NCBI GenBank assembly: GCA_034522055.1
Contig: JAXHLS010000006.1
Coordinates: 1,150,790-1,214,789, forward strand
Direction: 5' to 3'
Origin: Gammaproteobacteria bacterium
GTDB lineage: Bacteria; Pseudomonadota; Gammaproteobacteria; JAABTG01
DNA: 64,000 nucleotides
In this document: one piece after another, positions 1 through 64,000 of the stretch
Position numbering within the stretch: the first letter of the stretch is position 1
Layout of the letters: each line of letters starts with the position of its first letter
The notes under the pieces: model-generated
The model's database searches: none
What the model was told of the DNA's origin: nothing
Seen by the model: only the letters and a program-made list of their open reading frames with translations
Made by a program: the position numbers and the translations under genes

Positions 1-888
1 GTGAAGGCCGTCACCGACGGTCTGTTTCAGGGAAAGACCCAAATCATCGATGCGGATCTATCGAAGTATTTCGATACGATCCCGCACGCCAAGCTCATGG
101 CCGTGGTTGCCGAGCGCCTTGCCGATGGGGGCGTCCTCGCCCTCATTCAGCAATGGCTCAAGGCCCCGGTCATCGAAGAGGATGGGCGAGGCAAGCAACG
201 CCCGAGTGGCGGTAAAGGGAATCGGAAAGGGACGCCGCAAGGCGGGGTTGTTTCCCCGCTGCTGGCCAATCTTTATCTACATCTGCTGGACCGGATTTGG
301 GAACGGCACGACTTGGAACGGCGGTTAGGGGCGCGCCTCGTGCGTTACGCTGACGATGCCGTGATTCTGTGTCGTGGGGACACCGCGCCGGCCATGGCGG
401 TGCTTGAGACGGTGCTGACACGCCTGGAGTTGACGCTCAACCGGGAGAAAACCCACGTGGTGGATGCCCGCCGACAGGCGTTCGACTTTCTTGGCTTCAG
501 CATCAAATGGGCACGCAGCCGACGAACCGGCAACGGCTACCCTCACGTTGAGCCGAGCCGCCGCGCCGAACGAAGGATCAAGGCGCGCATCAAGGAACTC
601 ACCGCGCGGCGCCGCACCCCGGTGCCGATGCCGCGTATGATCACGGAAGTCAACCAAGTGCTACGCGACTGGTCGGGCTACTTCCACTACGGCAACTGCA
701 CCAAGGCTTTCGGACGCGTCCGGTGGTTCACTGAGGAACGCGTGCGTACCCAACTGCGGCGGCGTCACAAAGTGCGCACTCGCACGCGCGGTTACGAACG
801 CTTTCCCTACGCCCACCTCCACGACGCCCTTGGATTACTCAAGCTATCCCATAAAGCAGGCTGGCGCTCAGCGCATGCCTTGGCGTGA
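1..888 (+). CDS. group II intron reverse transcriptase/maturase, 5'-truncated by window edge
   Basis: This is the intron-encoded reverse transcriptase with a maturase region, which assists splicing and retrohoming of its host intron. The visible part starts inside the RT domain (DADLSKYFDTIPH, RT motif 3-like), continues through TPQGGVVSPLLANLYLH and the catalytic YADD box (VRYADDAVIL), and ends in a basic maturase region (DWSGYFHYGN). Complete proteins of this kind are about 400-600 residues, so roughly the first 100 or more are missing to the left. The GTG at base 1 is an internal codon, not a supported start. No HNH endonuclease follows. Intron RNA domain V lies 13 bases after the stop, so the 3' half of the intron is present. 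It is clearly different from the RTs at 29.9-33.3 kb. Confidence 0.9.
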   Translation: MKAVTDGLFQGKTQIIDADLSKYFDTIPHAKLMAVVAERLADGGVLALIQQWLKAPVIEEDGRGKQRPSGGKGNRKGTPQGGVVSPLLANLYLHLLDRIWERHDLERRLGARLVRYADDAVILCRGDTAPAMAVLETVLTRLELTLNREKTHVVDARRQAFDFLGFSIKWARSRRTGNGYPHVEPSRRAERRIKARIKELTARRRTPVPMPRMITEVNQVLRDWSGYFHYGNCTKAFGRVRWFTEERVRTQLRRRHKVRTRTRGYERFPYAHLHDALGLLKLSHKAGWRSAHALA

Positions 889-900
889 AGCACATCGGAA

Positions 901-932
901 AGCCGTGTACGGGAGAACCGTATGCACGGTTT
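901..932 (+). ncRNA. group II intron domain V
   Basis: A 32-base hairpin, AGCCGTGTAC paired with GTATGCACGGTT around a GAGAA-type loop, lies just after the RT stop codon where domain V is expected. It closely matches the domain V of the two introns at 29.9 and 31.9 kb. The AGC triad starts the hairpin. Domain VI and the exact 3' splice site, probably between about 970 and 1045, are not resolved. Confidence 0.8.
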
Positions 933-1533
933 GATGAGGGAGGGCTGGCCCTGGTGGCTACGGCCCGGCTATTTAGGCACCGCCAAACGAAAGGGGCGGG
1001 AACCGCTAAGCCGGACCTACGGGCGTTAGGGCCTGCTCTCTACTCTACCCCCCCGTGCCCCCCCCGTGACCCGGAAGCCACCACATCTATGCCAGGACCG
1101 GCAACATCGCCCGCATTTCCGTACCTGTTCACGGTAACTCGCCGCTAAAGGCTGGCCTGCAACGACACCTGATGAAGATCGCGGGTATCGAGGAATCTGA
1201 CCTCTAGGCCGGATAGACAGCAGACAAGGTTGGGTTGAGGAACGAACCCCAACATGACCAGGGCACGGATGTAGGTCGGGATTCATCCCGACATCTGTCA
1301 CATGCTCCCGCCCAGCATCCCCTCATCCTGTCCTTCTCCCCAAGGGAGAAGGGACCTTCCCATGACGCCAAAGCGCGCAGCAACGTAGGGTGGGTCAAGC
1401 GCAGCGGACCCGCCGGCAGCCCCCTCAGCCCCTGTAATCCCCCTGGTGCTCCAGAAACCACTGGTAGGTGGCCCGCACCCGGAGGAGCGCCCCTGGGCGC
1501 GAACCGATCCGGCCATTGCGCAGCCCGGCCCCC
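933..1533. other. non-coding stretch with one REP-like palindrome
   Basis: I see no convincing gene here. It holds the intron 3' end, a pyrimidine-rich tract near 1040-1065, and a REP-like palindrome at 1266-1294 (GTAGGTCGGGATTCATCCCGAC) of the same family as those at 48.9 and 55.7-58.1 kb. A sequence resembling a common 'GGGTGGGTCAAGCGCAGCGG' intergenic repeat lies near 1389. Confidence 0.6.
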
Positions 1534-1764
1534 TCACTCATGGTAATCAAACGCCCGATACCCCGCCTCCTTCACCAGCGCATCGCGCTTGGCCAGTTGC
1601 AGGTCGTTCTCCATCATCTCCGTCACCATCTCGTCGAAGGTGATGCGCGGCGTCCACCCCAGCTTCTCCTTGGCCTTGGTGGGCTCCCCCAGCAGGATCT
1701 CCACCTCCGTGGGGCGGAAATAGCGCGGGTCCACCGCCACCATGCAGGCCCCCGTCTTGGCGTG
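1534..1764 (-). pseudogene. gmd: GDP-mannose 4,6-dehydratase C-terminal fragment
   Basis: The reading frame encodes about 76 residues containing [26 protein letters not shown] and DEMVTEMM. These are characteristic of the C-terminal end of GDP-mannose 4,6-dehydratase, the first enzyme of GDP-fucose and related nucleotide-sugar synthesis. The whole Rossmann-fold part (about 270 residues) is absent: an in-frame TAA lies 15 bases upstream of the homologous stretch and unrelated sequence follows. It is therefore a relic of a surface-polysaccharide gene. Confidence 0.85.
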
Positions 1765-1822
1765 CCGTACAGCGAATTAAGTAAACTGCCCCCGGAGCAT
1801 GCCTGTCCCCGGAGCGTGCAAT

Positions 1823-2071
1823 TCAGCGCTCGAACGGGTTCAGCACGTCCACGTCCAAGTCGGCCACGTCCGCCCCGTTGCGCGTCACCAGTGGCAGGCC
1901 GTTGACCTTTGCCGTCGCTGCCAGCAACGCATCGATGACCGCCACCGGGCGGATCGCGTTCATTCGTCCCCACTCCTCGGCTACAGCCGTGTCGACCGGC
2001 AGTACCCGGTCGCCGAAGCCCGCAATCACGTTGCCGAGCCATGCCTCGAGCGCGCCGGCCTTCCTCCTCAC
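1823..2071 (-). pseudogene. VapC-like PIN-domain toxin, N-terminally truncated
   Basis: The 82 residues match the C-terminal two thirds of VapC PIN-domain ribonucleases: GDRVLPVD, AEEWGRMNA, VIDALLAATA and the closing LVTRNGADVADLDVDVLNPF. Family members are about 130-140 residues. The N-terminal strand with the first catalytic Asp is missing, and no antitoxin gene is adjacent. The break coincides with the start of a transposase remnant at 2072, so an insertion probably truncated it. Not expected to be active. Confidence 0.75.
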
Positions 2072-2280
2072 GGCTGAAGACCAAGGCGCCGACCTGGCGG
2101 GTGATCCGTCGTTTCTTCGAGGGCATCAACCTCAGCACGATCCTTCAGGACGGCAGCCCCATCCGCTCCACCCTCAAGGGGCTCACACCCTTGCACGAGC
2201 AGGTCCTGCAACTATTGGGGATCCCCGATAACGTCTATCGACAACTCCGCGACGGATGGTGGAACTTCGCTCCCTCATAA
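2072..2280 (+). pseudogene. transposase C-terminal remnant (IS1634/IS4-like)
   Basis: About 69 codons read LKTKAPTWRVIRRFFEGINL and end with LLGIPDNVYRQL. This resembles the C-terminal tail of IS4-superfamily (IS1634-type) transposases, where a KAPTxRW...FEGI motif precedes the stop. No catalytic DDE residues remain. It abuts the truncated vapC, and the two together look like the scar of an insertion followed by deletion. The family assignment is tentative. Confidence 0.5.
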
Positions 2281-2650
2281 CTCCCGGTACATCGATTACG
2301 CCAACGCTTCTTTAAAAATCCGTCCGAAATCCGAAATACGCAAACTCCTGAAATAACCGCGCGAAATGTAAGTTCTAACCCGGTCAACGTTCAATTAACG
2401 GAGGGGGGGCGAAGGAACAAGCCCGTTTCCACCAACCCAAAACGCTGCCGTGCCCTGCCCTGTGGATGACAGCATTCTGGGTTGAACCAGGGAAACGTCA
2501 GGCAAACTGACCGGCTGTTTCCCGCGCTGAGGGCAACAGGCTCAGCGGTTCCAGGACGGCCTTGTCATTAAGGTGGGAGAGGATCTTCTTGGGTAAATGG
2601 GGCCTGACCCTGAGCGGTTTGACCCTGAGCGGTTGCGCAAGGCGCGGATA
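2281..2650. other. non-coding stretch after transposase remnant
   Basis: I find no gene. It contains a G-run near 2403 and a short tandem duplication, TGACCCTGAGCGGTT, at about 2606-2635. The first part may include the old element's end, but I cannot define an inverted repeat. Confidence 0.4.
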
Positions 2651-3391
2651 TCACCACTCGCAGGGCGTGAAGAACCCGTCGTCGCCCAAGGCTTGCCGGC
2701 ATTGCCCCGTGGCGGGGGTGGGCGCGTCAGGATTCAGGGCGCCGCGCCGCTCCCGGGTCTCGGTCTCCAGGAGCTGGCGGGCGGGGCCGCAGGCCTCGCG
2801 CTGCGCGCATTGGCCCTCGGACCCGCAGACCTTGTCGGCCAGGCGCTGGCAGGCCGTGGGCCGGTTCCCGCGCTGCTCACGCTCGCAGGGGACGAAGAAA
2901 CTGCGGTCCTCCAGGGCCTGACGGCACTGGACGTCGGCGGGGAGATAGCCCTCGCCGAAGGCTCGCTCGTGGGAGATCCCGCGGCGCTCCTCCTCGTAGA
3001 TCTCGAGCAGCTGCCGGGCGGGGCCGCAGGCCGGGCTGTCGGCGCACTCGCCGTGCAGGCCGCAGGTCTTGCGTATCAGCTGCCTGCAGGCCATGGGCCC
3101 CTCGCTGATGAAGGCCTGAGGGGGATGGCGTCGCTCCCGCTTGAACTCCTGGAACGCCATGTTTGGCACCATCACGCCGGAGCGCACGGTGATGCTGGAG
3201 CCGTCCTCGAGCCGGTGCACCCCGTCCCAGAGCTGCCTTTTACCGCCCGCGCTCTGCACCGTCACCCGGTTGGTCCGGGGATCGACATGGATGCTGCGCC
3301 CACTCTGCAGAGTGGCGGACCATGGCTCCTGCCCGAGCGCGGGACCCGGCAGGAAAGACATCAGCAGGACGAGCAGCAGGACGCGTGGCAT
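2651..3391 (-). CDS. exported Cys-rich protein with a duplicated module
   Basis: The 246-residue product starts with a Sec signal peptide (basic MPR, hydrophobic VLLLVLLMSFL, cleavage near ALG-QEP). A short beta-rich segment follows (about 22-75), then two copies of a Cys module of about 65 residues. Copy one contains ACRQLIRKTCGLHGEC, ACGPARQLLE and CRQALEDRSFFVPCE. Copy two contains ACQRLADKVCGSEGQC, ACGPARQLLE and CRQALGDDGFFTPCE. Each module keeps six Cys, suggesting disulfide bonding outside the cytoplasm. I do not recognise a named family or function. It is monocistronic, with repeat sequence just upstream. Confidence 0.75.
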   Translation of the reverse strand: MPRVLLLVLLMSFLPGPALGQEPWSATLQSGRSIHVDPRTNRVTVQSAGGKRQLWDGVHRLEDGSSITVRSGVMVPNMAFQEFKRERRHPPQAFISEGPMACRQLIRKTCGLHGECADSPACGPARQLLEIYEEERRGISHERAFGEGYLPADVQCRQALEDRSFFVPCEREQRGNRPTACQRLADKVCGSEGQCAQREACGPARQLLETETRERRGALNPDAPTPATGQCRQALGDDGFFTPCEW

Positions 3392-3463
3392 GTGGTAATT
3401 GGGGTCTGGGTAATTGGGGTCAGAGTAAAAACTAGGTAATTGGGGTCAAAGTAAAAACTACGT
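3390..3463. repeat. short direct repeats GGTAATTGGGGTC
   Basis: The motif GGTAATTGGGGTC occurs three times in about 60 bases. In the last two copies it is followed by AGAGTAAAAACTA or AAAGTAAAAACTA. Similar TAATTGGGGTCAGAGTAAAAA strings are a common dispersed intergenic repeat in proteobacteria. It lies directly upstream of the exported Cys-rich gene. The rest of 3464-3508 shows nothing else. Confidence 0.7.
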
Positions 3464-4248
3464 GAATACTTCGATTCTGTTGGAAGTTCAGCTTATTGTT
3501 TTTCGTTGCAACGGTGTCCGGACTAATTCTGGCCCGGAGTCAATAAAGTGACCGCGAGGGGGGCATATGAAGCTGCGCAGGTCGCTATTCACGATGTTTT
3601 CTGAAAAATACGCCCTCGGCAATTCGATGGCGCTATGGTGCCTGATATTGGGTCGGGAAAATAATTTCGAAAAAATGTCAAAAAGTACTTGACAAAGGTT
3701 CTCCAGGGTGTTCGCGATATGTGTTGTAGAAACAACAACTTATCGGAGAACTTCATGCGTAGTGAGCGAATGAAATCCTTAATGAACCATATCCTGAACG
3801 AGACCGTCCTGGGCGAACTGCTGATCCCCGTTTCCGAGGCGTTGGCGCGCCTGCGCAACGCCAATGCCAATACGAGCGTGCTGGACATGTACACCTTTAT
3901 CAGCCTGGGCGTACTGCGTCATCTGCAGGGCATGCCCTCGCTGCGCGAGCAGGTGCAGTCGTTGCTGCATCTGGACCCGACCCATAGCCCGCAGGCACCC
4001 CTGGCCCGCTCTACCTGGTCCGATGCCCTGGCGTCGCGGCGTCGCCGCGACGTGGTCAGTGCCATGATAGGGCCGTTGCGGAGCGAGGCCCGGGCGGTAC
4101 TGCCCGACCGCTTGGCCGGGTTTGCCGAGCTGGCGGGGCGCCCCGTGTACGCGACCGACGGCACCTATCAGCACGAGAGCGCCCACTACGGGCGCCGCAC
4201 GCCCCGCCAGGGCGGTGAGGACAACCCCAAGGGCCATGCGCTGCTGAG

Positions 4249-5550
4249 GCCTCTGTCGGAAATTAACTTGCCAAGTAGAGGGATCTGTGATCTCCTACGG
4301 GGATGAAACGAAACCTCGTACTGGAAGCCGCAATCGTTGAGAAATACATCGCCGTTTCGCCGGAACTCAACGAACGTGGCCGCCGGTTGTGGGCGGCGGC
4401 GGAATCGCGCAGCATCGGCTGGGGTGGCGATGCGCTGGTGTCGTCGGCCACCGGGCTTGCCCGCGAAACCATTCGCAAGGGGCGGAGTGAGATCGAGTCC
4501 GGCGTGCAGCCGAGTGCGCGGGTACGCCGCCCGGGTGCCGGTCGTCCCGGAATTGAGGCGAGCCAACCGGGACTCCTGGAGGCGCTGGAGCGATTGGTGG
4601 ACCCGCTGACGCGCGGCGACCCGGAGTCGCCACTGCGCTGGACCTGCAAAAGCCGCGCGAAACTCGCGGCAGCGCTGACGGCGCAAGGCTGGAAGGTGAG
4701 TTCGACCACAGTTGGACGGTTGCTCAACGAAGCGGGCTACCGGTTGCAGTCGGTGCGCAAGAGTCGCGAAGGGGTCTCGCATCCCGAGCGCCACGCGCAG
4801 TTCGAGTACCTCAACGCGACGGCCGAGGGCCTGCTCGGCGCGGGCCAGCCGGTCATCTCGGTGGACACGAAGAAGAAGGAGCTGGTGGGCGATTTTCGCA
4901 ATGGGGGGCGGGAATGGCAGCCCAAGGGCGCCCCGGAGAAGGCACTGGTGCACGACTTCCCCAGCGATGGGCTGGGCAAGGCGATCCCCTACGGGATTTA
5001 CGACATGGGGCGCAACGAGGCCTGGGTCAACGTCGGGCGTGACCACGACACCCCTGCCTTTGCGGTGGCCTCCATTCGCCAGTGGTGGCAGGAGATGGGC
5101 CGCGCGGCCTATCCGAAGGCCGAGGAGCTGTTCATCACGGCTGATGCGGGGGGATCGAACGGCTACCGTTCGAGGGTGTGGAAACATGAGTTGCAAGGAT
5201 TCGCCGACGAAACGGGCCTGCGTATCCGCGTGAGCCACTTTCCGCCGGGCACGAGCAAGTGGAACAAGATAGAGCACCGCCAGTTCTGCCATATCACGCA
5301 GAACTGGCGAGGCAAGCCGCTGCGTACCTTCGAGACCATCGTCGACCTCATCGGCCATACGCGTACTGCCAAGGGGCTTCGCGTCAAGGCGAAGCTGGAC
5401 GAGCGCAACTACCCCACCGGTGCGAAAATCACCAATGCTCAGATGAAGGCCATTGCGCTCACGCGCAACGACTTCCAAGGCGACTGGAACTATGAGATCC
5501 ATCCGCGTATCGAGTAACGCCAACTTGGCAAGTTAATATCGATCACTCTC
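4249..5550 (+). mobile_element. ISAzo13-family (IS630-related) insertion sequence
   Basis: This 1302-bp insertion lies within the IS4 transposase. A perfect 15-bp inverted repeat, ATTAACTTGCCAAGT at 4262-4276 and its complement at 5523-5537, lies 13 bases inside each end, and the outer 13 bases match imperfectly. The flanks carry CTGAG at 4244-4248 and 5551-5555, the probable target duplication. The interior is one intact transposase gene. Confidence 0.88.
4303..5517 (+). CDS. ISAzo13-family transposase
   Basis: The 404-residue product is a full-length DDE transposase. An N-terminal HTH-like region (VSSATGLARETIRKGRSE, then VSSTTVGRLLNEAGY) precedes the catalytic core. Core motifs are ISVDTKKKELVGDF, the conserved NGGREWQPKG, FITADAGGSNG and a closing KWNKIEHRQF with the catalytic Glu. 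The C-terminal RNDFQGDWNYEIHPR is typical of the family. The ATG at 4303 follows a CTACGGGG Shine-Dalgarno-like stretch. No disruption is visible, so it could be active. Confidence 0.93.
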   Translation: MKRNLVLEAAIVEKYIAVSPELNERGRRLWAAAESRSIGWGGDALVSSATGLARETIRKGRSEIESGVQPSARVRRPGAGRPGIEASQPGLLEALERLVDPLTRGDPESPLRWTCKSRAKLAAALTAQGWKVSSTTVGRLLNEAGYRLQSVRKSREGVSHPERHAQFEYLNATAEGLLGAGQPVISVDTKKKELVGDFRNGGREWQPKGAPEKALVHDFPSDGLGKAIPYGIYDMGRNEAWVNVGRDHDTPAFAVASIRQWWQEMGRAAYPKAEELFITADAGGSNGYRSRVWKHELQGFADETGLRIRVSHFPPGTSKWNKIEHRQFCHITQNWRGKPLRTFETIVDLIGHTRTAKGLRVKAKLDERNYPTGAKITNAQMKAIALTRNDFQGDWNYEIHPRIE

Positions 5551-6440
5551 CTGAGCTTCTACGACGTGCGCCTGGGGTGCCCCGCGGATGTCTACGTCGA
5601 TACCCGCAATCGCCACGAGACCACCTTGCTGCGGGACTATGACGCCAACGAACAAGCCATGACCCGGCACAGGAAGGCCCTGTGGCTCGTCGACCGCGCC
5701 TTCATCGACGCCCGCTTCTGGGACCAGAAGAAGAAGGGCCTGGGCGTGACGCGGGTGACCCGCATGAAAAAGAACCTGCGCATCGATTCCACCGAGACCC
5801 TGCCGGTGGCCGACATCGCCGTCAACGAAGGCATCGTGAAGGACTTGCGTATCACCCTGGGCAGTTCCCAGGCCTTCTGGCGGCTGGTCACCTTCCGCTC
5901 CCGGCGCGGCCGCCTCGTGGAGTTCCTCACCAACGACTTCGACCTCGAGCCCGGCCTCGTCGCCTTCCTGTATTCCCGCCGCTGGGAAGAGGAGAAGTGC
6001 TTCGATACCTGGAAGAACGACTTCAGCCAGGCCAAGGCCTGGGGCGCCAGTGTCGTGGCCATCGACAACCAGGTGCGTCTGGCCATCATCACCTCCCTCC
6101 TCGTGGCCATGCTGGTGCACCGCACCATGGGTCAGCACGGCGTCGAGGACGAGAAAGCCCTGCGCAAACAGGACCGCCGGCAGACCGCGGCAACAGACGG
6201 GACCGACCGCCCCGACTGGAGCACCCCGGTGTTCCGCTATACCTCCAAAGTGAGCCGCCAAGTGCTGAGGTTCTTCAAACACTGTTCTCACAAGCCCGCC
6301 TCCCTGGCGCTCTATGAGAGCCAGCTACGCCCCATGTTGATGGCGTACCTGTGAGGCAGGGCGGACACCGTTGTTTTCGTTGTATTCATGGCCTGTTCCC
6401 TGTTGTCCCGGACTGCGGCCGCAACCGGCGGCCCGGCCGG

Positions 6441-6983
6441 TCAGTCGCCGCGTTGTCCGGTGCGCTCCTCCAGGGTCTGGAGGACCCCAGCGACGAACTT
6501 TTCCGAATAGCCGGAGATGAAGCACCACACCAGCAACTTGCCGAAATCCTGCACCGATTCTGGTCTTAGCTGCAGGATGATCGGCACCGAGAGGGTCCCT
6601 CCCTCCACCGAGGGCGCGGTAAAATTGGGAAACAGATTGCTCGTGAACAAACCGTTTCCGCCCTCCCCGGTGAGAATGCCGGACATGAAGAACAGATAGG
6701 CGATGGCCGCCATCAAGCCCCCGTAAAGCATCGGCATGAGGGACGACACCCACGAGTCCGCAAACTCATCGATGACCGCCTGGCGCTCGGCCCTCAGGCG
6801 TCGCAGCAGGGAGATACTGCCCCCCAGCGCGCCGGTCAGGAAGGCGAAGGGAAAGGAGCCGAGGTGCTGGGTAAAGAGCACACCCACGAGCACCATGGCG
6901 CCCACCGCCGCCAGGAGGCCCAGCTGGGCCACGAAAAGACGCCGAATGACCTTCTGCGTGCGTGGATTGCGCGTATCACTCAT
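6441..6983 (-). CDS. membrane protein of unknown function
   Basis: The product is about 180 residues from the ATG at 6983 (MSDTRNPRTQ). A more distal ATG at 6992 is possible. Hydrophobic segments lie at about 17-38 (VAQLGLLAAVGAMVLVGVLF) and 46-60 (FAFLTGALGGSISLL). A third lies at about 87-107 (PMLYGGLMAAIAYLFFMSGIL) and a weaker one near 150 (GKLLVWCFISGYSEKFV). A basic stretch (RRLRAERQAVIDE) lies between helices two and three. I do not recognise the family. The last region, SGYSEKFVAGVLQTLEE, recurs in small bacterial membrane proteins I cannot name. It stands alone beside the IS4 element. Confidence 0.7.
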   Translation of the reverse strand: MSDTRNPRTQKVIRRLFVAQLGLLAAVGAMVLVGVLFTQHLGSFPFAFLTGALGGSISLLRRLRAERQAVIDEFADSWVSSLMPMLYGGLMAAIAYLFFMSGILTGEGGNGLFTSNLFPNFTAPSVEGGTLSVPIILQLRPESVQDFGKLLVWCFISGYSEKFVAGVLQTLEERTGQRGD

Positions 6984-7301
6984 GGGTCGCAAACGAAACC
7001 GGGGTGGATGGGATACGTGAATGATTCTGCCATAATTCCCACTATGGTGCGGCAGCCATGCTCCGGAAAGTCCACGATGGTTCGATGCAGACCTCCCTGG
7101 AAGGGCGACGGCAACCCCGGCCCTCTTCCTGCGCCCAGGGTCCCTGGTCCAGGGTGAATAGTCGTAGCGCCGGCCCCCGTACCCTGTTCATACTCGAGGG
7201 CATCACCCTGGCCGGTCCGAGGCATAAGACGGCCGGACGGCCGCGAGACCTTTCCCCCGCCCGGCGGACAGTCCGGCCATCAACCCGCAAGGAGATGTTC
7301 G
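6984..7301. other. divergent intergenic region, no gene seen
   Basis: About 318 bases separate the divergent membrane-protein and transglutaminase-like genes. Promoters for both should lie here, but I cannot pick convincing hexamers. There is a small palindrome (CCCTGGTCCAGGG) near 7143-7155. Confidence 0.4.
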
Positions 7302-8111
7302 ATGTGGCTACATGCGTCATGCTCGCTGGAATTTGAATTACCGGAAGCCACCCCCTTTATCTTCATGCTGCGCCCGCGCAGTGGCTCGCAGCAGTGGGTG
7401 GCGCGCGAGCAGTACATCTTCCGCCCGAGCGTCGCCGCAGCCGAGTTCACGGACGGCTTCGGCAATCTGTGCCAGCGCCTCGTGGCGCCGGCGGGCGCCT
7501 TCGCCGTCCACACGGCCGCGGACATCCTGGCCGAGGACGCCTGTGACGCGGCACCGGGGGCTGCCTTCGTGCCCGTCGATCAACTCCCCGAGGACACCCT
7601 GCCCTTCCTGCTTCCGAGCCGCTACTGCGAGTCGGACCGATTCACGGACATGGCCTGGTCCCTCGCTGCCGAGTGCGCTCCGGGCTATGACCAGTGCAGC
7701 GCCATCGTCGACTACATCCGGCGCACCCTGGCCTACACGCCGGGCGCCGGGCCGTACAACGTCAGTGCCTGCGAGATCAACGGTGCATCGACAGCGGTGT
7801 GCCGCGACATGGCCCACCTCGGCATCGCCCTGTGTCGCGCCCTGTCCATACCGGCTCGCATGGTGGTGGGCTACCTCGAAGGGCTCGAGCCGATGGATCT
7901 CCATGCCTGGTTCGAGGCCTACGTGGGGGGACGCTGGTTTACCTTCGACCCCACCAGCGCACACCTCAAGGGTGGACGCGTCGCCCTTGCCTACGGCCGG
8001 GATGCCGCGGACGTCGCCGTCTATACCCAATTCGGATCCCCCGTGCCCCTGGTGGGGATGCATGTGAACCTCGTGCACCGGCCGGCGCCCCCTGCCTTAC
8101 TCTACCCGTGA
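7302..8111 (+). CDS. transglutaminase-like domain protein
   Basis: The 269-residue protein belongs to the bacterial transglutaminase-like cysteine peptidase superfamily. The catalytic triad is readable: Cys167 in TAVCRDMAH, His201 in [10 protein letters not shown] and Asp216 in FTFDPT, in the usual order and spacing. An N-terminal beta-rich half ([20 protein letters not shown]) matches the N-terminal domain usual in this group. There is no signal peptide, so it is probably cytoplasmic. Such proteins act as proteases or amide-modifying enzymes; the substrate is unknown. The start follows a CAAGGAGATGTTCG ribosome-binding stretch. Confidence 0.85.
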
Positions 8112-8242
8112 TGCGCCGGCGCCAGAGGATAACGGACGCAGGGGCCATCACCCCCCTCTGGCAGGCCCGATCCGCCTGTGGCCCGTAATGCCCAATCGGA
8201 TTATGTTCAACCTTTGACCATCCAACGGACCCCGACCCCACC

Positions 8243-8518
8243 ATGACCGGACTGACACGCATCCTGCTGGCGGCGGCCTTCGTCGCCCTGGCGTCCACCA
8301 GCCACGCCCAAGGGGGTGCTGCAACGCCGCCGCCCGCCGCGCAGCCCCGTCACCCGGAGCACATCCGCGCCGTGCTCGAGGTGCTCGCCGAGCCTGAGAG
8401 CATCGCCAACCTCGCGTCCTTCACCAAGGGCTACTACGAGGCCCTGCTGGCGGCTGGGTTCACCCAGGACCAGGCCGTGCGCATCGTCGTGGGCACGGGG
8501 GTCCCGGGGCTCGACTGA
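8243..8518 (+). CDS. small exported protein, unknown function
   Basis: This 91-residue product has a clear Sec signal peptide (MTGLTRILLAAAFVALASTSHA, cleavage after AHA-type SHA). The mature part is about 68 residues, with a Pro/Ala-rich start and a helical region (HIRAVLEVLAEPESIANLASF) ending in GTGVPGLD. There are no Cys, so it is not a lipoprotein. I do not recognise a family. It is in the same orientation as the transglutaminase-like gene, with a 131-base gap. Confidence 0.6.
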   Translation: MTGLTRILLAAAFVALASTSHAQGGAATPPPAAQPRHPEHIRAVLEVLAEPESIANLASFTKGYYEALLAAGFTQDQAVRIVVGTGVPGLD

Positions 8519-8861
8519 AGGCCCTGGCCCTTCCGGGGCCGTGGTTCCGATGCAGACCGCCAAGGCACCCCCTGGCGGTACCCGCCACGGCAACACTACT
8601 TCCGGTTCCGGGCCCGGGGGGACGCTACACTTGCCGGGGGCTCCAACCAGGCGCAGCGCCATGGCACGACCATCCCTATGGGGTCTCCGGGGTCCCTGGA
8701 ACTGGGCTCCAATGGAAGCCCGCCTTCACAGCCGCCTGGACTGGCCGCCTCCGCGGACGGGCCGACATCGACGGGCCCAGCAAGCCGCCGTGAAGAGCGT
8801 ATTTTGCTAAGATCACAGTATACGCTTATCCGCCATCGATCATCCGTCAGGCTCCTAAACC
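8519..8861. other. intergenic stretch with one possible operator
   Basis: I find no convincing gene in these 343 bases. Near the right end an inverted repeat, GCGTAT (8797-8802) and ATACGC (8820-8825), is separated by 17 bases in an AT-rich stretch. It sits 37 bases upstream of the next start codon, so an operator for the two-gene module at 8862 is possible. Confidence 0.4.
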
Positions 8862-9188
8862 TTGAGCCACTCTGAGGAACCACTCTCCACCCGCGATCGC
8901 CGCTCGATCGCCTTCCACGCCATCGTGCGCGACCGATTGCTGGCCGAGCCGGATGCGGTCCTTGGCAAGGCACGGAGCAATCTCGTTCGCTGGGGGTCCC
9001 GATACCGGGATCCACCACCCTGCATGAAAGCGTGGGACGCGATCCTCCAACAGGATCTGGAAAACATCGTGGCCGTGCTCGAAGGGCTGGATGAACAATC
9101 CATCCTGCTCCGATCGTCGAGCCCGTTTGCAGGACTCGTCACACCCGCGGAACGATGGAGGATCCTCCGTGAAGAGAAACAACCTTGA
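8862..9188 (+). CDS. small protein paired with a nucleotidyltransferase-like gene
   Basis: The 108 residues (TTG start at 8862) are mostly helical, with AIVRDRLLAEPDAVLGKAR, a WDAILQQDLENIVAVLE segment and the closing SSPFAGLVTPAERWRILRE. I recall the same SPFAG...PxERWxIxRE ending in small proteins encoded just upstream of nucleotidyltransferase-fold genes, which suggests a two-gene toxin-antitoxin-like module. Its stop overlaps the next gene's GTG start at 9169 by 20 bases, consistent with translational coupling. The exact function is not established. Confidence 0.6.
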   Translation: MSHSEEPLSTRDRRSIAFHAIVRDRLLAEPDAVLGKARSNLVRWGSRYRDPPPCMKAWDAILQQDLENIVAVLEGLDEQSILLRSSSPFAGLVTPAERWRILREEKQP

Positions 9189-9600
9189 GCATCCAATCCG
9201 CGCGGCCGGGGCGATCACCCAATCCCAAACCATTATCGTTCTGGGCAGCCAGTCAATTCTCGGGAAATACCCCGATGCGCCGAACACCGTGCTTATGTCC
9301 ATGGAAGCCGATCTCATACCTGCCGAACATCCTGATCGATGGAACCTCCTCGATGGCACCATCGGCGAGATGTCGCCTTTCCACGAGTCCTTCGGCTATT
9401 ACGCCGACGGCGTGGAGGAATCCACAGCGGTCCTTCCCGCCAAATGGCCACGTGTCCCATCCGCTGCGGTCGCAGCCTCGAAGCCACCAGACGTCAGCCC
9501 ACCGGCAGGGGCGGCACCGCGTTCAGACGCCAGATCTCCGCGTTCTACTCAGCCATGGTGCGGTCGGTGGTCCGTTCGAGGAACACCCCTTAATACTTGA
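9169..9600 (+). pseudogene. nucleotidyltransferase-fold protein (DUF6036-like), C-terminus lost
   Basis: Starting at GTG 9169 (KRNNLEHPIRAAGAI), the first ~100 residues look like the N-terminal nucleotidyltransferase-fold domain of DUF6036-like proteins. They contain IIVLGSQSILGKYPDAPNT, MEADLIPAEHP, IGEMSPFHESFGYYADGVEE and TAVLPAKW. The usual protein is about 180-200 residues. After about residue 100 the sequence loses resemblance and runs through a relic of a glycogen phosphorylase 3' end in the opposite strand. The partner function, if any, is probably lost. Confidence 0.6.
9499..9570 (-). pseudogene. relic of a glycogen phosphorylase 3' end
   Basis: On the minus strand the sequence reads TDRTMAE*NAEIWRLNAV PPLPVG*. 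It is nearly the same as the C-terminus of the intact glycogen phosphorylase in this window (TDRTMAEYNAEIWRLDPV PPLPMA*). The conserved Tyr codon has become TAG. About 70 bases are recognisable; nothing upstream of them on that strand resembles the enzyme. It looks like the leftover end of a second, divergent glgP copy. Confidence 0.75.
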
Positions 9601-9662
9601 TCTCCAACAGCGGCACGACACAAAACGAGCGACAAACAATCAGTATCGACCTTCCTGAATTG

Positions 9663-9686
9663 TTTCGCTTCTGGGAAAAGCGAGCG
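9663..9686. repeat. partial copy (D) of the ~85-bp structured repeat
   Basis: TTTCGCTTCTGGGAAAAGCGAGCG matches only the right end of copies A-C (TTTCGCTCTTGGGAAAAGCGAGC). It lies 7 bases from an attC-like palindrome, as copy A does. Confidence 0.6.
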
Positions 9687-9693
9687 TAACGTC

Positions 9694-9755
9694 TCACAAC
9701 AGAAGCGCGGTACTGTTTGCCGCGTCCCAGCCGCGTAGCGGTGAGCTGGTTGTGA
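9694..9755 (-). repeat. attC-like palindrome after the ADP-ribosyltransferase-like gene
   Basis: The outer 7-mers TCACAAC (9694-9700) and GTTGTGA (9749-9755) are perfectly complementary and end in AAC/GTT, as integron R''/R' boxes do. An inner stem (CCAGC/GCTGG region) lies between. It starts 12 bases after the stop codon of the minus-strand gene at 9767, the usual place for an attC site. The match to the consensus boxes is partial. Confidence 0.45.
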
Positions 9756-9766
9756 TTGTCATGCAG

Positions 9767-10240
9767 CTATACATCCACCACCTCAACAACAATCTCTGCC
9801 GGAAGCGGGCCATAATCTTGGGCTACAAGTATTATCTCGCGATCTCCGGGTATGGCCGGTTTAGTAGCATACGTTGATACTTCATGGGCGGTCACCCCAT
9901 GCACAGAAAGTAGCGCCGTATCTATTTTGTATACAATCCCATTTGGATATTTGCCACCATGCGTAGCGTACCTTTTTGCGTTTTCTCGCACTGGTGTCGT
10001 TGAGACGCCTGACGTAGGATTTTTCGAACTATTGCGTTGATGTTTAATCACAGCATTAGTCTCAGATGCACCATAAGTAGACCCGTCTCCGTAGTATGAG
10101 TCCTTTTCCGGATCTCCAGTACTGCCATAATAGATTGGCTTCTTGAACTCTTCCCCGGGGGATCTAGGTATAAGCCTCCCATTGGACGCTTCATGCATCT
10201 CAGGATTAACTCCTCGGTAAAGATATGCCGGCATGTTCAT
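9767..10240 (-). CDS. putative ADP-ribosyltransferase-fold protein
   Basis: The 157-residue protein begins LYRGVNPEM (a YRG motif as in the Arg of R-S-E ADP-ribosyltransferases). It continues with GVSTTPVRENAKRYA (the STT/STS motif followed by an A-helix) and ends in PGDREIILVAQDYG, where the Glu could be catalytic. The intervening IVYKID...AHEV pattern also fits the NAD-binding fold. If so it would modify a protein or other target with ADP-ribose, as many small toxins do. There is no signal peptide. It is AT-richer than the core genome and sits in a cassette-like context, suggesting transfer. The fold assignment rests on short motifs. Confidence 0.55.
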   Translation of the reverse strand: MNMPAYLYRGVNPEMHEASNGRLIPRSPGEEFKKPIYYGSTGDPEKDSYYGDGSTYGASETNAVIKHQRNSSKNPTSGVSTTPVRENAKRYATHGGKYPNGIVYKIDTALLSVHGVTAHEVSTYATKPAIPGDREIILVAQDYGPLPAEIVVEVVDV

Positions 10241-10302
10241 CTGTGCTGCATAACATTTGCCTAAGCCGCCGCTTTAGCCAGCTGTCAAAAGCGCCCTGCA
10301 AT
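10241..10302 (-). repeat. attC-like spacer between cassette-like genes
   Basis: On the minus strand this spacer ends in GTTATGC (10253-10247), only 6 bases before the ATG at 10240, as R' boxes precede cassette genes. A partial stem (GGCTAAAGC/GCTTAGGC) lies inside. A matching R'' box near the upstream stop codon is not clear. Confidence 0.35.
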
Positions 10303-10632
10303 TCACTCGCCACAGAACTCTTTAAGTCTTCCGCGAGCAATTATGGCGGCGGGCGCGTGCCAGTCTTCCGGATTCGCCCGGAGGTAGCTTTCAAAGATCG
10401 CTCTAAGTTGCCGAAATTCGTGCTCCCGTATACATGTAGCAAGCCATGGCCCCGTTTCACCGCTGCCAGGCAACGACTCCGCGATCGTTCCATCCAAGAC
10501 ACCCATCAACCAGACTCCTTTTTTTTCGTTATCACTCATGTCCACGTAGTCGCTGCCAGTCACGTACCCCAGAGCTACACTGGCTGCGTTGCACCATACG
10601 AACATCAGACAGACCAGAACCGCTAATCTCAT
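10303..10632 (-). CDS. exported Rap1a/Tai-like protein (immunity-protein fold)
   Basis: The 109-residue protein has a Sec signal peptide (MRLAVLVCLMFVWCNAASVALG). The mature part has the pattern of the Rap1a/Tai immunity family: YVTGSDYVDMSDNEKKG, LMGVLDGTI, a conserved CIREHEFRQLRAIFESYL, NPEDWHAPA and a C-terminal Cys (EFCGE). Two mature Cys could form a disulfide. In that family such periplasmic proteins neutralise type VI amidase effectors. No amidase gene is seen here, so this may be an orphan immunity or a different role. The start is supported by AAGGA five bases before ATG. It is AT-richer than the core and minus-strand like its neighbours. Confidence 0.65.
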   Translation of the reverse strand: MRLAVLVCLMFVWCNAASVALGYVTGSDYVDMSDNEKKGVWLMGVLDGTIAESLPGSGETGPWLATCIREHEFRQLRAIFESYLRANPEDWHAPAAIIARGRLKEFCGE

Positions 10633-10710
10633 GTTGTTCCTTGGGGGCCTTTTTACCGGTTGGCTACGCCGCTCAAGGTCACGAGCGTCGGCTTGAGCCT
10701 CTGGTTATGC
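10633..10710 (-). repeat. attC-like palindrome overlapping the upstream stop codon
   Basis: On the minus strand GCATAAC (10710-10704) contains the TAA stop of the gene at 10705. It is followed by a TCAAGCCGACGC...GAGCGGCG arm-like pattern that resembles attC L boxes. The 3' half (GTAAAAA, about 10658-10652) is a poor R' box. Imperfect, but placed exactly as attC sites are. Confidence 0.45.
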
Positions 10711-11280
10711 GAAATCTTGGAAACCGATGTACGCATCGACGGCTCCCCAGATAAAAGTGCCATATGCCGCAAGCCCCAAGATGATACACGCAATGTTGAG
10801 CACCCATCCGGTCTTTCGAGACCACGGTTTGTCTGAGGCATAGAACCACTGGCTAAGGTACGTAAACCCTGATGTTAACCCTGCAAGGAAAACTCCGACG
10901 GTGAAAATCATTAGTGACCCAGAGAATGCGGATAGCTTCCCGGGGTTTTCTGTTGTCAACTTACCGAGGAACGCCAAAAGCGCCACGATAGCTCCACCGT
11001 TCATCAGTAACGCGGTCCGCAGGGCATTCTGACCGGCCGTAATCACGGATCGGAACATCTCGAGATTCGACGCCTGAATCGCTTTACGCTCCTCGAGTGA
11101 AGACTGCCATTGCGCCCGAATTTGTTCCCTATGAAAAGGCTCGACCTCTTCGTCCGGGGAGTTCAGAACTTGATCCAGATAGGCAATCAAATCATCGCAT
11201 TTTATTGCGTCCTTACCCTGTTGCTCCTGCAAGTGCACGACTTCGTCACGTAGGTTTTTGGCTAGACTTTTGGCCGACAT
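10705..11280 (-). CDS. membrane protein of unknown function, cassette-like
   Basis: The 191-residue protein has a charged helical N-terminal half (about 1-85, EVVHLQEQQGKDAIKCDDL and EQIRAQWQSSLEERKAIQ, possibly coiled coil). Hydrophobic segments then follow near 90-110 (ALLMNGGAIVALLAFLGKL), 122-145 (LMIFTVGVFLAGLTSGFTYL) and 158-182 (VLNIACIILGLAAYGTFIW). I do not recognise a named family, though similar small cytosolic-helix plus three-TM proteins are frequent in accessory islands. AAGGA five bases upstream supports the ATG. attC-like palindromes flank it on both sides. Confidence 0.65.
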   Translation of the reverse strand: MSAKSLAKNLRDEVVHLQEQQGKDAIKCDDLIAYLDQVLNSPDEEVEPFHREQIRAQWQSSLEERKAIQASNLEMFRSVITAGQNALRTALLMNGGAIVALLAFLGKLTTENPGKLSAFSGSLMIFTVGVFLAGLTSGFTYLSQWFYASDKPWSRKTGWVLNIACIILGLAAYGTFIWGAVDAYIGFQDFA

Positions 11281-11295
11281 GAATGTCCTTGTATT

Positions 11296-11354
11296 GCATA
11301 ACTCATAAGCATTTATCCGCCGTGCGCAGCATGGCGGATAAATGTCTGTTGGAC
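11296..11354 (-). repeat. attC-like site upstream of the membrane-protein cassette
   Basis: On the minus strand the site has GTCCAAC (fits RYYYAAC), a perfect 12-bp stem (CATTTATCCGCC at 11310-11321 paired with GGCGGATAAATG at 11333-11344) with an 11-base loop, and then GTTATGC, 15 bases before the next ATG. Length (59 bp) and order of boxes fit attC. The stem lacks the usual extrahelical bases. Confidence 0.6.
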
Positions 11355-11626
11355 TAAGCCGCCCATCAGACCGGCACGGACTGATCTATAGGGAAATGTA
11401 TTACGCGGGGTGGGTGCGATGCGCCGGCGGTGGCGCAGATCGGGGCGGTGGTCGTGGCCGGCGAGGTCTTTTCGTCCATGTCTTCGGGCCCTGCAACGTG
11501 CGATAGGTGGTCATTCTCTCGCCATTTCTGCGCAAAATCCAATGTCCGGACGAGCGCAACCGCGGCCCCGCTGCGGGACCGTCCCACCTCGGTCAAGACC
11601 GCAGGCCTTTATCCTGTTCTACGGCC

Positions 11627-12759
11627 TCAGTGTCGCGTGTCGGGCGGTCTCCAGGATGCTCGACTGGGCGCAATCTGCGCGGTGATGTACAGCCGCCCGG
11701 TCCGGCACTGCGGGCAGGGATAGTCGACGCTGTCGTGGTGTGCGGTGCCGTCGTCCTTCTCCGGTGGGACGGGGACGGCCAGGGCCTCACGGATCCGGGC
11801 GAGCTTCTCCCGGCGGCCGCGGTTGGCCAGGAAGCCGAAGTGACGAATGCGCATCAGCCCTTTCGGCAGGACATGCATCAGGAAGCGGCGCACGAACTCT
11901 TCGCCCTCCAGGGACAATGTCTTATGTCGGTCACGGTCGCGGTAGTCCTTGTACCGAATGGTCACCCGTTCGTCGTCGACCGCGAGGATCCGCGCTGGGG
12001 TGATCGCGATGCGGTGGGTGTAACGGGCCAGGTAGTCGACGACGGTGGCGGTATGGTCGAGACAGTGTTTGGTGTAGACCACCCAGTCAACGGCCATCAA
12101 GGCGTCGAGTACGGCATCGACCTCGCCGTCGCGCGTGACACGGTGCAGGTCGCCCTGGGTCGCGGCCTGGCGCAGCCGGGTCACCATCCGCCCCGGAAGT
12201 GCCGCGAGAGCGCCTTGACCGGAAACAGGTAGGTGCTCTTCGCCGCCCGCCACTGGCCGTCACCGCCCAGCGCCCCGCCCGGTACCAGGCAGTGCAGGTG
12301 CACATGGCGGCTCAGGTTCTGGCCCCAGGTGTGCAGCACCGCGCTCATGCCCATCTCACCGCCCAGACGCTTGGGATCCTGGCCGAACGCCTTGAGGGTG
12401 GACCAGGCCGCCTGAAAGAGCAGGCGGTAGATCACCTCCGGGTGCAGTGCCACCCAGCCGTTGAGGGTATGTGGCAGGGTGAAGACCAGATGGTAATAGG
12501 TCACCGGCAGGATGTGCCCCTGCTGACGCGCGGCCCATTGGCGGGTCGCCCGTCCCTGGCACTGCGGGCAGTGCCGGTCGCGGCAACCGTGATACCAAAC
12601 CTCTTCGTCACCGCAGGCGCCGCAGCGCAGCCGCACCCCGCCCATCGCCTCGGTTCGGCAGGCCTGCAGATGGCCACAGACCTTGCGCCGCTGGTAATCC
12701 AGCGTGTCAGCGCGCAGGAAGCGGTTCAGAATCCCTTGCACAGTGGCCGCCTCAGTCAT
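11627..12759 (-). pseudogene. IS91-family HUH transposase, frameshifted
   Basis: The N-terminal frame (12759 to about 12190) carries the zinc-binding CGACGDEEVW...CRDRHCPQCQ, the typical LPVTYYHLVFTLPH, and the HUH metal site in HVHLHCLVPGG. It stops after RHFRGGW. The C-terminal frame (to 11627) continues with GRMVTRLRQA, VVYTKHC and the Tyr nucleophile motif VDYLARYTHRIAI, and a final zinc-binding CPQC. A one-base shift near 12190 separates them, so the full ~370-residue nickase would not be made unless ribosomes shift frame. It overlaps the recombinase gene by 8 bases. Confidence 0.85.
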
Positions 12760-13609
12760 GACCCACCCCCAGTCCCGCGATCAGATCGGACACCCCCTGC
12801 GCAGCGCCGCGCTGCTCGGGTACCCAATGCACGTAGCGCATCGTCGATTGCAGGTTGCCGTGGCCGAGCAGGCGTTGCAGCCGGTGGACCGGCAGGCCGC
12901 TCTCCAGTTGATGGGTCGCATAGGCGTGACGCAGGCTGTGGATGCCGCCGATCTTCTCCACTCTGGCCCGGTTCTTGGCGCGACCGAACACCCGCTGGGC
13001 GCTGGCGATACTGAGAGGGGTCGTCGTATCGCTTCCGCTGGGAAAGAGCCACGTGGGGGGGCGGTAAACCGCCCAGTAACGGCGCAGCGCGTGAAGCAGG
13101 CCGGGCGAAAGGGTGACCAGCCGGTCCTTCGCCCCCTTGCCCTGCTCGATGCGCAGCAGCCCGCGTTCGCCATCGATATCACGCACCCGCACTCGCACCA
13201 CCTCGCTCACCCGCAGGCCGCAGCCGTAGCAGGTCTGAAGCAGCATGCGGTGCTTGGGGTTGGTACACGCCACCAGAATGCGCCCCACCTCATCGCGGGT
13301 CAGCAACTCGGGGATCCGTTGGGCCCGCTTCGGCATCACGAAGGACACATCGAACGACGGCCACTTCAGCACCTGCACATAGAGGAAGCGCACCGCACCG
13401 TGGTGAACCCGGCAGGTCGAACCGGATAGCGAACGCTCGACGGCCAGATACCTGAACCAGGCCTCCAGCTCTTCGAGGCTCAACTGACTCGGCGAACGCC
13501 CGTAGTACCGCGCCAGGGCGGTAACCGCTGCCAGGTAACTCTGATGGGTACGCACTGAAAAGCCACGCTGGCGCATGGCATCAATCATCTGCTGACGCAA
13601 GGGTGTCAT
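12752..13609 (-). CDS. tyrosine recombinase of IS91-family element
   Basis: The 285-residue site-specific recombinase has an N-terminal SAM-like core-binding domain (about 1-85) and a complete catalytic domain. Catalytic residues are Arg in CGLRVSEV, Lys in GKGAKDRLV, His-x-x-Arg in HSLRHAYATHQLE, His in LLGHGNLQST and the Tyr nucleophile in TMRYVH. It lacks the extra helix insertion typical of integron IntI, so I read it as the accessory recombinase of the IS91-type element. ATG at 13609 is followed by MTPLRQQMIDAMRQRGFS. The gene appears intact. Confidence 0.9.
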   Translation of the reverse strand: MTPLRQQMIDAMRQRGFSVRTHQSYLAAVTALARYYGRSPSQLSLEELEAWFRYLAVERSLSGSTCRVHHGAVRFLYVQVLKWPSFDVSFVMPKRAQRIPELLTRDEVGRILVACTNPKHRMLLQTCYGCGLRVSEVVRVRVRDIDGERGLLRIEQGKGAKDRLVTLSPGLLHALRRYWAVYRPPTWLFPSGSDTTTPLSIASAQRVFGRAKNRARVEKIGGIHSLRHAYATHQLESGLPVHRLQRLLGHGNLQSTMRYVHWVPEQRGAAQGVSDLIAGLGVGHD

Positions 13610-13880
13610 CGTCGTCTCTCCTCTCAGTCAGACCCACATCGGGTCAACTGAGAGTGTTGACGACGGAAGAACCGCCGGCGTTTATCGAAGGGGAGCTACC
13701 GCGGAGCGGTTTAGTTCAACAGGTGAGTATGTGGACGACACAAATATCGTGCATTGTCGCTGCTACCGATACTGGGATAGGGAGCGAAGGTTTTAGCGAA
13801 ATGTTGCATTTAGAAATTGCCAGGACCCCTCCTAATTATAAATTTTAGCTCAACACGCTAGGTGGAACGGGTTTCGCTCG
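13610..13880. other. non-coding stretch at the IS91 right side
   Basis: I see no gene. It includes GTTGAC-type inverted motifs at 13634-13665 (GTCAACTGAGAGTGTTGAC), possibly part of the element's terminus, and an AT-rich tail at 13830-13855. Confidence 0.4.
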
Positions 13881-13964
13881 TAGAAGAAGCGAGCGCTTTT
13901 AGGAACACTTTTCCTTCAGCATTCCATGAACTGCTGAAATAGTTCACTCCTGGGAAAAGCGAGC
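13881..13964. repeat. ~85-bp structured repeat, copy A
   Basis: It starts TAGAAGAAGCGAGCG, has the central hairpin TTCAGCA-TTCCATGAAC-TGCTGAA and ends TGGGAAAAGCGAGC. It is about 80-85 percent the same as copies B (18154-18235) and C (21350-21432). In copy A an extra CGCTCG lies just left of the unit, forming an arm with GCGAGCG. It lies 10 bases from an attC-like site. Confidence 0.85.
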
Positions 13965-13974
13965 CAACGCCAGC

Positions 13975-14041
13975 CATAACCGGCGCATTTGTAGTGAGCA
14001 CAGCGAACGAAAAATGCGTCCGAGCTTGCGGCCTTGTTATG
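13975..14041 (-). repeat. attC-like site next to the 1205-residue gene
   Basis: CATAAC (13975-13980) and GTTATG (14036-14041) are complementary outer boxes. An inner stem, CGGCGCATTT (13981-13990), pairs with AAATGCGTCCG (14012-14022) leaving one extrahelical base, a hallmark of attC sites. On the minus strand it reads CATAACAAGG...TCGGACGCATTTTT...GCGCCGGTTATG, resembling chromosomal integron attC sequences. It begins 52 bases past the stop codon of the 1205-residue gene. Confidence 0.6.
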
Positions 14042-14092
14042 TGTCATACGGTTGGGTAGCGCTCTACCATCGACGCACGGGTGGCCTCCCGC

Positions 14093-17000
14093 TCAGCGAT
14101 AGCCACGAATCAATAGCCGCCTTACCTCACGACTGTCGCTCGCCACCGTCATCACGGTCACGACATACCGTTCCAGCCAGGCTGTTCTGGCAATGTCGAG
14201 TATCGCCGCCTCTCTGCTGAAGAACCTCAGGTGCGCACCACCATAAGTCTCGACCGTGAATCCCTCGAAGTCCCCGAAGTGGTCGAACAGCAGCCCAGAT
14301 ACCTTGCCCGAATGCCTGCCCGACCCAGCCTTGCCTGGTGGTTCGAGGCCTGAAGTTTTATCTAGCCACTCGTCATCGCCAGGCTCCAGGAACGGATTCA
14401 TATCAATTGTATCTCCCCCGGTATCTCCAACGTCCTGGTCATCTGCACCCCCGCTGCCATCGTCGTCATCACCAAGTCCCGGGATGGCCGGATTGGGCGA
14501 CGGATCAATCGAAAACGGATCGATGCCGAATGCGCGGACCTTTTCGGTCATGAGTTCGACGTAACGTCCGAACGTTGCATACCAGCGACTCGTGGGCTTC
14601 ACGAGACCCGCACGCCAGCGCAGCAGCGCCAGCAGCCGCAGCAACTCCACACGCATCGTCTGTCTATCAGAGACCGGAATGCCCATCTGGAAGGCCCCGA
14701 TCGTCTCTCGCCATCGCCCCGACGTGCTTGCGAACGTTTTGAGGTCTTCCTTGCTTGGGAGTCTCATCAACAGAGGTTTGTCGGATTTCATGTCGAACAC
14801 TGACGTGTCGGTCAACAGCACATCTCTATCGCCGATGCGGAACGCACCCCGTGGCAATCCTTCCTGGAATTCGCCATCGACGTCATTCCGATCGAGCAGG
14901 CGCAAGGCCTCCGCACGCGAAATCTGGCGCCCTTCGTACTTTGGCGGCCTGCCCCGTCGCTCACGGTAGGTGACCTGGCGGATCGAAACGTCATAGCGTT
15001 CCCCTTTCCTGATGCCCGGCGGAAAGTGGGTGCTGACGACACCGGTTTGCCGGACGTGGTGCCTCGGGATCGGCACGTAGCAAACCCCGCCCGCCGGCAC
15101 TGCCACGGTGTGCTTATCCAGTACGTACAACGCGTGCCGGGCGTAGAAACGATCGGCCAGTTCGATGACCTGTTGCGCGTCCCACGTCGGTATAAACAAA
15201 GCGGCAAACGTGCCGTCCGGTGCACCCCGATGCCAGTCGACCAGCAGCTCGTCAGGCCAGTAGTTATCGGCGATCGGCGCCGGCGTCGCCTCTATCTCGA
15301 AAGTGTGCAAGGCCATCCGCGAGGCTTCCAGCCCAGGATTGGCGATCTCGCTCATGGCGATATTCCGTTGTGCGAGTTTGTCAGAAGTCGACGGCTTGGC
15401 GAAATCGGGAATCGCCGTGCCCTGGTGTTCGATCTGCGCAACGATGCATTGATGCGCACCCATCAGTAGCGATGAACGACCCACGGGCGCAGCAGCCGAT
15501 CCCGGTTCTGGCGGCAGATACGGAGTATTGAGGTTGGTATCGATCAATGCGCCGAAGAATGTGGATATCTCCTCGCCCGGTACAGGCGCGATCGATACTT
15601 CAACGTTGTTCGGGTCGGTCTGCGCGCTGGGAGTGGCCGCGCGCGCAGATGCGAACATCGGAAACGACAGCCATTCGTCACCCGCGGCATTCTCGCCCGG
15701 CAGCGCGATGGGATTGGCGCCGGCCGTCTGCAGGTATCCCGCCATGGGCGTGCCATCGATCGGCGTCGCCCCACCGGTGCGCCGGAACGTCAATGCCGCC
15801 GTCGTCTGCGTCGTGAAGATCCTAAAGAAGACGCGCACGTTGTTCGCAGCGACCGCCTGGCCGTTCAGGCGTACGCGGGCAATCGCAAAGTTATAGACGG
15901 GCTTGCCGCTGGCAGTGGTCGTCGGCAAAGGGCTCAGGGCCGATTCCGCCTGGGTCATCGGGATCCCTTCAAACCCGCCGATCGCCAGCGTACCAAGTAC
16001 GTTCTGTAGCCAGGTCCGGGCCTGAGCAGGCGTCGCATCCTCGACCAGCGTATGACCGAGATACGGCGTACCTGCCACGACCTTGAATACCCGAACGTCG
16101 GAGCTGAGCCAGTGCGTATCGTTACCGTTGGCAAGATCGACCATGAAGGGATTGGCCGCCTTGACGAGTACGATCCACGCCCGGTCAGTAAGCGGATCGG
16201 TGACGCCCGTGGGATCGAGCAAGCCATCGATATACAGCGCACGATTCTCGCCGCCGAAGCCGAACGCCGCCATCGGATCGACGGTCACCTCGTACGTGAA
16301 CGTGAAGCGCTGCAGTCGGTCCAGCAGACCCGGATCGTCGCTGTCAACGTCTGATGCCCGAATGGTGATTCCGTCATCGTCTTCGAGCGTGAGTCCGGGT
16401 GCCCACGCGTCCAGTTGTGCCTGCGATGGGCTCAGGGTCGTGATGCCGCCGCCCGGGAACTGGCTGGGCTTGAGTCCGTCGACCGTAACGAGGAAAGCTG
16501 CACTGAAAGTACCGCCGGCCGTTGCCTCGTCCTGGCTGAACGTGCTGCGCTCGAGGATAATCTGAATTGCGGGCCTCGGCCGCGCAAGCCACTTAGTGAT
16601 GTTCAGGTAGACGGCTTTGATATCAGCGAAGGTCGCTTCGGCGCCGGCGTAGCCAAAGCCCTGGCCCTTGGCCGCATCCGGACCAGCCAGGGCAAATTCT
16701 GTCGACGTATTGATGTCGGTATCGCCGGTCAGGTTGATGTCGATGTAGTGGTGGAAGGTCGCGCCGGTGACGATTCGCCCGACACCAACGGCTCGGCCGT
16801 CGTATGTGCTCAGGGTGTTGACGGTCTTGGGGGTAGGCAACACGTTACTGAGGAAGTCTCCGCCGAACCCGCCGGCCGCGAACTTGGAGAGCTGCGCAAA
16901 GGATTGGCCGGTCGCGATGATCTCCGGCAATTCACGGTGACCATCGAGCAACGGAAAATCCGTCAGGGTGCCACCGTCGATGAACGGCTGCAGTTCGGCG

Positions 17001-17710
17001 CTTCCCAGCGTGTTGCCTTCGTGCATGTGATCCGGGAACACAGTGATATCAGTGCCGTTACGCCGCAGAATGGTATGCGCTGGGGAACTCGTCGGCGTGA
17101 TCTGCTGCGGAATGGAATCCGATTGGTTCTCGAAGAAGGTGAATTCCTCCGTTTCTCCGCTGTAGTCACTCTGGGGATTCTTCTGTACCGTGTCGGCTTG
17201 AAACGAACCCACGACATCATGGTTGAGCGGAAAACCGGCGGGTAGCGTATCGGCCTGCGTGTCGTTCATGCCGAACCAGGTCCGCATCGCCCTGACGCGC
17301 TTGATGTGGCCACCGGTATCGGCGCCGATGCTGTCATGGTCACCAGTGGCAAAAACGCCGCCACCCGCATCCATGAAGGCCTCAATCGCCGCGTGTTCGG
17401 CGGCGGACAGCAGATGATCGCCGCTTGATCCACCCGTACCAGGCGGGAAGGCGTTCCGCCCATGGTAGCCAAACAACCAGATCACGTCGTAGACAAGCAG
17501 ATCGTGGCTGGAAAAGTCGAAACCGTTCTCATCGGCCGTGACGTCGGCATCGGGATCGCGATGAGCCTTGTAGACAGTCATGCCCGCGTTTTCGAGTGTC
17601 TGCACGAGTGTAGTGAACGTGAAGTCTTGGGCACCCGTATGCGGTTCCGGTGCAGGGGCCTGGTCGAAGCGGTATTCGCCGTCAAGAACCATGAGTACCG
17701 AGATAGGCAT
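14093..17710 (-). CDS. 1205-residue protein with ThuA/amidotransferase-like N-terminus, unknown function
   Basis: ATG at 17710 follows a strong GGAGGG seven bases upstream. Residues 1-380 look like a ThuA/class I glutamine-amidotransferase-like fold: MPISVLMVLDG, HDLLVYDVIWLFGYHGRN, AFMDAGGGVFATGDHDSIGA and TVFPDHMHEGN. The nucleophile Cys of true amidotransferases is replaced in ATGDHD. A conserved HHYIDINLTGD follows near 330. The middle (380-780) looks beta-sandwich-rich, and 900-1000 has charged segments. A Gly/Asp-rich linker (LGDDDDGSGGADDQD) precedes a C-terminal domain (SGLLFDHFGDFEGFTVET...RRLLIRGYR). There is no signal peptide. I recall similar orphan proteins in other bacteria but no assigned function. 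It has no operon partner; an attC-like site and an 85-bp repeat lie downstream. Confidence 0.75.
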   Translation of the reverse strand: MPISVLMVLDGEYRFDQAPAPEPHTGAQDFTFTTLVQTLENAGMTVYKAHRDPDADVTADENGFDFSSHDLLVYDVIWLFGYHGRNAFPPGTGGSSGDHLLSAAEHAAIEAFMDAGGGVFATGDHDSIGADTGGHIKRVRAMRTWFGMNDTQADTLPAGFPLNHDVVGSFQADTVQKNPQSDYSGETEEFTFFENQSDSIPQQITPTSSPAHTILRRNGTDITVFPDHMHEGNTLGSAELQPFIDGGTLTDFPLLDGHRELPEIIATGQSFAQLSKFAAGGFGGDFLSNVLPTPKTVNTLSTYDGRAVGVGRIVTGATFHHYIDINLTGDTDINTSTEFALAGPDAAKGQGFGYAGAEATFADIKAVYLNITKWLARPRPAIQIILERSTFSQDEATAGGTFSAAFLVTVDGLKPSQFPGGGITTLSPSQAQLDAWAPGLTLEDDDGITIRASDVDSDDPGLLDRLQRFTFTYEVTVDPMAAFGFGGENRALYIDGLLDPTGVTDPLTDRAWIVLVKAANPFMVDLANGNDTHWLSSDVRVFKVVAGTPYLGHTLVEDATPAQARTWLQNVLGTLAIGGFEGIPMTQAESALSPLPTTTASGKPVYNFAIARVRLNGQAVAANNVRVFFRIFTTQTTAALTFRRTGGATPIDGTPMAGYLQTAGANPIALPGENAAGDEWLSFPMFASARAATPSAQTDPNNVEVSIAPVPGEEISTFFGALIDTNLNTPYLPPEPGSAAAPVGRSSLLMGAHQCIVAQIEHQGTAIPDFAKPSTSDKLAQRNIAMSEIANPGLEASRMALHTFEIEATPAPIADNYWPDELLVDWHRGAPDGTFAALFIPTWDAQQVIELADRFYARHALYVLDKHTVAVPAGGVCYVPIPRHHVRQTGVVSTHFPPGIRKGERYDVSIRQVTYRERRGRPPKYEGRQISRAEALRLLDRNDVDGEFQEGLPRGAFRIGDRDVLLTDTSVFDMKSDKPLLMRLPSKEDLKTFASTSGRWRETIGAFQMGIPVSDRQTMRVELLRLLALLRWRAGLVKPTSRWYATFGRYVELMTEKVRAFGIDPFSIDPSPNPAIPGLGDDDDGSGGADDQDVGDTGGDTIDMNPFLEPGDDEWLDKTSGLEPPGKAGSGRHSGKVSGLLFDHFGDFEGFTVETYGGAHLRFFSREAAILDIARTAWLERYVVTVMTVASDSREVRRLLIRGYR

Positions 17711-18153
17711 GTTACAACCCTCCGTAGTTGAGTACAGAAAGAAGAAAAACGAGATTCGCCTCGGACCAAGAGTTTTTTAACCGCGCGGGAAAGCCACCTA
17801 GCAGAAGTGCCAGCGACTTTCCGTGTTTAATCACAGAAGATATCCTCGACGCAACGTCCGACCATTGGATACCGCATGTCACCGATATCGCTAGAGGCAC
17901 CAAACGGATTCATGCTGTGGGTGCCAGCGACTTGCGGATGGTGACAGCTACGAGGCGCAGGACGGGGGCAGAGAGTGGTGGAAGACTTCCATGCGATCCC
18001 TGAAACAAGAAGGGCTTGAGAGGGCGAGATGTACCGGGGGATGTCCATGGCGGTCACCATCATTGGTGGGGCCTTGTGCAGATTCTAGTCGCCACCACAT
18101 CTAGTGCCAACTTGTCCGTCCCCGGATGGCCAAGCACCAAGAGCTTTCGCTAA
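17711..18153. other. non-coding stretch between the 1205-residue gene and repeat copy B
   Basis: No gene with recognisable coding content is visible on either strand. The promoter of the large minus-strand gene should lie near 17725-17780, where the sequence is AT-rich, but I cannot fix hexamers. Confidence 0.4.
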
Positions 18154-18235
18154 TAGAAGAAGCGAGCGTCTGGGAACGCTGCTCCTTCAGCATTTCATGA
18201 ACTGCTGAAATATTTCGCTCTTGGGAAAAGTGAGC
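18154..18235. repeat. ~85-bp structured repeat, copy B
   Basis: TAGAAGAAGCGAGCG, then GGAACGCTGCTCC, the hairpin TTCAGCATTTCATGAACTGCTGAA (one base variants in other copies), and TTTCGCTCTTGGGAAAAGTGAGC. Its right edge coincides with the first base of the mtnC relic. Confidence 0.85.
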
Positions 18236-18411
18236 ATCGCCGGGGAGATCGAGGTGCCGCCGGGCCGGATCCTGTTCCTGTCGGAGTGCGCGAGGAACTG
18301 GACGCTGCCCGCCGCGCCGGCTGGCAGACCGTGTGGCTCACCCGCGCCGCCTACCCCCCGCTGGCGGCCGCCCACCGGCGGGCGACCCGTTTCGACCAGA
18401 TACCCCTCTGA
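18236..18411 (+). pseudogene. mtnC: enolase-phosphatase (MtnC) C-terminal relic
   Basis: The sequence reads IAGEIEVPPGRILFLSE, then after a one-base deletion REELDAARRAGWQTVWLTRA and RATRFDQIPL followed by TGA. This is the end of the HAD-type enolase-phosphatase of the methionine salvage pathway (ILFLSD..EELDAAxxAGxQTxWL). About 60 of 230 residues remain. The upstream part of the gene is absent and replaced by repeat copy B, which ends exactly where homology starts. Confidence 0.8.
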
Positions 18412-18466
18412 GCATGGCACGGGAGGGCATATCCGCCCGGCCTGTGCCGCACCTATCCGCCGGGGA

Positions 18467-20236
18467 TCAAAAGGTCACGGTCACCGTGCTCGAGCAGGTG
18501 CTGGTGCCTGCCTCGCAGACCTGGTACGTATAGGAGCCGCCGCCCCGCTGGCGGGTATCGTCGGTATACCCGCCGTCGTTGCGGGTGGTGGTGAGCAAAT
18601 TGCCATCCCGGGAGATGTCAACATCGGTTAACGTAGCACCGTCCCAGGTCAGGTCCACGTGGTGCACGCCCTTCACCTTGTAGCCCGATGCGCTAAGCGA
18701 GATCCCTTCCGTGGTGCTGCTGCTCACCGTAACGTCCTGTTGCTCGGAGCCGGTGGCGCCGTCGTCGTCAGTGACGGTCAGCGTGACCGTGTAAGTACCT
18801 TCCGCGCCGTAGGTATGGGAGACGCTCTGGCCGCTCGCCGTGGAGCCGTCCCCGAAATCCCAGGCGTAGACAGAGATTGAGCCGTCGCTGTCTGAGGAAT
18901 CTGCGCCGTCGAAATCGCAGGCGAGGTCCTTGCAGGTGTAGGAGATGACCGCCGTGGGAGCGGCATTGGTCTCCGTGGCGCCATCCTCGCCCGAGACCAG
19001 TAGCGGCGCGTAGATCTCGGAGTTGCTCACGTCGAGAAGCGGCTCTTGGACGCCGTCGCCCGAGTCGTCCGTCCAATTGAGGTTGCCACTTTCCTCCAGT
19101 TTTGCCCGGATATCGGCCGGCAGATAGCCCTGGCTGGCCAGGATGGCCGCCGCGCCCGCCGCGTGTGGCGCCGCCATGGAGGTGCCGCTCAGAGTCTCGT
19201 ACTCGCCTTGCTCGATGGGCATGGTCGAGAGGATGCATACGCCCGGCGCGGCCAGGTCCACCACCGTTCCCCAGTTGCTGAAGTCAGCCAGGGTGTCGTC
19301 CTGGTCCGAGCGGCAGGTAGGCGACGCGCCGCCGCCGGCAGCGCCGTCGAAATCGGCCAGCGCCGAGATAGTGATGGCCGCGGGCGAATTGGCAGGGGTG
19401 TAGTTCTTGGCGTCGTCGTTGCTGTTGCCCGCGGAGACCACCACCGTGACACCGTTATCCACCGCGTTCTGCACCGCGTCGTTCATGGCCGAGCTGCTGC
19501 CCTGGCCGCCGAGGCTCATGTTGATGACCTCGATGTTGCCCTGCGCCACCACCCAGTCGATGCCCTTGATGATGGCCGACAGGGCACCCGAGCCCTCGTA
19601 GTCCAGCACCTTGACCGCCCACAGCCGCACCCCGGGCGCCACGCCCACCACGCCGATGCCGTTGTCGAGGGCCCCGACGGTGCCCGCCACGTGGGTGCCG
19701 TGGTAGTTGTCGTCGTCGCCGCTCTGGGTATCGTCGCAGACGTATTGCGGCGCCCACGGCGGTCCACCCGAAGTCTCCAGGCAATTGGCGCCGCCCGCCA
19801 CGTTGAGGTCCGGGTGCTCCACGTCGATGCCCGTATCCAGCACCGCCACGTCCGCCTCCACGCGGTAGTCGTCGACCCCGTCAATGGAGATGGACCCGTT
19901 GTCGTCGGCGAACACCCGGTCGATGCCGGTGGGGAGTGTCTGGAAAGCCGTCACCGGGATGTCTTCCTCCACCGATGCGACGCGGGGGTCGTTCTCTAGG
20001 CCCCGGAGCGCCGCCCGGGGGATAGTGATGGAGAAGCCCCGGAGCGCGGTCTCGTAGACGTAGCCCACGCGGCCCCCGGTGCCCAACGCCACGTCGGCCG
20101 CCACGTTCGCTGGCACGCCGGCGTCGGAGTGGAGCACCACGATGTAGCGGTCCTGAAGCTGGCCGGGCTGCGCCACGACGGGGCCGGACCCGATGGCCGC
20201 GGCGAGAAGAATGGAAATGGCGAGAAGAAGTCTCAT
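18467..20236 (-). CDS. exported subtilase (S8 peptidase) with PKD domain
   Basis: The 589-residue protease carries a signal peptide (MRLLLAISILLAAAIGSGPVVA) and an inhibitor I9-like propeptide (RYIVVLHSDAG...VASVEEDI, about 30-92). The subtilisin catalytic domain has Asp134 (AVLDTGID), His179 (NYHGTHVAGT), Asn271 (SAGNS) and Ser353 (SGTSMAAPHAAG). A PKD domain follows at about 424-500 (AWDFGDGSTASGQSVSHTYG), then a C-terminal fibronectin-like region (HVDLTWDGATLTDVDISRDG). It is likely secreted and self-processed. A GGGGAACC sequence precedes ATG. It is a single gene with no obvious partner. The catalytic set is complete, so it should be active. Confidence 0.95.
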   Translation of the reverse strand: MRLLLAISILLAAAIGSGPVVAQPGQLQDRYIVVLHSDAGVPANVAADVALGTGGRVGYVYETALRGFSITIPRAALRGLENDPRVASVEEDIPVTAFQTLPTGIDRVFADDNGSISIDGVDDYRVEADVAVLDTGIDVEHPDLNVAGGANCLETSGGPPWAPQYVCDDTQSGDDDNYHGTHVAGTVGALDNGIGVVGVAPGVRLWAVKVLDYEGSGALSAIIKGIDWVVAQGNIEVINMSLGGQGSSSAMNDAVQNAVDNGVTVVVSAGNSNDDAKNYTPANSPAAITISALADFDGAAGGGASPTCRSDQDDTLADFSNWGTVVDLAAPGVCILSTMPIEQGEYETLSGTSMAAPHAAGAAAILASQGYLPADIRAKLEESGNLNWTDDSGDGVQEPLLDVSNSEIYAPLLVSGEDGATETNAAPTAVISYTCKDLACDFDGADSSDSDGSISVYAWDFGDGSTASGQSVSHTYGAEGTYTVTLTVTDDDGATGSEQQDVTVSSSTTEGISLSASGYKVKGVHHVDLTWDGATLTDVDISRDGNLLTTTRNDGGYTDDTRQRGGGSYTYQVCEAGTSTCSSTVTVTF

Positions 20237-20607
20237 TGCAGGTTCCCCGGTTGCATGGTGTGGTCACAGTGGCGCCCTCGGCAGCTCACCTGCCGTGGGA
20301 CTCGCCCTTGAAAAGGGTGTCGTGGGAGTGTAACGACTGCCCTAACCGGAACCGTAGCCCTGACTCGACGCTCCTTCACGACAATGTGACAAGGTTCCCA
20401 CGGTGGGCACCGGAAGCTTCCCGTTGACTGGCCGCTCAGGGTCGGCAACGGACAGCTATTGGGAGGGCTCGGCCCCGAGCGGTCACCGAAGGACTTCTTA
20501 CGAGTGACCGGTTGCCTACCCGGTACGGTCATCAAGGGAGCCTGCAAACACCTGTCGCATCGTCACACCATTGGCGGCAGGAATACGGGGAACCCATATG
20601 TTTCGCC
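20237..20607. other. divergent intergenic region, no gene seen
   Basis: About 370 bases between the subtilase and the toxin-antitoxin pair. I find no coding sequence; promoter elements for the subtilase were not identified. Confidence 0.4.
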
Positions 20608-20636
20608 TTGTATCCACTACGGAATTCCAGTATATT
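20608..20636 (+). promoter_or_regulatory. sigma-70-type promoter for the brnT gene, probably leaderless
   Basis: TTGTAT (20608-20613) and TATATT (20631-20636) are separated by exactly 17 bases and match the -35 and -10 consensus at four and five of six positions. The brnT ATG at 20644 lies 7 bases after the -10, so transcription would begin at or next to the start codon. No Shine-Dalgarno sequence precedes ATG, which fits a leaderless transcript. Confidence 0.55.
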
Positions 20637-20643
20637 TTCCGCC

Positions 20644-20916
20644 ATGGAAGACAGATTCGATCCCGCGAAGGATGCGGTCAATCAGATCAAGCACCAGCTT
20701 TCTCTAGCTTTTGGCGACCGCATTTTCGAGGACGACGATCACCTGATCCTCCCCTCTATCCGCGAGATCGACGGGGAGGAGCGATTCAAGGTGGTCGGTC
20801 TGGTGGGGGACAAGCTGTTTACCGGCGTTTTCGTCTGGCGGGACGACCTGCCCCGTTTCATTTCCGTGCGAAGGAGCAACACAGGTGAAGAAAGAGCCTA
20901 TCATTCTGGCTGCTGA
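20644..20916 (+). CDS. brnT: BrnT-family type II toxin
   Basis: The 90-residue product has the RelE-like BrnT pattern: FDPAKDAVNQIKHQLSLAFG, the central IREIDGEERFKVVGLVGDKL, VFVWRDDLPRFISVRRS and the closing GEERAYH. BrnT proteins are about 90 residues and act as ribosome-associated or free RNA endonucleases; the antitoxin gene normally follows. I chose ATG 20644 because homology starts there (MEDRFDPAKDA) and the promoter sits just upstream. The gene overlaps the next by 32 bases. Confidence 0.85.
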   Translation: MEDRFDPAKDAVNQIKHQLSLAFGDRIFEDDDHLILPSIREIDGEERFKVVGLVGDKLFTGVFVWRDDLPRFISVRRSNTGEERAYHSGC

Positions 20917-21166
20917 TCCGGCGGACCCAGAGGATTTCAATGTAACGCCCGAGGCGTTGGACCGCGGCCAGCGTGCGCGGCTGATCCGCAAGACACGCAG
21001 CGGGCTTGGCCTCTCGCAAGCCGAGTTCGCGCGCCGGTTTCGTGTTCCGGTCGGCACCTTGCGGGATTGGGAGCAAGCACGCGTCACGGCTCCGGATTTC
21101 GCCGTGGCCTATGTGCGCGTCATCGGGCAGTACCCGGATATCGTGGCGCAGGCCGCCGCCTCCTGA
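20885..21166 (+). CDS. helix-turn-helix antitoxin partner of BrnT
   Basis: The 93-residue protein starts at GTG 20885 inside the brnT gene. A short acidic N-terminal arm (AADPADPEDFNVTPEAL) would contact the toxin. It is followed by an XRE-type HTH: IRKTRSGLGLSQAEFARRFRVPVGTLRDWEQARVTAPD. Such antitoxins bind the toxin and repress the shared promoter. The overlap with brnT indicates translational coupling. The classical BrnA is a ribbon-helix-helix protein; here the partner is HTH, as in many BrnT pairs. Confidence 0.8.
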   Translation: MKKEPIILAADPADPEDFNVTPEALDRGQRARLIRKTRSGLGLSQAEFARRFRVPVGTLRDWEQARVTAPDFAVAYVRVIGQYPDIVAQAAAS

Positions 21167-21349
21167 AGCAGGCCGTTACCGCCGGCATGGCGCTGCCGGT
21201 CGGGGCAGTCCACCGCCCTCAGGCGCAATGCGAAATTACGCACCGGCCTCGCGGTCCGCAGGACATCCCGTTGCGGACCCTCAGGCGGTAAGGGTGGCCG
21301 GTTTGGGTCGAATGCAGACACACTCATCCTGATACAAGGGGTTCGGAAA

Positions 21350-21432
21350 TAGAAGAAGCGAGCGCATCTAGGAACACCCTTCTTTCAGCATTTCATGAAC
21401 TGCTAAAATATTTCGCTCTTGGGAGAAGCGGA
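21350..21432. repeat. ~85-bp structured repeat, copy C
   Basis: TAGAAGAAGCGAGCG, GGAACACCC, TTTCAGCATTTCATGAACTG CTAAAA-type hairpin, and TTTCGCTCTTGGGAGAAGCGGAC. It lies about 180 bases after the antitoxin gene; the spacer 21167-21349 holds no gene. Confidence 0.85.
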
Positions 21433-21473
21433 CCAAACGGCAGTAAATTCTGGCGCCACTAAAGGGCGCCTAG

Positions 21474-21622
21474 CAGCCTGTCGGACTTAAGCTTGCGACA
21501 TGTCTCCTACGTGAAAAGTTGAGCGTTCACGGAAATTGAGTGCCAAAGATTTCGCGGAGCGATGCGCAAATTGTGCAAAAAATGACCAATTCCGGCCGGT
21601 GAGACGAAAGTCCGACAGGCTG
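21474..21622. mobile_element. 149-bp MITE-like element
   Basis: Perfect 15-bp terminal inverted repeats, CAGCCTGTCGGACTT (21474-21488) and its complement (21608-21622), enclose 119 non-coding bases. The flanks TAG and TTA suggest a short TA-containing target but no clear duplication. The end sequence resembles termini of known insertion sequences, so it could be mobilised by one elsewhere in the genome. No such transposase is in this window. Confidence 0.65.
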
Positions 21623-21638
21623 TTAGGGCACCAAACCC

Positions 21639-21878
21639 TCAAACGGAACCGTCACTGTCCGCCATCTCGCCCCTACCATTTTGCATGCGTTCCGCTTCCG
21701 CCGGGTTAAAGCGCAGTTCGATGAAACGCCAGTGAGGCGCGTCCACGAATTCGCCTATAAGCGATTCACTGGCCGCGCATCGGGCCATCAAGTCCTCGAG
21801 AAACGTGAGGGCCTCGGAGTCCAACACCGTGCCGGTCAAACCCTCCGTATCGCGCAGGAACTCCGCGTCGTCCCCCCC
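21639..21878 (-). CDS. hypothetical protein, probably truncated by IS3 element
   Basis: The frame reads DDAEFLRDTEGLTGTVL, then LTFLEDLMARCAASESLIGE, HWRFIELRFNPAEAERMQNG and SDGSV at the stop (21639). It runs open up to the IS3 element edge without an ATG; a TTG at 21839 is the only start-like codon, giving 66 residues. It looks like the C-terminal end of a longer gene cut by the insertion. I do not recognise the family. Confidence 0.4.
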   Translation of the reverse strand, partial: GGDDAEFLRDTEGLTGTVLDSEALTFLEDLMARCAASESLIGEFVDAPHWRFIELRFNPAEAERMQNGRGEMADSDGSV

Positions 21879-21935
21879 GTGCCAATATGAGTTGCGACAC
21901 CTACCCCCGAGAGATCAGTGAGTAAAGAGGTAGGT

Positions 21936-22450
21936 ATGAAGATCAACCAGCAGTCGAAGGTGCCCATGCACGCAGAGAATGTTTCTTCCGATCCGGGCGC
22001 ATCGCAAGGAGCCCGTAGGGCGACTGAAGATGCGCCCGGATCGGCGCCGCCCCGATCCCGCCCGGCAGCGATTCCGAGGTGGTGCCGCGTGCGCGTCGCC
22101 GCACCTTCACCAACGCCGACAAGCGCCGCATTCTACAGGCCGCTGACCGATGCACCCAGCCCGGAGAAATCGGCGCGCTGATGCGCCGCGAGGGCGTGTA
22201 CTCATCGTCCCTGAGCACCTGGCGGCGCCAACGTGAAGCCGCAGACCTCGCGGCACTGGCGCCGCAAAAGCGCGGTCCCAAGGTGGATGCTGGCGCGCGC
22301 ATCGATGCACAGCAGATTGCCCAGCTCACCCGCGAGCGCGACAAGCTGCGCGTCGAACTCGACAAGGCGCAGTTGGTCATCGAGGTCCAAAAAAAAGTTA
22401 CTGCGCTGCTGGATCTGCTGGCGGCCACCGACAAGCGCGGGAACACTTGA
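21936..22450 (+). pseudogene. IS3-family orfA, frameshifted
   Basis: ATG 21936 follows AAAGAGG. The first frame reads MKINQQSKVPMHAENVSSDP and on to PPRSRPAAIP. A one-base deletion near 22075 moves the reading frame, which continues RARRRTFTNADKRRILQAAD, GEIGALMRREGVYSSSLSTW (the DNA-binding HTH) and a leucine-zipper-like region LTRERDKLRVELDKAQLVIE. The product would be the DNA-binding partner of the transposase. Confidence 0.8.
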
Positions 22451-23497
22451 TGGCCGCCGCCTTGGAACTCGCCCCCCTCGCTCGGCATCGGCGCAGCATG
22501 TCGCGCCATGGACCTGGGGCGTGGCGAGCCTGCACGCCAGAAGGCCCGCGTGCATCGCCGCGCAGTCATGGGGCCGCCTCGGCCACGGGCACCTCGGCCT
22601 TGCCCGCCCCTGGCCCTGGATGCCAACGAACGGCAGACGGTCCTGGACACCCTGAACAGCGAACGCTTCGCCGACACCGCGCCGGCGGCTGTGCATGCCA
22701 CGCTGCTCGACGAGGGCATCTACCTCGCCTCGGTGCGCACTATGTACCGGCTACTGGCGGCCAATGGCGCCAGCCGCGAGCGGCGTAACCAACTCACCCA
22801 CCCGGCCTATACCAAACCCGAACTGCTGGCCACGGCGCCCAACCAAGTTTGGTCATGGGATATCACGAAACTCAAGGGGCCCGCGAAGTGGACCTGCTTC
22901 CATCTCTACGTGATCCTGGATATCTTCAGCCGCTTCGTCGTGGGCTGGCTCATCGCCCCGCGGGAGTCCTCCGAGCTCGCCCAGCAACTCATCGCCGACA
23001 CGGTGTCCCGGCACAACATCGAGCCCGGCAGGCTGACCCTGCATGCCGACCGGGGTGCGGCCATGCGCTCCAAGCCGGTCGCCAGCCTGCTGGTCGACCT
23101 GGATGTCGCCAAGAGCCACAGCCGACCCCATGTCTCGGACGACAACCCGTACTCCGAATCGCAGTTCAAGACCATGAAGTACCGGCCCGCATTCCCCCAG
23201 CGCTTCGGCTGCATCGAGGATGCGCGAGCCCACTGTCAAGACTTCTTTGCCTGGTACAACGCCGAGCACTGCCATAGCAGCATCGGCTATATGACACCGC
23301 ACAGCGTCCACTACGGCTTGGCCGCCGACCTGCGGATCATCCGCCAGGACACTCTGGATGCCGCATTCTTGGCCAACCCCAACCGTTTCAAAAACAAGCG
23401 ACCCCAACTGCCGTCAATGCCGGCCGCCGTGTGGATCAATCCACCACCCGAGGAGAAAACACCCATCAGTGAACCCATCGCCCGCACACTAAATTAA
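22447..23497 (+). pseudogene. IS3-family orfB (integrase-core transposase), frameshifted near its start
   Basis: The expected start is MAAALELAPL at 22450, overlapping the orfA stop. A one-base insertion near 22480 breaks that frame, and the rest continues from 22508 (MDLGRGEPARQKARV). The rve catalytic core is intact: Asp in WSWDITKL, Asp in TLHADRGAAM and Glu in NPYSESQFKTMKYRP. The C-terminus HSSIGYMTPHSVHYGL and ANPNRFKNK are typical. Transposition would need both frame breaks to be bypassed. Confidence 0.85.
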
Positions 23498-23536
23498 CGT
23501 CTACGGGTGTCGCAACTCATATTGGCACGGGGGGGG

Positions 23537-23956
23537 TCGTGGGCGTCGGCCCTGGAGGTGGGCGACCTGTTTAACGCTCTTACACCCCACCCCGGTGGAT
23601 TAAACAGTTTTGACGAAGACGACAGCAGTTGGGCCCCTGAATTTTTCGACGACACCGGGTTCGAGCCTACCTTTACTGGCACCAACTTCCGATTTGCTAC
23701 TGGACTTACGTCCTCACGCCCACCCAACAGCTCGTCTGCGCGCCAGGCCACCCTTAGAGACGCATTTGGCGATAATGACCCGGCGGTCGACCGCGCGATA
23801 AACACAGCAACCGCTGCCATTGACAGCTCTTCAGCCCAAATTGGCGGTTGGTTCTACAGATCTCACGCGACAGTCGCCATACCAGAACCTGTTTCACTCA
23901 GCTTGCTGGGATTGGGCCTGGCAGGACTGGGTTGGCAAAAGCGCCGCCGCCGATAA
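23537..23956 (+). pseudogene. PEP-CTERM protein, N-terminus removed by IS3 element
   Basis: The open frame from the right edge of the IS ends with IPEPVSLSLLGLGLAGLGWQ and KRRRR. This is a textbook PEP-CTERM sorting signal: PEP motif, hydrophobic helix, basic tail. Such proteins are exported and processed by an exosortase, usually alongside exopolysaccharide genes. The remaining ~140 residues have no signal peptide, and the 5' part is gone at the element boundary, so it is a relic. It implies an exosortase elsewhere in the genome. Confidence 0.8.
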
Positions 23957-24029
23957 GCCCGCACGCCATCGCGGAAATGGGTGTTCGTGCCTATTACTGC
24001 GGGAACGGTAGTCGTTCCAACCCACGAAG

Positions 24030-26546
<2,517 letters not shown>

Positions 26547-27019
26547 GGTGTGGTCCTTGAACGTGGGCTGCCGGGGAAGGCTATTGCCGATGACGGATTA
26601 TATCCTATTGACGAAATGACCTATTGACGAAATAGCCTATGGACGTGGCGGCCTATCTAGGTTATGCACTGTAAGAACGCATCAATCGGGAGCACGGGCA
26701 ATCACCCGTCACAGCGGTGAGCGGCGGCTCCGCCACGAGTCCCAGCGGGAGAGCGAGCACGCCGCCGGCGATGTCGGTGTAGAAAAGCTGGGTGGCGCCG
26801 TGCAGGAAGCGCGCCGGGCATGGCAACGGCTAAAAAAGAGTATCAAGGTCAGCACGCAGGGTGGAAGCAGGGCAGCGGTTCCACCGTTCAGGCTGTTCGA
26901 CTCCGTCCTAGGCGGCAACCATTCATCACCGTGCTTCTCGACATATAATGCGGGCATGAGAGGCAAACCCATGGAAAATTGGAACGGCAGAGAATGCCTT
27001 CACCCAAAGAGCAGGTGGA
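26547..27019. other. intergenic region with a small tandem repeat
   Basis: The 473 bases between two divergent genes hold no recognisable gene. CCTATTGACGAAAT occurs at 26604-26617 and 26620-26633, with a degenerate third copy at 26635. It might be operator-like because it lies 60-90 bases upstream of glgP, but this is only a possibility. Confidence 0.5.
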
Positions 27020-28016
27020 CATGGAGATGATCAAATGGTTGATCCCGTTGATCCTGCTGTTGATGCTGGCCGGCTGGTACTTGTGGACGCCGGATCGCCC
27101 AATAGACCATCTGGAACGGCATTATCTGCGCTCCGCCGACGATTACGTGCATCTCCCGGACATCACGCTGCATGTGCGTGATGACGGGCTTAAAGATGCG
27201 CCGGTACTGGTTCTCTTGCATGGTCTGGGCTCCAGTCTCCATACCTGGGAGCACTGGACCGAATCACTTAAGCAGCAATACCGGGTGATCGCGCTGGATC
27301 TGCCGGGATTCGGCCTGACCGGTCCCGACCCCACCGGGGATTACGGCGACGAGCGATCCATACGGCTGCTACTGGCGCTGTTGGAGCGGCTGGAGATTAA
27401 ACGCGCCACATTGATCGGCAACTCGCTGGGTGGCCGTATCGCATGGCGATTTGCTGCCGCCCACCCGGAACGGGTCGACAAACTAGTGCTGATTTCACCG
27501 GATGGCTTCGCCAGTCCCGGATTTGATTACCAGCGTAAGCCCGATATACCCGCCGTCATGCAGTTGATGCAATTTGTACTGCCGAAATTTCTGCTGCGCA
27601 TGAACCTTTCGCCCGCCTATGCCGATGCCAGGACGGTCAGCGATGAACTGGTGACGCGTTATCACGACCTGCTGTTATATCCCGGCAATCGCGCGGCGGT
27701 AGTGCAGCGCTTACAACAGGTCTATTTGCTGCAACCCCAACCGCTGCTGCAGCAGATCCGCGCCCCGGTACTGCTGCTGTGGGGCGAGCAGGATGCAGTG
27801 ATTCCGATCAGCAATGCCGACGATTACATGGCCGCCCTGGCCTACAGCCATGTGCACAGGCTGCCTAGTGTCGGCCATTTGCCCCATGAAGAAGCACCGC
27901 AACAGTCACTATTACCCGTGTTGGAATTTTTGCAGAGCAAAGATCCCCGTAGTCCGGTCGGGCGGCCATTAGATCAGTCCTCAAGTACCGTGAAAGTTCG
28001 GGATTCGAGCGAATAG
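27020..28016 (+). CDS. membrane-anchored alpha/beta hydrolase
   Basis: I set the start at ATG 27020 (MEMIKWLIPL), preceded by GAGCAGGTGG, giving about 331 residues. An N-terminal membrane anchor (IKWLIPLILLLMLAGWYLW) precedes the hydrolase fold. The oxyanion HGLGSSLHTW, nucleophile Ser in LIGNSLGGRIAW, acid Asp in LLLWGEQDAVIP and His in PSVGHLPHEEAP are all present. The substrate is unknown; related enzymes are esterases or lipases acting at the inner membrane. The sequence between 26979 and 27020 is in frame but has no good start signal. Confidence 0.85.
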
Positions 28017-28269
28017 CGCACGCGGTTGAATCATGGATGCCGCGGCCACCGTTCCGGCTTATGGGCCACCTCAGCGGGCTGGGGTCACGGTTGTTGGGGG
28101 CGCCGCTGGAAACCATTCGTGGCAACGGAACACTTAACTTTCTTCGGTCTTCCGCGCCACAGATGCCATCGGGTTCATTCGTCAAAGGCCAACTCGCCCT
28201 GTGCTCAGGACCCTGCATTCGCGGCCGTATCCTCCCTCGACACCAACGCGCTCACGCGCACGCCCAGCA

Positions 28270-28389
28270 GAGGCCGTCCGGCTTGTCGAACTCCGAGGCC
28301 ATCTTCGCCAGCCGCTTGTTCGGGGCGACTCCGATGGAGCAGGTCAGTCCCGTCGCGGTGCGTACCGCTTCCTTGAGCCTTCGATCGAT
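28270..28389 (-). pseudogene. dinB: DNA polymerase IV fragment
   Basis: Forty residues, [20 protein letters not shown] then [20 protein letters not shown], match the conserved palm-finger region of Y-family DNA polymerase IV ([28 protein letters not shown]). Nothing before or after in any frame continues the protein. It lies just downstream of the helicase-ankyrin fragment on the same strand. Confidence 0.75.
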
Positions 28390-28417
28390 ACCGGCCGGAT
28401 CCAACCCCGGATCCACC

Positions 28418-29851
28418 TCATTCCGGGAACATATCCACCTGCACACCGGGGCCGCGGGGGGGCGGGCGGCGCAGCGGCCTCCTCCTGGCGCAGCCGCTCC
28501 TCGTCGTCGAAGCCTCGCAGCATGGCCCCGAGTTCGTCGATGGCCTGCTGGTAAAGCTCATTCGAAGACCAGCCGGACTGCGCCCACTTGGTATCGTCCT
28601 CAAGCTCCACGCCGAGACGCTCGGGGGAGAGCACCTGGTAGATGCGCTGCCAGCGGCCTTCGATGCGCAGGGCGAGCCCCGGGTTGAGCACATAGCTACC
28701 CCGGCGCACGCGCCTGAACAGCTTACGGTTGTATGGACCTTCCCGATTCACCTCGTTCTTCGCCAGGATGGACGAGATATACGGGCGCCGCTTGCGCCGC
28801 TGGGGCACGACGGAGTCGTGGAAGTCCGCGAGGACTTCCTCGAAGTCCACCGCCGTCAGAAGCATCCGCCGCTTCGCCCAGCTGGTGCCGAGACGCTGGT
28901 AGAACAGCACCATGGCGAGGCAGAGCATTAGGTACTCCATCTGGCTGCGGTCGAGCTTGACCAGGCGCCCGTCCACCTGCACGTCGAGACTCGCCGGCGC
29001 CAGGCGCTCAAAGATGGGCGGCAGCCGGGTGCGCGCGAAGCGCTCGTCGGTGCATGCCCGGTCGAGGGCGATCTGAAAGGCGTTGAGGCCGTTGCCGTCC
29101 ACCAGGGTGGTGTCGGCGTCCCGGTCCAGCAGCATCTCCGCGAGTTCCGCATTGCCCATGCGACTCGCGATCATGAGCGGCGTCTGGCCGAACACGTTGC
29201 GGAAGTCGACCCCGTACTTTTCGGTGTCCCGCAGCACCTTGGCGGGTGTCTTGAGCCCGTAGGGCAGGTAGTATTTCTTCTCGATCAGGTCGAGGGCCTT
29301 CGCCGGGTTCTTGACGGCCTTGACGCCCGCCTGCTCGAGGGCGTTGAGGCGACGCTGGTCACGATAGACCAAGGCGTACTCCATCAGCGCGATGCCGGCC
29401 TTCTTCTCCCGGCCCTCGAGGGCCTTGTGCTCCAGCTCGGCGAGAGCGTCGCCGCGCAGCACGCTCCAGGGCACTCCCCGTTCTTTCAGGATGTGGCTGC
29501 GGATCTCCGCCGCCTGCTCGTCCTTGCCCTGGAGTTCGAGACGGTGGGCCTCGTGGCGCCACTCTTCCAGGCTCGAGCGCTGCTCGTCCATCCCTTCCAC
29601 GTCCTCGTAGACCTGGCCCAGGCCGAGCAGCTCCAGCACCTGCTGGCGCGGCTGGGGCTCGAGCAGATAGAGGTTCTTCACCGCCCGGGTGACCGCCACG
29701 TACAGGGCGTTGATGTAGAACTTGTAGATCTCGAGGGACTTGTCCCCCTTGTCCCGGCCCCGGGCATAGGTGAGTTCGCCTGCCAGGCTCGCCTCGTCGA
29801 GGCCCGCGGCGATGTCCCGGAAGAGCCGAGCCCCTCGGCGATTTATCCATG
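28418..29851 (-). pseudogene. UvrD-like helicase C-terminal part with ankyrin repeats, truncated
   Basis: The remaining ~475 residues start at the intron edge (ARLFRDIAAGLDEAS), then helicase motif VI-like IYKFYINALYVAVTRAVKNL. A helical region and ankyrin-like repeats follow (DFRNVFGQTPLMIASRMGNA, ELAEMLLDRDADTTLVDGNG). The C-terminal domain (PYISSILAKNEVNREGPYNR...GRWQRIYQVLS) is of unknown function. All ATPase motifs (Walker A and B) are missing; the gene is cut by the group II introns. A homopolymer of C at 28455-28461 appears one base off: in the other frame the end reads [11 protein letters not shown] and stops at 28418. The architecture, a superfamily-1 helicase fused to ankyrin repeats, is known in accessory loci. 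Confidence 0.75.
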
Positions 29852-31770
29852 ATAGGGGTCGGGAAGGAGTGACCCTCCCCGCCCTCCGAACCGTGCATGC
29901 GGTTCTCCCGCACACGGCTCTCCAGTCGGTGGTTACCTCATCGGGATTGGCTCGCCAACGTCCGGGCTTCGGTCATGGTGAAAAGCCCAGCCGCAGCGAA
30001 GAACGCGTTCGGCCAGCGGAGATGGTCGGACTGACAATGACCCGCTCCCGGGCGCTTCTGCTGCTTGCGCAACAGCGCCCGTAATCGACGTCGGACAAAA
30101 CCGTCCACGCGAGGAAAGGTCCACGGGTGCGCGTGCTGGAAATACACGAACCAGCCACGCAGCATCGGGTTCAGGTCGGCCACAATCCGCGCCAGCAAAT
30201 CCCCACGACTGCGCCGGGTTTTGGCCCGGACCCGGTCGTAAAGGGCCTTGCGGCTCTTCTTGCGTACCCACCGCCGTCCCGCTTCAAACCGGTACCCGAG
30301 AAACTCAAAGCCTTCCCCGGGCTGCCGGCAATCCCCCACACGGGTCTTCTCCGGGTGCAGTTGCAGACCATTGGCCTCCACCCAGTGCCGCAACTCCTGC
30401 AGCGCCTCCTGGGCTTCGTCCGGACTGGCACACAGGATCACGAGGTCGTCAGCATACCGAACCATCCGATAGCCGCGCTGGGTCATGTGTACATCCAGCC
30501 CGTGCAGGTACAGATTCGCGAGTAACGGACTGATCACCGCCCCTTGGGGCGAGCCCCGGGTCGGCGTCCAGCGCGCTATCTCCGCCACCACGTCCTGGCG
30601 CAACCAGGCGCGCAGCAGGTCGAGGATCCGACCATCGCTGATCCGGTCCTCGACCCGGGCCATCAACGCTTCGTGCGGGATGGTGTCGAAGTACTGGGCC
30701 AGGTCGGCATCCACCACATGGGTGTAGCCCTCCCGAACCAGCCCATCCACTTCCCGCAGCGCATCCTTGCACCCGCGACCCGGGCGAAACCCGTAACTCA
30801 TCGGCAAAAACTGGTGCTCGAAAATCGGCTCGAGCACCCGCTTCATCGCCGCCTGCACAATCCGGTCCTTCACCGTCGGAATGCCCAGGGGACGCGTCCC
30901 TGTCCCCTTCGGAATCTCCACCCGACGCACCGCATCCGGTCGGTACCGTCCAATTCCCAGCGCCTCTCCCAGCTCCGCCAGATACCGCTCGGCATGGGCC
31001 TCAAAACGCTGCACACTCTGGCCATCCACCCCCGCTGAACCCCGGTTGGCCCGCACATCCTGCCACGCCCGTTCCAGGGTCTGGGGGCGATGCACCTTGT
31101 CGATCAGACTGAACCACTTCGTCCCTTGGACGCCGTTACCCAGCGCCGCCAACATGCGCTCCGTCCAGATCGTGCGGTCCACCCACGGCCATTCCACCGG
31201 GTTGGACGAGTCTGGCTTAGCCTCTTGCGAGACACTCTCGACCCTTTGCATACGCGCTCACCTCCTCCGGACTTCACCCATCCACCTTCCTGCCTCCCTT
31301 CCCTCGGCGCGATTTCTGTTCTTCGCGCTTTCCCGGCACCACCCACGGTTTTAGGCGGAGGACGCCCTCCAGCTCTTGGGTCCGCGTTTCCGCAGCACCT
31401 CGCCATGACCGCAGCAGAACCGTTCAGTACTACGAAGGCTCTGACTCCTGCCCACCGTCACCACGGCGGTCAGGTCTCCCCGCTTCTCTCGCATTTCCTT
31501 CCCAGCGTTCCGTCTCCAACCACGGAGGGGACCCGAATGTCGCTTTCCACGCCAGTCCCAGCGCATCCGATGAGTTTCAGGCTTCACCTTCTCCTAGCGG
31601 GCTCGCCGTCCCGTACCGCCGAATCGAGTTCGTCATCCTACGGACCGCCAGTTCGCCTCCGGTTGCTCTCCACCCCGCCTCGCGACGACGCAGTTACCTT
31701 CGACTACGGGGCCTTGGCTTACCCCGACACGGACTCTCACCGTGCAGAAAATGCGCCTCCACGGACGCAC
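29852..31770 (-). mobile_element. group IIC intron, copy 1
   Basis: This 1919-base intron runs on the minus strand from GTGCG (5' end at 31770) to GACCCCTAT (3' end at 29852). Domain V (AGCCGTGTGCGGGAGAACCG...CACGGTTC) lies at 29888-29920. Directly 5' of it is a hairpin GCCGAGGGGGCTCGGC (in 31771-31795), the kind of terminator-like stem that class C introns insert behind. The 3' flank is the truncated helicase gene. It encodes one RT. Confidence 0.88.
29938..31251 (-). CDS. group IIC intron reverse transcriptase/maturase, copy 1
   Basis: The 437-residue protein has RT blocks from about 70 to 330: RGSAGVDGQSV, RRVEIPKGTGTRPLGIPTVK, YGFRPGRGCKDALREV, VVDADLAQYFDTIPHEALM, GSPQGAVISPLLANLYLHGL and the catalytic YADD at 266-269. 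The maturase region is at 330-437 (MLRGWFVYFQHAH), ending WPNAFFAAAGLFTMTEA, typical of class C. No HNH endonuclease is present, also as in class C. It is identical to copy 2 except Leu352 instead of Ser. It is intact and could support retrohoming. Confidence 0.95.
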   Translation of the reverse strand: MQRVESVSQEAKPDSSNPVEWPWVDRTIWTERMLAALGNGVQGTKWFSLIDKVHRPQTLERAWQDVRANRGSAGVDGQSVQRFEAHAERYLAELGEALGIGRYRPDAVRRVEIPKGTGTRPLGIPTVKDRIVQAAMKRVLEPIFEHQFLPMSYGFRPGRGCKDALREVDGLVREGYTHVVDADLAQYFDTIPHEALMARVEDRISDGRILDLLRAWLRQDVVAEIARWTPTRGSPQGAVISPLLANLYLHGLDVHMTQRGYRMVRYADDLVILCASPDEAQEALQELRHWVEANGLQLHPEKTRVGDCRQPGEGFEFLGYRFEAGRRWVRKKSRKALYDRVRAKTRRSRGDLLARIVADLNPMLRGWFVYFQHAHPWTFPRVDGFVRRRLRALLRKQQKRPGAGHCQSDHLRWPNAFFAAAGLFTMTEARTLASQSR

Positions 31771-31877
31771 TGGGAGCCGAGCCCCCTCGGCGATTAACCC
31801 TCGACGATCGCACCCCCACCACCCAATCGGCCAAAGGGCTGGCCTCCTACACCTACATCGCTCATCGAACCCGCCTG
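31771..31877. other. 107-bp spacer between tandem introns with terminator-like hairpin
   Basis: On the minus strand the spacer starts with a possible coding end (MSDVGVGGQPFGRLGGGGAI, VEG, then TAA). That TAA is followed at once by TCGCCGAGGGGGCTCGGCTCCCA, a hairpin that ends at the intron 5' splice site. It fits a gene end plus Rho-independent-type stem used as intron target. Confidence 0.6.
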
Positions 31878-33796
31878 ATAGGGGTCGGGAAGGAGTGACC
31901 CTCCCCGCCCTCCGAACCGTGCATGCGGTTCTCCCGCACACGGCTCTCCAGTCGGTGGTTACCTCATCGGGATTGGCTCGCCAACGTCCGGGCTTCGGTC
32001 ATGGTGAAAAGCCCAGCCGCAGCGAAGAACGCGTTCGGCCAGCGGAGATGGTCGGACTGACAATGACCCGCTCCCGGGCGCTTCTGCTGCTTGCGCAACA
32101 GCGCCCGTAATCGACGTCGGACAAAACCGTCCACGCGAGGAAAGGTCCACGGGTGCGCGTGCTGGAAATACACGAACCAGCCACGCAGCATCGGGTTCAG
32201 GTCGGCCACAATCCGCGCCAGCGAATCCCCACGACTGCGCCGGGTTTTGGCCCGGACCCGGTCGTAAAGGGCCTTGCGGCTCTTCTTGCGTACCCACCGC
32301 CGTCCCGCTTCAAACCGGTACCCGAGAAACTCAAAGCCTTCCCCGGGCTGCCGGCAATCCCCCACACGGGTCTTCTCCGGGTGCAGTTGCAGACCATTGG
32401 CCTCCACCCAGTGCCGCAACTCCTGCAGCGCCTCCTGGGCTTCGTCCGGACTGGCACACAGGATCACGAGGTCGTCAGCATACCGAACCATCCGATAGCC
32501 GCGCTGGGTCATGTGTACATCCAGCCCGTGCAGGTACAGATTCGCGAGTAACGGACTGATCACCGCCCCTTGGGGCGAGCCCCGGGTCGGCGTCCAGCGC
32601 GCTATCTCCGCCACCACGTCCTGGCGCAACCAGGCGCGCAGCAGGTCGAGGATCCGACCATCGCTGATCCGGTCCTCGACCCGGGCCATCAACGCTTCGT
32701 GCGGGATGGTGTCGAAGTACTGGGCCAGGTCGGCATCCACCACATGGGTGTAGCCCTCCCGAACCAGCCCATCCACTTCCCGCAGCGCATCCTTGCACCC
32801 GCGACCCGGGCGAAACCCGTAACTCATCGGCAAAAACTGGTGCTCGAAAATCGGCTCGAGCACCCGCTTCATCGCCGCCTGCACAATCCGGTCCTTCACC
32901 GTCGGAATGCCCAGGGGACGCGTCCCTGTCCCCTTCGGAATCTCCACCCGACGCACCGCATCCGGTCGGTACCGTCCAATTCCCAGCGCCTCTCCCAACT
33001 CCGCCAGATACCGCTCGGCATGGGCCTCAAAACGCTGCACACTCTGGCCATCCACCCCCGCTGAACCCCGGTTGGCCCGCACATCCTGCCACGCCCGTTC
33101 CAGGGTCTGGGGGCGATGCACCTTGTCGATCAGACTGAACCACTTCGTCCCTTGGACGCCGTTACCCAGCGCCGCCAACATGCGCTCCGTCCAGATCGTG
33201 CGGTCCACCCACGGCCATTCCACCGGGTTGGACGAGTCTGGCTTAGCCTCTTGCGAGACACTCTCGACCCTTTGCATACGCGCTCACCTCCTCCGGACTT
33301 CACCCATCCACCTTCCTGCCTCCCTTCCCTCGGCGCGATTTCTGTTCTTCGCGCTTTCCCGGCACCACCCACGGTTTTAGGCGGAGGACGCCCTCCAGCT
33401 CTTGGGTCCGCGTTTCCGCAGCACCTCGCCATGACCGCAGCAGAACCGTTCAGTACTACGAAGGCTCTGACTCCTGCCCACCGTCACCACGGCGGTCAGG
33501 TCTCCCCGCTTCTCTCGCATTTCCTTCCCAGCGTTCCGTCTCCAACCACGGAGGGGACCCGAATGTCGCTTTCCACGCCAATCCCAGCGCATCCGATGAT
33601 TTTCAGGCTTCACCTTCTCCTAGCGGGCTCGCCGTCCCGTACCGCCGAATCGAGTTCGTCATCCTACGGACCGCCAGTTCGCCTCCGGTTGCTCTCCACC
33701 CCGCCTCGCGACGACGCAGTTACCTTCGACTACGGGGCCTTGGCTTACCCCGACACGGACTCTCACCGTGCAGAAAATGCGCCTCCACGGACGCAC
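31878..33796 (-). mobile_element. group IIC intron, copy 2
   Basis: The second 1919-base copy is displaced by exactly 2026 bases and differs from copy 1 at only a few positions (for example 32222, 32998, 33581). Its 5' end is GTGCG at 33796 and its 3' end at 31878. Domain V lies at 31914-31946. It is also preceded on its 5' side by the hairpin GCCGAGGGGGCTCGGC at about 33805-33820. Confidence 0.9.
31964..33277 (-). CDS. group IIC intron reverse transcriptase/maturase, copy 2
   Basis: The 437-residue protein is the same as copy 1 but with Ser352 (RGDSLARIV). All RT and maturase blocks, including YADD, are intact. Near-identity of the two copies points to a recent duplication or a second insertion from the same source. 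Confidence 0.95.
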   Translation of the reverse strand: MQRVESVSQEAKPDSSNPVEWPWVDRTIWTERMLAALGNGVQGTKWFSLIDKVHRPQTLERAWQDVRANRGSAGVDGQSVQRFEAHAERYLAELGEALGIGRYRPDAVRRVEIPKGTGTRPLGIPTVKDRIVQAAMKRVLEPIFEHQFLPMSYGFRPGRGCKDALREVDGLVREGYTHVVDADLAQYFDTIPHEALMARVEDRISDGRILDLLRAWLRQDVVAEIARWTPTRGSPQGAVISPLLANLYLHGLDVHMTQRGYRMVRYADDLVILCASPDEAQEALQELRHWVEANGLQLHPEKTRVGDCRQPGEGFEFLGYRFEAGRRWVRKKSRKALYDRVRAKTRRSRGDSLARIVADLNPMLRGWFVYFQHAHPWTFPRVDGFVRRRLRALLRKQQKRPGAGHCQSDHLRWPNAFFAAAGLFTMTEARTLASQSR

Positions 33797-33829
33797 TAGG
33801 AGCCGAGCCCCCTCGGCGATTTATCCATA
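33797..33829 (-). terminator. hairpin at the 5' side of intron copy 2
   Basis: On the minus strand, ATGGATAAATCGCCGAGGGG leads into GCTCGGCTCCTA and then the intron GTGCG. The stem GCCGAG/CTCGGC with a GGGG loop is the same as in the other two places (29821-29850 and 31771-31795). Poly-T is absent, so it may be only an intron target rather than a working terminator. Confidence 0.5.
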
Positions 33830-33837
33830 TGTGGAAA

Positions 33838-33922
33838 AAAAAGGGGGGGAAGGGGACGGAGGGAATAGATATTAATCCCTCCGTCCCCTTTTCACCGTCC
33901 CCTTTTTTCGCGTCCCCTTTTC
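33838..33922. repeat. dispersed-repeat cluster with a 15-bp hairpin
   Basis: AAGGGGACGGAGGGA and TCCCTCCGTCCCCTT form a perfect 15-bp stem around ATAGATATTAA (33851-33891). CGTCCCCTTTT then repeats twice more to 33922. Such AAGGGGACGG strings occur as dispersed repeats in many proteobacteria. Confidence 0.7.
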
Positions 33923-33926
33923 AGTG

Positions 33927-34240
33927 TCAGCTGGCGCGACTCTCCAGGGGGACGATGCCCGCTAGGCGATCGGGGTCCCGCTGGATCTCCCACAGGTCGG
34001 GGGCCCTTGCATGCGCAGCCAGGATTCTGGGGTGGTGCGGGTGAAAAGGCCGATGCGAACCGCCATCTCCGGCGACAGGGCCCGCTTCTCGTGGAGGAAC
34101 TGGGAGACGGTCAGGCGCAATACCTCGAAACGCTGGGCGAACTCGGTCTGGGTCATCTCCAGGCCCGGCAGCACGTCCTCCCGCAGGATGGCGCCCGGGT
34201 GGGCCGGCCTGCGGTTGGGGTCACGCAGGGACTTGGTCAT
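33927..34240 (-). pseudogene. higA: HigA-family antitoxin with a frameshifted C-terminus
   Basis: From ATG 34240 the protein reads RRPAHPGAILREDVLPGLEM, TQTEFAQRFEVLRLTVSQFL (the HTH) and HEKRALSPEMAVRIG, all typical of HigA. After WLRMQG one G appears to be missing in a G/C run: the open frame drifts and stops at 33962. The other frame reads DLWEIQRDPDRLAGIVPL and stops at 33927, giving the normal HigA end. It overlaps the higB remnant as TGATG. Confidence 0.75.
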
Positions 34241-34385
34241 CAGTGGTAATCCTCCAGGTCAACGTCGGTGGCGTCCTCCCCCTCGAAGCGGAAGGTGAAG
34301 CGCCAGTTGCCCGAGACGGATACGGCGTAAGTGCCCTTCCTGGTCCCCTTGAGGGGGTGGAAGTGGTAGCCCGTCCAGGAAATTG
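34239..34385 (-). pseudogene. higB: HigB-family toxin, C-terminal fragment
   Basis: The frame reads GYHFHPLKGTRKGTYAVSVS, GNWRFTFRFEGEDATDVDLE and DYH before TGA. This is the C-terminal half of the RelE-fold HigB toxin, including the conserved SGNWRxxFRF strand. The first ~45 residues are missing; the preceding sequence (to 34543) has no matching frame. With higA damaged, the pair is a relic. Confidence 0.75.
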
Positions 34386-34543
34386 GCTCAAGCTTGTATC
34401 ATGAGCCGCCGTTCATCCAGGTGCTGAGCAAAGGTTGCCCCCAGAATGTCAATGGATGGAGCTGGACTCTATCGGACGCCAGTTGGACAGAATGTCCATC
34501 ATTTACCGCGGCGGACAACTCTGGACACTGCAGGAGGGAAAAA
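34386..34543. other. spacer between broken higBA and tRNA-Cys
   Basis: The 158 bases show no gene. In related genomes a tRNA-Leu often follows tRNA-Cys here; none is present. The sequence after the tRNA CCA end (AATTTTTC... on minus) is therefore a likely junction of the accessory region. Confidence 0.4.
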
Positions 34544-34617
34544 TGGAGGCTGGGGTCGGAATCGAACCGGCGTCCACGGCTTTGCAGGCCGCTGCATAAC
34601 CACTCTGCCACCCAGCC
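34544..34617 (-). tRNA. tRNA-Cys(GCA)
   Basis: GGCTGGG pairs with CCCAGCC as the acceptor stem. The anticodon loop CTGCAAA contains GCA, the T-loop is GGTTCGATTCC, and the 3' end TCCA is encoded. All four arms fold normally. It lies 48 bases downstream of tRNA-Gly, so the two are probably cotranscribed. Confidence 0.95.
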
Positions 34618-34665
34618 TGGGGACTACCGGCAGCGCTGTTACTGCTGCCGGGGAAGAGAATGAAT

Positions 34666-34741
34666 TGGAGCGGGAAACGAGATTCGAACTCGCGACCCCA
34701 ACCTTGGCAAGGTTGTGCTCTACCAGCTGAGCTATTCCCGC
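34666..34741 (-). tRNA. tRNA-Gly(GCC)
   Basis: GCGGGAA pairs with TTCCCGC. D arm AGCTCAGCTGGTAGAGC, anticodon loop CTTGCCAAG with GCC, T arm GAGTTCGAATCTC and encoded TCCA are standard. It follows pgsA on the same strand, the gammaproteobacterial order. Confidence 0.96.
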
Positions 34742-34795
34742 TCGGAAAGAGCGCGGATTATTGCCACCACTCGAATGGTTGTCAAGTCAGCACCA

Positions 34796-34895
34796 GGGCC
34801 CGAAAAAGGGTGTCAGGCCGGAAACCGGTGTCAGGAACCTTTACCCCCCAACACACAGGTGGCGCCAGCCTCGTGATGGAAAAGGTTCCCGACAC
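34796..34895. repeat. GGTGTCAGG-type dispersed repeats between tRNA-Gly and pgsA
   Basis: AAGGGTGTCAGG, CCGGTGTCAGGAACCTTT and the inverted AAAAGGTTCCCGACACCG lie within 90 bases. The same GGTGTCAGGAACCTTTT appears at 57199. The inverted pair could form a stem between pgsA and the tRNAs. Confidence 0.65.
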
Positions 34896-34899
34896 CGTT

Positions 34900-35460
34900 T
34901 TAGCCGCCGGGCTTCGGCCACAGGCTCGGCCAGGCGGCCTTGAGGTAGGCCACCATGGACCACAGGGTGAGGACGGCGGCGACGTAGAGCAGTACATGGC
35001 CGATGAGGGTGATGGGCAGGCCGAGGAGGGGATCGGCGTAGAGCATGAGGATGATGGCGGCCATCTGGGCGGTGGTCTTGATCTTGCCGATGTAGGCCAC
35101 CTTGACGGTTGTGCTCTTGCCGATCTCAGCCATCCATTCCCGCAGGGCCGAGATGGTGATCTCGCGGCCGATGATGACGGCCGCGGGGATCGCAAGCCAG
35201 ATGCGGGGGTCGGCCTGCACCAGCAGCACCAGGGCCACGGCCACCATGAGCTTGTCCGCCACCGGGTCGAGGAAGGCGCCGAAGGCGGAGGTCTGGTTGA
35301 GCTGGCGGGCCAGGTAGCCGTCCAGCCAGTCGGTCCCCGCGGCCAGGGCGAAAATGGCGGTGGCGGCCTCGTTGGCCCAGCCGAAGGGCAGGTAGAACAC
35401 CAGCACGAACACCGGGATCAGCAGGATGCGCAGCAGGGTGAGGGAGTTGGGTATGTTCAT
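34900..35460 (-). CDS. pgsA: CDP-diacylglycerol-glycerol-3-phosphate 3-phosphatidyltransferase
   Basis: The 186-residue inner-membrane enzyme makes phosphatidylglycerol phosphate, the committed step to phosphatidylglycerol and cardiolipin. It carries the CDP-alcohol phosphatidyltransferase signature D-G-x2-A-R-x8-G-x3-D-x3-D, visible as DWLDGYLARQLNQTSAFGAF and LDPVADKLM. There are four to five hydrophobic segments. ATG at 35460 overlaps the uvrC stop by 4 bases (ATGA), so the two are translationally coupled. tRNA genes follow. Confidence 0.96.
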   Translation of the reverse strand: MNIPNSLTLLRILLIPVFVLVFYLPFGWANEAATAIFALAAGTDWLDGYLARQLNQTSAFGAFLDPVADKLMVAVALVLLVQADPRIWLAIPAAVIIGREITISALREWMAEIGKSTTVKVAYIGKIKTTAQMAAIILMLYADPLLGLPITLIGHVLLYVAAVLTLWSMVAYLKAAWPSLWPKPGG

Positions 35461-37301
35461 CCTTGGCTGTGAAAGGCATCGTAGATGGTGCGGGCCAGTT
35501 GCTTGCTGATACCGGGGACCCGGGCGAGATCTTCCACGCCCGCCCGGGCGATGCCCTGGAGTCCGCCGAACTGTTGCAGCAGGCGCTGGCGGCGCTTGGC
35601 CCCAACCCCGGGCAGCCCTTCCAGGGAGGAGGTGTTGCGTGCCTTGCCCCGGCGCCCGCGGTGGCCGGTGATGGCAAAGCGGTGGGCCTCGTCCCTGATG
35701 TGTTGGATCAGATGCAGTGCCGGGGAGTCGGCACGCAGTATAAGAGGCGCCTTCCCCCCGGGCAACACGAGGGTCTCCATGCCGGGGCGGCGCTCGGGGC
35801 CCTTGGCCACGCCCACCAGCAGCACCCCCACCAGCTGTAGTTCCTCGATGATGGTGGCAGCGCTGCTCACCTGGCCCTTGCCGCCGTCGATAAGCAGCAC
35901 GTCGGGCAGCCGGCCCTCCTCCCGCTTGACGCGCCCGTAACGCCGCTCCAGGGCCTGGCGCATGGCGCCGTAGTCGTCGCCGGGGGTGATGTCCTGGATG
36001 TTGAAATGGCGGTAGTGGGCCTTCTCCGGCCCCTCGGGGCCGAACACCACGCAGGAGGCCACGGTGAGTTCGCCGCCGGTATGGCTGATGTCGAAACACT
36101 CGATGCGCTGGGGCACGTCGGGCAGGCTCAGTACCTGGGCCAGGGCCGCCAGCCGGCCGCCCACCTGGTCGGACCGGGCGAGACGCTGGCCGAGGGCCAC
36201 CACGGCGTTCTCCCGGGCCATGTCCAGCCAGCGCGAGCGGTCGGTGCGCACCCGGGACTTGAGGAGCACGCGGTGACCGGCCTGGGCCGACAGCAGCTCC
36301 TCGAGGGCCGCCACGTCCCCGATGTCTTCGCTCAGGAGGATTTCCCGGGGGATGGTGCGGTCGGCGCGGTTGTGGAGATAGTACTGGGGCAGGAAGGCCT
36401 CCAGCACCGCGGCGGCGGGCTCGTCCTGGACCTGGACGGGGAAATAGGCGCGATTGCCCAGATTCTGGCCGCCACGGATGGTGAACACCTGGACGCAGGC
36501 GGTGCCCTCCCGCACCGCCGCCGCCACCACGTCCAGGTCGCCGCCGGCGGTGTCCACGTACTGGCGCTCCATGACCTTGCGCAGGCTGGCGATCTGGTCG
36601 CGGTAGCGGGCCGCCTGTTCGAACTCGAGGGCCTGGGCGGCCTCTTCCATGCGCCGCGCCAGGTCGTCGATGACGGCACCGCTGCGGCCCTCGAGGAACA
36701 TCACGGCGTGGCGCACGTCCTCGGCGTAGCGCTCGGGCTCCACGAGGCCGACGCAGGGGCCGGTGCAGCGCTTGATCTGGTATTGCAGGCAGGGCCGGCT
36801 GCGGTTGCTGAAGAAACTGTCCTCGCATTGGCGCACCAGGAACAGCTTCTGCAGCAGGTTGAGGGTCTGGCGCACCGCGCCGGCGCTGGGATAGGGACCG
36901 AAGAACAGGCCCTTCTTGCGGCGCCCGCCGCGGTGAAAGGCCAGGCGCGGGTACTCCTGGTGGCTGGTGACGTGTATGTAGGGGTAGCTCTTGTCGTCCC
37001 GCAGCAGGATGTTGTAGCGCGGCGCCAACTCCTTGATGAGGTTGCTCTCCAGCAGTAACGCCTCGCCCTCGGTGTGGGTGGTGGTGATGTCCACCCGCGC
37101 CATGTGGCGCATCATGGTGCGCACCTTGGGCGGCAACTGCCCCGGGTCGCGGAAATAGCTGGCCACGCGCTTCTTGAGATCGCGGGCCTTGCCCACGTAC
37201 AGGGGGCGGTCCTCGGCGTCGGTCATGCGATACACGCCGGGGCGCCCGGGCAGGCTGCGCAGGAAGGACTCGGCGTCGAAGTCTTGGTCGGTTCGGCTCA
37301 T
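35457..37301 (-). CDS. uvrC: excinuclease ABC subunit C
   Basis: The 614-residue nuclease makes both incisions in nucleotide excision repair with UvrA and UvrB. It has an N-terminal GIY-YIG domain (PGVYRMTD...PLYVGKARDLKKRV), a Cys-containing segment (PCLQYQIKRCTGPCVG) and a UvrB-interacting UVR motif near 205-235. The RNase H-like C-terminal nuclease follows (CFDISHTGGE, LPDVLLIDGGKGQV), ending with helix-hairpin-helix repeats (LEGLPGVGAKRRQRLL). Length is normal. It lies between the glycosylase gene and pgsA. Confidence 0.97.
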   Translation of the reverse strand: MSRTDQDFDAESFLRSLPGRPGVYRMTDAEDRPLYVGKARDLKKRVASYFRDPGQLPPKVRTMMRHMARVDITTTHTEGEALLLESNLIKELAPRYNILLRDDKSYPYIHVTSHQEYPRLAFHRGGRRKKGLFFGPYPSAGAVRQTLNLLQKLFLVRQCEDSFFSNRSRPCLQYQIKRCTGPCVGLVEPERYAEDVRHAVMFLEGRSGAVIDDLARRMEEAAQALEFEQAARYRDQIASLRKVMERQYVDTAGGDLDVVAAAVREGTACVQVFTIRGGQNLGNRAYFPVQVQDEPAAAVLEAFLPQYYLHNRADRTIPREILLSEDIGDVAALEELLSAQAGHRVLLKSRVRTDRSRWLDMARENAVVALGQRLARSDQVGGRLAALAQVLSLPDVPQRIECFDISHTGGELTVASCVVFGPEGPEKAHYRHFNIQDITPGDDYGAMRQALERRYGRVKREEGRLPDVLLIDGGKGQVSSAATIIEELQLVGVLLVGVAKGPERRPGMETLVLPGGKAPLILRADSPALHLIQHIRDEAHRFAITGHRGRRGKARNTSSLEGLPGVGAKRRQRLLQQFGGLQGIARAGVEDLARVPGISKQLARTIYDAFHSQG

Positions 37302-37329
37302 GGCACGGGGCGGCGCGATAGCGCCTGGA

Positions 37330-38010
37330 TCAGCCGCCGAGCCGGCGCCCGGCGGCGCGAAACACGGCGTGGAACATCTCCGGCGTCAGCCGGCGCGTAT
37401 TGGTGTTGTAGCGGCTGCAGTGGTAGGAATCAATCAGCCAGCGGTCGCGACTGAGGGCGTGCTCACTGCCGTGGCCGAAGGCAAAGGCGGACAGCCGTTG
37501 CCCCTCGGCCCTGAGCACGGCGCGGTGGGCCACCAGCCCCAGGGCGATGACCACGGCGCCGGCCGGCAGCCGGGCCAACTCGGCCGCGAGATAGGCGTTG
37601 CAGGTATCGACCTCGGCGGTGGTGGGCTTGTTCTGGGGTGGCACGCACTTGACCGCGTTGGTGATGCGGCAGTCCGTCAGGCGCAGGCCGTCGGCGGCGT
37701 GCTCGGAGACGGGGCGGGAGCCATAGCCGAAGGCATGGAGGGTGCTGTAGAGCAGCTCGCCAGCGTAATCGCCGGTAAAGGGGCGGCCGGTGCGGTTGGC
37801 CCCGTGCATGCCCGGGGCCAGCCCCACCACGAGCAGGCGCGCCTCCGGGTCGCCGAAGGGGGGCACGGGGGCGGCATGATAGGCGGGCTCACGCTCGCGC
37901 ACCGCCGCCAGGAAGGTGGCGAGACGCGGACACAGGGCGCAGTCGGCGCGGAACCCGTCGCGGTGGATGGCCTGCCCCCTACTCCAGCTCGCCACGCTCG
38001 ACGATGCCAT
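37330..38010 (-). CDS. uracil-DNA glycosylase, family 4/5 type
   Basis: The 226-residue protein contains the [4Fe-4S]-type Cys pairs (DCALCPRL and CRITNAVKC). It has the active-site block VVGLAPGMHGANRTGRPFTG DYAG, family 5-like with APG/A instead of GEAPG, and the C-terminal SYHCSRYNT in place of HPS. It removes uracil or deaminated bases from DNA. The 5' end overlaps the regulator gene by 32 bases; an internal start near RADCALCP cannot be excluded. Having a repair gene between the uvrY-type gene and uvrC is an addition to the usual order. Confidence 0.85.
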   Translation of the reverse strand: MASSSVASWSRGQAIHRDGFRADCALCPRLATFLAAVREREPAYHAAPVPPFGDPEARLLVVGLAPGMHGANRTGRPFTGDYAGELLYSTLHAFGYGSRPVSEHAADGLRLTDCRITNAVKCVPPQNKPTTAEVDTCNAYLAAELARLPAGAVVIALGLVAHRAVLRAEGQRLSAFAFGHGSEHALSRDRWLIDSYHCSRYNTNTRRLTPEMFHAVFRAAGRRLGG

Positions 38011-38644
38011 GGCGCATGGCGAGGTGGGCCAGTTCGACGTCGTTGCGGATGCCGAGCTTACTGTGGATGCGGCTGCGGTAGGTGCTCACCGTCTTGATGC
38101 TCACGTGCAGGCTGTTGGCGATCTCGTTGGTGCTCTTGCCCTTGGCCAGCAGGCGCACCACGGAGAGTTCGCGGTGGGACAGCTCGGTCATGGGATCGGT
38201 GTTGTCGCTCAGGGAGTTCAGGGCGATGTTCTGGGCCGCCGCCTGGCCGATGTACTTGCTGCCGTCGCGCACGGTGCGGATGGCGGTGAGGAACTCCCGT
38301 TCCGTGCATCCCTTGCTGAGGTAGCCATGCCCCCCCAGTTCGATGACCCGCTGGGGATAGGCGCCATCCACGTGGACGCTGACGCCGATAATCTTGATGC
38401 CCTCATCCTGGCCGATGATGCGCCGCACCGTCTCGATACCCCCCATGCCCGGCATGTTCATGTCCAGCAGCACGAGGTCGACATCCCTGTTGCGAATGAT
38501 CTCGAGAGCCGCCTCGCCGCTGGCGCACTCCCCCACCACCTCCATGTCCGGCTGGTCATCGACGATACGGCGAAAGCCGGTACGGACCAAGTCATGGTCG
38601 TCAACCAATAGGATCCTTAGCACTGTTCTCTCTGGTATGGTCAA
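37979..38644 (-). CDS. uvrY: response regulator of the GacA/UvrY (LuxR) family
   Basis: The 221-residue protein has a receiver domain with acidic residues Asp15/Asp16, phosphoacceptor Asp61 (LVLLDMNMPG), and Lys111 (GYLSKGC). A LuxR-type HTH follows at about 150-215 (LSHRELSVVRLLAKGKSTNE, IANSLHVSIKTVSTYRSRIH). With a BarA/GacS-type kinase elsewhere, such regulators activate small RNAs of the Csr/Rsm system. The start could be GTG for Val8 (VLRILLVDD) instead of 38644. The gene order with uvrC supports the orthology. Confidence 0.93.
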   Translation of the reverse strand: MTIPERTVLRILLVDDHDLVRTGFRRIVDDQPDMEVVGECASGEAALEIIRNRDVDLVLLDMNMPGMGGIETVRRIIGQDEGIKIIGVSVHVDGAYPQRVIELGGHGYLSKGCTEREFLTAIRTVRDGSKYIGQAAAQNIALNSLSDNTDPMTELSHRELSVVRLLAKGKSTNEIANSLHVSIKTVSTYRSRIHSKLGIRNDVELAHLAMRHGIVERGELE

Positions 38645-38977
38645 TACGGTCGGATAACCCGTGGCTCCCGACTTTTATGATAGTTGCCATCCACGCCGGA
38701 TGCCCGCCGCAGTGGTTTGCCGGGCACACATCCCCGTGCCCCGCGGGAAGCGACGTCCACGCACGCCCCGCATCGGGGCAATCTGCCCGATCTCCGCGCC
38801 CAAGGCAAGGGCATGGCGCACCGCGCTGGTGCGGCCCGGGGTCGCACCGCCCCGGCTGTCGAGCCCGATGCGGGGGCACGGCTGCGAGGGGTCGTGAGCA
38901 CCGTGGGCCCGAGTGTTTGACTCACCGCACGCGGCGCAGTAACCATGGCGGCTTACTCAACCGTGGCGGAGTCCTCT
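38645..38977. other. divergent intergenic region
   Basis: Between the minus-strand regulator and the plus-strand yejA-type gene. I find no small gene. Promoters should lie here; TATGAT at about 38676 is a possible -10 but lacks a good -35. Confidence 0.4.
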
Positions 38978-40798
38978 ATGCGTTCGTGCTTCCTTTGCAA
39001 CGCCCTCCTGCTGGCCCTGGCGGTGCTGGCGCCCCCTCTCCAGGCGGCGGCGCCTGCCCATGGCATCGCCATGCACGGCGACCTCAAGTACGGCCCGGAT
39101 TTCGCTCACTTCGAATACGCCAATCCCGACGCCCCCAAGGGCGGGGACGTGAAGCAGGCCGCTATCGGCACCTACGACAGCTTCCACCCCTTCGTGCTCA
39201 AGGGCATGACCCCCAGCGGCATCGGTCTGCTGTTCGAGACCCTGATGGTGGGCTCCGACGACGAGGCCTTCTCCCAGTACGGCCTCATCGCCGAGTCCGT
39301 GGAGGTCCCCGAGGACCGCTCCTGGGCCATCTTCAACCTGCGGGAGGAGGCCCGTTTCCACGATGGGACGCCCATCACGGCGAAGGACGTGGTGTTCTCC
39401 CTGGATGCCCTCAAGAAAGACGGCCACCCCTTCTATCGCAGCTATTACAAGAACGTGGACGGGGGCGAGGCCCTGGATACCCACCGCGTCAGGTTCACCT
39501 TCTCCGGGGGCGACAATCGCGAGCTGCCCCTCATCGTGGGCCAGCTGCCGGTGCTTCCCGCCCACTACTGGTCCGACCGGGACTTCTCCAAGACCACCCT
39601 GGAGCCCCCGCTGGGCAGCGGCCCCTACCGCATCAAGGACTTCGAGCAGGGGCGCTCGGTCACCTACGAACGGGTTCCCGACTACTGGGGCGCCGATCTG
39701 CCGGTGAACCGCGGCCAGTACAACTTCGACACCCTGCGCTACGACTACTACCGGGACACCACGGTGGCGCTGCAGGCCTTCAAGGCCGGCGCCTACGACT
39801 TCCGCCAGGAGAACACCGCCAAGGACTGGGCCACGGGCTACGACTTCCCGGCGGTGCGGGACGGCCGCGTGATCAAGGAGGAGATCCCCCACCAGCAGCC
39901 CCAGGGCATGCAGGCCTACGCCTTCAACACCCGCCGGGCCATGTTCGCCGATCCCCGGGTGCGCCAGGCCCTGGGCTACGCCTTCGACTTCGAGTGGACC
40001 AATCAGAACCTCTTCAACGGCGCCTATACCCGCACCCGCAGCTACTACTCCAACTCCGAGCTGGCCTCCCGCGGCATGCCCTCTCCCGCCGAGCTGGCCC
40101 TGCTGGAGCCCCACCGCGACCAGGTACCGGCGGAGGTCTTCGAGGGCCCCTACGAGCCGCCCCGCACCGACGGCAGCGGGCGCCTGCGCGACAACCTGCG
40201 CAAGGCCGTGGGCCTGCTCAGGGAGGCCGGGTGGACGGTACAGGACGGCAGGCTGACCCACACCGCCACGGGCGAGCCCATGGCGTTCGAGGTGCTGCTG
40301 GTGCAGCCACTGTTCGAACGCGTCACCCTGCCCTTCGCCCGCAACCTCAAACGCCTCGGTATCGACGCCCGGGTACGTACCGTGGATGCCACCCAGTACC
40401 AGAACCGCCTGGACCACTTCGATTTCGACATGGTGGTGGCCTCCTTCCGCCAGTCCCTGTCGCCGGGCAACGAGCAACGGGACTTCTGGGGCTCGGAGCA
40501 GGCCGACATCCCGGGCAGCCGCAACATCATCGGCATCGAGGACCCGGTGGTGGACCACCTCGTCGATCAGATCATCGCCGCCCCGGATCGCGCCAGCCTG
40601 GTGGCCCGCACCCGCGCCCTCGACCGGGTGCTGCTGTGGAGCCACTACGTCATCCCCCACTGGCACATCACCCATTTCCGGGTGGCCTATTGGAACAAGT
40701 TCGCGCGCCCGGCGGTCTCTCCCAAGTACGACCTCGGATTCAACACCTGGTGGATCGATCCGTCAACGACGCCAAAGACCGGCGCCGCCACCGACTGA
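38978..40798 (+). CDS. yejA: oligopeptide ABC transporter solute-binding protein (YejA-like)
   Basis: The product is 606 residues from ATG 38978 (MRSCFLCNALLLALAVLAPP, a Sec signal peptide cut near QAAA). It belongs to the SBP family 5: LKYGPDFAHFEYANPDAPKG near the N-terminus, FETLMVGSDDEAF, FHDGTPITAKDVVFSLDAL, and GSGPYRIKDFEQGRSVTYER. YejA-type proteins bind peptides or microcin C-like compounds in the periplasm and deliver them to YejBEF. The ATG at 38945 would put 11 extra residues in front of the signal peptide, so I prefer 38978. It leads an operon with permeases downstream. Confidence 0.92.
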   Translation: MRSCFLCNALLLALAVLAPPLQAAAPAHGIAMHGDLKYGPDFAHFEYANPDAPKGGDVKQAAIGTYDSFHPFVLKGMTPSGIGLLFETLMVGSDDEAFSQYGLIAESVEVPEDRSWAIFNLREEARFHDGTPITAKDVVFSLDALKKDGHPFYRSYYKNVDGGEALDTHRVRFTFSGGDNRELPLIVGQLPVLPAHYWSDRDFSKTTLEPPLGSGPYRIKDFEQGRSVTYERVPDYWGADLPVNRGQYNFDTLRYDYYRDTTVALQAFKAGAYDFRQENTAKDWATGYDFPAVRDGRVIKEEIPHQQPQGMQAYAFNTRRAMFADPRVRQALGYAFDFEWTNQNLFNGAYTRTRSYYSNSELASRGMPSPAELALLEPHRDQVPAEVFEGPYEPPRTDGSGRLRDNLRKAVGLLREAGWTVQDGRLTHTATGEPMAFEVLLVQPLFERVTLPFARNLKRLGIDARVRTVDATQYQNRLDHFDFDMVVASFRQSLSPGNEQRDFWGSEQADIPGSRNIIGIEDPVVDHLVDQIIAAPDRASLVARTRALDRVLLWSHYVIPHWHITHFRVAYWNKFARPAVSPKYDLGFNTWWIDPSTTPKTGAATD

Positions 40799-40856
40799 AG
40801 ACCCGGCGCCCCGGGGCGGGCGGCGGCCGACCATCCATAACACGGAGAATTCATGC

Positions 40857-41927
40857 ATGAGTGACGACAGGCTGTTCTCGGCCTTCCAGATCAAGGGACA
40901 TACCCTCAGGAACCGCATCGGCGTGGCCCCCATGACCCGCACCTCATCGATACGGGACAGCGTGCCCCGGGACGACGTGCTGGAGTTCCTGGTGCGGCGT
41001 GCCAGGAACGGCGCCGCCGTGGTCTATACCGAGGCCATCGTCACGGACTACGAGAGCGCCCAGGGCTATCCCCGCCAGGCGCGGCTGGTGACCCAGCGCC
41101 AGATCGACGCCTGGAAACCGGTGGTGGCCGCCATCCAGGAGGCCGGGGCCCTGGCCGTCATGCAGATGTTCCACTGCGGCCGCATGGCCTGGGAGGAAGT
41201 CAATCCGGCGGGCCGGGTCATCGCCCCGAGCCGCCTCGCGCCGCGGGACGACAACCCCCTCACGGGCCGGCCCTATCCCCAGCCTGACGCCATGTCCCTG
41301 TTCGACATCGAGCACGTCATCGACGGCTTCGTCCAGACCGCCCGCGGCGCCGTGGCGGCCGGCTTCGACGGCATCGAGATCCACGGCGCCCACGGCTATC
41401 TCATCAGCCAGTTCCTCTCTTCCTATGCCAATCAACGGGACGACCACTATGGCGGCCCCCTGGAGCAGCGTTTCCGCTTCGCCCGGGAGATCATCCGCGC
41501 GGTCCATGACGTGGTACCCAACGACCGCCTGCTCGCCTTTCGCATCTCCAACTGGGGAGTGGCGGACATGGATGTGTCCCTGTTCGCCGGCGCGGCCGAA
41601 TGGCGGGATCTCATCACCCTGCTGAATGCCGAACCCCTGGACGTGCTGTCGGTGTCCACCTACGACCACGCCCTGCCGGCCTGGGACAGCGGCAAGACCA
41701 TGGCCGGCCTGACCCGGGAGGTCACGGACAAGCCCCTGTTCATCGGTGGCAAGATCCACGACCGCGCCAGCGCCGAGGCCGCCCTGGCCGATGCCGATGT
41801 GGTGTTGTTTGCCAAGTCCATGCTGCTGAACCCGAACCTGGTGGAGGACCTGCGGGCCGGCACCCCCCTGCCCGCCTATGCGTCGGCGGACGCCAACGTG
41901 GCCTACGGCGAGGAACCCCTGCCCTAG
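40857..41927 (+). CDS. NADH:flavin oxidoreductase (OYE family)
   Basis: The 356-residue TIM-barrel FMN enzyme reduces activated C=C bonds using NAD(P)H. Motifs: PLxIRNR-type [32 protein letters not shown], the FMN/substrate His pair in [17 protein letters not shown], and [18 protein letters not shown]. The ATG is preceded by CGGAGAATTC. It sits between yejA and yejB with 58-base and 10-base gaps, so it is cotranscribed with a peptide transporter, which is unusual. No extra iron-sulfur domain is present, so it is of the short OYE type. Confidence 0.92.
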
Positions 41928-41937
41928 AGTCCCGCTC

Positions 41938-43029
41938 ATGAGCGCGTACATCCTCCGCCGTCTGCTGCTGATGGTGCCCACCCTGTTCGGCATCATGGTG
42001 CTCAACTACGTCATCGTACAGGCCGCGCCCGGCGGCCCCGTCGAGCGTCTGGTGGCCGAACTCAAGGGGCACGGCGTGGCGGCCACGGCGCGCATGGGGG
42101 GCAGTGCCGCGGGCGATGCCGGCATGGCGGCGGCCGGCGGCGGCCGGGACTACACCGGCACCAAGGGCATCGATCCCGAGTTGCTGGCGGACATCGAGCG
42201 CCTCTACGGCTTCGACAAGCCGGCCCACGAGCGCTTCTTCCAGATGATGGGCCAGTACCTGCGCTTCGAGTTCGGTGACAGCTTCTACCAGGACCGCAGT
42301 GTGGTGGACCTGGTGATCGACAAGCTGCCGGTGTCCATCTCCCTGGGGCTGTGGACCACCCTGCTGGTCTATGTCATCTCCATACCGTTGGGGATCGCCA
42401 AGGCGGTGCGCGATGGCAGCCGCTTCGACATGTGGACCAGCGCCGTGGTCATCGTGGGCTACGCCATCCCCGGCTTCATGTTCGCCCTGCTGCTGGTGGT
42501 GCTGTTCGCCGGCGGCAGCTTCCTGGACTGGTTTCCCCTGCGCGGCCTCGTCTCGGAGAACTGGGAGGAGCTGTCCTGGCCGGCCCGCATCGCCGACTAC
42601 TTCTGGCACATCACCCTGCCGGTGACGGCCATGGTCATCGGCGGCTTCGCCGGCCTCACCATGCTCACCAAGAACTCCTTCCTGGACGAGATCAACAAGC
42701 AGTACGTCATGACCGCCCGCGCCAAGGGTCTCACCGAGAACCGGGTGCTCTACGGCCACGTGTTCCGCAACGCCATGCTCATCGTGGTGGCCGGCTTCCC
42801 CAGCGCCTTCGTGGGGATCCTGTTCACCGGGGCCCTGCTCATCGAGGTGATCTTCTCCCTCGACGGCCTGGGGCTGCTGGGCTTCGAGGCGGCCATCAAC
42901 CGCGACTATCCCGTCATGTTCGGCACCCTGTTCTTTTTTACCCTGCTGGGGCTGGTGCTGAACCTCGCGGGCGACCTCATGTACGTGGCCATCGACCCCC
43001 GCATCGACTTCGAGAGCCGGGAGAACTGA
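41938..43029 (+). CDS. yejB: oligopeptide ABC transporter permease (YejB-like)
   Basis: The 363-residue inner-membrane permease begins [20 protein letters not shown]. The BPD-transport domain has about six membrane segments and the EAA-loop-like motif ([20 protein letters not shown]; here MTARAKGL). A long loop between TM1 and TM2 with the insert [20 protein letters not shown] is characteristic of YejB. Its stop overlaps the yejE start (TGATG), indicating coupling. Confidence 0.94.
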
Positions 43030-44048
43030 TGAGCCCCCTGAACCGGCGCCGCTTCGCCAATTTCCGCGCCAACCGCCGGGGCTGGTGGTCCCTGTGGATC
43101 TTCCTGGTGCTGTTCGTCCTGAGCCTGGGGGCCGAGTTGGTGGCCAACGACAAACCCCTGGTGGTGAGCTTCCAGGGCGACTGGTACTTTCCGATATTCA
43201 AGGCCTACCCGGAGACTACCTTCGGCGGCGACTTCGAGACCGAGGCGGCCTACCGCGACCCCTATGTCCGGGAGCTCATCGCGGCCGACGGCTGGATGGT
43301 GTGGCCGCCGGTGCCCTACAGCTACGACACCATCAACTACGACCTGCCCGTGCCCGCCCCGGCCCCGCCATCGGCGGAGAACTGGCTGGGCACCGACGAC
43401 CAGGGCCGGGACGTCACCGCGCGCCTCATCTACGGCTTCCGCATCTCGGTGCTGTTCGGTCTCACCCTCACCCTGGCCAGCTCCGTCATCGGCGTGGTGG
43501 CCGGTGCGGTGCAGGGCTACTTCGGCGGGCGCATCGATCTCTTCTTCCAGCGCATCATCGAGATCTGGTCGGGGCTGCCGGTGCTTTACCTGCTCATCAT
43601 CCTGGCCAGCGTGGTGGAGCCCAACTTCTGGTGGCTGCTGCTGCTGATGCTGCTGTTCTCGTGGATGTCCCTGGTGGGAGTGGTGCGGGCGGAGTTCCTG
43701 CGGGCGCGCAATTTCGACTACATCCGCGCGGCCCGGGCCCTGGGGGTGACGGACCTGGTGATCATCTTCCGCCACACCCTGCCCAATGCCATGGTGGCCA
43801 CCCTCACCTTCCTGCCCTTCATATTGAACGGCTCCATCACCACCCTCACCTCCCTGGATTTCCTCGGCTTCGGCCTGCCCCCCGGCTCCGCCTCCCTGGG
43901 AGAACTGCTGGCCCAGGGCAAGGCCAACCTCCAGGCCCCGTGGCTCGGCATCACCGCCTTCATGGTGCTGGCGGTGATGCTGTCCCTGCTCATCTTCATC
44001 GGCGAGGCGGCCCGCGACGCCTTCGACCCCCGCAAGACCTTCAACTGA
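43029..44048 (+). CDS. yejE: oligopeptide ABC transporter permease (YejE-like)
   Basis: The 339-residue permease carries the OppC-type N-terminal region (NRRGWWSLWIFLVLFVLSLG) and a long periplasmic loop with SFQGDWYFPIFKAYPETTFG GD, typical for YejE. Then LGTDDQGRDVTARLIYGFRI and the EAA-type motif (YIRAARALGVTDLVIIFRHT) follow. It pairs with YejB to form the membrane channel. The gene for the ATPase, which should follow directly, is separated by an IS110-family element. Confidence 0.94.
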   Translation: MSPLNRRRFANFRANRRGWWSLWIFLVLFVLSLGAELVANDKPLVVSFQGDWYFPIFKAYPETTFGGDFETEAAYRDPYVRELIAADGWMVWPPVPYSYDTINYDLPVPAPAPPSAENWLGTDDQGRDVTARLIYGFRISVLFGLTLTLASSVIGVVAGAVQGYFGGRIDLFFQRIIEIWSGLPVLYLLIILASVVEPNFWWLLLLMLLFSWMSLVGVVRAEFLRARNFDYIRAARALGVTDLVIIFRHTLPNAMVATLTFLPFILNGSITTLTSLDFLGFGLPPGSASLGELLAQGKANLQAPWLGITAFMVLAVMLSLLIFIGEAARDAFDPRKTFN

Positions 44049-44110
44049 GATGATGAATCCTGCCAGAACGCCGTTGGATACTCTCGCCAAGACGTATATG
44101 GTCTCCTCCC

Positions 44111-44384
44111 GTTTTGCAAGGCTCTGTGGTCGGTTCTGACAGGGACAGGATTGCGGTCGTATATCCGGCCTGTTGATGAAGGCATGGCTGCCTTCTGGCC
44201 TCGATGAAGTTCGCGCGTATCGTCCTTATCGCTAAGGCGGCCTCTGAAGAGGGCCCGCGGCTTGGTCAGGTTTTCGATACGCCGGTCTGACCTGTTTGTC
44301 ATCTTCGCTCACATAGCCGTCGCAATCGTCGGCAGGATTAACCTCCAAAAATCATCTTCGATGTGCTCTACGCTTGCCCTAGCC
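44111..44384 (-). ncRNA. candidate guide (bridge/seek) RNA region of IS1111-type element
   Basis: IS110-family recombinases use a structured RNA from the element's non-coding end to choose the target; in the IS1111 group it lies downstream of the transposase gene, as this region does. I did not fold it and see no boundaries. This is inference from position and length. Confidence 0.4.
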
Positions 44385-45401
44385 TCAGGCGGGCTGATAG
44401 ACCGTGTTGTGGCGCAACACCGCCCAACCAATGCGCGCCAGCTTGTTGGCCAGCGCCACCGTGGCTTTGTTCACGCCCCGCTCGGCCACCAGGCGCTGCA
44501 CCCAGCGGCTCAGGCGGTCCTCTTTGCCGGGGGCCCGGCGCACCACCGAGCGGGCCCCATGCACCAGCAGGCTGCGCAGATACCTGTCGCCGCGCTTGGT
44601 GATCCCCAGCAGCACCGCCTTGCCACCGCTGGAGTGCTGGCGTGGCACCATCCCCAACGCGGCCGAGACATCGCGCCCCCGGCGATAGCCTCGACCATCA
44701 CCCACGGTGGCATAAAACGCACCTGCCACCACCGGCCCAAACCCCGGGATCGTGCACAGACGCCGCTCGGCCTCACGCTCGCGCGCACCCTGCTTGATCA
44801 GTCCACTGTAGTACTTGATATGCCCATCGAGTTCACACAACTGCTGATAGCCACGCTCCAGCAGCTGCCGGAACAGGGCGTTGAGCCCATTCTCGCCATC
44901 CTCGAGCAACTCCGGGATGCGACGGCGCAGGCGCCCCACGCCTTGGGGCACCACAATCCCGTACTCGGCCAGCAGCCCGCGTAACTGGTTGCACAACGCC
45001 GTACGGTCGTCCACCACCCCTGAACGCAGCCGGTGCAGGGCCTGGATATCCTGCTGAGCCTGGCTCTTGGGCGGCACAAAACGCATCCCCGGGCGCCCGA
45101 GCGCTTCGGCAATCGCTCGGGCATCGTTGTAGTCGTTCTTCTGACCCCGCACATAGGCCTTGACGTGCTGGGCCGGGATCAGCCGCACCTCGTGCCCCAG
45201 TGCCTGCAGCTCACGGGCCCAGTAGTGGGACCCGGCACAAGCCTCCATACCCACCAGGCAGGGGGGCAGATTAGCAAACCATCCAAGCACTTGGTTGCGG
45301 CGGAGCATTTTCTTGCTTACCTCCCGCCCATGGCGATCCAGGTACACGACATGAAACACGTTCTTTGCCAGATCCAGACCCACAGTAGTAATCTCAGACA
45401 T
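44385..45401 (-). CDS. IS110-family transposase/recombinase
   Basis: The 338 residues (from MSEITTVGLDLAKNVFHVVY) have the N-terminal RuvC-like DEDD domain: Asp in VGLDLAKN, Glu in LVGMEACAGSHYWAREL and the Asp pair in GQKNDYNDARAIAEA. The C-terminal Transposase_20 domain (TIPGFGPVVAGAFYATVGD) contains the likely Ser nucleophile region (PRQHSSGGKAVLLGITKRGD). Intact. The upstream ATG at 45443 would add 14 residues with weak support, so I chose the internal one. Confidence 0.94.
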   Translation of the reverse strand: MSEITTVGLDLAKNVFHVVYLDRHGREVSKKMLRRNQVLGWFANLPPCLVGMEACAGSHYWARELQALGHEVRLIPAQHVKAYVRGQKNDYNDARAIAEALGRPGMRFVPPKSQAQQDIQALHRLRSGVVDDRTALCNQLRGLLAEYGIVVPQGVGRLRRRIPELLEDGENGLNALFRQLLERGYQQLCELDGHIKYYSGLIKQGAREREAERRLCTIPGFGPVVAGAFYATVGDGRGYRRGRDVSAALGMVPRQHSSGGKAVLLGITKRGDRYLRSLLVHGARSVVRRAPGKEDRLSRWVQRLVAERGVNKATVALANKLARIGWAVLRHNTVYQPA

Positions 45402-45492
45402 GGTCTTCTCCTTCTTCATCTCGATGGTTGTTAACGTTTCCATCGTGGCACATCAGATGCCGAACAGATTATAGAGGGAGGAGACCATCTCA

Positions 45493-45697
45493 TCGCCAAG
45501 GGCGCCAAGAAGATTTTTCTCACAGAGGCACAGAGGCACTGAGTTCATGAGGATTTTTATCTCTTTGTGCCTCTGTGCCTCCGTGAGAGAACCCGCTTTT
45601 CACGGCGTCGGCCACGGCTACAGGCGTCGTCCGCACGCAAGGGCCTCTGCAAGCCAGCCACATTCCCCAGACAAGCAGTATCTTGGCGCCCTTGGCG
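45493..45697. repeat. nested palindromes upstream of yejF
   Basis: The outer arms are TCGCCAAGGGCGCCAAGA (45493-45510) and TCTTGGCGCCCTTGGCG (45681-45697). The inner arms are TTTCTCACAGAGGCACAGAG starting 45516 and GTGCCTCTGTGCCTCCGTGA to 45590. Both kinds of string are common dispersed intergenic repeats in environmental bacteria. The IS1111-type element is inserted a few bases to the left of the outer arm. Confidence 0.75.
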
Positions 45698-45724
45698 CCC
45701 TTGGCGAGAGCAACCGCTTTCCAA

Positions 45725-47347
<1,623 letters not shown>

Positions 47348-47352
47348 TTTAG

Positions 47353-48774
<1,422 letters not shown>

Positions 48775-49091
48775 CGGGGACCGCGGCGCGCCTCCACGCC
48801 CGGGCTTCGGCCGAGGGCTTGAAATGCCGTTCATCTTGCCCCCGGGGCCACGGGATATTGAACAGGGCACGAACACAACGAAAAACAAATTGTAGATCGG
48901 GCTTCAGCCCGACACCGCCCCCCCTGGCAGGTAGTCCCGACCCGGCGCGAGGTATGCGCGGCGGGTTTGATTGTCGGGATGAATCCCGACCTACATCCGT
49001 GCCAAAGGAGCAGGCGGTGGTTGTGTATCTATATATTCTATAATGTAATTTGAACCTCAGCAGGGACGGCGCACCCCATGACCATCGACCC
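48775..49091. other. intergenic region with two REP-like palindromes
   Basis: TGTAGATCGGGCTTCAGCCC GACA at 48891-48914 and TGTCGGGATGAATCCCGACC at 48972-48991 lie in opposite orientation, like a REP pair (BIME). No gene is seen. Confidence 0.75.
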
Positions 49092-49607
49092 ATGACTATC
49101 GACATTGGCCATCACGTCCTCGGTAAGAGTGCCGGGACCATCGGCGTCGGCACCAGCGAGGAGGTATGCCGGGTGGCCACGGCCCTGGTGTCCCAGGCCC
49201 GCTTCGGCGTGGACATCGTCACCCGCGACCTGGACCCCGCCGTCTACGATGACGCCGATTTCCTCGCGGCCCTCAAGGCCTTCGTCCTGGAACGCCGCCG
49301 GGTGGAGGTGCGCATCCTGGTGCGCGACCCCATGCCCGCGGTGCGTCGCGGCCATCGCCTCATCCCCCTGGCCCAGCAGCTCTCCACCTTCTTCGCCATC
49401 CGCGTGCCGGCCCGCCATCACCGGGATTTCAATCAGGCCTTCCTCGTGGTGGACGGCACCGGCTATGTCCATCGCGAGTTGGCGGAGCGCTACGACGGCA
49501 CGGCGGACTTCAACGATCGCCTGCAGGCCAAGGGGCTGCAGCGCCTGTTCGAGGAGATGTGGGAAGCGGCGGTTCCGAGCCCCGAACTGCGACGTATGCC
49601 TATCTGA
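49092..49607 (+). CDS. DUF7931-like protein
   Basis: The product is about 171 residues from ATG 49092 (MTIDIGHHVLGKSAGTIGVG); an ATG at 49050 would give 14 more. It contains VDIVTRDLDPAVYDDADFLA, a RRRVEVRILVRDPMPAVRRG stretch, HRDFNQAFLVVDGTGYVHRE and DFNDRLQAKGLQRLFEEMWE. This pattern belongs to a family of phospholipase D-like fold proteins in Gammaproteobacteria (DUF7931) without assigned role. It has no HKD catalytic motif, so it is unlikely to be an active phospholipase. It is directly upstream of the secretin-like gene, with a 14-base gap. Confidence 0.7.
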   Translation: MTIDIGHHVLGKSAGTIGVGTSEEVCRVATALVSQARFGVDIVTRDLDPAVYDDADFLAALKAFVLERRRVEVRILVRDPMPAVRRGHRLIPLAQQLSTFFAIRVPARHHRDFNQAFLVVDGTGYVHRELAERYDGTADFNDRLQAKGLQRLFEEMWEAAVPSPELRRMPI

Positions 49608-49621
49608 CTCTCATGTTAGCC

Positions 49622-50539
49622 ATGAAACACCCGACCCTGAACCGCCATGACGCCTTTTCCTGGAGAACAGTCCTGAGGGGGCTCATGGGTCTGCTCGCCG
49701 GCTTGCTCCTGGCCAACCCCGCCCACGGCGCGGGACTGGCGACGGAGGTATTCAGCCTCGGCTTTCGCACCGTGGACGAGGTGGCGCCCATGCTCGCCCC
49801 TCTGACACCCCCGCCCGGCGCGGTCACCGGCCTGGGCAACCGTCTCGTGGTACGTACCACGCCGGACAACATGGCCGAGGTGCGCGACGTCCTTGCGGCC
49901 ATCGACCGGCCACCCAGGTCCCTGCTGGTAAGCATCAAACGGGATACCCTCGAGCGCACCCAAGACCGGGGCGCCGAAGCCCGTCTCGAAGCGACCCGCG
50001 GCGACGCTCGTGTTTCTGCCGGCGGCGGCCCCCGCGCCAGCGGCGGCGGACGCGTCATCATCGACGACGGCGCCGGCCGGCGCATGGAAAGCCGGGTCTA
50101 CGCCACAGACCGCTTGGCCGAGGACCGCGGCGTCCAGAGCATCCGCACCCTCGAGGGCCGGGATGCCTTCATCTCCGCGGGCGTGGAAATCCCAGTCCAT
50201 GGCCGTCGTTACGGGCTGGCCCACCGCGGCGCCATCAGCACCGAGGACACCCGCTATCGCCACGTCGCCCGCGGTTTTTACGTGCGGCCCCTGGTCCATG
50301 GTGATCGGGTGTTGGTGGAGATACGCAGTATCGATACGCGGCTGGCCGCAGGCGCGGGAGGGCTGGTACGCCGCCACGACGCCGATACCGTGGTATCGGG
50401 CCGGGTGGGAGAGTGGTTGGTGGTGGGAAGCGAGGACCAGGAGGAGACCCGGGCCCGCAAGGGGTTCGACTACGGGGCCGGAGCCCGAACGCTGGGAAAA
50501 TACACCCTGCTGCTCAAGATCGAGGTACTGCCGCCCTAA
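49622..50539 (+). CDS. exported secretin-N0/NolW-like protein
   Basis: The 305-residue product has a signal peptide (MKHPTLNRHDAFSWRTVLRG, then LMGLLAGLLLANPAHG). A domain like the short N0/NolW domains of secretins follows at about 40-100: TEVFSLGFRTVDEVAPMLAP, GLGNRLVVRTTPDNMAEVRD and VLAAIDRPPRSLLVSIK. The rest (100-305) has a Gly/Arg-rich linker and a beta-rich part (GRRYGLAHRGAIS, SGRVGEWLVVG) but no clear secretin channel gate. It may be a periplasmic partner of an outer-membrane system. The ATG at 49622 was preferred over 49613. Function unknown. Confidence 0.65.
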   Translation: MKHPTLNRHDAFSWRTVLRGLMGLLAGLLLANPAHGAGLATEVFSLGFRTVDEVAPMLAPLTPPPGAVTGLGNRLVVRTTPDNMAEVRDVLAAIDRPPRSLLVSIKRDTLERTQDRGAEARLEATRGDARVSAGGGPRASGGGRVIIDDGAGRRMESRVYATDRLAEDRGVQSIRTLEGRDAFISAGVEIPVHGRRYGLAHRGAISTEDTRYRHVARGFYVRPLVHGDRVLVEIRSIDTRLAAGAGGLVRRHDADTVVSGRVGEWLVVGSEDQEETRARKGFDYGAGARTLGKYTLLLKIEVLPP

Positions 50540-50834
50540 CTCTCGACTTTCACGTTAACTCTCATGGCGCTACGCGCCACCCGAAGTAATGAAAGAGGAG
50601 CACGTATCGCCATGTTCGTTCCCTCACCCCATCCCTGTACTGCGGGCATCCTGCCCTTCGCCCTGCGGGCCGCGCCAGGGCGCGTTCAAATCCGTTCCCG
50701 ACGGATTTGTCCCAGAGGGAGAGGGGGAGAGCGGGCTTCGCGACTTTCACGTTAACGTAGACCCCCCCCGTGGATAGCGAGGAAACGGCCCGGTTCACCA
50801 GCCGTTTCCCGTTGTCAGCGCCGCTCCGGCCTGG
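50540..50834. other. intergenic stretch
   Basis: I see no gene. ACTTTCACGTTAAC occurs twice (about 50545 and 50745) and there is a C-run at 50762. It separates convergent genes. Confidence 0.4.
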
Positions 50835-51401
50835 CTAGATGCCGTCCTCGCTCATGGCGTCACCCTCCATGCTCTCTTCAGAGGCATCGGGACTGGAGGC
50901 GACGATCACCAGCAGCCAGATCACGAGCAACGGCCCCCACAGGGCCAGCGCGGCCCATAGCTTACCCCGGGGTTTGGATGTGGCGACCTGTACCTCGGGC
51001 GCAGGCGTTCCGGCAGGCTCGGGCTCCGGCTTGGTCTCAGGCTTGTCAGGCTTCGTGGGTTCCATCTTGGCGGGTTCCGTTGTGGTGGACTCTTCCCTGG
51101 CGGGAGCGGGGGTGGTGGCGGTACCTTTCTTGGCCGGCGCGGCCTTCTTGGCTACCGGGGCAGACTTCTTACTCACCGCGGCCTTCTTGGCAACGGCCTT
51201 TTTCTTCGGTGCGGCCTCCTTCTTGGCAGCGGCCTTCTTCTTGGCGGCGGCCTTCTTTTTCACCGCCGCCTTCCTGGTGGCGGCGGCCTTGGTTGCAGGG
51301 GCGGCGGATTCCGTCTTCGCGGGGGCCGCCTCGCCCGCCGGGGTATCGCCCGCGGCCGCGCCGGTGCCCTCTTCGCCCTCCGGTTTATCTACGTCTGCCA
51401 T
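50835..51401 (-). CDS. histone H1-like Lys/Ala-rich protein with C-terminal membrane anchor
   Basis: The 188-residue product has an acidic N-terminus (MADVDKPEGEEGTGAAAGD) and an array of AAxKKKA/AKKAAPK repeats at about 38-95 (KAAVKKKAAAKKKAAAKKEA). A Pro/Glu/Lys-rich linker follows, then a single transmembrane helix at about 148-168 (LWAALALWGPLLVIWLLVIV) and an acidic tail (ASEESMEGDAMSEDGI). The repeats resemble eukaryotic H1 tails and bacterial AlgP/HctB-type DNA-binding proteins. A C-terminal anchor in such a protein is unusual and suggests a link between nucleoid and membrane; this is inference. Confidence 0.7.
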   Translation of the reverse strand: MADVDKPEGEEGTGAAAGDTPAGEAAPAKTESAAPATKAAATRKAAVKKKAAAKKKAAAKKEAAPKKKAVAKKAAVSKKSAPVAKKAAPAKKGTATTPAPAREESTTTEPAKMEPTKPDKPETKPEPEPAGTPAPEVQVATSKPRGKLWAALALWGPLLVIWLLVIVASSPDASEESMEGDAMSEDGI

Positions 51402-51715
51402 TCATATACTCCCCAGATTGGATGGAAAAAGTAAAGAAGGAAAGGTCCCTCAAAGCCATGCGCGTCGCACCGTGGCTGCGCGCCATGCCATCACACCCAT
51501 CATGGCCGCAGGCCCGTGGTGTCATCCACGGCCATGGTGCCGTCCGGCTGCGTTTTATCGTTATGGCGCAAATTTAAATCAAACCGTGCGCGGATGCCAC
51601 AGGGGACGCTCCAAGAGGTGGGGATACCGCCCTCGCCAGCCCGGGCGTCTCGTTCGACTGCCGCCGTTGCATTATCATGCCCTCTTCCAACCACCGTCCC
51701 GGACCCGGCCACTCC
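51402..51715. other. divergent intergenic region
   Basis: The 314 bases between the H1-like gene and purL hold no gene that I can support. No PurR-like operator (GCAAACGTTTGC) is visible. Confidence 0.4.
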
Positions 51716-54700
51716 ATGTATCTCATCGGCACGCCCGCATATTCCACCTTCCGCCTCGACAAGATTCTCGATGCCGTGCGTAACCCCTGTCCGGAGGTGA
51801 CAGGCATCGACGCCCGCACCCTCTATTTCGTCGATGCTCCGGTCTTCGATCAGGGCTTGGTCGACAGGCTGCGGGTGCTGCTGGAGGCCCCGGAGGATAC
51901 CTCCGGATTCCACATCAGCATGGTGACGGTGCCTCGGCCCGGCACCATCTCGCCGTGGTCCACCAAGGCCACGGACATCGCCCGCGTGTGCGGCCTCGAC
52001 GGCGTGGAGCGCATCGAGCATGGCGTGGCCTGGCAACTGCGTGATGCCCGGGGCCCGTTGGCCGCGGCGACCGCCCACGGGGCCGCCGGGGCCCTCCACG
52101 ACCGCATGACCGAGGCGGTGATGGCCGATCCCGGGGGCGCCATGACCCGCCTGTTTCGTCATCCCGAGCCCCGCCCCGTTACCGCGGTGGATATCCTCGG
52201 TGGCGGGCGGGCGGCCCTGGAGGAGGCCAACCGCGGGCTCGGCCTCGCCCTCAGTGCCGACGAGATGGACTATCTCATGGCGGCCTTCGAGGGCCTCGGC
52301 CGCAATCCCAACGACATCGAGTTGATGATGTTCGCCCAGGCCAACTCCGAGCACTGCCGCCACAAGGTGTTCAACGCTTCCTGGACCGTCGACGGCGAGG
52401 CCCGTACCCACACCTTGTTCCAGATGATCCGCAACACCCACGAATGTCATCCCGGCGACGTGCTGTCCGCCTACAACGACAACTCGGCGGTGATCCGCGG
52501 CGCCTCCGGCCACCGCCTGATGACCGCGCCCGACGGCGCCTATGTCTACCACGAGGAGCCGGTGCACCTGCTGATGAAGGTGGAGACCCATAATCATCCC
52601 ACCGCCATCTCCCCCTTCCCCGGGGCGGCCACCGGCTCCGGGGGCGAGATCCGCGACGAGGCGGCCACCGGTCGGGGTTCGCGCACCAAGGCCGGCCTGA
52701 CGGGCTTCTCCGTGTCCAACCTGCGCCTGCCCACCCTGCCCCAGCCCTGGGAGGTGGACCACGGCCGCCCGGCACGCATCGTGTCCCCCTTGGATATCAT
52801 GATCGAAGGCCCCATCGGCGCCGCCGCCTTCAACAACGAGTTCGGCCGCCCCAACCTGGCCGGCTATTTCCGCACCTACGAGCAGGCCCTGGCTGGCCCC
52901 GACGGTACCGAGGTGCGGGGCTATCACAAGCCCATCATGCTGGCGGGCGGCATGGGCAACATCCGCGACGATCATGTCCACAAGGAGCCCATCCCCGCCA
53001 CCGCCCCCATCGTGGTGCTCGGCGGCCCCGCCATGCTCATCGGGCTCGGCGGCGGTGCCGCGTCGTCCATGGCCCAGGGCCGGAGCGAGCAGGCGCTGGA
53101 CTTCGCGTCGGTGCAACGGGGCAACCCCGAGATGCAGCGCCGCTGCCAGGAGGTCATCGACCGCTGCTGGGCCCTGGGGGAAGACAACCCCATCCTCTCC
53201 ATCCACGACGTGGGCGCCGGCGGTCTCTCCAACGCCCTGCCGGAGCTGGTGCACGACAGCCGCCGCGGCGGGCGCTTCGAACTACGGCAGATCCCCAACG
53301 ACGACCGCGGCATGTCGCCCATGGAGATCTGGTGCAACGAGGCCCAGGAGCGCTACGTGCTGGCCCTGCGGCCCGAGGGCCTCGCCACCTTCAAGGCCCT
53401 GTGCGAGCGCGAGCGCTGCCCCCATGCCGTGGTGGGCGAGGCCCGGGCGGAGGAGCATCTCAGCCTGACCGACGGACACTTCGGCGATGCCCCCATCGAC
53501 CTGCCCCTCGAGGTGCTGTTCGGCAAGCCCCCGCGCATGCATCGCGATGCCACCAGCCGGCCGGTGCCGCGGGACGAGGCCCCCCTGGCCGACGTGCCCC
53601 TGGCCGAGGCGGCACGGCGGGTGCTGCAGCTGCCGGCGGTGGCGGACAAATCCTTCCTCATCACCATCGGCGACCGCACCATCAGCGGGCTGGTGGCCCG
53701 CGACCAGATGGTGGGGCCATGGCAGGTGCCGGTAGCGGACTGCGCGGTCACCGCGACCGGCTTTCGCAGCCTCACGGGCGAAGCCATGGCCATGGGCGAA
53801 CGGACACCCTTGGCCCTCCTGGACGGGCCCGCCTCGGGCCGCATGGCGGTGGGCGAGGCCCTCACCAACCTGGCGGCGGCGGCCCTCACCCGCCTGGAGG
53901 ACGTGGTGCTGTCCGCCAACTGGATGGCGGCGGTGGGCCATCCCGGGGAGGACGCCGCCCTCTACGAGACGGTGCGGGCGGTGGGCATGGAACTGTGCCC
54001 TGCCCTCGGTATCGCCATCCCCGTGGGCAAGGATTCCATGTCCATGAAGACCGTATGGACCGAGGATGGCGAGGAGCGCGCCGTCACGGCACCCCTGTCC
54101 CTCATCGTCTCCGCCTTCGCCCCGGTGCGGGACGTGCGCCGTACCCTGACCCCCGCCCTGCGCAGCGACTGCGGCGACACCGATCTCATGGTGGTGGACC
54201 TGGGCCGGGGCCGCTGCCGCCTGGGCGCCTCGGCCCTGGTCCAGGTCTACGGTCGTCTGGGTGCGGAATGCCCCGACCTGGACGCCCCCGAGGATCTGCG
54301 CGCCTTCATCGACACCCTGCAGCGGCTCAACGCCGAGGGCCGGATCCTGGCCTATCACGACCGCTCCGACGGCGGCCTGTTCACCACCCTGTGCGAGATG
54401 GCGTTCGCCGGCGGCTGCGGCCTCAACCTGGTGCTGGACACCCTGGAGGGCGAACCCCTGCCCCTGCTGTTCAACGAGGAACTGGGTGCGGTGCTGCAGG
54501 TGCGCGCCGACGACAGCCGCGAGGTCCTGGCCCGGCTACGGGCCTGCGGCGGGCTGGCCGACCACGTCCACTGTCTCGGCAAGCCCGAGGCCGACGAGCG
54601 CATCCGCATCCGCCGCTTCGGCGAGACCCTGTTCGACGCATCCCGCACCGAGCTGCGGCGCCTGTGGTCCGCCACCTCACACCACGTCCAGGCCCTGCGG

Positions 54701-55597
54701 GACAACCCGGAGTGCGCCCGCCAGGAGTATGACCGCCTGCTGGACGCGGCGGACCCGGGCCTCGGCGTGGCCGCCACCTTCGATGTGGAGGAGGACATCA
54801 CGGCGCCCTGGGTCCATCTCGCCCGGCCCCGGGTGGCCATCCTCCGGGAGCAGGGTGTCAACGGCCAGCTGGAGATGGCGGCCGCCTTCCACCGTGCCGG
54901 CTTCGACGCCCTGGATGTCCACATGAGCGACCTCCTGGCGGGGCGCCTAACTCTGGACGACTTCCGGGGCCTGGCGGCCTGCGGCGGCTTCTCCTATGGC
55001 GACGTCCTGGGGGCCGGCAGCGGCTGGGCCCGTTCCATCCTCATGAACCCGCGGGCCCGCGACCAGTTCGCGGCCTGGTTCGAGCGCCCGGACACCTTCA
55101 GCCTCGGGGTGTGCAACGGCTGTCAGATGCTGGCCCAGCTGCGGGATCTGATGCCGGGTGCCGAAGGCTGGCCTCTGTTCTGCCGCAACACCTCGGAACA
55201 GTTCGAGGCCCGCCTGGTGATGGTGGAGGTGGCCGACACCCCGTCCCTGTTCTTCACCGGCATGGCGGGCTCACGCCTGCCCGTGGCCGTGGCCCACGGC
55301 GAGGGACGCGCCGAGTTCGCCGCTGGCCAGGGCCCCGCGGACCTCGCCGCCGCGGGCCTGGTGGCTCTGCGCTACGTGGACAATCGCGGTCACGTCACCG
55401 AGGCCTACCCCGCCAACCCCAACGGTTCCCCGGCAGGCATCACCGGCCTGACCACCACCGACGGCCGCGTCACCGCCCTGATGCCCCATCCGGAGCGCCT
55501 GTTTCGCGCCGTCCAGTACTCCTGGCGGCCCGACGGCTGGGACGAGGACGGACCATGGCTGCGCATGTTCCGCAACGCGCGGGTATGGGTGGGGTGA
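51716..55597 (+). CDS. purL: phosphoribosylformylglycinamidine synthase (FGAM synthase)
   Basis: The 1293-residue single-chain enzyme converts FGAR, glutamine and ATP to FGAM in purine synthesis. It has an N-terminal PurS-like domain ([20 protein letters not shown]) and a linker with [20 protein letters not shown]. The AIRS-type ATP-binding domain contains [20 protein letters not shown], and there is a second AIRS-like half. The C-terminal class I glutamine amidotransferase has the nucleophile Cys in [15 protein letters not shown] and His-x-Glu in [17 protein letters not shown] set the start at 51716 (MYLIGTP), where homology begins; 51677 would add 13 residues. It is full length. Confidence 0.97.
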
Positions 55598-55729
55598 GGC
55601 GGCATGCCGGCCGGGATTGGCGGCGGATGGAATGGGGAAATGGGAAATGGGAAATGGGCGAAGATCAGGGAGGAGTGGAGGTTTGGACAAGCGCCGCGAA
55701 CCCACCCGCCACCGCCTGTTCCCGGGACA

Positions 55730-56056
55730 CGGATGTAGGTCGGGATTCATCCCGACATTAACGCCCGCCGCCCACACCACGGGCCGGGCCGGAACCACCC
55801 GCAGGCTGTCGGGCTGAAGCCCGACCTACAGCTCGACCCACAGAGACACCACCGCCGCCTGTTCCTGTGGCATGGATGTAGGTCGGGATTCATCCCGACA
55901 TTAACGCCCGCCGCCCACACCACGGGCCGGGCCGGAACCACCCGCAAGCTGTCGGGCTGCAGCCCGACCTACCACCCGACCGACAGCCCGACCTACAGAT
56001 ACACAACCATCGTCCCTTCCTGCGGCACGGATGTAGGTCGGGATTCATCCCGACAT
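55730..56056. repeat. REP-like palindrome array downstream of purL
   Basis: GATGTAGGTCGGGATTCATC CCGACAT lies at 55732, 55874 and 56030. It alternates with the related GCTGTCGGGCTGAAGCCCGA CCTACA at 55805 and (variant) 55948, and a half copy is at 55983. The block 55730-55830 is repeated almost exactly 142 bases on. The alternating pair types resemble BIME structures. A decayed copy is at 56163-56188, just before msrP. Confidence 0.85.
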
Positions 56057-56206
56057 AAAAAGCCCGCCCGGCCGGTCTGATCGTCTTGGGTACTGAACCC
56101 GCGGCACTGGCGAGGGCGTCGGTGCCACCGAACCGGACGGGTGTTTTGTGCGTAGAATCGGTAATAGGTCTGGATGCATCCCGACTCGGAGCCCTGGAGA
56201 CATAAC

Positions 56207-57187
<981 letters not shown>

Positions 57188-57198
57188 GGCCCCAAGAA

Positions 57199-57309
57199 AG
57201 GTGTCAGGAACCTTTTCCTGCAGGCTGTCGGGCTGAAGCCCGACCTACAGAGACACCACCTCCGCCCGTTCCAGCGGCGCGGATGGTGGTCGGGATTCAT
57301 CCCGACATG
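57199..57309. repeat. dispersed repeats between msrP and msrQ
   Basis: GGTGTCAGGAACCTTTTCC at 57200, GCTGTCGGGCTGAAGCCCGA CCTACAG at 57224-57250, and GGTCGGGATTCATCCCGACA TGA at 57287-57309. They are the same families as in 34.8 and 55.7 kb. Confidence 0.8.
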
Positions 57310-57426
57310 AGCCAATCGGAGATGACACGGCTCTGAGGGCGGGTGCGGTTGGCAGGGGTTGGTGTCGGGTTGAGGCCCACAGCATCGCCAACAGCGCGCT
57401 TACAGTCGTGGCCACCGGAACGAACT

Positions 57427-58047
57427 TTGATCTCTCAGCGCCATCTCAAACCCGTGGTCTTCCTGCTGTGCCTGGTGCCCCTGGCGGTCCTCATCTGGCG
57501 GGGTTTCGCCGATGGCCTGGGGGCCAACCCGGTGGAGGCCATCACCCACCATACTGGGCTGTGGGCCCTGCGGCTGCTCATGGCGACCCTGGCCCTGACA
57601 CCCCTGCGGCTCCTCACGGGCTGGAGTGGCGCCCTGCGCTACCGGCGCATGGTGGGACTGTTTGCCTTCTTCTATGCCCTGCTGCACTTCGTGACCTATC
57701 TATGGCTCGACCAACACTTCGCCTGGGAAGACATCACGGCGGATATCCTCAAGCGCCCTTACATCACGGTGGGCTTTAGCGCCCTGGTGATCCTGGTACC
57801 CCTGGCCGCCACCTCCACCAACGCCATGGTGCGGCGCCTCGGGGCGCGGCGCTGGCTGCGCCTGCATAAGCTCGTCTACGTGAGCGGGCTGCTGGGGGCC
57901 CTGCACTTCCTGTGGCTGGTGAAGGCGGACATCCGGGAGCCCGTGCTTTATCTGGCCCTGTTCGTCATGCTCATGGCTCTGCGCACCCCCACCCTGCGGC
58001 GGATTCTGCCCGGATCCGCCGCCACGGGCCGCGCGATGCGATCCTGA
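57427..58047 (+). CDS. msrQ: protein-methionine-sulfoxide reductase, heme-binding membrane subunit
   Basis: The product is about 206 residues with six hydrophobic segments; it passes electrons to MsrP. Conserved regions are NPVEAITHHTGLWALRLLMA, RYRRMVGLFAFFYALLHFVT YLWLDQ (heme His), DILKRPYITVGFSALVILVP and RRWLRLHKLVYVSGLLGALH FLWLVK (second His pair). No ATG lies near the start of homology; the TTG at 57427 (LISQRHLKPVVF) is the most likely, and the GTG at 57343 would add 28 residues of repeat-derived sequence. The gene is separated from msrP by a repeat-filled spacer. Confidence 0.93.
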   Translation: MISQRHLKPVVFLLCLVPLAVLIWRGFADGLGANPVEAITHHTGLWALRLLMATLALTPLRLLTGWSGALRYRRMVGLFAFFYALLHFVTYLWLDQHFAWEDITADILKRPYITVGFSALVILVPLAATSTNAMVRRLGARRWLRLHKLVYVSGLLGALHFLWLVKADIREPVLYLALFVMLMALRTPTLRRILPGSAATGRAMRS

Positions 58048-58052
58048 GGCGG

Positions 58053-58137
58053 CTTGTCGGGCTGGAGCCGGACTCGCTGTCAGGGGATGGGCCATGCCTG
58101 GCGGCCCGATCGCAGGTCGGGATCCATCCCGACATGG
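58053..58137. repeat. REP-like palindromes after msrQ
   Basis: A degenerate GCTTGTCGGGCTGGAGCCGG ACT at 58054 and a near-consensus CAGGTCGGGATCCATCCCGA CAT at 58112-58134. Same family as 55.7 kb. Confidence 0.65.
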
Positions 58138-58279
58138 CGCAGGCGGGCTTCGGCGGCGGGTTGCAATCTACAGCCCGGGCATGGGAGAACGGATCGCGCG
58201 GGGGCGCCGAAGCGAAACTCCCGACGCGGTGCAGGGTCGGATTGCAAATGAGCGGGCAAATGGGCGGATGCTTAAAGTC

Positions 58280-58822
58280 ATGACTGAGAAAGACGACCCA
58301 ACTGTCGAAGAGACAAGCATATTCCGCCAGGAGATGGCAGACGTTCGGCGACTGCGTCAAGACCGTGCGCACCACCGTGGGGCCCGCCCTCCGCCCCGTC
58401 CTCTCCAGACCCTCCAGGAGCAGCGAGAGGTGTTGCGGGACATGATGTCCGACTACCACGACCCCGCCGAACTGGAGACCGGCGAAGAGTTGTCCTTCGC
58501 GCGCCCGGGGGTGCCCCGCAACACCCTGCGGCGCCTGCGGCGGGGTCAGTTCAGTGTCGAGATGGAGTTGGACCTGCATGGCATGACAGTGGCGGAGGCG
58601 CGGGAGGCCCTCGCCCGCTTCCTGCAGGAGGCCCGGGAGCGCCATTGTGGCTGCCTGCGAGTGATCCACGGCAAGGGCCGGGGCTCCCGGGGCGGCCAGC
58701 CCATCCTCAAGGTGAAGGTGAACCACTGGTTGCGCCAGCGGGACGAGGTGCTAGCCTTCTCCACCGCCCGCGCGATGGACGGCGGCACGGGGGCCGTCTA
58801 CGTGCTCGTCAAGCGACGCTGA
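58280..58822 (+). CDS. Smr-domain protein
   Basis: The protein is 180 residues from ATG 58280 (MTEKDDPTVEETSIFRQEMA). The N-terminal half is charged and helical. The C-terminal Smr (MutS2-like) domain is at about 95-180, with the ELDLHGMTVAEAREALARFL motif (LDLHG), RVIHGKGRGSRGGQ and a closing [13 protein letters not shown]. Smr proteins have DNA-nicking or RNA-cleaving activity. It overlaps truD tail to tail by 14 bases. Confidence 0.9.
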   Translation: MTEKDDPTVEETSIFRQEMADVRRLRQDRAHHRGARPPPRPLQTLQEQREVLRDMMSDYHDPAELETGEELSFARPGVPRNTLRRLRRGQFSVEMELDLHGMTVAEAREALARFLQEARERHCGCLRVIHGKGRGSRGGQPILKVKVNHWLRQRDEVLAFSTARAMDGGTGAVYVLVKRR

Positions 58823-59831
58823 TGAGTTCCCGCAGCACCGTGGTGGCGAAGGCCCCGCTGCGCAACTCAAAGCCGAGGACCAGGCTGCCCTCCGGCCCCT
58901 CTTCCAGGGTCAGCCCTTCCACATTGAGCCGCAGGGCCCGGCGATCCATGTCCAGGCCAAAGCCCTCCAGGGCGTCGCACCACCATCCCAGGTCCGCCAG
59001 GGCCGCTCGTTCGTGTTCTGCCGCCGCTCCCCCGGCCACCATGCCACCGCGCCCCCACAGCGGGCCCGTGGGATGGATCTCCCCGGCACGGCTGCGCTCA
59101 CCTATCTCTTCATCCACCTCGACCACGGTGAACATGCCGTGGCGTCCGTCCAGGTTCATGACGTCCCCCGCCAGGGGCCGGTCCCATGCCTCCGCTTCCA
59201 CCCGCCGCGCCAGCACGCGGTTGAACAGGTGGGAACGGGCCGCCGACAGGTAGATCCCCCGGAGCCGCCGGTCCCGCACCCGGATCTCCCCCGCCAGCAG
59301 CCGCCGCGCCTCCTCCAGGTTGCCGCCATCCCGCCCGAAGCGTTGCGCGCCGAAGTAGTTGGGCACGCCCGCGGCGGCCACCCGCGCCACCCGCGCTTCC
59401 AGGTCCGAGGCGTCACCGGCGAACTCCCGCAACACCAGCCTGAAACGGTTGCGGCGATGGACCCCGCGGCGCAGCTTGCGGCCGTGGTGGGTGACCGCTA
59501 GCACCTCGATGCCCGCTTCGGCGAAGGCATCCCAGGACGGATCCCCTTGCTTCGGAGCGGGCAGGGAGAACCACTGGGTGGTGACGGCATCCCGATCCTT
59601 GAGGCCCGACAACCCCACGTCCCGCACCGCCACCCCGGCGAACCGCGCCAGGCGCCGGGCCACCTCGTGGCTGTCGAGGCCGGTCTTGCGGACCTCGAGA
59701 AAGATATGCCCCCCCGCGCCCGCCGGCTCGAAGCCCAGGACCTCGTCCACCTGGAAATCCGCCGGCCGGCTGCGGATACGGGCCCTGCAGGCGGGATCGC
59801 CCCAGGCCCGGGGGAGTTCCTCAGGCGCCAT
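58809..59831 (-). CDS. truD: tRNA pseudouridine(13) synthase
   Basis: The 340-residue enzyme modifies U13 in tRNA. Catalytic Asp79 lies in [13 protein letters not shown]. Conserved [40 protein letters not shown] and [20 protein letters not shown] are present. Start ATG 59831 ([20 protein letters not shown]) overlaps ispF by 11 bases, so it is in the ispD-ispF-truD operon. Confidence 0.96.
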
Positions 59832-60309
59832 GGATCAGGGCCACGGCATAGGCGGCGATGCCCTCCTCCCGGCCCGTGAAGCCCATGCGTTCCGTGGTGG
59901 TGGCCTTGACGTTGACCCGTTCCACGGCGAGGCCCAGATCGGCGGCGATGTGGGCCACCATGGCCGGAATGTACGGGGCCAGCCGTGGCGCCTGGGCCAC
60001 CAGGGTGCAGTCCACGTTGCCGGCGACGTAGCCCTGTTCCTCCAGCAGGGTCACCACCCGGCGCAGCAACACCCGGCTGTCGATGCCGGCGAACTCGGGC
60101 GACCGGTCCGGGAAGTGGCGCCCGATGTCCCCCAGGGCCGCAGCCCCCAGCAGGGCATCGCACAGGGCATGGATCAGCACGTCGCCGTCGGAGTGGGCGG
60201 CGAGGCCGTGGCTGTGGGGGATGGTCACACCCCCCAGCACCAGGCGCTCCCCGGCGGCGAAACGATGGGCGTCGTAGCCCTGGCCGATGCGCAGGCTTGC
60301 GATGTTCAT
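59821..60309 (-). CDS. ispF: 2-C-methyl-D-erythritol 2,4-cyclodiphosphate synthase
   Basis: The 162-residue enzyme of the non-mevalonate isoprenoid pathway forms the cyclic diphosphate. Metal ligands are Asp13 and His15 in [10 protein letters not shown] and His47 in [44 protein letters not shown] ends the active site region. It overlaps ispD (4 bases) and truD. Confidence 0.97.
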
Positions 60310-61025
60310 GTCCTGTCCCTCTGCTGTCCTGCCAGATACAGGGCGGCGAGGCGCAGATCGGCGGGGTGGGTCACCTTGATGTTGTCGGGGCTACCCTCCA
60401 CCAGGCGCGGTGTGTGACCCGCCAGTTCCATGGCCTCGGCCTCGTCCGTCACCGTAGCGCCGGCGGCCACCACCGTCTCGAGGGCCGCCTGCAACGGACC
60501 CAGGCGGAACATCTGGGGCGTGAGGGCATGCCACAGGCCCTCGCGGCTCACCGTCTCCCGCAACTGCCCGTCGGCACCTGCGCGCTTCATGGTATCCCTG
60601 ACGGGCAGGCCCAGCAGCCCCCCCACGGGGTGGCCGGAGAGTTCATCCATCAGGCGGGTGATGTCGGCCTCCCTCAGGCAGGGGCGCGCGGCATCGTGCA
60701 CCAGCACCCAGTCGCCACCGGCGGCACCGGCGGCCGCCAGCGCATGGAGCCCGTTGATGACCGAATGGCAGCGCTCCGCGCCGCCAATCGCAGACATCAG
60801 GGAAGGGCCCCCGGCCACCCCCAGGGCAGGCCAGCGGGTGTCCGCAGCCCCCACCACCACCATCACGCCCGCCATGCGGGGGTGGCTCAGGAGTGCCTCC
60901 AGGGCGTAGGTCATGAGAGGCCGCCCCGCCAGTTCCAGATATTGCTTGGGGACACCACCGCCCATGCGCGTACCCACGCCGGCGGCGGGCACCAGGCCCC
61001 AGTAGCGCTCAGCGACGACGGGCAA
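60306..61025 (-). CDS. ispD: 2-C-methyl-D-erythritol 4-phosphate cytidylyltransferase
   Basis: The 239-residue enzyme transfers CMP to MEP. The nucleotide-binding [20 protein letters not shown], with Arg and Lys in the loop, [12 protein letters not shown] and [16 protein letters not shown] are diagnostic. The start at 61025 ([20 protein letters not shown]) precedes the signature by 12 residues. First gene of the ispD-ispF-truD block, divergent from the deacetylase gene. Confidence 0.97.
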
Positions 61026-61103
61026 AGGGAATCACGACCGTGGCAGGTATTGGGTATTCCGAGCTGCTCATGGGATCATGCGGGAATGAGATTAAAGGAA
61101 TCG

Positions 61104-62156
61104 ATGGCCTTCTTAGTAACCGCCATGCTGGCGAACGGACCGGCCATGGCGGCGGACCACTGCATTATCCTCCAGTACCATCATTTCAGTACAGCCACCC
61201 CGCCCGCCACCAGTGTCGCGCCGGAGCGCTTCGAGGCCCACCTGGAGCACCTGGAGGAACACGCCTTCCGGGTGATGCCCCTGAACGAGGTGGTGACGGC
61301 CCTGGGCGCCGGCACGCCCTTGCCGGAGCGTTGCGTGGCCATCACCGTGGACGATGCCTACGAGACCGTTTACTCGCAGGCCTATCCCCGCCTGCGCGCC
61401 CGGGGCTGGCCCTTCACCCTGTTCGTCAACACCGACGCCGTGGATGCCGGGCTCCGGCCCTACCTGGACTGGGACACCCTGCGGGAGATGGCCGGCAACG
61501 GCGTGGCCATGGAGAACCACAGCGCCAGCCACGACCATCTGATACGGCGCCGGCCCGGCGAGGATGACGAGACCTGGCGGGCCCGGGTGCGCGGGGACAT
61601 CGCCCGAGCCGGGCGGCGCATCCACGAGGAGATCGGCACCCGCCCCCGCCTCTTCGCCTACCCCTACGGCGAGTTCGACCTGGCCCTCGAGGCCCTGGTG
61701 CGCGACCTCGGTCTCACGGGCTTCGGCCAGCACTCCGGCCCGGCGTGGTCCGGCGGTGACCCCGTCGCCCTGCCCCGTTTCCCCATGTCCGGTCCCTACG
61801 GCAACCTCGAGAGCTTCGCCACCAAGCTCCGCACCCTGCCCCTGCCCGTGGCCCGCGCCGAGCCCGCCGAGCCTGTGGTCGCCCTGGACGCGTGGCGGCC
61901 CCTGCTGCGGCTGGTGATGCACCCCGGCGACCACCCCTGGCAGGCCCTGCGCTGCTATGCCAACGGCAGCCCCGAGGTCACGATACGCTGGATCAGCCAG
62001 GATCCGCGCACGGCGGAGGTCCGGGCCGAGGAGCGCCTGCTGGTGGGGCGCAACCGCTACAACTGCACCATGCCCGCGGGCGACGGGGCCTTCCACTGGT
62101 ACAGCCACAACTGGTTCCGGCGCCACGCCGACGGTCGCTGGTACGCGGAGCCCTGA
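61104..62156 (+). CDS. exported polysaccharide deacetylase family protein
   Basis: I chose ATG 61104 (MAFLVTAMLANGPAMAADHC), preceded by AAAGGA five bases upstream; an ATG at 61086 would add six residues. A signal peptide (cut near AMA-ADHC) precedes the NodB domain. The metal-binding ITVDDAYETVY (catalytic Asp-Asp) and the His pair in MENHSASHDHLIRR, then LFAYPYGEFDLALEALV, are as in the family. A C-terminal segment (270-350) is not NodB-like. It is likely a periplasmic deacetylase acting on PGA-type or other polysaccharides. It is divergent from ispD. Confidence 0.9.
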   Translation: MAFLVTAMLANGPAMAADHCIILQYHHFSTATPPATSVAPERFEAHLEHLEEHAFRVMPLNEVVTALGAGTPLPERCVAITVDDAYETVYSQAYPRLRARGWPFTLFVNTDAVDAGLRPYLDWDTLREMAGNGVAMENHSASHDHLIRRRPGEDDETWRARVRGDIARAGRRIHEEIGTRPRLFAYPYGEFDLALEALVRDLGLTGFGQHSGPAWSGGDPVALPRFPMSGPYGNLESFATKLRTLPLPVARAEPAEPVVALDAWRPLLRLVMHPGDHPWQALRCYANGSPEVTIRWISQDPRTAEVRAEERLLVGRNRYNCTMPAGDGAFHWYSHNWFRRHADGRWYAEP

Positions 62157-62235
62157 ACTGCATCGACTAGCCCATTGAAGTGAATGGTCATTAATATTAG
62201 AATATTCATATATTCTACTTTATTGGTTACAACTC

Positions 62236-63312
62236 ATGTCGGCACCACGAATCATCGGAACCATCGGGGTCATGGCCCTTCTCGCCACCACCACGGGGGC
62301 GACTGCCTACGGGCCCGGCTATTACGCCCCGGCGTCCTACAACCCCCATTACGCCAATCATTACGGCGCCCCCGTGCCCGCCGCCTACTGGCAGGGCCGG
62401 CACGTGAATGTCCATCCCGCCAGCCCGTACCGTTACCGTTCGGCACCACGAGCCGACACCCGCACACCGGCCCCGGAGCCGGCAGAGGCGGCATCACCAC
62501 CCTCCGATCACTCCCCCCAGGCGCTGCCGGAACAGGCGACCGCCGCGGTGGCCGGCCCCTGGCCCGCGGCCGCCGCAACCGCTACGGATGGCGGTGCTGA
62601 AGGCATCGTCGTCGAGCCCATGGTGGTGGAGCGCATCCCAGACGACCTCGATGGGGATGTGCCGGCCGCGGAGCGCAAGCAGCGCTTCCTGGATATCCTC
62701 ACGCCCCTGGTGCTGCTGGAGAACGAGCGCCTGGCCGCGCTGCGGCAAGAGGCGGCCGGCCTGGTGAAACGGCTGGAGGACGGCATCCCCCTGACCGCGG
62801 CCGATGAACGGCGCCTGACCGACCTCGCGGGACGCTACCGCGTGGACGGCGATCCCCTGGACGACCCGGCGGCCCGCACCGACCTGCTGGCGCGCATCGA
62901 CACCATCCCCGTCTCCCTGGCCCTGGCCCAGGCCGCCAACGAGAGCGCCTGGGGCAGCTCCCGCTTCGCCCGCGAGGCCCGCAACCTGTTCGGCATCTGG
63001 ACCTACGACGAATCCAAGGGCATCATCCCCAAGCGCCGCGGCGCCGGCAAGAAGCACCTGGTGCGACGCTTCGACAGCCTGAGCGACTCGGTGGGTTATT
63101 ACATGCACACCCTCAACAGCCACCCCGCCTACGCCGAGTTGCGGGAACGGCGGGCGCGCCTGCGCGCCCAAGGCATGGAGCCCTCGGGCATGGCTCTGAG
63201 CGAGGGGCTGGAGAAGTATTCCGCCAAGGGCCGGGAATACGTGCGCATGATCCAGGACATGATCGAGGACAACCGCCTGAGCGCCCTGGAGGACGCCCGC
63301 CTGGCCGGCTGA
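62236..63312 (+). CDS. exported glucosaminidase-domain protein (Bax-like)
   Basis: The 358-residue product has a signal peptide (MSAPRIIGTIGVMALLATTT GATA). A Tyr/Pro-rich region follows (YGPGYYAPASYNPHYANHYG), then a Pro/Ala-rich linker and the C-terminal Bax/glucosaminidase domain at about 215-355. The catalytic Glu lies in ALAQAANESAWGSSRFAREA, followed by NLFGIWTYDESKGIIPKRRG. The domain cleaves peptidoglycan glycan strands between GlcNAc and MurNAc. It shares orientation with the deacetylase gene (79-base gap). Confidence 0.85.
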   Translation: MSAPRIIGTIGVMALLATTTGATAYGPGYYAPASYNPHYANHYGAPVPAAYWQGRHVNVHPASPYRYRSAPRADTRTPAPEPAEAASPPSDHSPQALPEQATAAVAGPWPAAAATATDGGAEGIVVEPMVVERIPDDLDGDVPAAERKQRFLDILTPLVLLENERLAALRQEAAGLVKRLEDGIPLTAADERRLTDLAGRYRVDGDPLDDPAARTDLLARIDTIPVSLALAQAANESAWGSSRFAREARNLFGIWTYDESKGIIPKRRGAGKKHLVRRFDSLSDSVGYYMHTLNSHPAYAELRERRARLRAQGMEPSGMALSEGLEKYSAKGREYVRMIQDMIEDNRLSALEDARLAG

Positions 63313-63399
63313 TGGCCAACGCCGGGGTGCTGCCCCCCTGACGGCGGAGCCGCTTCGCTTGTTCCACCCTACGCACCGGCCAGCATGGCGGGCGCCTCA

Positions 63400-63431
63400 A
63401 CTCAACATTCAAAATTCAGAATTCAAAATTG
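63400..63431. repeat. short repeat ATTCAAAATTCAGAATTCAA
   Basis: AACATTCAAAATTCAGAATT CAAAATT is a tandem ATTCAAAATT/ATTCAGAATT string, a widespread intergenic repeat. The surrounding 63313-63524 has no gene. Confidence 0.6.
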
Positions 63432-63524
63432 CATGGGCGGGGCAATACCTGACGCGCTTCGTCGACTGCGTTATGATGAACTCCGCCCAAAAACAACTAC
63501 AGGGACGGAGCCCCTCAAGCCCCC

Positions 63525-64000
63525 ATGGCCCCTAAAGAGCCCATCTACATCGCCCTTATCAGCATTCACGGTCTCATCAGAGGCCATGATCTGGAACTGG
63601 GTCGGGATGCCGACACCGGCGGCCAGACCAAATACGTGGTAGAACTCGCCAGCGCCCTGGCGGCGCGGGAAGAGGTGGGCCGGGTGGACCTCTTCACCCG
63701 CCGCGTGGTGGACCCCGGGGTCAGCAGCGACTACGCCGAACCCACCGAGACCCTGGCCCCCAAGGCCCGCATCGTGCGCATCGAGGCGGGTCCGCCGGGC
63801 TATATCCACAAGGAGGCCCTGTGGGGCCATCTCGATGCCTTCGCCGACAACATGCTGGAGTACCTGCGCCACCAGGAAGGCCAGCCCCACATTATCCATA
63901 GCCACTACGCCGACGCCGGTTACGTCGGTATCCGGGTGGCCAACCATCTCGGTATCCCCCTGATCCATACCGGCCACTCCCTGGGCCGGGTGAAACGGCG
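63525..64000 (+). CDS. sucrose-phosphate synthase-like glycosyltransferase, cut by window end
   Basis: The first 158 residues (MAPKEPIYIALISIHGLIRG, then HDLELGRDADTGGQTKYVVE) match the N-terminal GT4 domain of sucrose-phosphate synthase, with the UDP/NDP-glucose-binding GGQTKYVVELASALA. IVRIEAGPPGYIHKEALW and IIHSHYADAGYVGIRVANHL followed by HTGHSLGRVKRR are the family's conserved blocks. It would make sucrose 6-phosphate, a compatible-solute precursor. The rest lies outside the window. Confidence 0.88.
   Translation, partial: MAPKEPIYIALISIHGLIRGHDLELGRDADTGGQTKYVVELASALAAREEVGRVDLFTRRVVDPGVSSDYAEPTETLAPKARIVRIEAGPPGYIHKEALWGHLDAFADNMLEYLRHQEGQPHIIHSHYADAGYVGIRVANHLGIPLIHTGHSLGRVKR

Follow-up and report, generated by a model that had tools for sequence, protein, structure and literature searches.

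The stretch of DNA analysed here, hereafter the window, comprises 64,000 nucleotides of a 5.14-Mb assembly in 7 contigs (referred to below as C1, C2, C4, C6 and so on). On its forward strand, positions 3509 to 6373 are occupied by an interrupted insertion sequence of the IS4 family (IS4Sa-like), 2865 bp long with its insert, which is bounded by the perfect 12-bp terminal inverted repeats CAACGGTGTCCG (3509-3520) and CGGACACCGTTG (6362-6373) and flanked by two copies of a 9-bp target duplication, TTTTCGTTG (3500-3508 and 6374-6382). The transposase gene of this outer element is divided into a 5' part (3755-4247), containing the presumed first catalytic aspartate, D135, and a 3' part (5555-6354) with the presumed second aspartate, the glutamate and the YREK motif. 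Between them, on the same strand, lies an ISAzo13-family element of 1304 bp with GG...CC ends (4248-5551). Its left end, GGCCTCTGTCG... (4248-4276), and its right end (5523-5551) carry an inverted repeat of 18 nt (4259-4276 and 5523-5540; 94% complementary, with a perfect core of 15 bases) that begins eleven bases inside the GG...CC ends, and its transposase of 404 aa is encoded by an open frame (4303-5517). The element is flanked by a 3-bp target duplication, TGA (4245-4247 and 5552-5554), as defined by comparison of flanks across copies. The nesting is genuine and well resolved, and constitutes an ordinary event between two known families; that an IS4-family element is here split by an ISAzo13-family element with precisely these inner ends we regard as nearly certain. 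The strings listed in an earlier note on this DNA, namely the 12-bp inverted repeats, the 9-bp duplication, CTGAG on both sides of the insert (4244-4248 and 5551-5555) and a 15-bp repeat, are all present in the sequence, and its assignment of the two elements to the ISAzo13 and IS4 families was right.

The outer element, its copies and its target site

The genome contains three copies of the outer element: besides the one in the window there is a complete and uninterrupted copy of 1558 bp (C1:31623-33180) and an incomplete one (C6:297828-298548). The C1 copy has the same ends as that in the window and a 9-bp duplication of its own (CTTTCGTAT as read on the contig), so that such a duplication is found at two of the three copies, the third being truncated. 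It thereby confirms the nesting, the outer boundaries and the 9-bp outer duplication that had been proposed from the window alone. When the two halves of the window element are used as queries, their matches at C1 overlap in the five bases CTGAG. The C1 transposase is a single open frame of 430 aa that reads through GHALLSFYDV, the very peptide predicted to be restored in frame on removal of the insert. For the inner insertion, the C1 copy thus serves as a natural empty site, from which it follows that the inner element came second, in the order that the earlier note had given. The truncated copy on C6 is 98% identical over 721 bp, and some 34 bases separate its broken end from the beginning of an open frame on the opposite strand (L114 3583-4272).

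Either element occurs more than once in this genome, and repeated sequences are prone to being misjoined, so that the structure could conceivably be an artefact of assembly or two repeats fused into a chimera. The halves of the outer element are identical to the C1 copy at 729/740 and 816/823 positions, that is, they differ from it at 18 positions (11 and 7), and the inner element differs from a copy on contig C4 at 42 positions and 7 gap columns. A matching duplication is moreover present at each junction pair, and none of these features is expected of a chimera. On the strength of these matching duplications and independent substitutions we reject an assembly chimera, which we consider extremely improbable, in favour of a genuine nested insertion.

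The site entered by the outer element could be recognized within the same genome. Both outer flanks (window 3480-3508 and 6374-6410) match a dispersed repeat, approximately CTTCAGCTTATYGTTTTTCGTTGTATTCGTGGCCTG, the 20-base core of which was found at 11 places with at most 3 mismatches, the right flank of the window itself included, while the reversed control gave 0. At C6:615297 the two flanks (the left over 22 bases at 95%, the right over 32 bases at 94%) meet at a single TTTTCGTTG. This is a paralogous empty site, and it supports the 9-bp outer duplication. An empty target in related strains had also been suggested as a check, and here the outcome was divided: the paralogous site exists, while an orthologous empty site for the outer element was not found in one other genome of the genus, where a 5.1-kb stretch was compared. 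In that congener, similarity to the right flank sets in at window position 6428, at a distance of 54 bp from the outer element, and for the left flank (window 2000-3508) the 5.1-kb stretch gave no match. The search covered four other genomes of the family, among which the congener gave this right-flank match and another held a 67% identical piece further to the right. Each of the two insertions is accordingly represented by one empty site, natural or paralogous, within one genome, which makes the nest a clean worked example of the ordering of events. Just to the left of the outer element (window 3391-3460) there are short tandem units, GTAATTGGGGTC(AGAGTAAAAACTA), that are matched in part at six further locations of the genome.

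The outer element fits the subgroup IS4Sa of the IS4 family by published criteria, a placement made by description and not by a tree with named members. As described in PMC2266710, the subgroup is characterized by ends of the form CA------T, a length of 1150-1750 bp, duplications of 8-10 bp and the YREK motif. The outer element shares the CA------T ends (CAACGGTGT...), a length of 1558 bp and a single-frame transposase in the C1 copy, and its 9-bp duplication agrees with the criterion of the IS4 family that roughly one turn of the helix is duplicated at the target. The YREK motif is represented by Y304, R307, E311 and K318, in the spacing Y(2)R(3)E(6)K given in the same source, and is found also in a 42% identical relative (L125). 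D135, D211 and E311 are likewise common to the protein and this relative, and are the probable catalytic residues. They are separated by 75 and 99 residues, as compared with D(60-110)D(100-150)E, the approximate range in PMC2266710, so that the second spacer is one residue short of the approximate lower bound. The other difference from the subgroup is one of score: the outer transposase reached 111.4 bits with the NCBIfam IS4 model NF033592, just under the cut-off of 115, and the separate frame pieces in the window match the model with scores that are each under the cut-off. With the broader Pfam model DDE_Tnp_1 the transposase scored 38.9 (cut-off 23), and the second frame piece by itself is above the cut-off of that model. 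Among 369 sampled genomes of the class, the nearest relative of the outer transposase outside its own genome is 42-43% identical. A search for close relatives in viral contigs gave one pattern match and none that was confirmed.

The inner element and the length of its target duplication

The inner transposase matches the ISAzo13 model NF033519 with 572.6 bits (cut-off 200), residues 19-401 aligning to positions 2-387 of the 387 in the model, and the Pfam family DDE_Tnp_ISAZ013 (PF07592) with 466.3 bits. D188, D281 and E324 are invariant in all 12 aligned sequences (the window copy and 11 of the 80 loci introduced below), and we infer from this conservation and from their context that they would be the catalytic three. 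The element resembles the ISAzo13 family in its model match, GG...CC ends, inverted repeats, 3-bp TNA duplication and conserved presumed DDE residues, and shows no difference of note apart from TGA being a rarer form of TNA. Zator, a eukaryotic relative, is paired with ISAzo13 in PMC10045372 and PMC5718144, and 3-bp duplications are given for both in the introduction of the former; the two are likened here by description and not by sequence, and Zator differs in being eukaryotic. ISAzo13 matches of 60-90% identity occur in 125 plasmid records, none of them covering 80% of the query. A degenerate ISAzo13 remnant is present at C2:3217310-3217560, in pieces that are 75% and 79% identical.

In the earlier note the inner element had been taken to extend from 4249 to 5550 between 5-bp duplications, CTGAG. 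CTGAG does stand on both sides in the window, and the empty site on C1 is by itself compatible with CTGAG or with any shorter part of it as the duplication. A comparison of the termini of other copies, which had been put forward as a check, contradicts the 5-bp reading. A search of the genome for intact copies, suggested at the same time, had found the outer element intact on C1 and inner copies with both ends on C4 and C2, the latter split. In the orientation of the element, the C4 copy is flanked by CTTAG and CTTAC and the split C2 copy by GTTAG and CTTAC, so that the five-mers are unequal at both of them. All that is common to the flanks of these copies is TTA, and the element therefore gains a G at its start and a C at its end. 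The inner duplication in the window is thus TGA (3 bp), and the element, at 4248-5551, is one base longer at each end than previously implied. The net gain by the inner insertion is 1307 bases under either boundary, and the argument from the reading frame is for that reason unaffected.

Relatives from the genome collection were examined in the same manner. The best 80 of 146 loci were taken, and ends were set with the flanks ignored, by requiring GG and CC ends, a length of 1280-1345 and a score of 12 or more for the best 20-bp inverted repeat. This rule defined ends at 56 of the 80 loci, the other 24 being dropped; it was written after the flanks had been inspected, and the counts that follow are support and not an independent sample. 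Nor are the 56 loci independent of one another, as some genomes contribute several copies (nine in one Rhodobacteraceae assembly, four in one Mesorhizobium). An exact 3-bp repeat is present at 35 of the 56 and a longer one at those ends at none (0/56). When the right flanks were shuffled among loci, equality was seen at a mean of 18.2/56 and a maximum of 28 (2000 shuffles), a level that is so high because TAA and TTA dominate: the 35 equal repeats are TAA (18), TTA (15), AAA (1) and TAC (1), with TGA at 0.

The bases beside the repeat explain how three base pairs may pass for five. A C stands on its left at 21/35 loci and a G on its right at 22/35, and this preference (C-TNA-G), together with the terminal G and C of the element itself, gives 12 of the 35 the appearance of a 5-bp repeat, just as in the window. 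A duplication of 3 bp is furthermore what PMC10045372 states in its introduction. Since it fails at the C4 and C2 copies, we reject the 5-bp duplication, which is very unlikely to be correct, and retain TGA. Where the preferred target bases agree with the terminal bases of the element, a 3-bp TNA duplication can then be misread as 5 bp, with consequences for the annotation of ISAzo13 boundaries.

At the remaining 21 of the 56 loci there is no equal 3-bp repeat. In ten of these one flank is TAA and the other TTA (L017, L021, L022, L030, L045, L047, L056, L065, L087 and L088). L087 and L088 come from the same genome and have opposite TAA/TTA pairs, which suggests an exchange of flanks between copies; the other TAA/TTA loci may reflect exchange or misassembly, and several of the remaining unequal relatives look like cases of wrongly set ends.

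Course of events and probable consequences for mobility

The observations above are best accounted for in two steps, each an ordinary transposition. An IS4-family (IS4Sa-like) element first entered one copy of the dispersed repeat, where it duplicated the 9 bp TTTTCGTTG. The outer transposase gene was subsequently entered at CTGAG by an ISAzo13-family element, and TGA was duplicated; the GG...CC ends of this element would have been joined to the target at a staggered cut of 3 bp in TGA. Staggered cutting of the target is a general property of DDE transposases.

The insertion falls between D135 and D211/E311, and neither fragment of the outer transposase therefore has a full active site. As judged from the positions of these presumed residues, the outer copy in the window should yield no active transposase. 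The inner element retains an open frame with all three presumed catalytic residues, and its transposase may be active. It is also conceivable that the broken outer element moves in trans by means of the C1 transposase, with the ISAzo13 element as cargo: the outer ends are both intact, and the C1 copy encodes a full-length transposase. If true, two unrelated element families would travel as one unit. The nested unit was found only once in this genome, and we consider such movement unlikely.

Further nesting on contig C2 and a repeat elsewhere in the window

The split copy of the inner type on C2 (C2:2675776-2690712; L112 1777-16713) presents a deeper nest. Its ISAzo13 element is divided by 13,628 bp of DNA that has imperfect inverted ends of the form TGT...ACA and is accompanied by a duplication of 5 bp, CGAGG. 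The insert encodes an AAA ATPase and an IS481-like transposase, each scoring under the cut-off of its best NCBIfam model, in addition to istA and istB of IS21. The istA gene is in two pieces around a trio of tyrosine recombinases, which has perfect inverted repeats of 35 bp. Within this first trio, one gene is apparently interrupted by a second trio with perfect inverted repeats of 32 bp. The trios resemble RIT elements as these are described in PMC3414803. A search for the ends of the IS21-like layer gave a best inverted repeat of 15/20, which is not convincing. With at least four layers, the nest on C2 is more striking than that in the window.

Further along the window, two direct repeats (29850-31795 and 31876-33821), 99.7% identical over 1946 bp, are separated by 80 bases. 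Each of them holds a match to an Rfam group II intron and an open frame of 437 aa, by its appearance a putative reverse transcriptase.

Follow-up and report, generated by a model that had tools for sequence, protein, structure and literature searches.

ThuA-like domains have been described in several multidomain proteins. In a levan-binding surface protein, such a domain is paired with Ig-like domains (PMC7618045). Dimethylformamidase also contains a ThuA-like domain (domain III), which is joined to an Ig-like domain, and its iron site has been published as a 2-Tyr-1-carboxylate site (PMC7686228). For PelA, carbohydrate binding by a ThuA-like domain has been proposed (PMC12022489). Here, we analyzed a 64,000-nucleotide stretch of DNA, referred to as the window, in which a lone gene encodes a 1205-residue protein with a ThuA-like head in front of a rear half that recurs in other bacteria behind unrelated heads.

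The gene is an open reading frame of 1205 codons starting with ATG, preceded by a GGAGGG motif with a gap of 7 bases. The strong ribosome-binding site announced in a preliminary description of this DNA is readily seen.
14093–17710, minus strand: modular-protein coding sequence, 1205 amino acids (open reading frame list, homologs, codon-position comparison)
17718–17723, minus strand: ribosome-binding site GGAGGG (read directly)

The copy found in Amphritea balenae encodes a protein 87% identical at the amino acid level, and codon positions 1, 2, and 3 differ between both copies by 9.0, 5.8, and 34.3%, respectively. Judging from these two comparisons, which exclude a chance reading frame, 14093–17710 is a real gene under strong purifying selection. 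No same-strand partner gene lies beside it: the gene is flanked by IS91/tyrosine-recombinase genes and, at the opposite end, past 18467, by an S8 peptidase, so the lone position initially reported holds. The IS91-family transposase (11627–12759, minus strand) extends over two frames (12181–12759 and 11627–12253) and is apparently broken; a XerD/integron-integrase-like tyrosine recombinase (12752–13609) adjoins it.

Searches of Pfam, NCBIfam, PDB sequences, PADLOC, and PHROGs with the full 1205-residue protein gave no significant match, and Rfam gave none around 14093–17710. The family is rare and has no entry in the databases searched, while its fold class is already known; judged against open papers and part of the head types, its architecture and residue set appear new. 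However, the protein is not the orphan it was first taken for, since homologs spanning all or nearly all of its length are present in 6 other genomes. A bacterial genome scan recovered full-length relatives in Amphritea (87% identity), Microbulbifer halophilus (70%), a Hellea MAG (53%), Marinicella (50%), and a Myxococcales MAG (49%), as well as a relative in Sphingomonas asaccharolytica (48%) that has everything except the tail.

The N-terminal part of the protein forms the head.
16556–17710, minus strand: head, residues 1–385, ThuA-like/GATase1-like fold, with invariant D124 H125, D227 H228 H230 E231, and T318 H320 H321 (alignment, AlphaFold2, Foldseek, VIA-align, profile)

An AlphaFold2 model of the head, built from 14 sequences, reached a pLDDT of 72 and a pTM of 0.81. 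Foldseek ranked ThuA-like proteins at the top of its matches, and VIA-align gave Z scores of 15.3 for 2gk3 (the best ThuA-like match, over 202 residues with an rmsd of 2.8), 15.0 for 3soz, 14.6 for 1t0b, and 14.4 for 3rht. Both programs therefore bear out the ThuA/GATase1 fold proposed earlier for the N-terminus. At the sequence level, the best hit of the head profile among PDB sequences was again 2gk3, which was not significant (E 1.3) and agrees with the later fold match. The ThuA family (PF06283) was absent at the Pfam gathering score both in the 1205-residue protein and in all 14 head homologs. Comparison of the head profile with PF06283 proteins from other genomes aligned a strand-helix-strand segment to the elbow, a weak link (73.5%).

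At the elbow, where amidotransferases have a Cys and ThuA proteins a His, the head carries Gly-Asp-His (GGGVFATGDHDS). In the profile alignment, Gly123 occupies the place of ThuA H121 after the aligned elbow strand (GxHS) and is followed by Asp124-His125. By eye, GRIVTGATFHH in the head is similar to GRxxYTxLGH of ThuA, in a region that the profile alignment stopped short of. The absence of a Cys nucleophile, already pointed out from the sequence, was confirmed: GDH is invariant at the elbow, and Cys755 and Cys877 are the only cysteines of the whole protein. The reading as a decayed amidotransferase was rejected, as the ordinary ThuA proteins compared also lack the Cys and other residues of the head are invariant.

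Eight residues (D124, H125, D227, H228, H230, E231, H320, and H321), lying in the conserved motifs GDH, DHMHEG, and THH, are identical in 14 of 14 head sequences, among which are actinobacterial and bacteroidete heads without the rear half. According to their position in the sequence, D124/H125 fall in the elbow loop and H320/H321 come after the strand ending in the ThuA/GATase histidine. This Asp/His/Glu set resembles a catalytic or metal site, and we infer that its residues share one pocket. Such a pocket would sit at the position of the amidotransferase active site and would probably bind a metal. The head may then bind or hydrolyze a carbohydrate or amide-type substrate. We favor a metal-dependent carbohydrate or amide enzyme or binder because of the parallels with the levan protein, dimethylformamidase, and PelA, together with the invariant His/Asp/Glu set.

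Among the further structural matches of the head, N-acetyl-(R)-beta-phenylalanine acylase, an amide hydrolase, scored Z 11.0. Along with the union of ThuA-like domain III and an Ig-like domain in dimethylformamidase, this match could speak for a dimethylformamidase-type hydrolase of amides or formamides whose ThuA-like domain contains a mononuclear metal. We regard this as quite improbable, as the invariant set is His-rich here and the domain order is reversed compared to dimethylformamidase. The other matches were the scaffold protein IFT52 (5fmr, Z 13.7) and the levan-binding protein 8aa2 (Z 11.9).

The rest of the protein could be divided into four parts, and the beta-rich body, acidic linker (~1077–1130), and conserved C-terminal domain of the preliminary description were all recovered by alignment and modeling.
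16151–16570, minus strand: Ig-like beta-sandwich, residues 381–520, start of the constant rear half (alignment, model, fold match)
14483–16150, minus strand: beta-rich middle and C-terminal helices, residues 521–1076, low-confidence model, with conserved SDKLxQRN and VFFRxF (alignment, model)
14321–14482, minus strand: acidic low-confidence linker, residues 1077–1130 (sequence, model)
14096–14320, minus strand: OB-fold tail, residues 1131–1205 (GKVSGLLFDHFGDFEGF...) (tail search, model, fold match)

The model of the rear half (381–1205) was mediocre, with a mean pLDDT of 65 and a pTM of 0.45, and its middle ~550 residues were poorly predicted. Residues 381–520 matched Ig-like folds at Z ~7–8, which is a generic level, and the tail (1129–1203) matched SilF at Z 10.4 over 71 residues with an rmsd of 2.3, as a match of fold only. 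The rear-half profile gave nothing significant against PDB sequences. Integrins, adhesins, and small toxin B subunits, which also came up as fold matches of the rear half, were taken as generic Ig-like or OB-fold resemblance.

The same rear half was found behind several other heads. In a Mycobacterium MAG (L009), it follows a sortilin/Vps10 propeller (62.8 bits), and in a genome of the window's class (L055) a kelch/galactose-oxidase E-set head (76.6 bits). Two Bacteroidetes MAGs and a conjugative Paraburkholderia plasmid have it after heads with a HE(L/I)xExxxDP motif (HExxE-type; L012, L013, and L030), and by eye L011 has it after a PQQ-propeller-like head. Two other head types without family assignment are found in L010/L057 and L056/L058. 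The OB tail occurs alone at the end of a pro-kumamolisin (sedolisin) peptidase in an Acidobacteria MAG (L028); another tail match (L059, genome G833) was discarded as chance, as this LamG protein ends in a type IX secretion tail. Conversely, the head without the rear half forms proteins of ~450–525 residues in Amycolatopsis, Lentzea, and Crossiella, and longer proteins elsewhere. Where other members have the tail, the Sphingomonas copy ends with a hydrophobic helix, and the tail match is absent from the whole Sphingomonas genome. Since heads vary, stand alone, or are replaced by a sedolisin in front of the tail, and given the Sphingomonas helix, a constant carrier with exchangeable heads is the simplest description of these architectures.

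Several of these loci have conspicuous neighbors. On the Paraburkholderia plasmid, three tyrosine recombinases in a row come after the carrier gene (L030, 10849–13785); the window genome has many repeated recombinase clusters too. In L057 (919–5240), the carrier gene adjoins genes for a lanthionine-synthetase-like kinase and a CYASGG-repeat protein. In Amycolatopsis (L022, 4094–10295; L024, 7764–12273), stand-alone heads are followed, by eye, a few genes downstream by D-Ala-D-Lac-ligase-like and VanX-like genes, a proximity that is probably lineage synteny.

Our preferred explanation, which we hold tentatively and a little below an even chance, is that the 1205-residue protein is modular, with a constant C-terminal carrier bearing an N-terminal head that can be exchanged, where the ThuA-like head is a metal-dependent carbohydrate or amide enzyme or binder docked by the carrier. 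The carrier, with its Ig-like domain, beta-rich middle, acidic linker, and OB-fold tail, would most likely position or dock the head on a partner or surface. Replacement of the tail by a hydrophobic helix in Sphingomonas fits a localization role for the tail. The OB-fold and Ig-like matches are generic, the family includes no known enzyme, the members inspected lack an obvious Sec signal despite their secreted-type heads, and the middle is poorly predicted, all of which weigh against this explanation.

Small OB-folds can bind oligosaccharides. Such chains are among the fold matches of the tail, and the levan surface protein shows the same ThuA-like/Ig-like pairing, which would suit a non-catalytic glycan-binding protein whose head binds polysaccharide, with Ig-like spacers and the OB-fold tail as a second binding site. 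This is possible, though we think it rather unlikely: the charged His/Asp/Glu motifs, being invariant, have the look of a catalytic or metal-binding site instead of a lectin, lipobox and signal peptide are absent by eye, and no SusCD-type gene was recognized by eye among the neighbors.

Inspection by eye revealed no signal peptide or lipobox in the 1205-residue protein, the first strand coming directly at the start (MPISVLMVLDG). Of the members inspected, none showed an obvious Sec signal peptide, even though the majority of heads are similar to secreted proteins. A cytoplasmic scaffold at the membrane edge, devoid of enzyme activity, would agree with the missing signal peptide, with the terminal hydrophobic helix of the Sphingomonas version, as in tail-anchored proteins, and with the ThuA-like fold of IFT52. 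We nevertheless deem it improbable, as the head has invariant polar motifs and the heads of several relatives resemble enzymes. Beyond the preferred head-on-carrier explanation, a bolder and unlikely extension is that the rear half is an unrecognized bacterial carrier platform, by which unrelated swapped heads, enzymatic or propeller, would be docked Sec-free through one Ig/OB-fold body to one conserved partner or exit route, encoded by a lone gene crossing phyla.

The family is rare and its distribution patchy, with single copies so far as tested. Full-length members are found in Pseudomonadota and one Myxococcales MAG, while the rear half additionally occurs in genomes of Mycobacterium, Acidobacteria, and Bacteroidetes. 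In a search of 95 related genomes, a number that includes the window genome, only the latter had the full protein, and 1 other had the head alone. The rear half was detected in 3 of 299 Pseudomonadota genomes with the window's own counted. In an Acidobacteria-centered sample of 247 genomes, 3 had the tail, the starting genome included; 12 of the 15 carriers searched have one tail copy each. No relatives were found among viral contigs and phage records.

This patchy spread in accessory DNA, a TIR-like gene adjoining L004, and, near L005, a kinase-like gene with a PADLOC match might indicate an anti-phage defense or effector protein carried in an island. However, the other loci have no consistent defense neighbor, and the protein itself matches nothing in PADLOC, PHROGs, or viral sequences, which makes this role highly improbable; the defense-island association raised in the preliminary description found no support, as neighbors vary among homologs.

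Comparison of the window with the Amphritea locus showed how far the shared DNA extends.
14036–17782, minus strand: unit common to the Amphritea balenae locus, 83% DNA identity, with a GTTAA start and an AAC core end (blastn)
13964–14042, minus strand: attC-like hairpin downstream of the gene, occurring once in the genome (sequence, pairing, folding)
13869–13967, plus strand: 99-nt dispersed repeat abutting the attC-like site (repeat search)
18140–18238, plus strand: second copy of the 99-nt repeat, in direct orientation, flanking the gene opposite the first (repeat search)
21338–21436 and 9655–9685: further copies of the 99-nt repeat in the window

The blastn match is continuous over 14036–17782 and ends abruptly at GTTAA, 72 bases before the ATG, and at the AAC core after the stop. 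The core ACATAAC lies ~52 bases after the stop of 14093–17710, where an attC-like site had been claimed. Past the AAC core the DNA of the window and of Amphritea is unlike, yet an attC-like hairpin is present in both, with fold z scores of −1.4 and −4.1, respectively. The window element has AACAAGGC and AGCTCGGACG in common with sites beside the Amphritea integron integrase (432 bits). The Amphritea and Microbulbifer carriers both have an integron integrase match over the TIGR02249 cut-off, and the window genome has neither such a match nor a cassette array. Our own attC scan, which required complementary outer cores, found 0 sites in 9–24 kb and was also blind to the Amphritea array sites seen by eye, so that its outcome carries no weight. 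The gene spreads horizontally and singly. Because the unit is bounded by GTTAA and the AAC core of an attC-like hairpin, it is plausible that the gene moved as an integron-type cassette, with the chances about evenly balanced. The absence of an integrase over the cut-off, the single attC-like copy, the ~4 kb unit, and the unlikeness of the element between both carriers argue against such a movement.

Further repeats and mobile elements were noticed. In Amphritea balenae, the gene-bearing insertion lies after rpsA, as named by eye, and is followed by a truncated second rpsA 3' end, at most 98% identical (L003, 7004–7435 and 11932–12311). The structured 99-nt repeat has 17 matches in the window genome, clustered in the window region and in C2 at 3.18–3.55 Mb, and the start of at least those at 13869 and 9655 coincides with a GTT that comes after an attC-like hairpin. 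A neighboring repeat-bounded segment holds a small gene (9767–10240, minus strand) with a NarE family match (E 1.2e-11). Two adjacent group II intron maturase genes (29938–31251 and 31964–33277) lie within 29800–33826, in 2-kb stretches that are 97.7% identical.

The family is an unannotated one with a clear architectural rule, in which N-terminal heads are swapped on a constant C-terminal body. This rule predicts that members have a partner or location in common, and the prediction is testable in the culturable hosts Amphritea balenae, Microbulbifer halophilus, and Paraburkholderia sprentiae. The head represents a ThuA-like branch whose invariant residues are distinct, and the unit may exemplify the movement of very large genes by cassette-type ends.

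Compared to known systems, the unit is like integron gene cassettes in its lone gene, attC-like element after it, and abrupt shared boundaries at GTT/AAC cores, but differs in its size (3.7 kb), the single attC-like copy, and a genome lacking an array and an integrase over the cut-off. Class I glutamine amidotransferases have a nucleophile Cys at the elbow, whereas the 1205-residue protein has GDH there. ThuA-like proteins (PF06283; 1t0b, 2gk3, 3soz, and 4e5v) share the head fold over 202–222 residues and the absence of the amidotransferase Cys; the 1205-residue protein differs from them by having no Pfam match, Gly-Asp-His for the elbow His-Ser, DHMHEG insertions, and an 820-residue rear half. 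The levan surface glycan-binding protein (8aa2 chain G) likewise combines ThuA-like and Ig-like domains but is lipidated and SusCD-linked, with a reversed domain order and no OB tail. The large subunit of dimethylformamidase has a ThuA-like core and an Ig-like domain as well, but possesses a pentraxin domain and the 2-Tyr-1-carboxylate iron site, and lacks an OB tail. Finally, the sedolisin-headed relative (L028) shares the OB tail of the 1205-residue protein, and the sortilin- and galactose-oxidase-headed relatives (L009 and L055) its rear half, while the N-terminal heads of all three are unrelated to its own.
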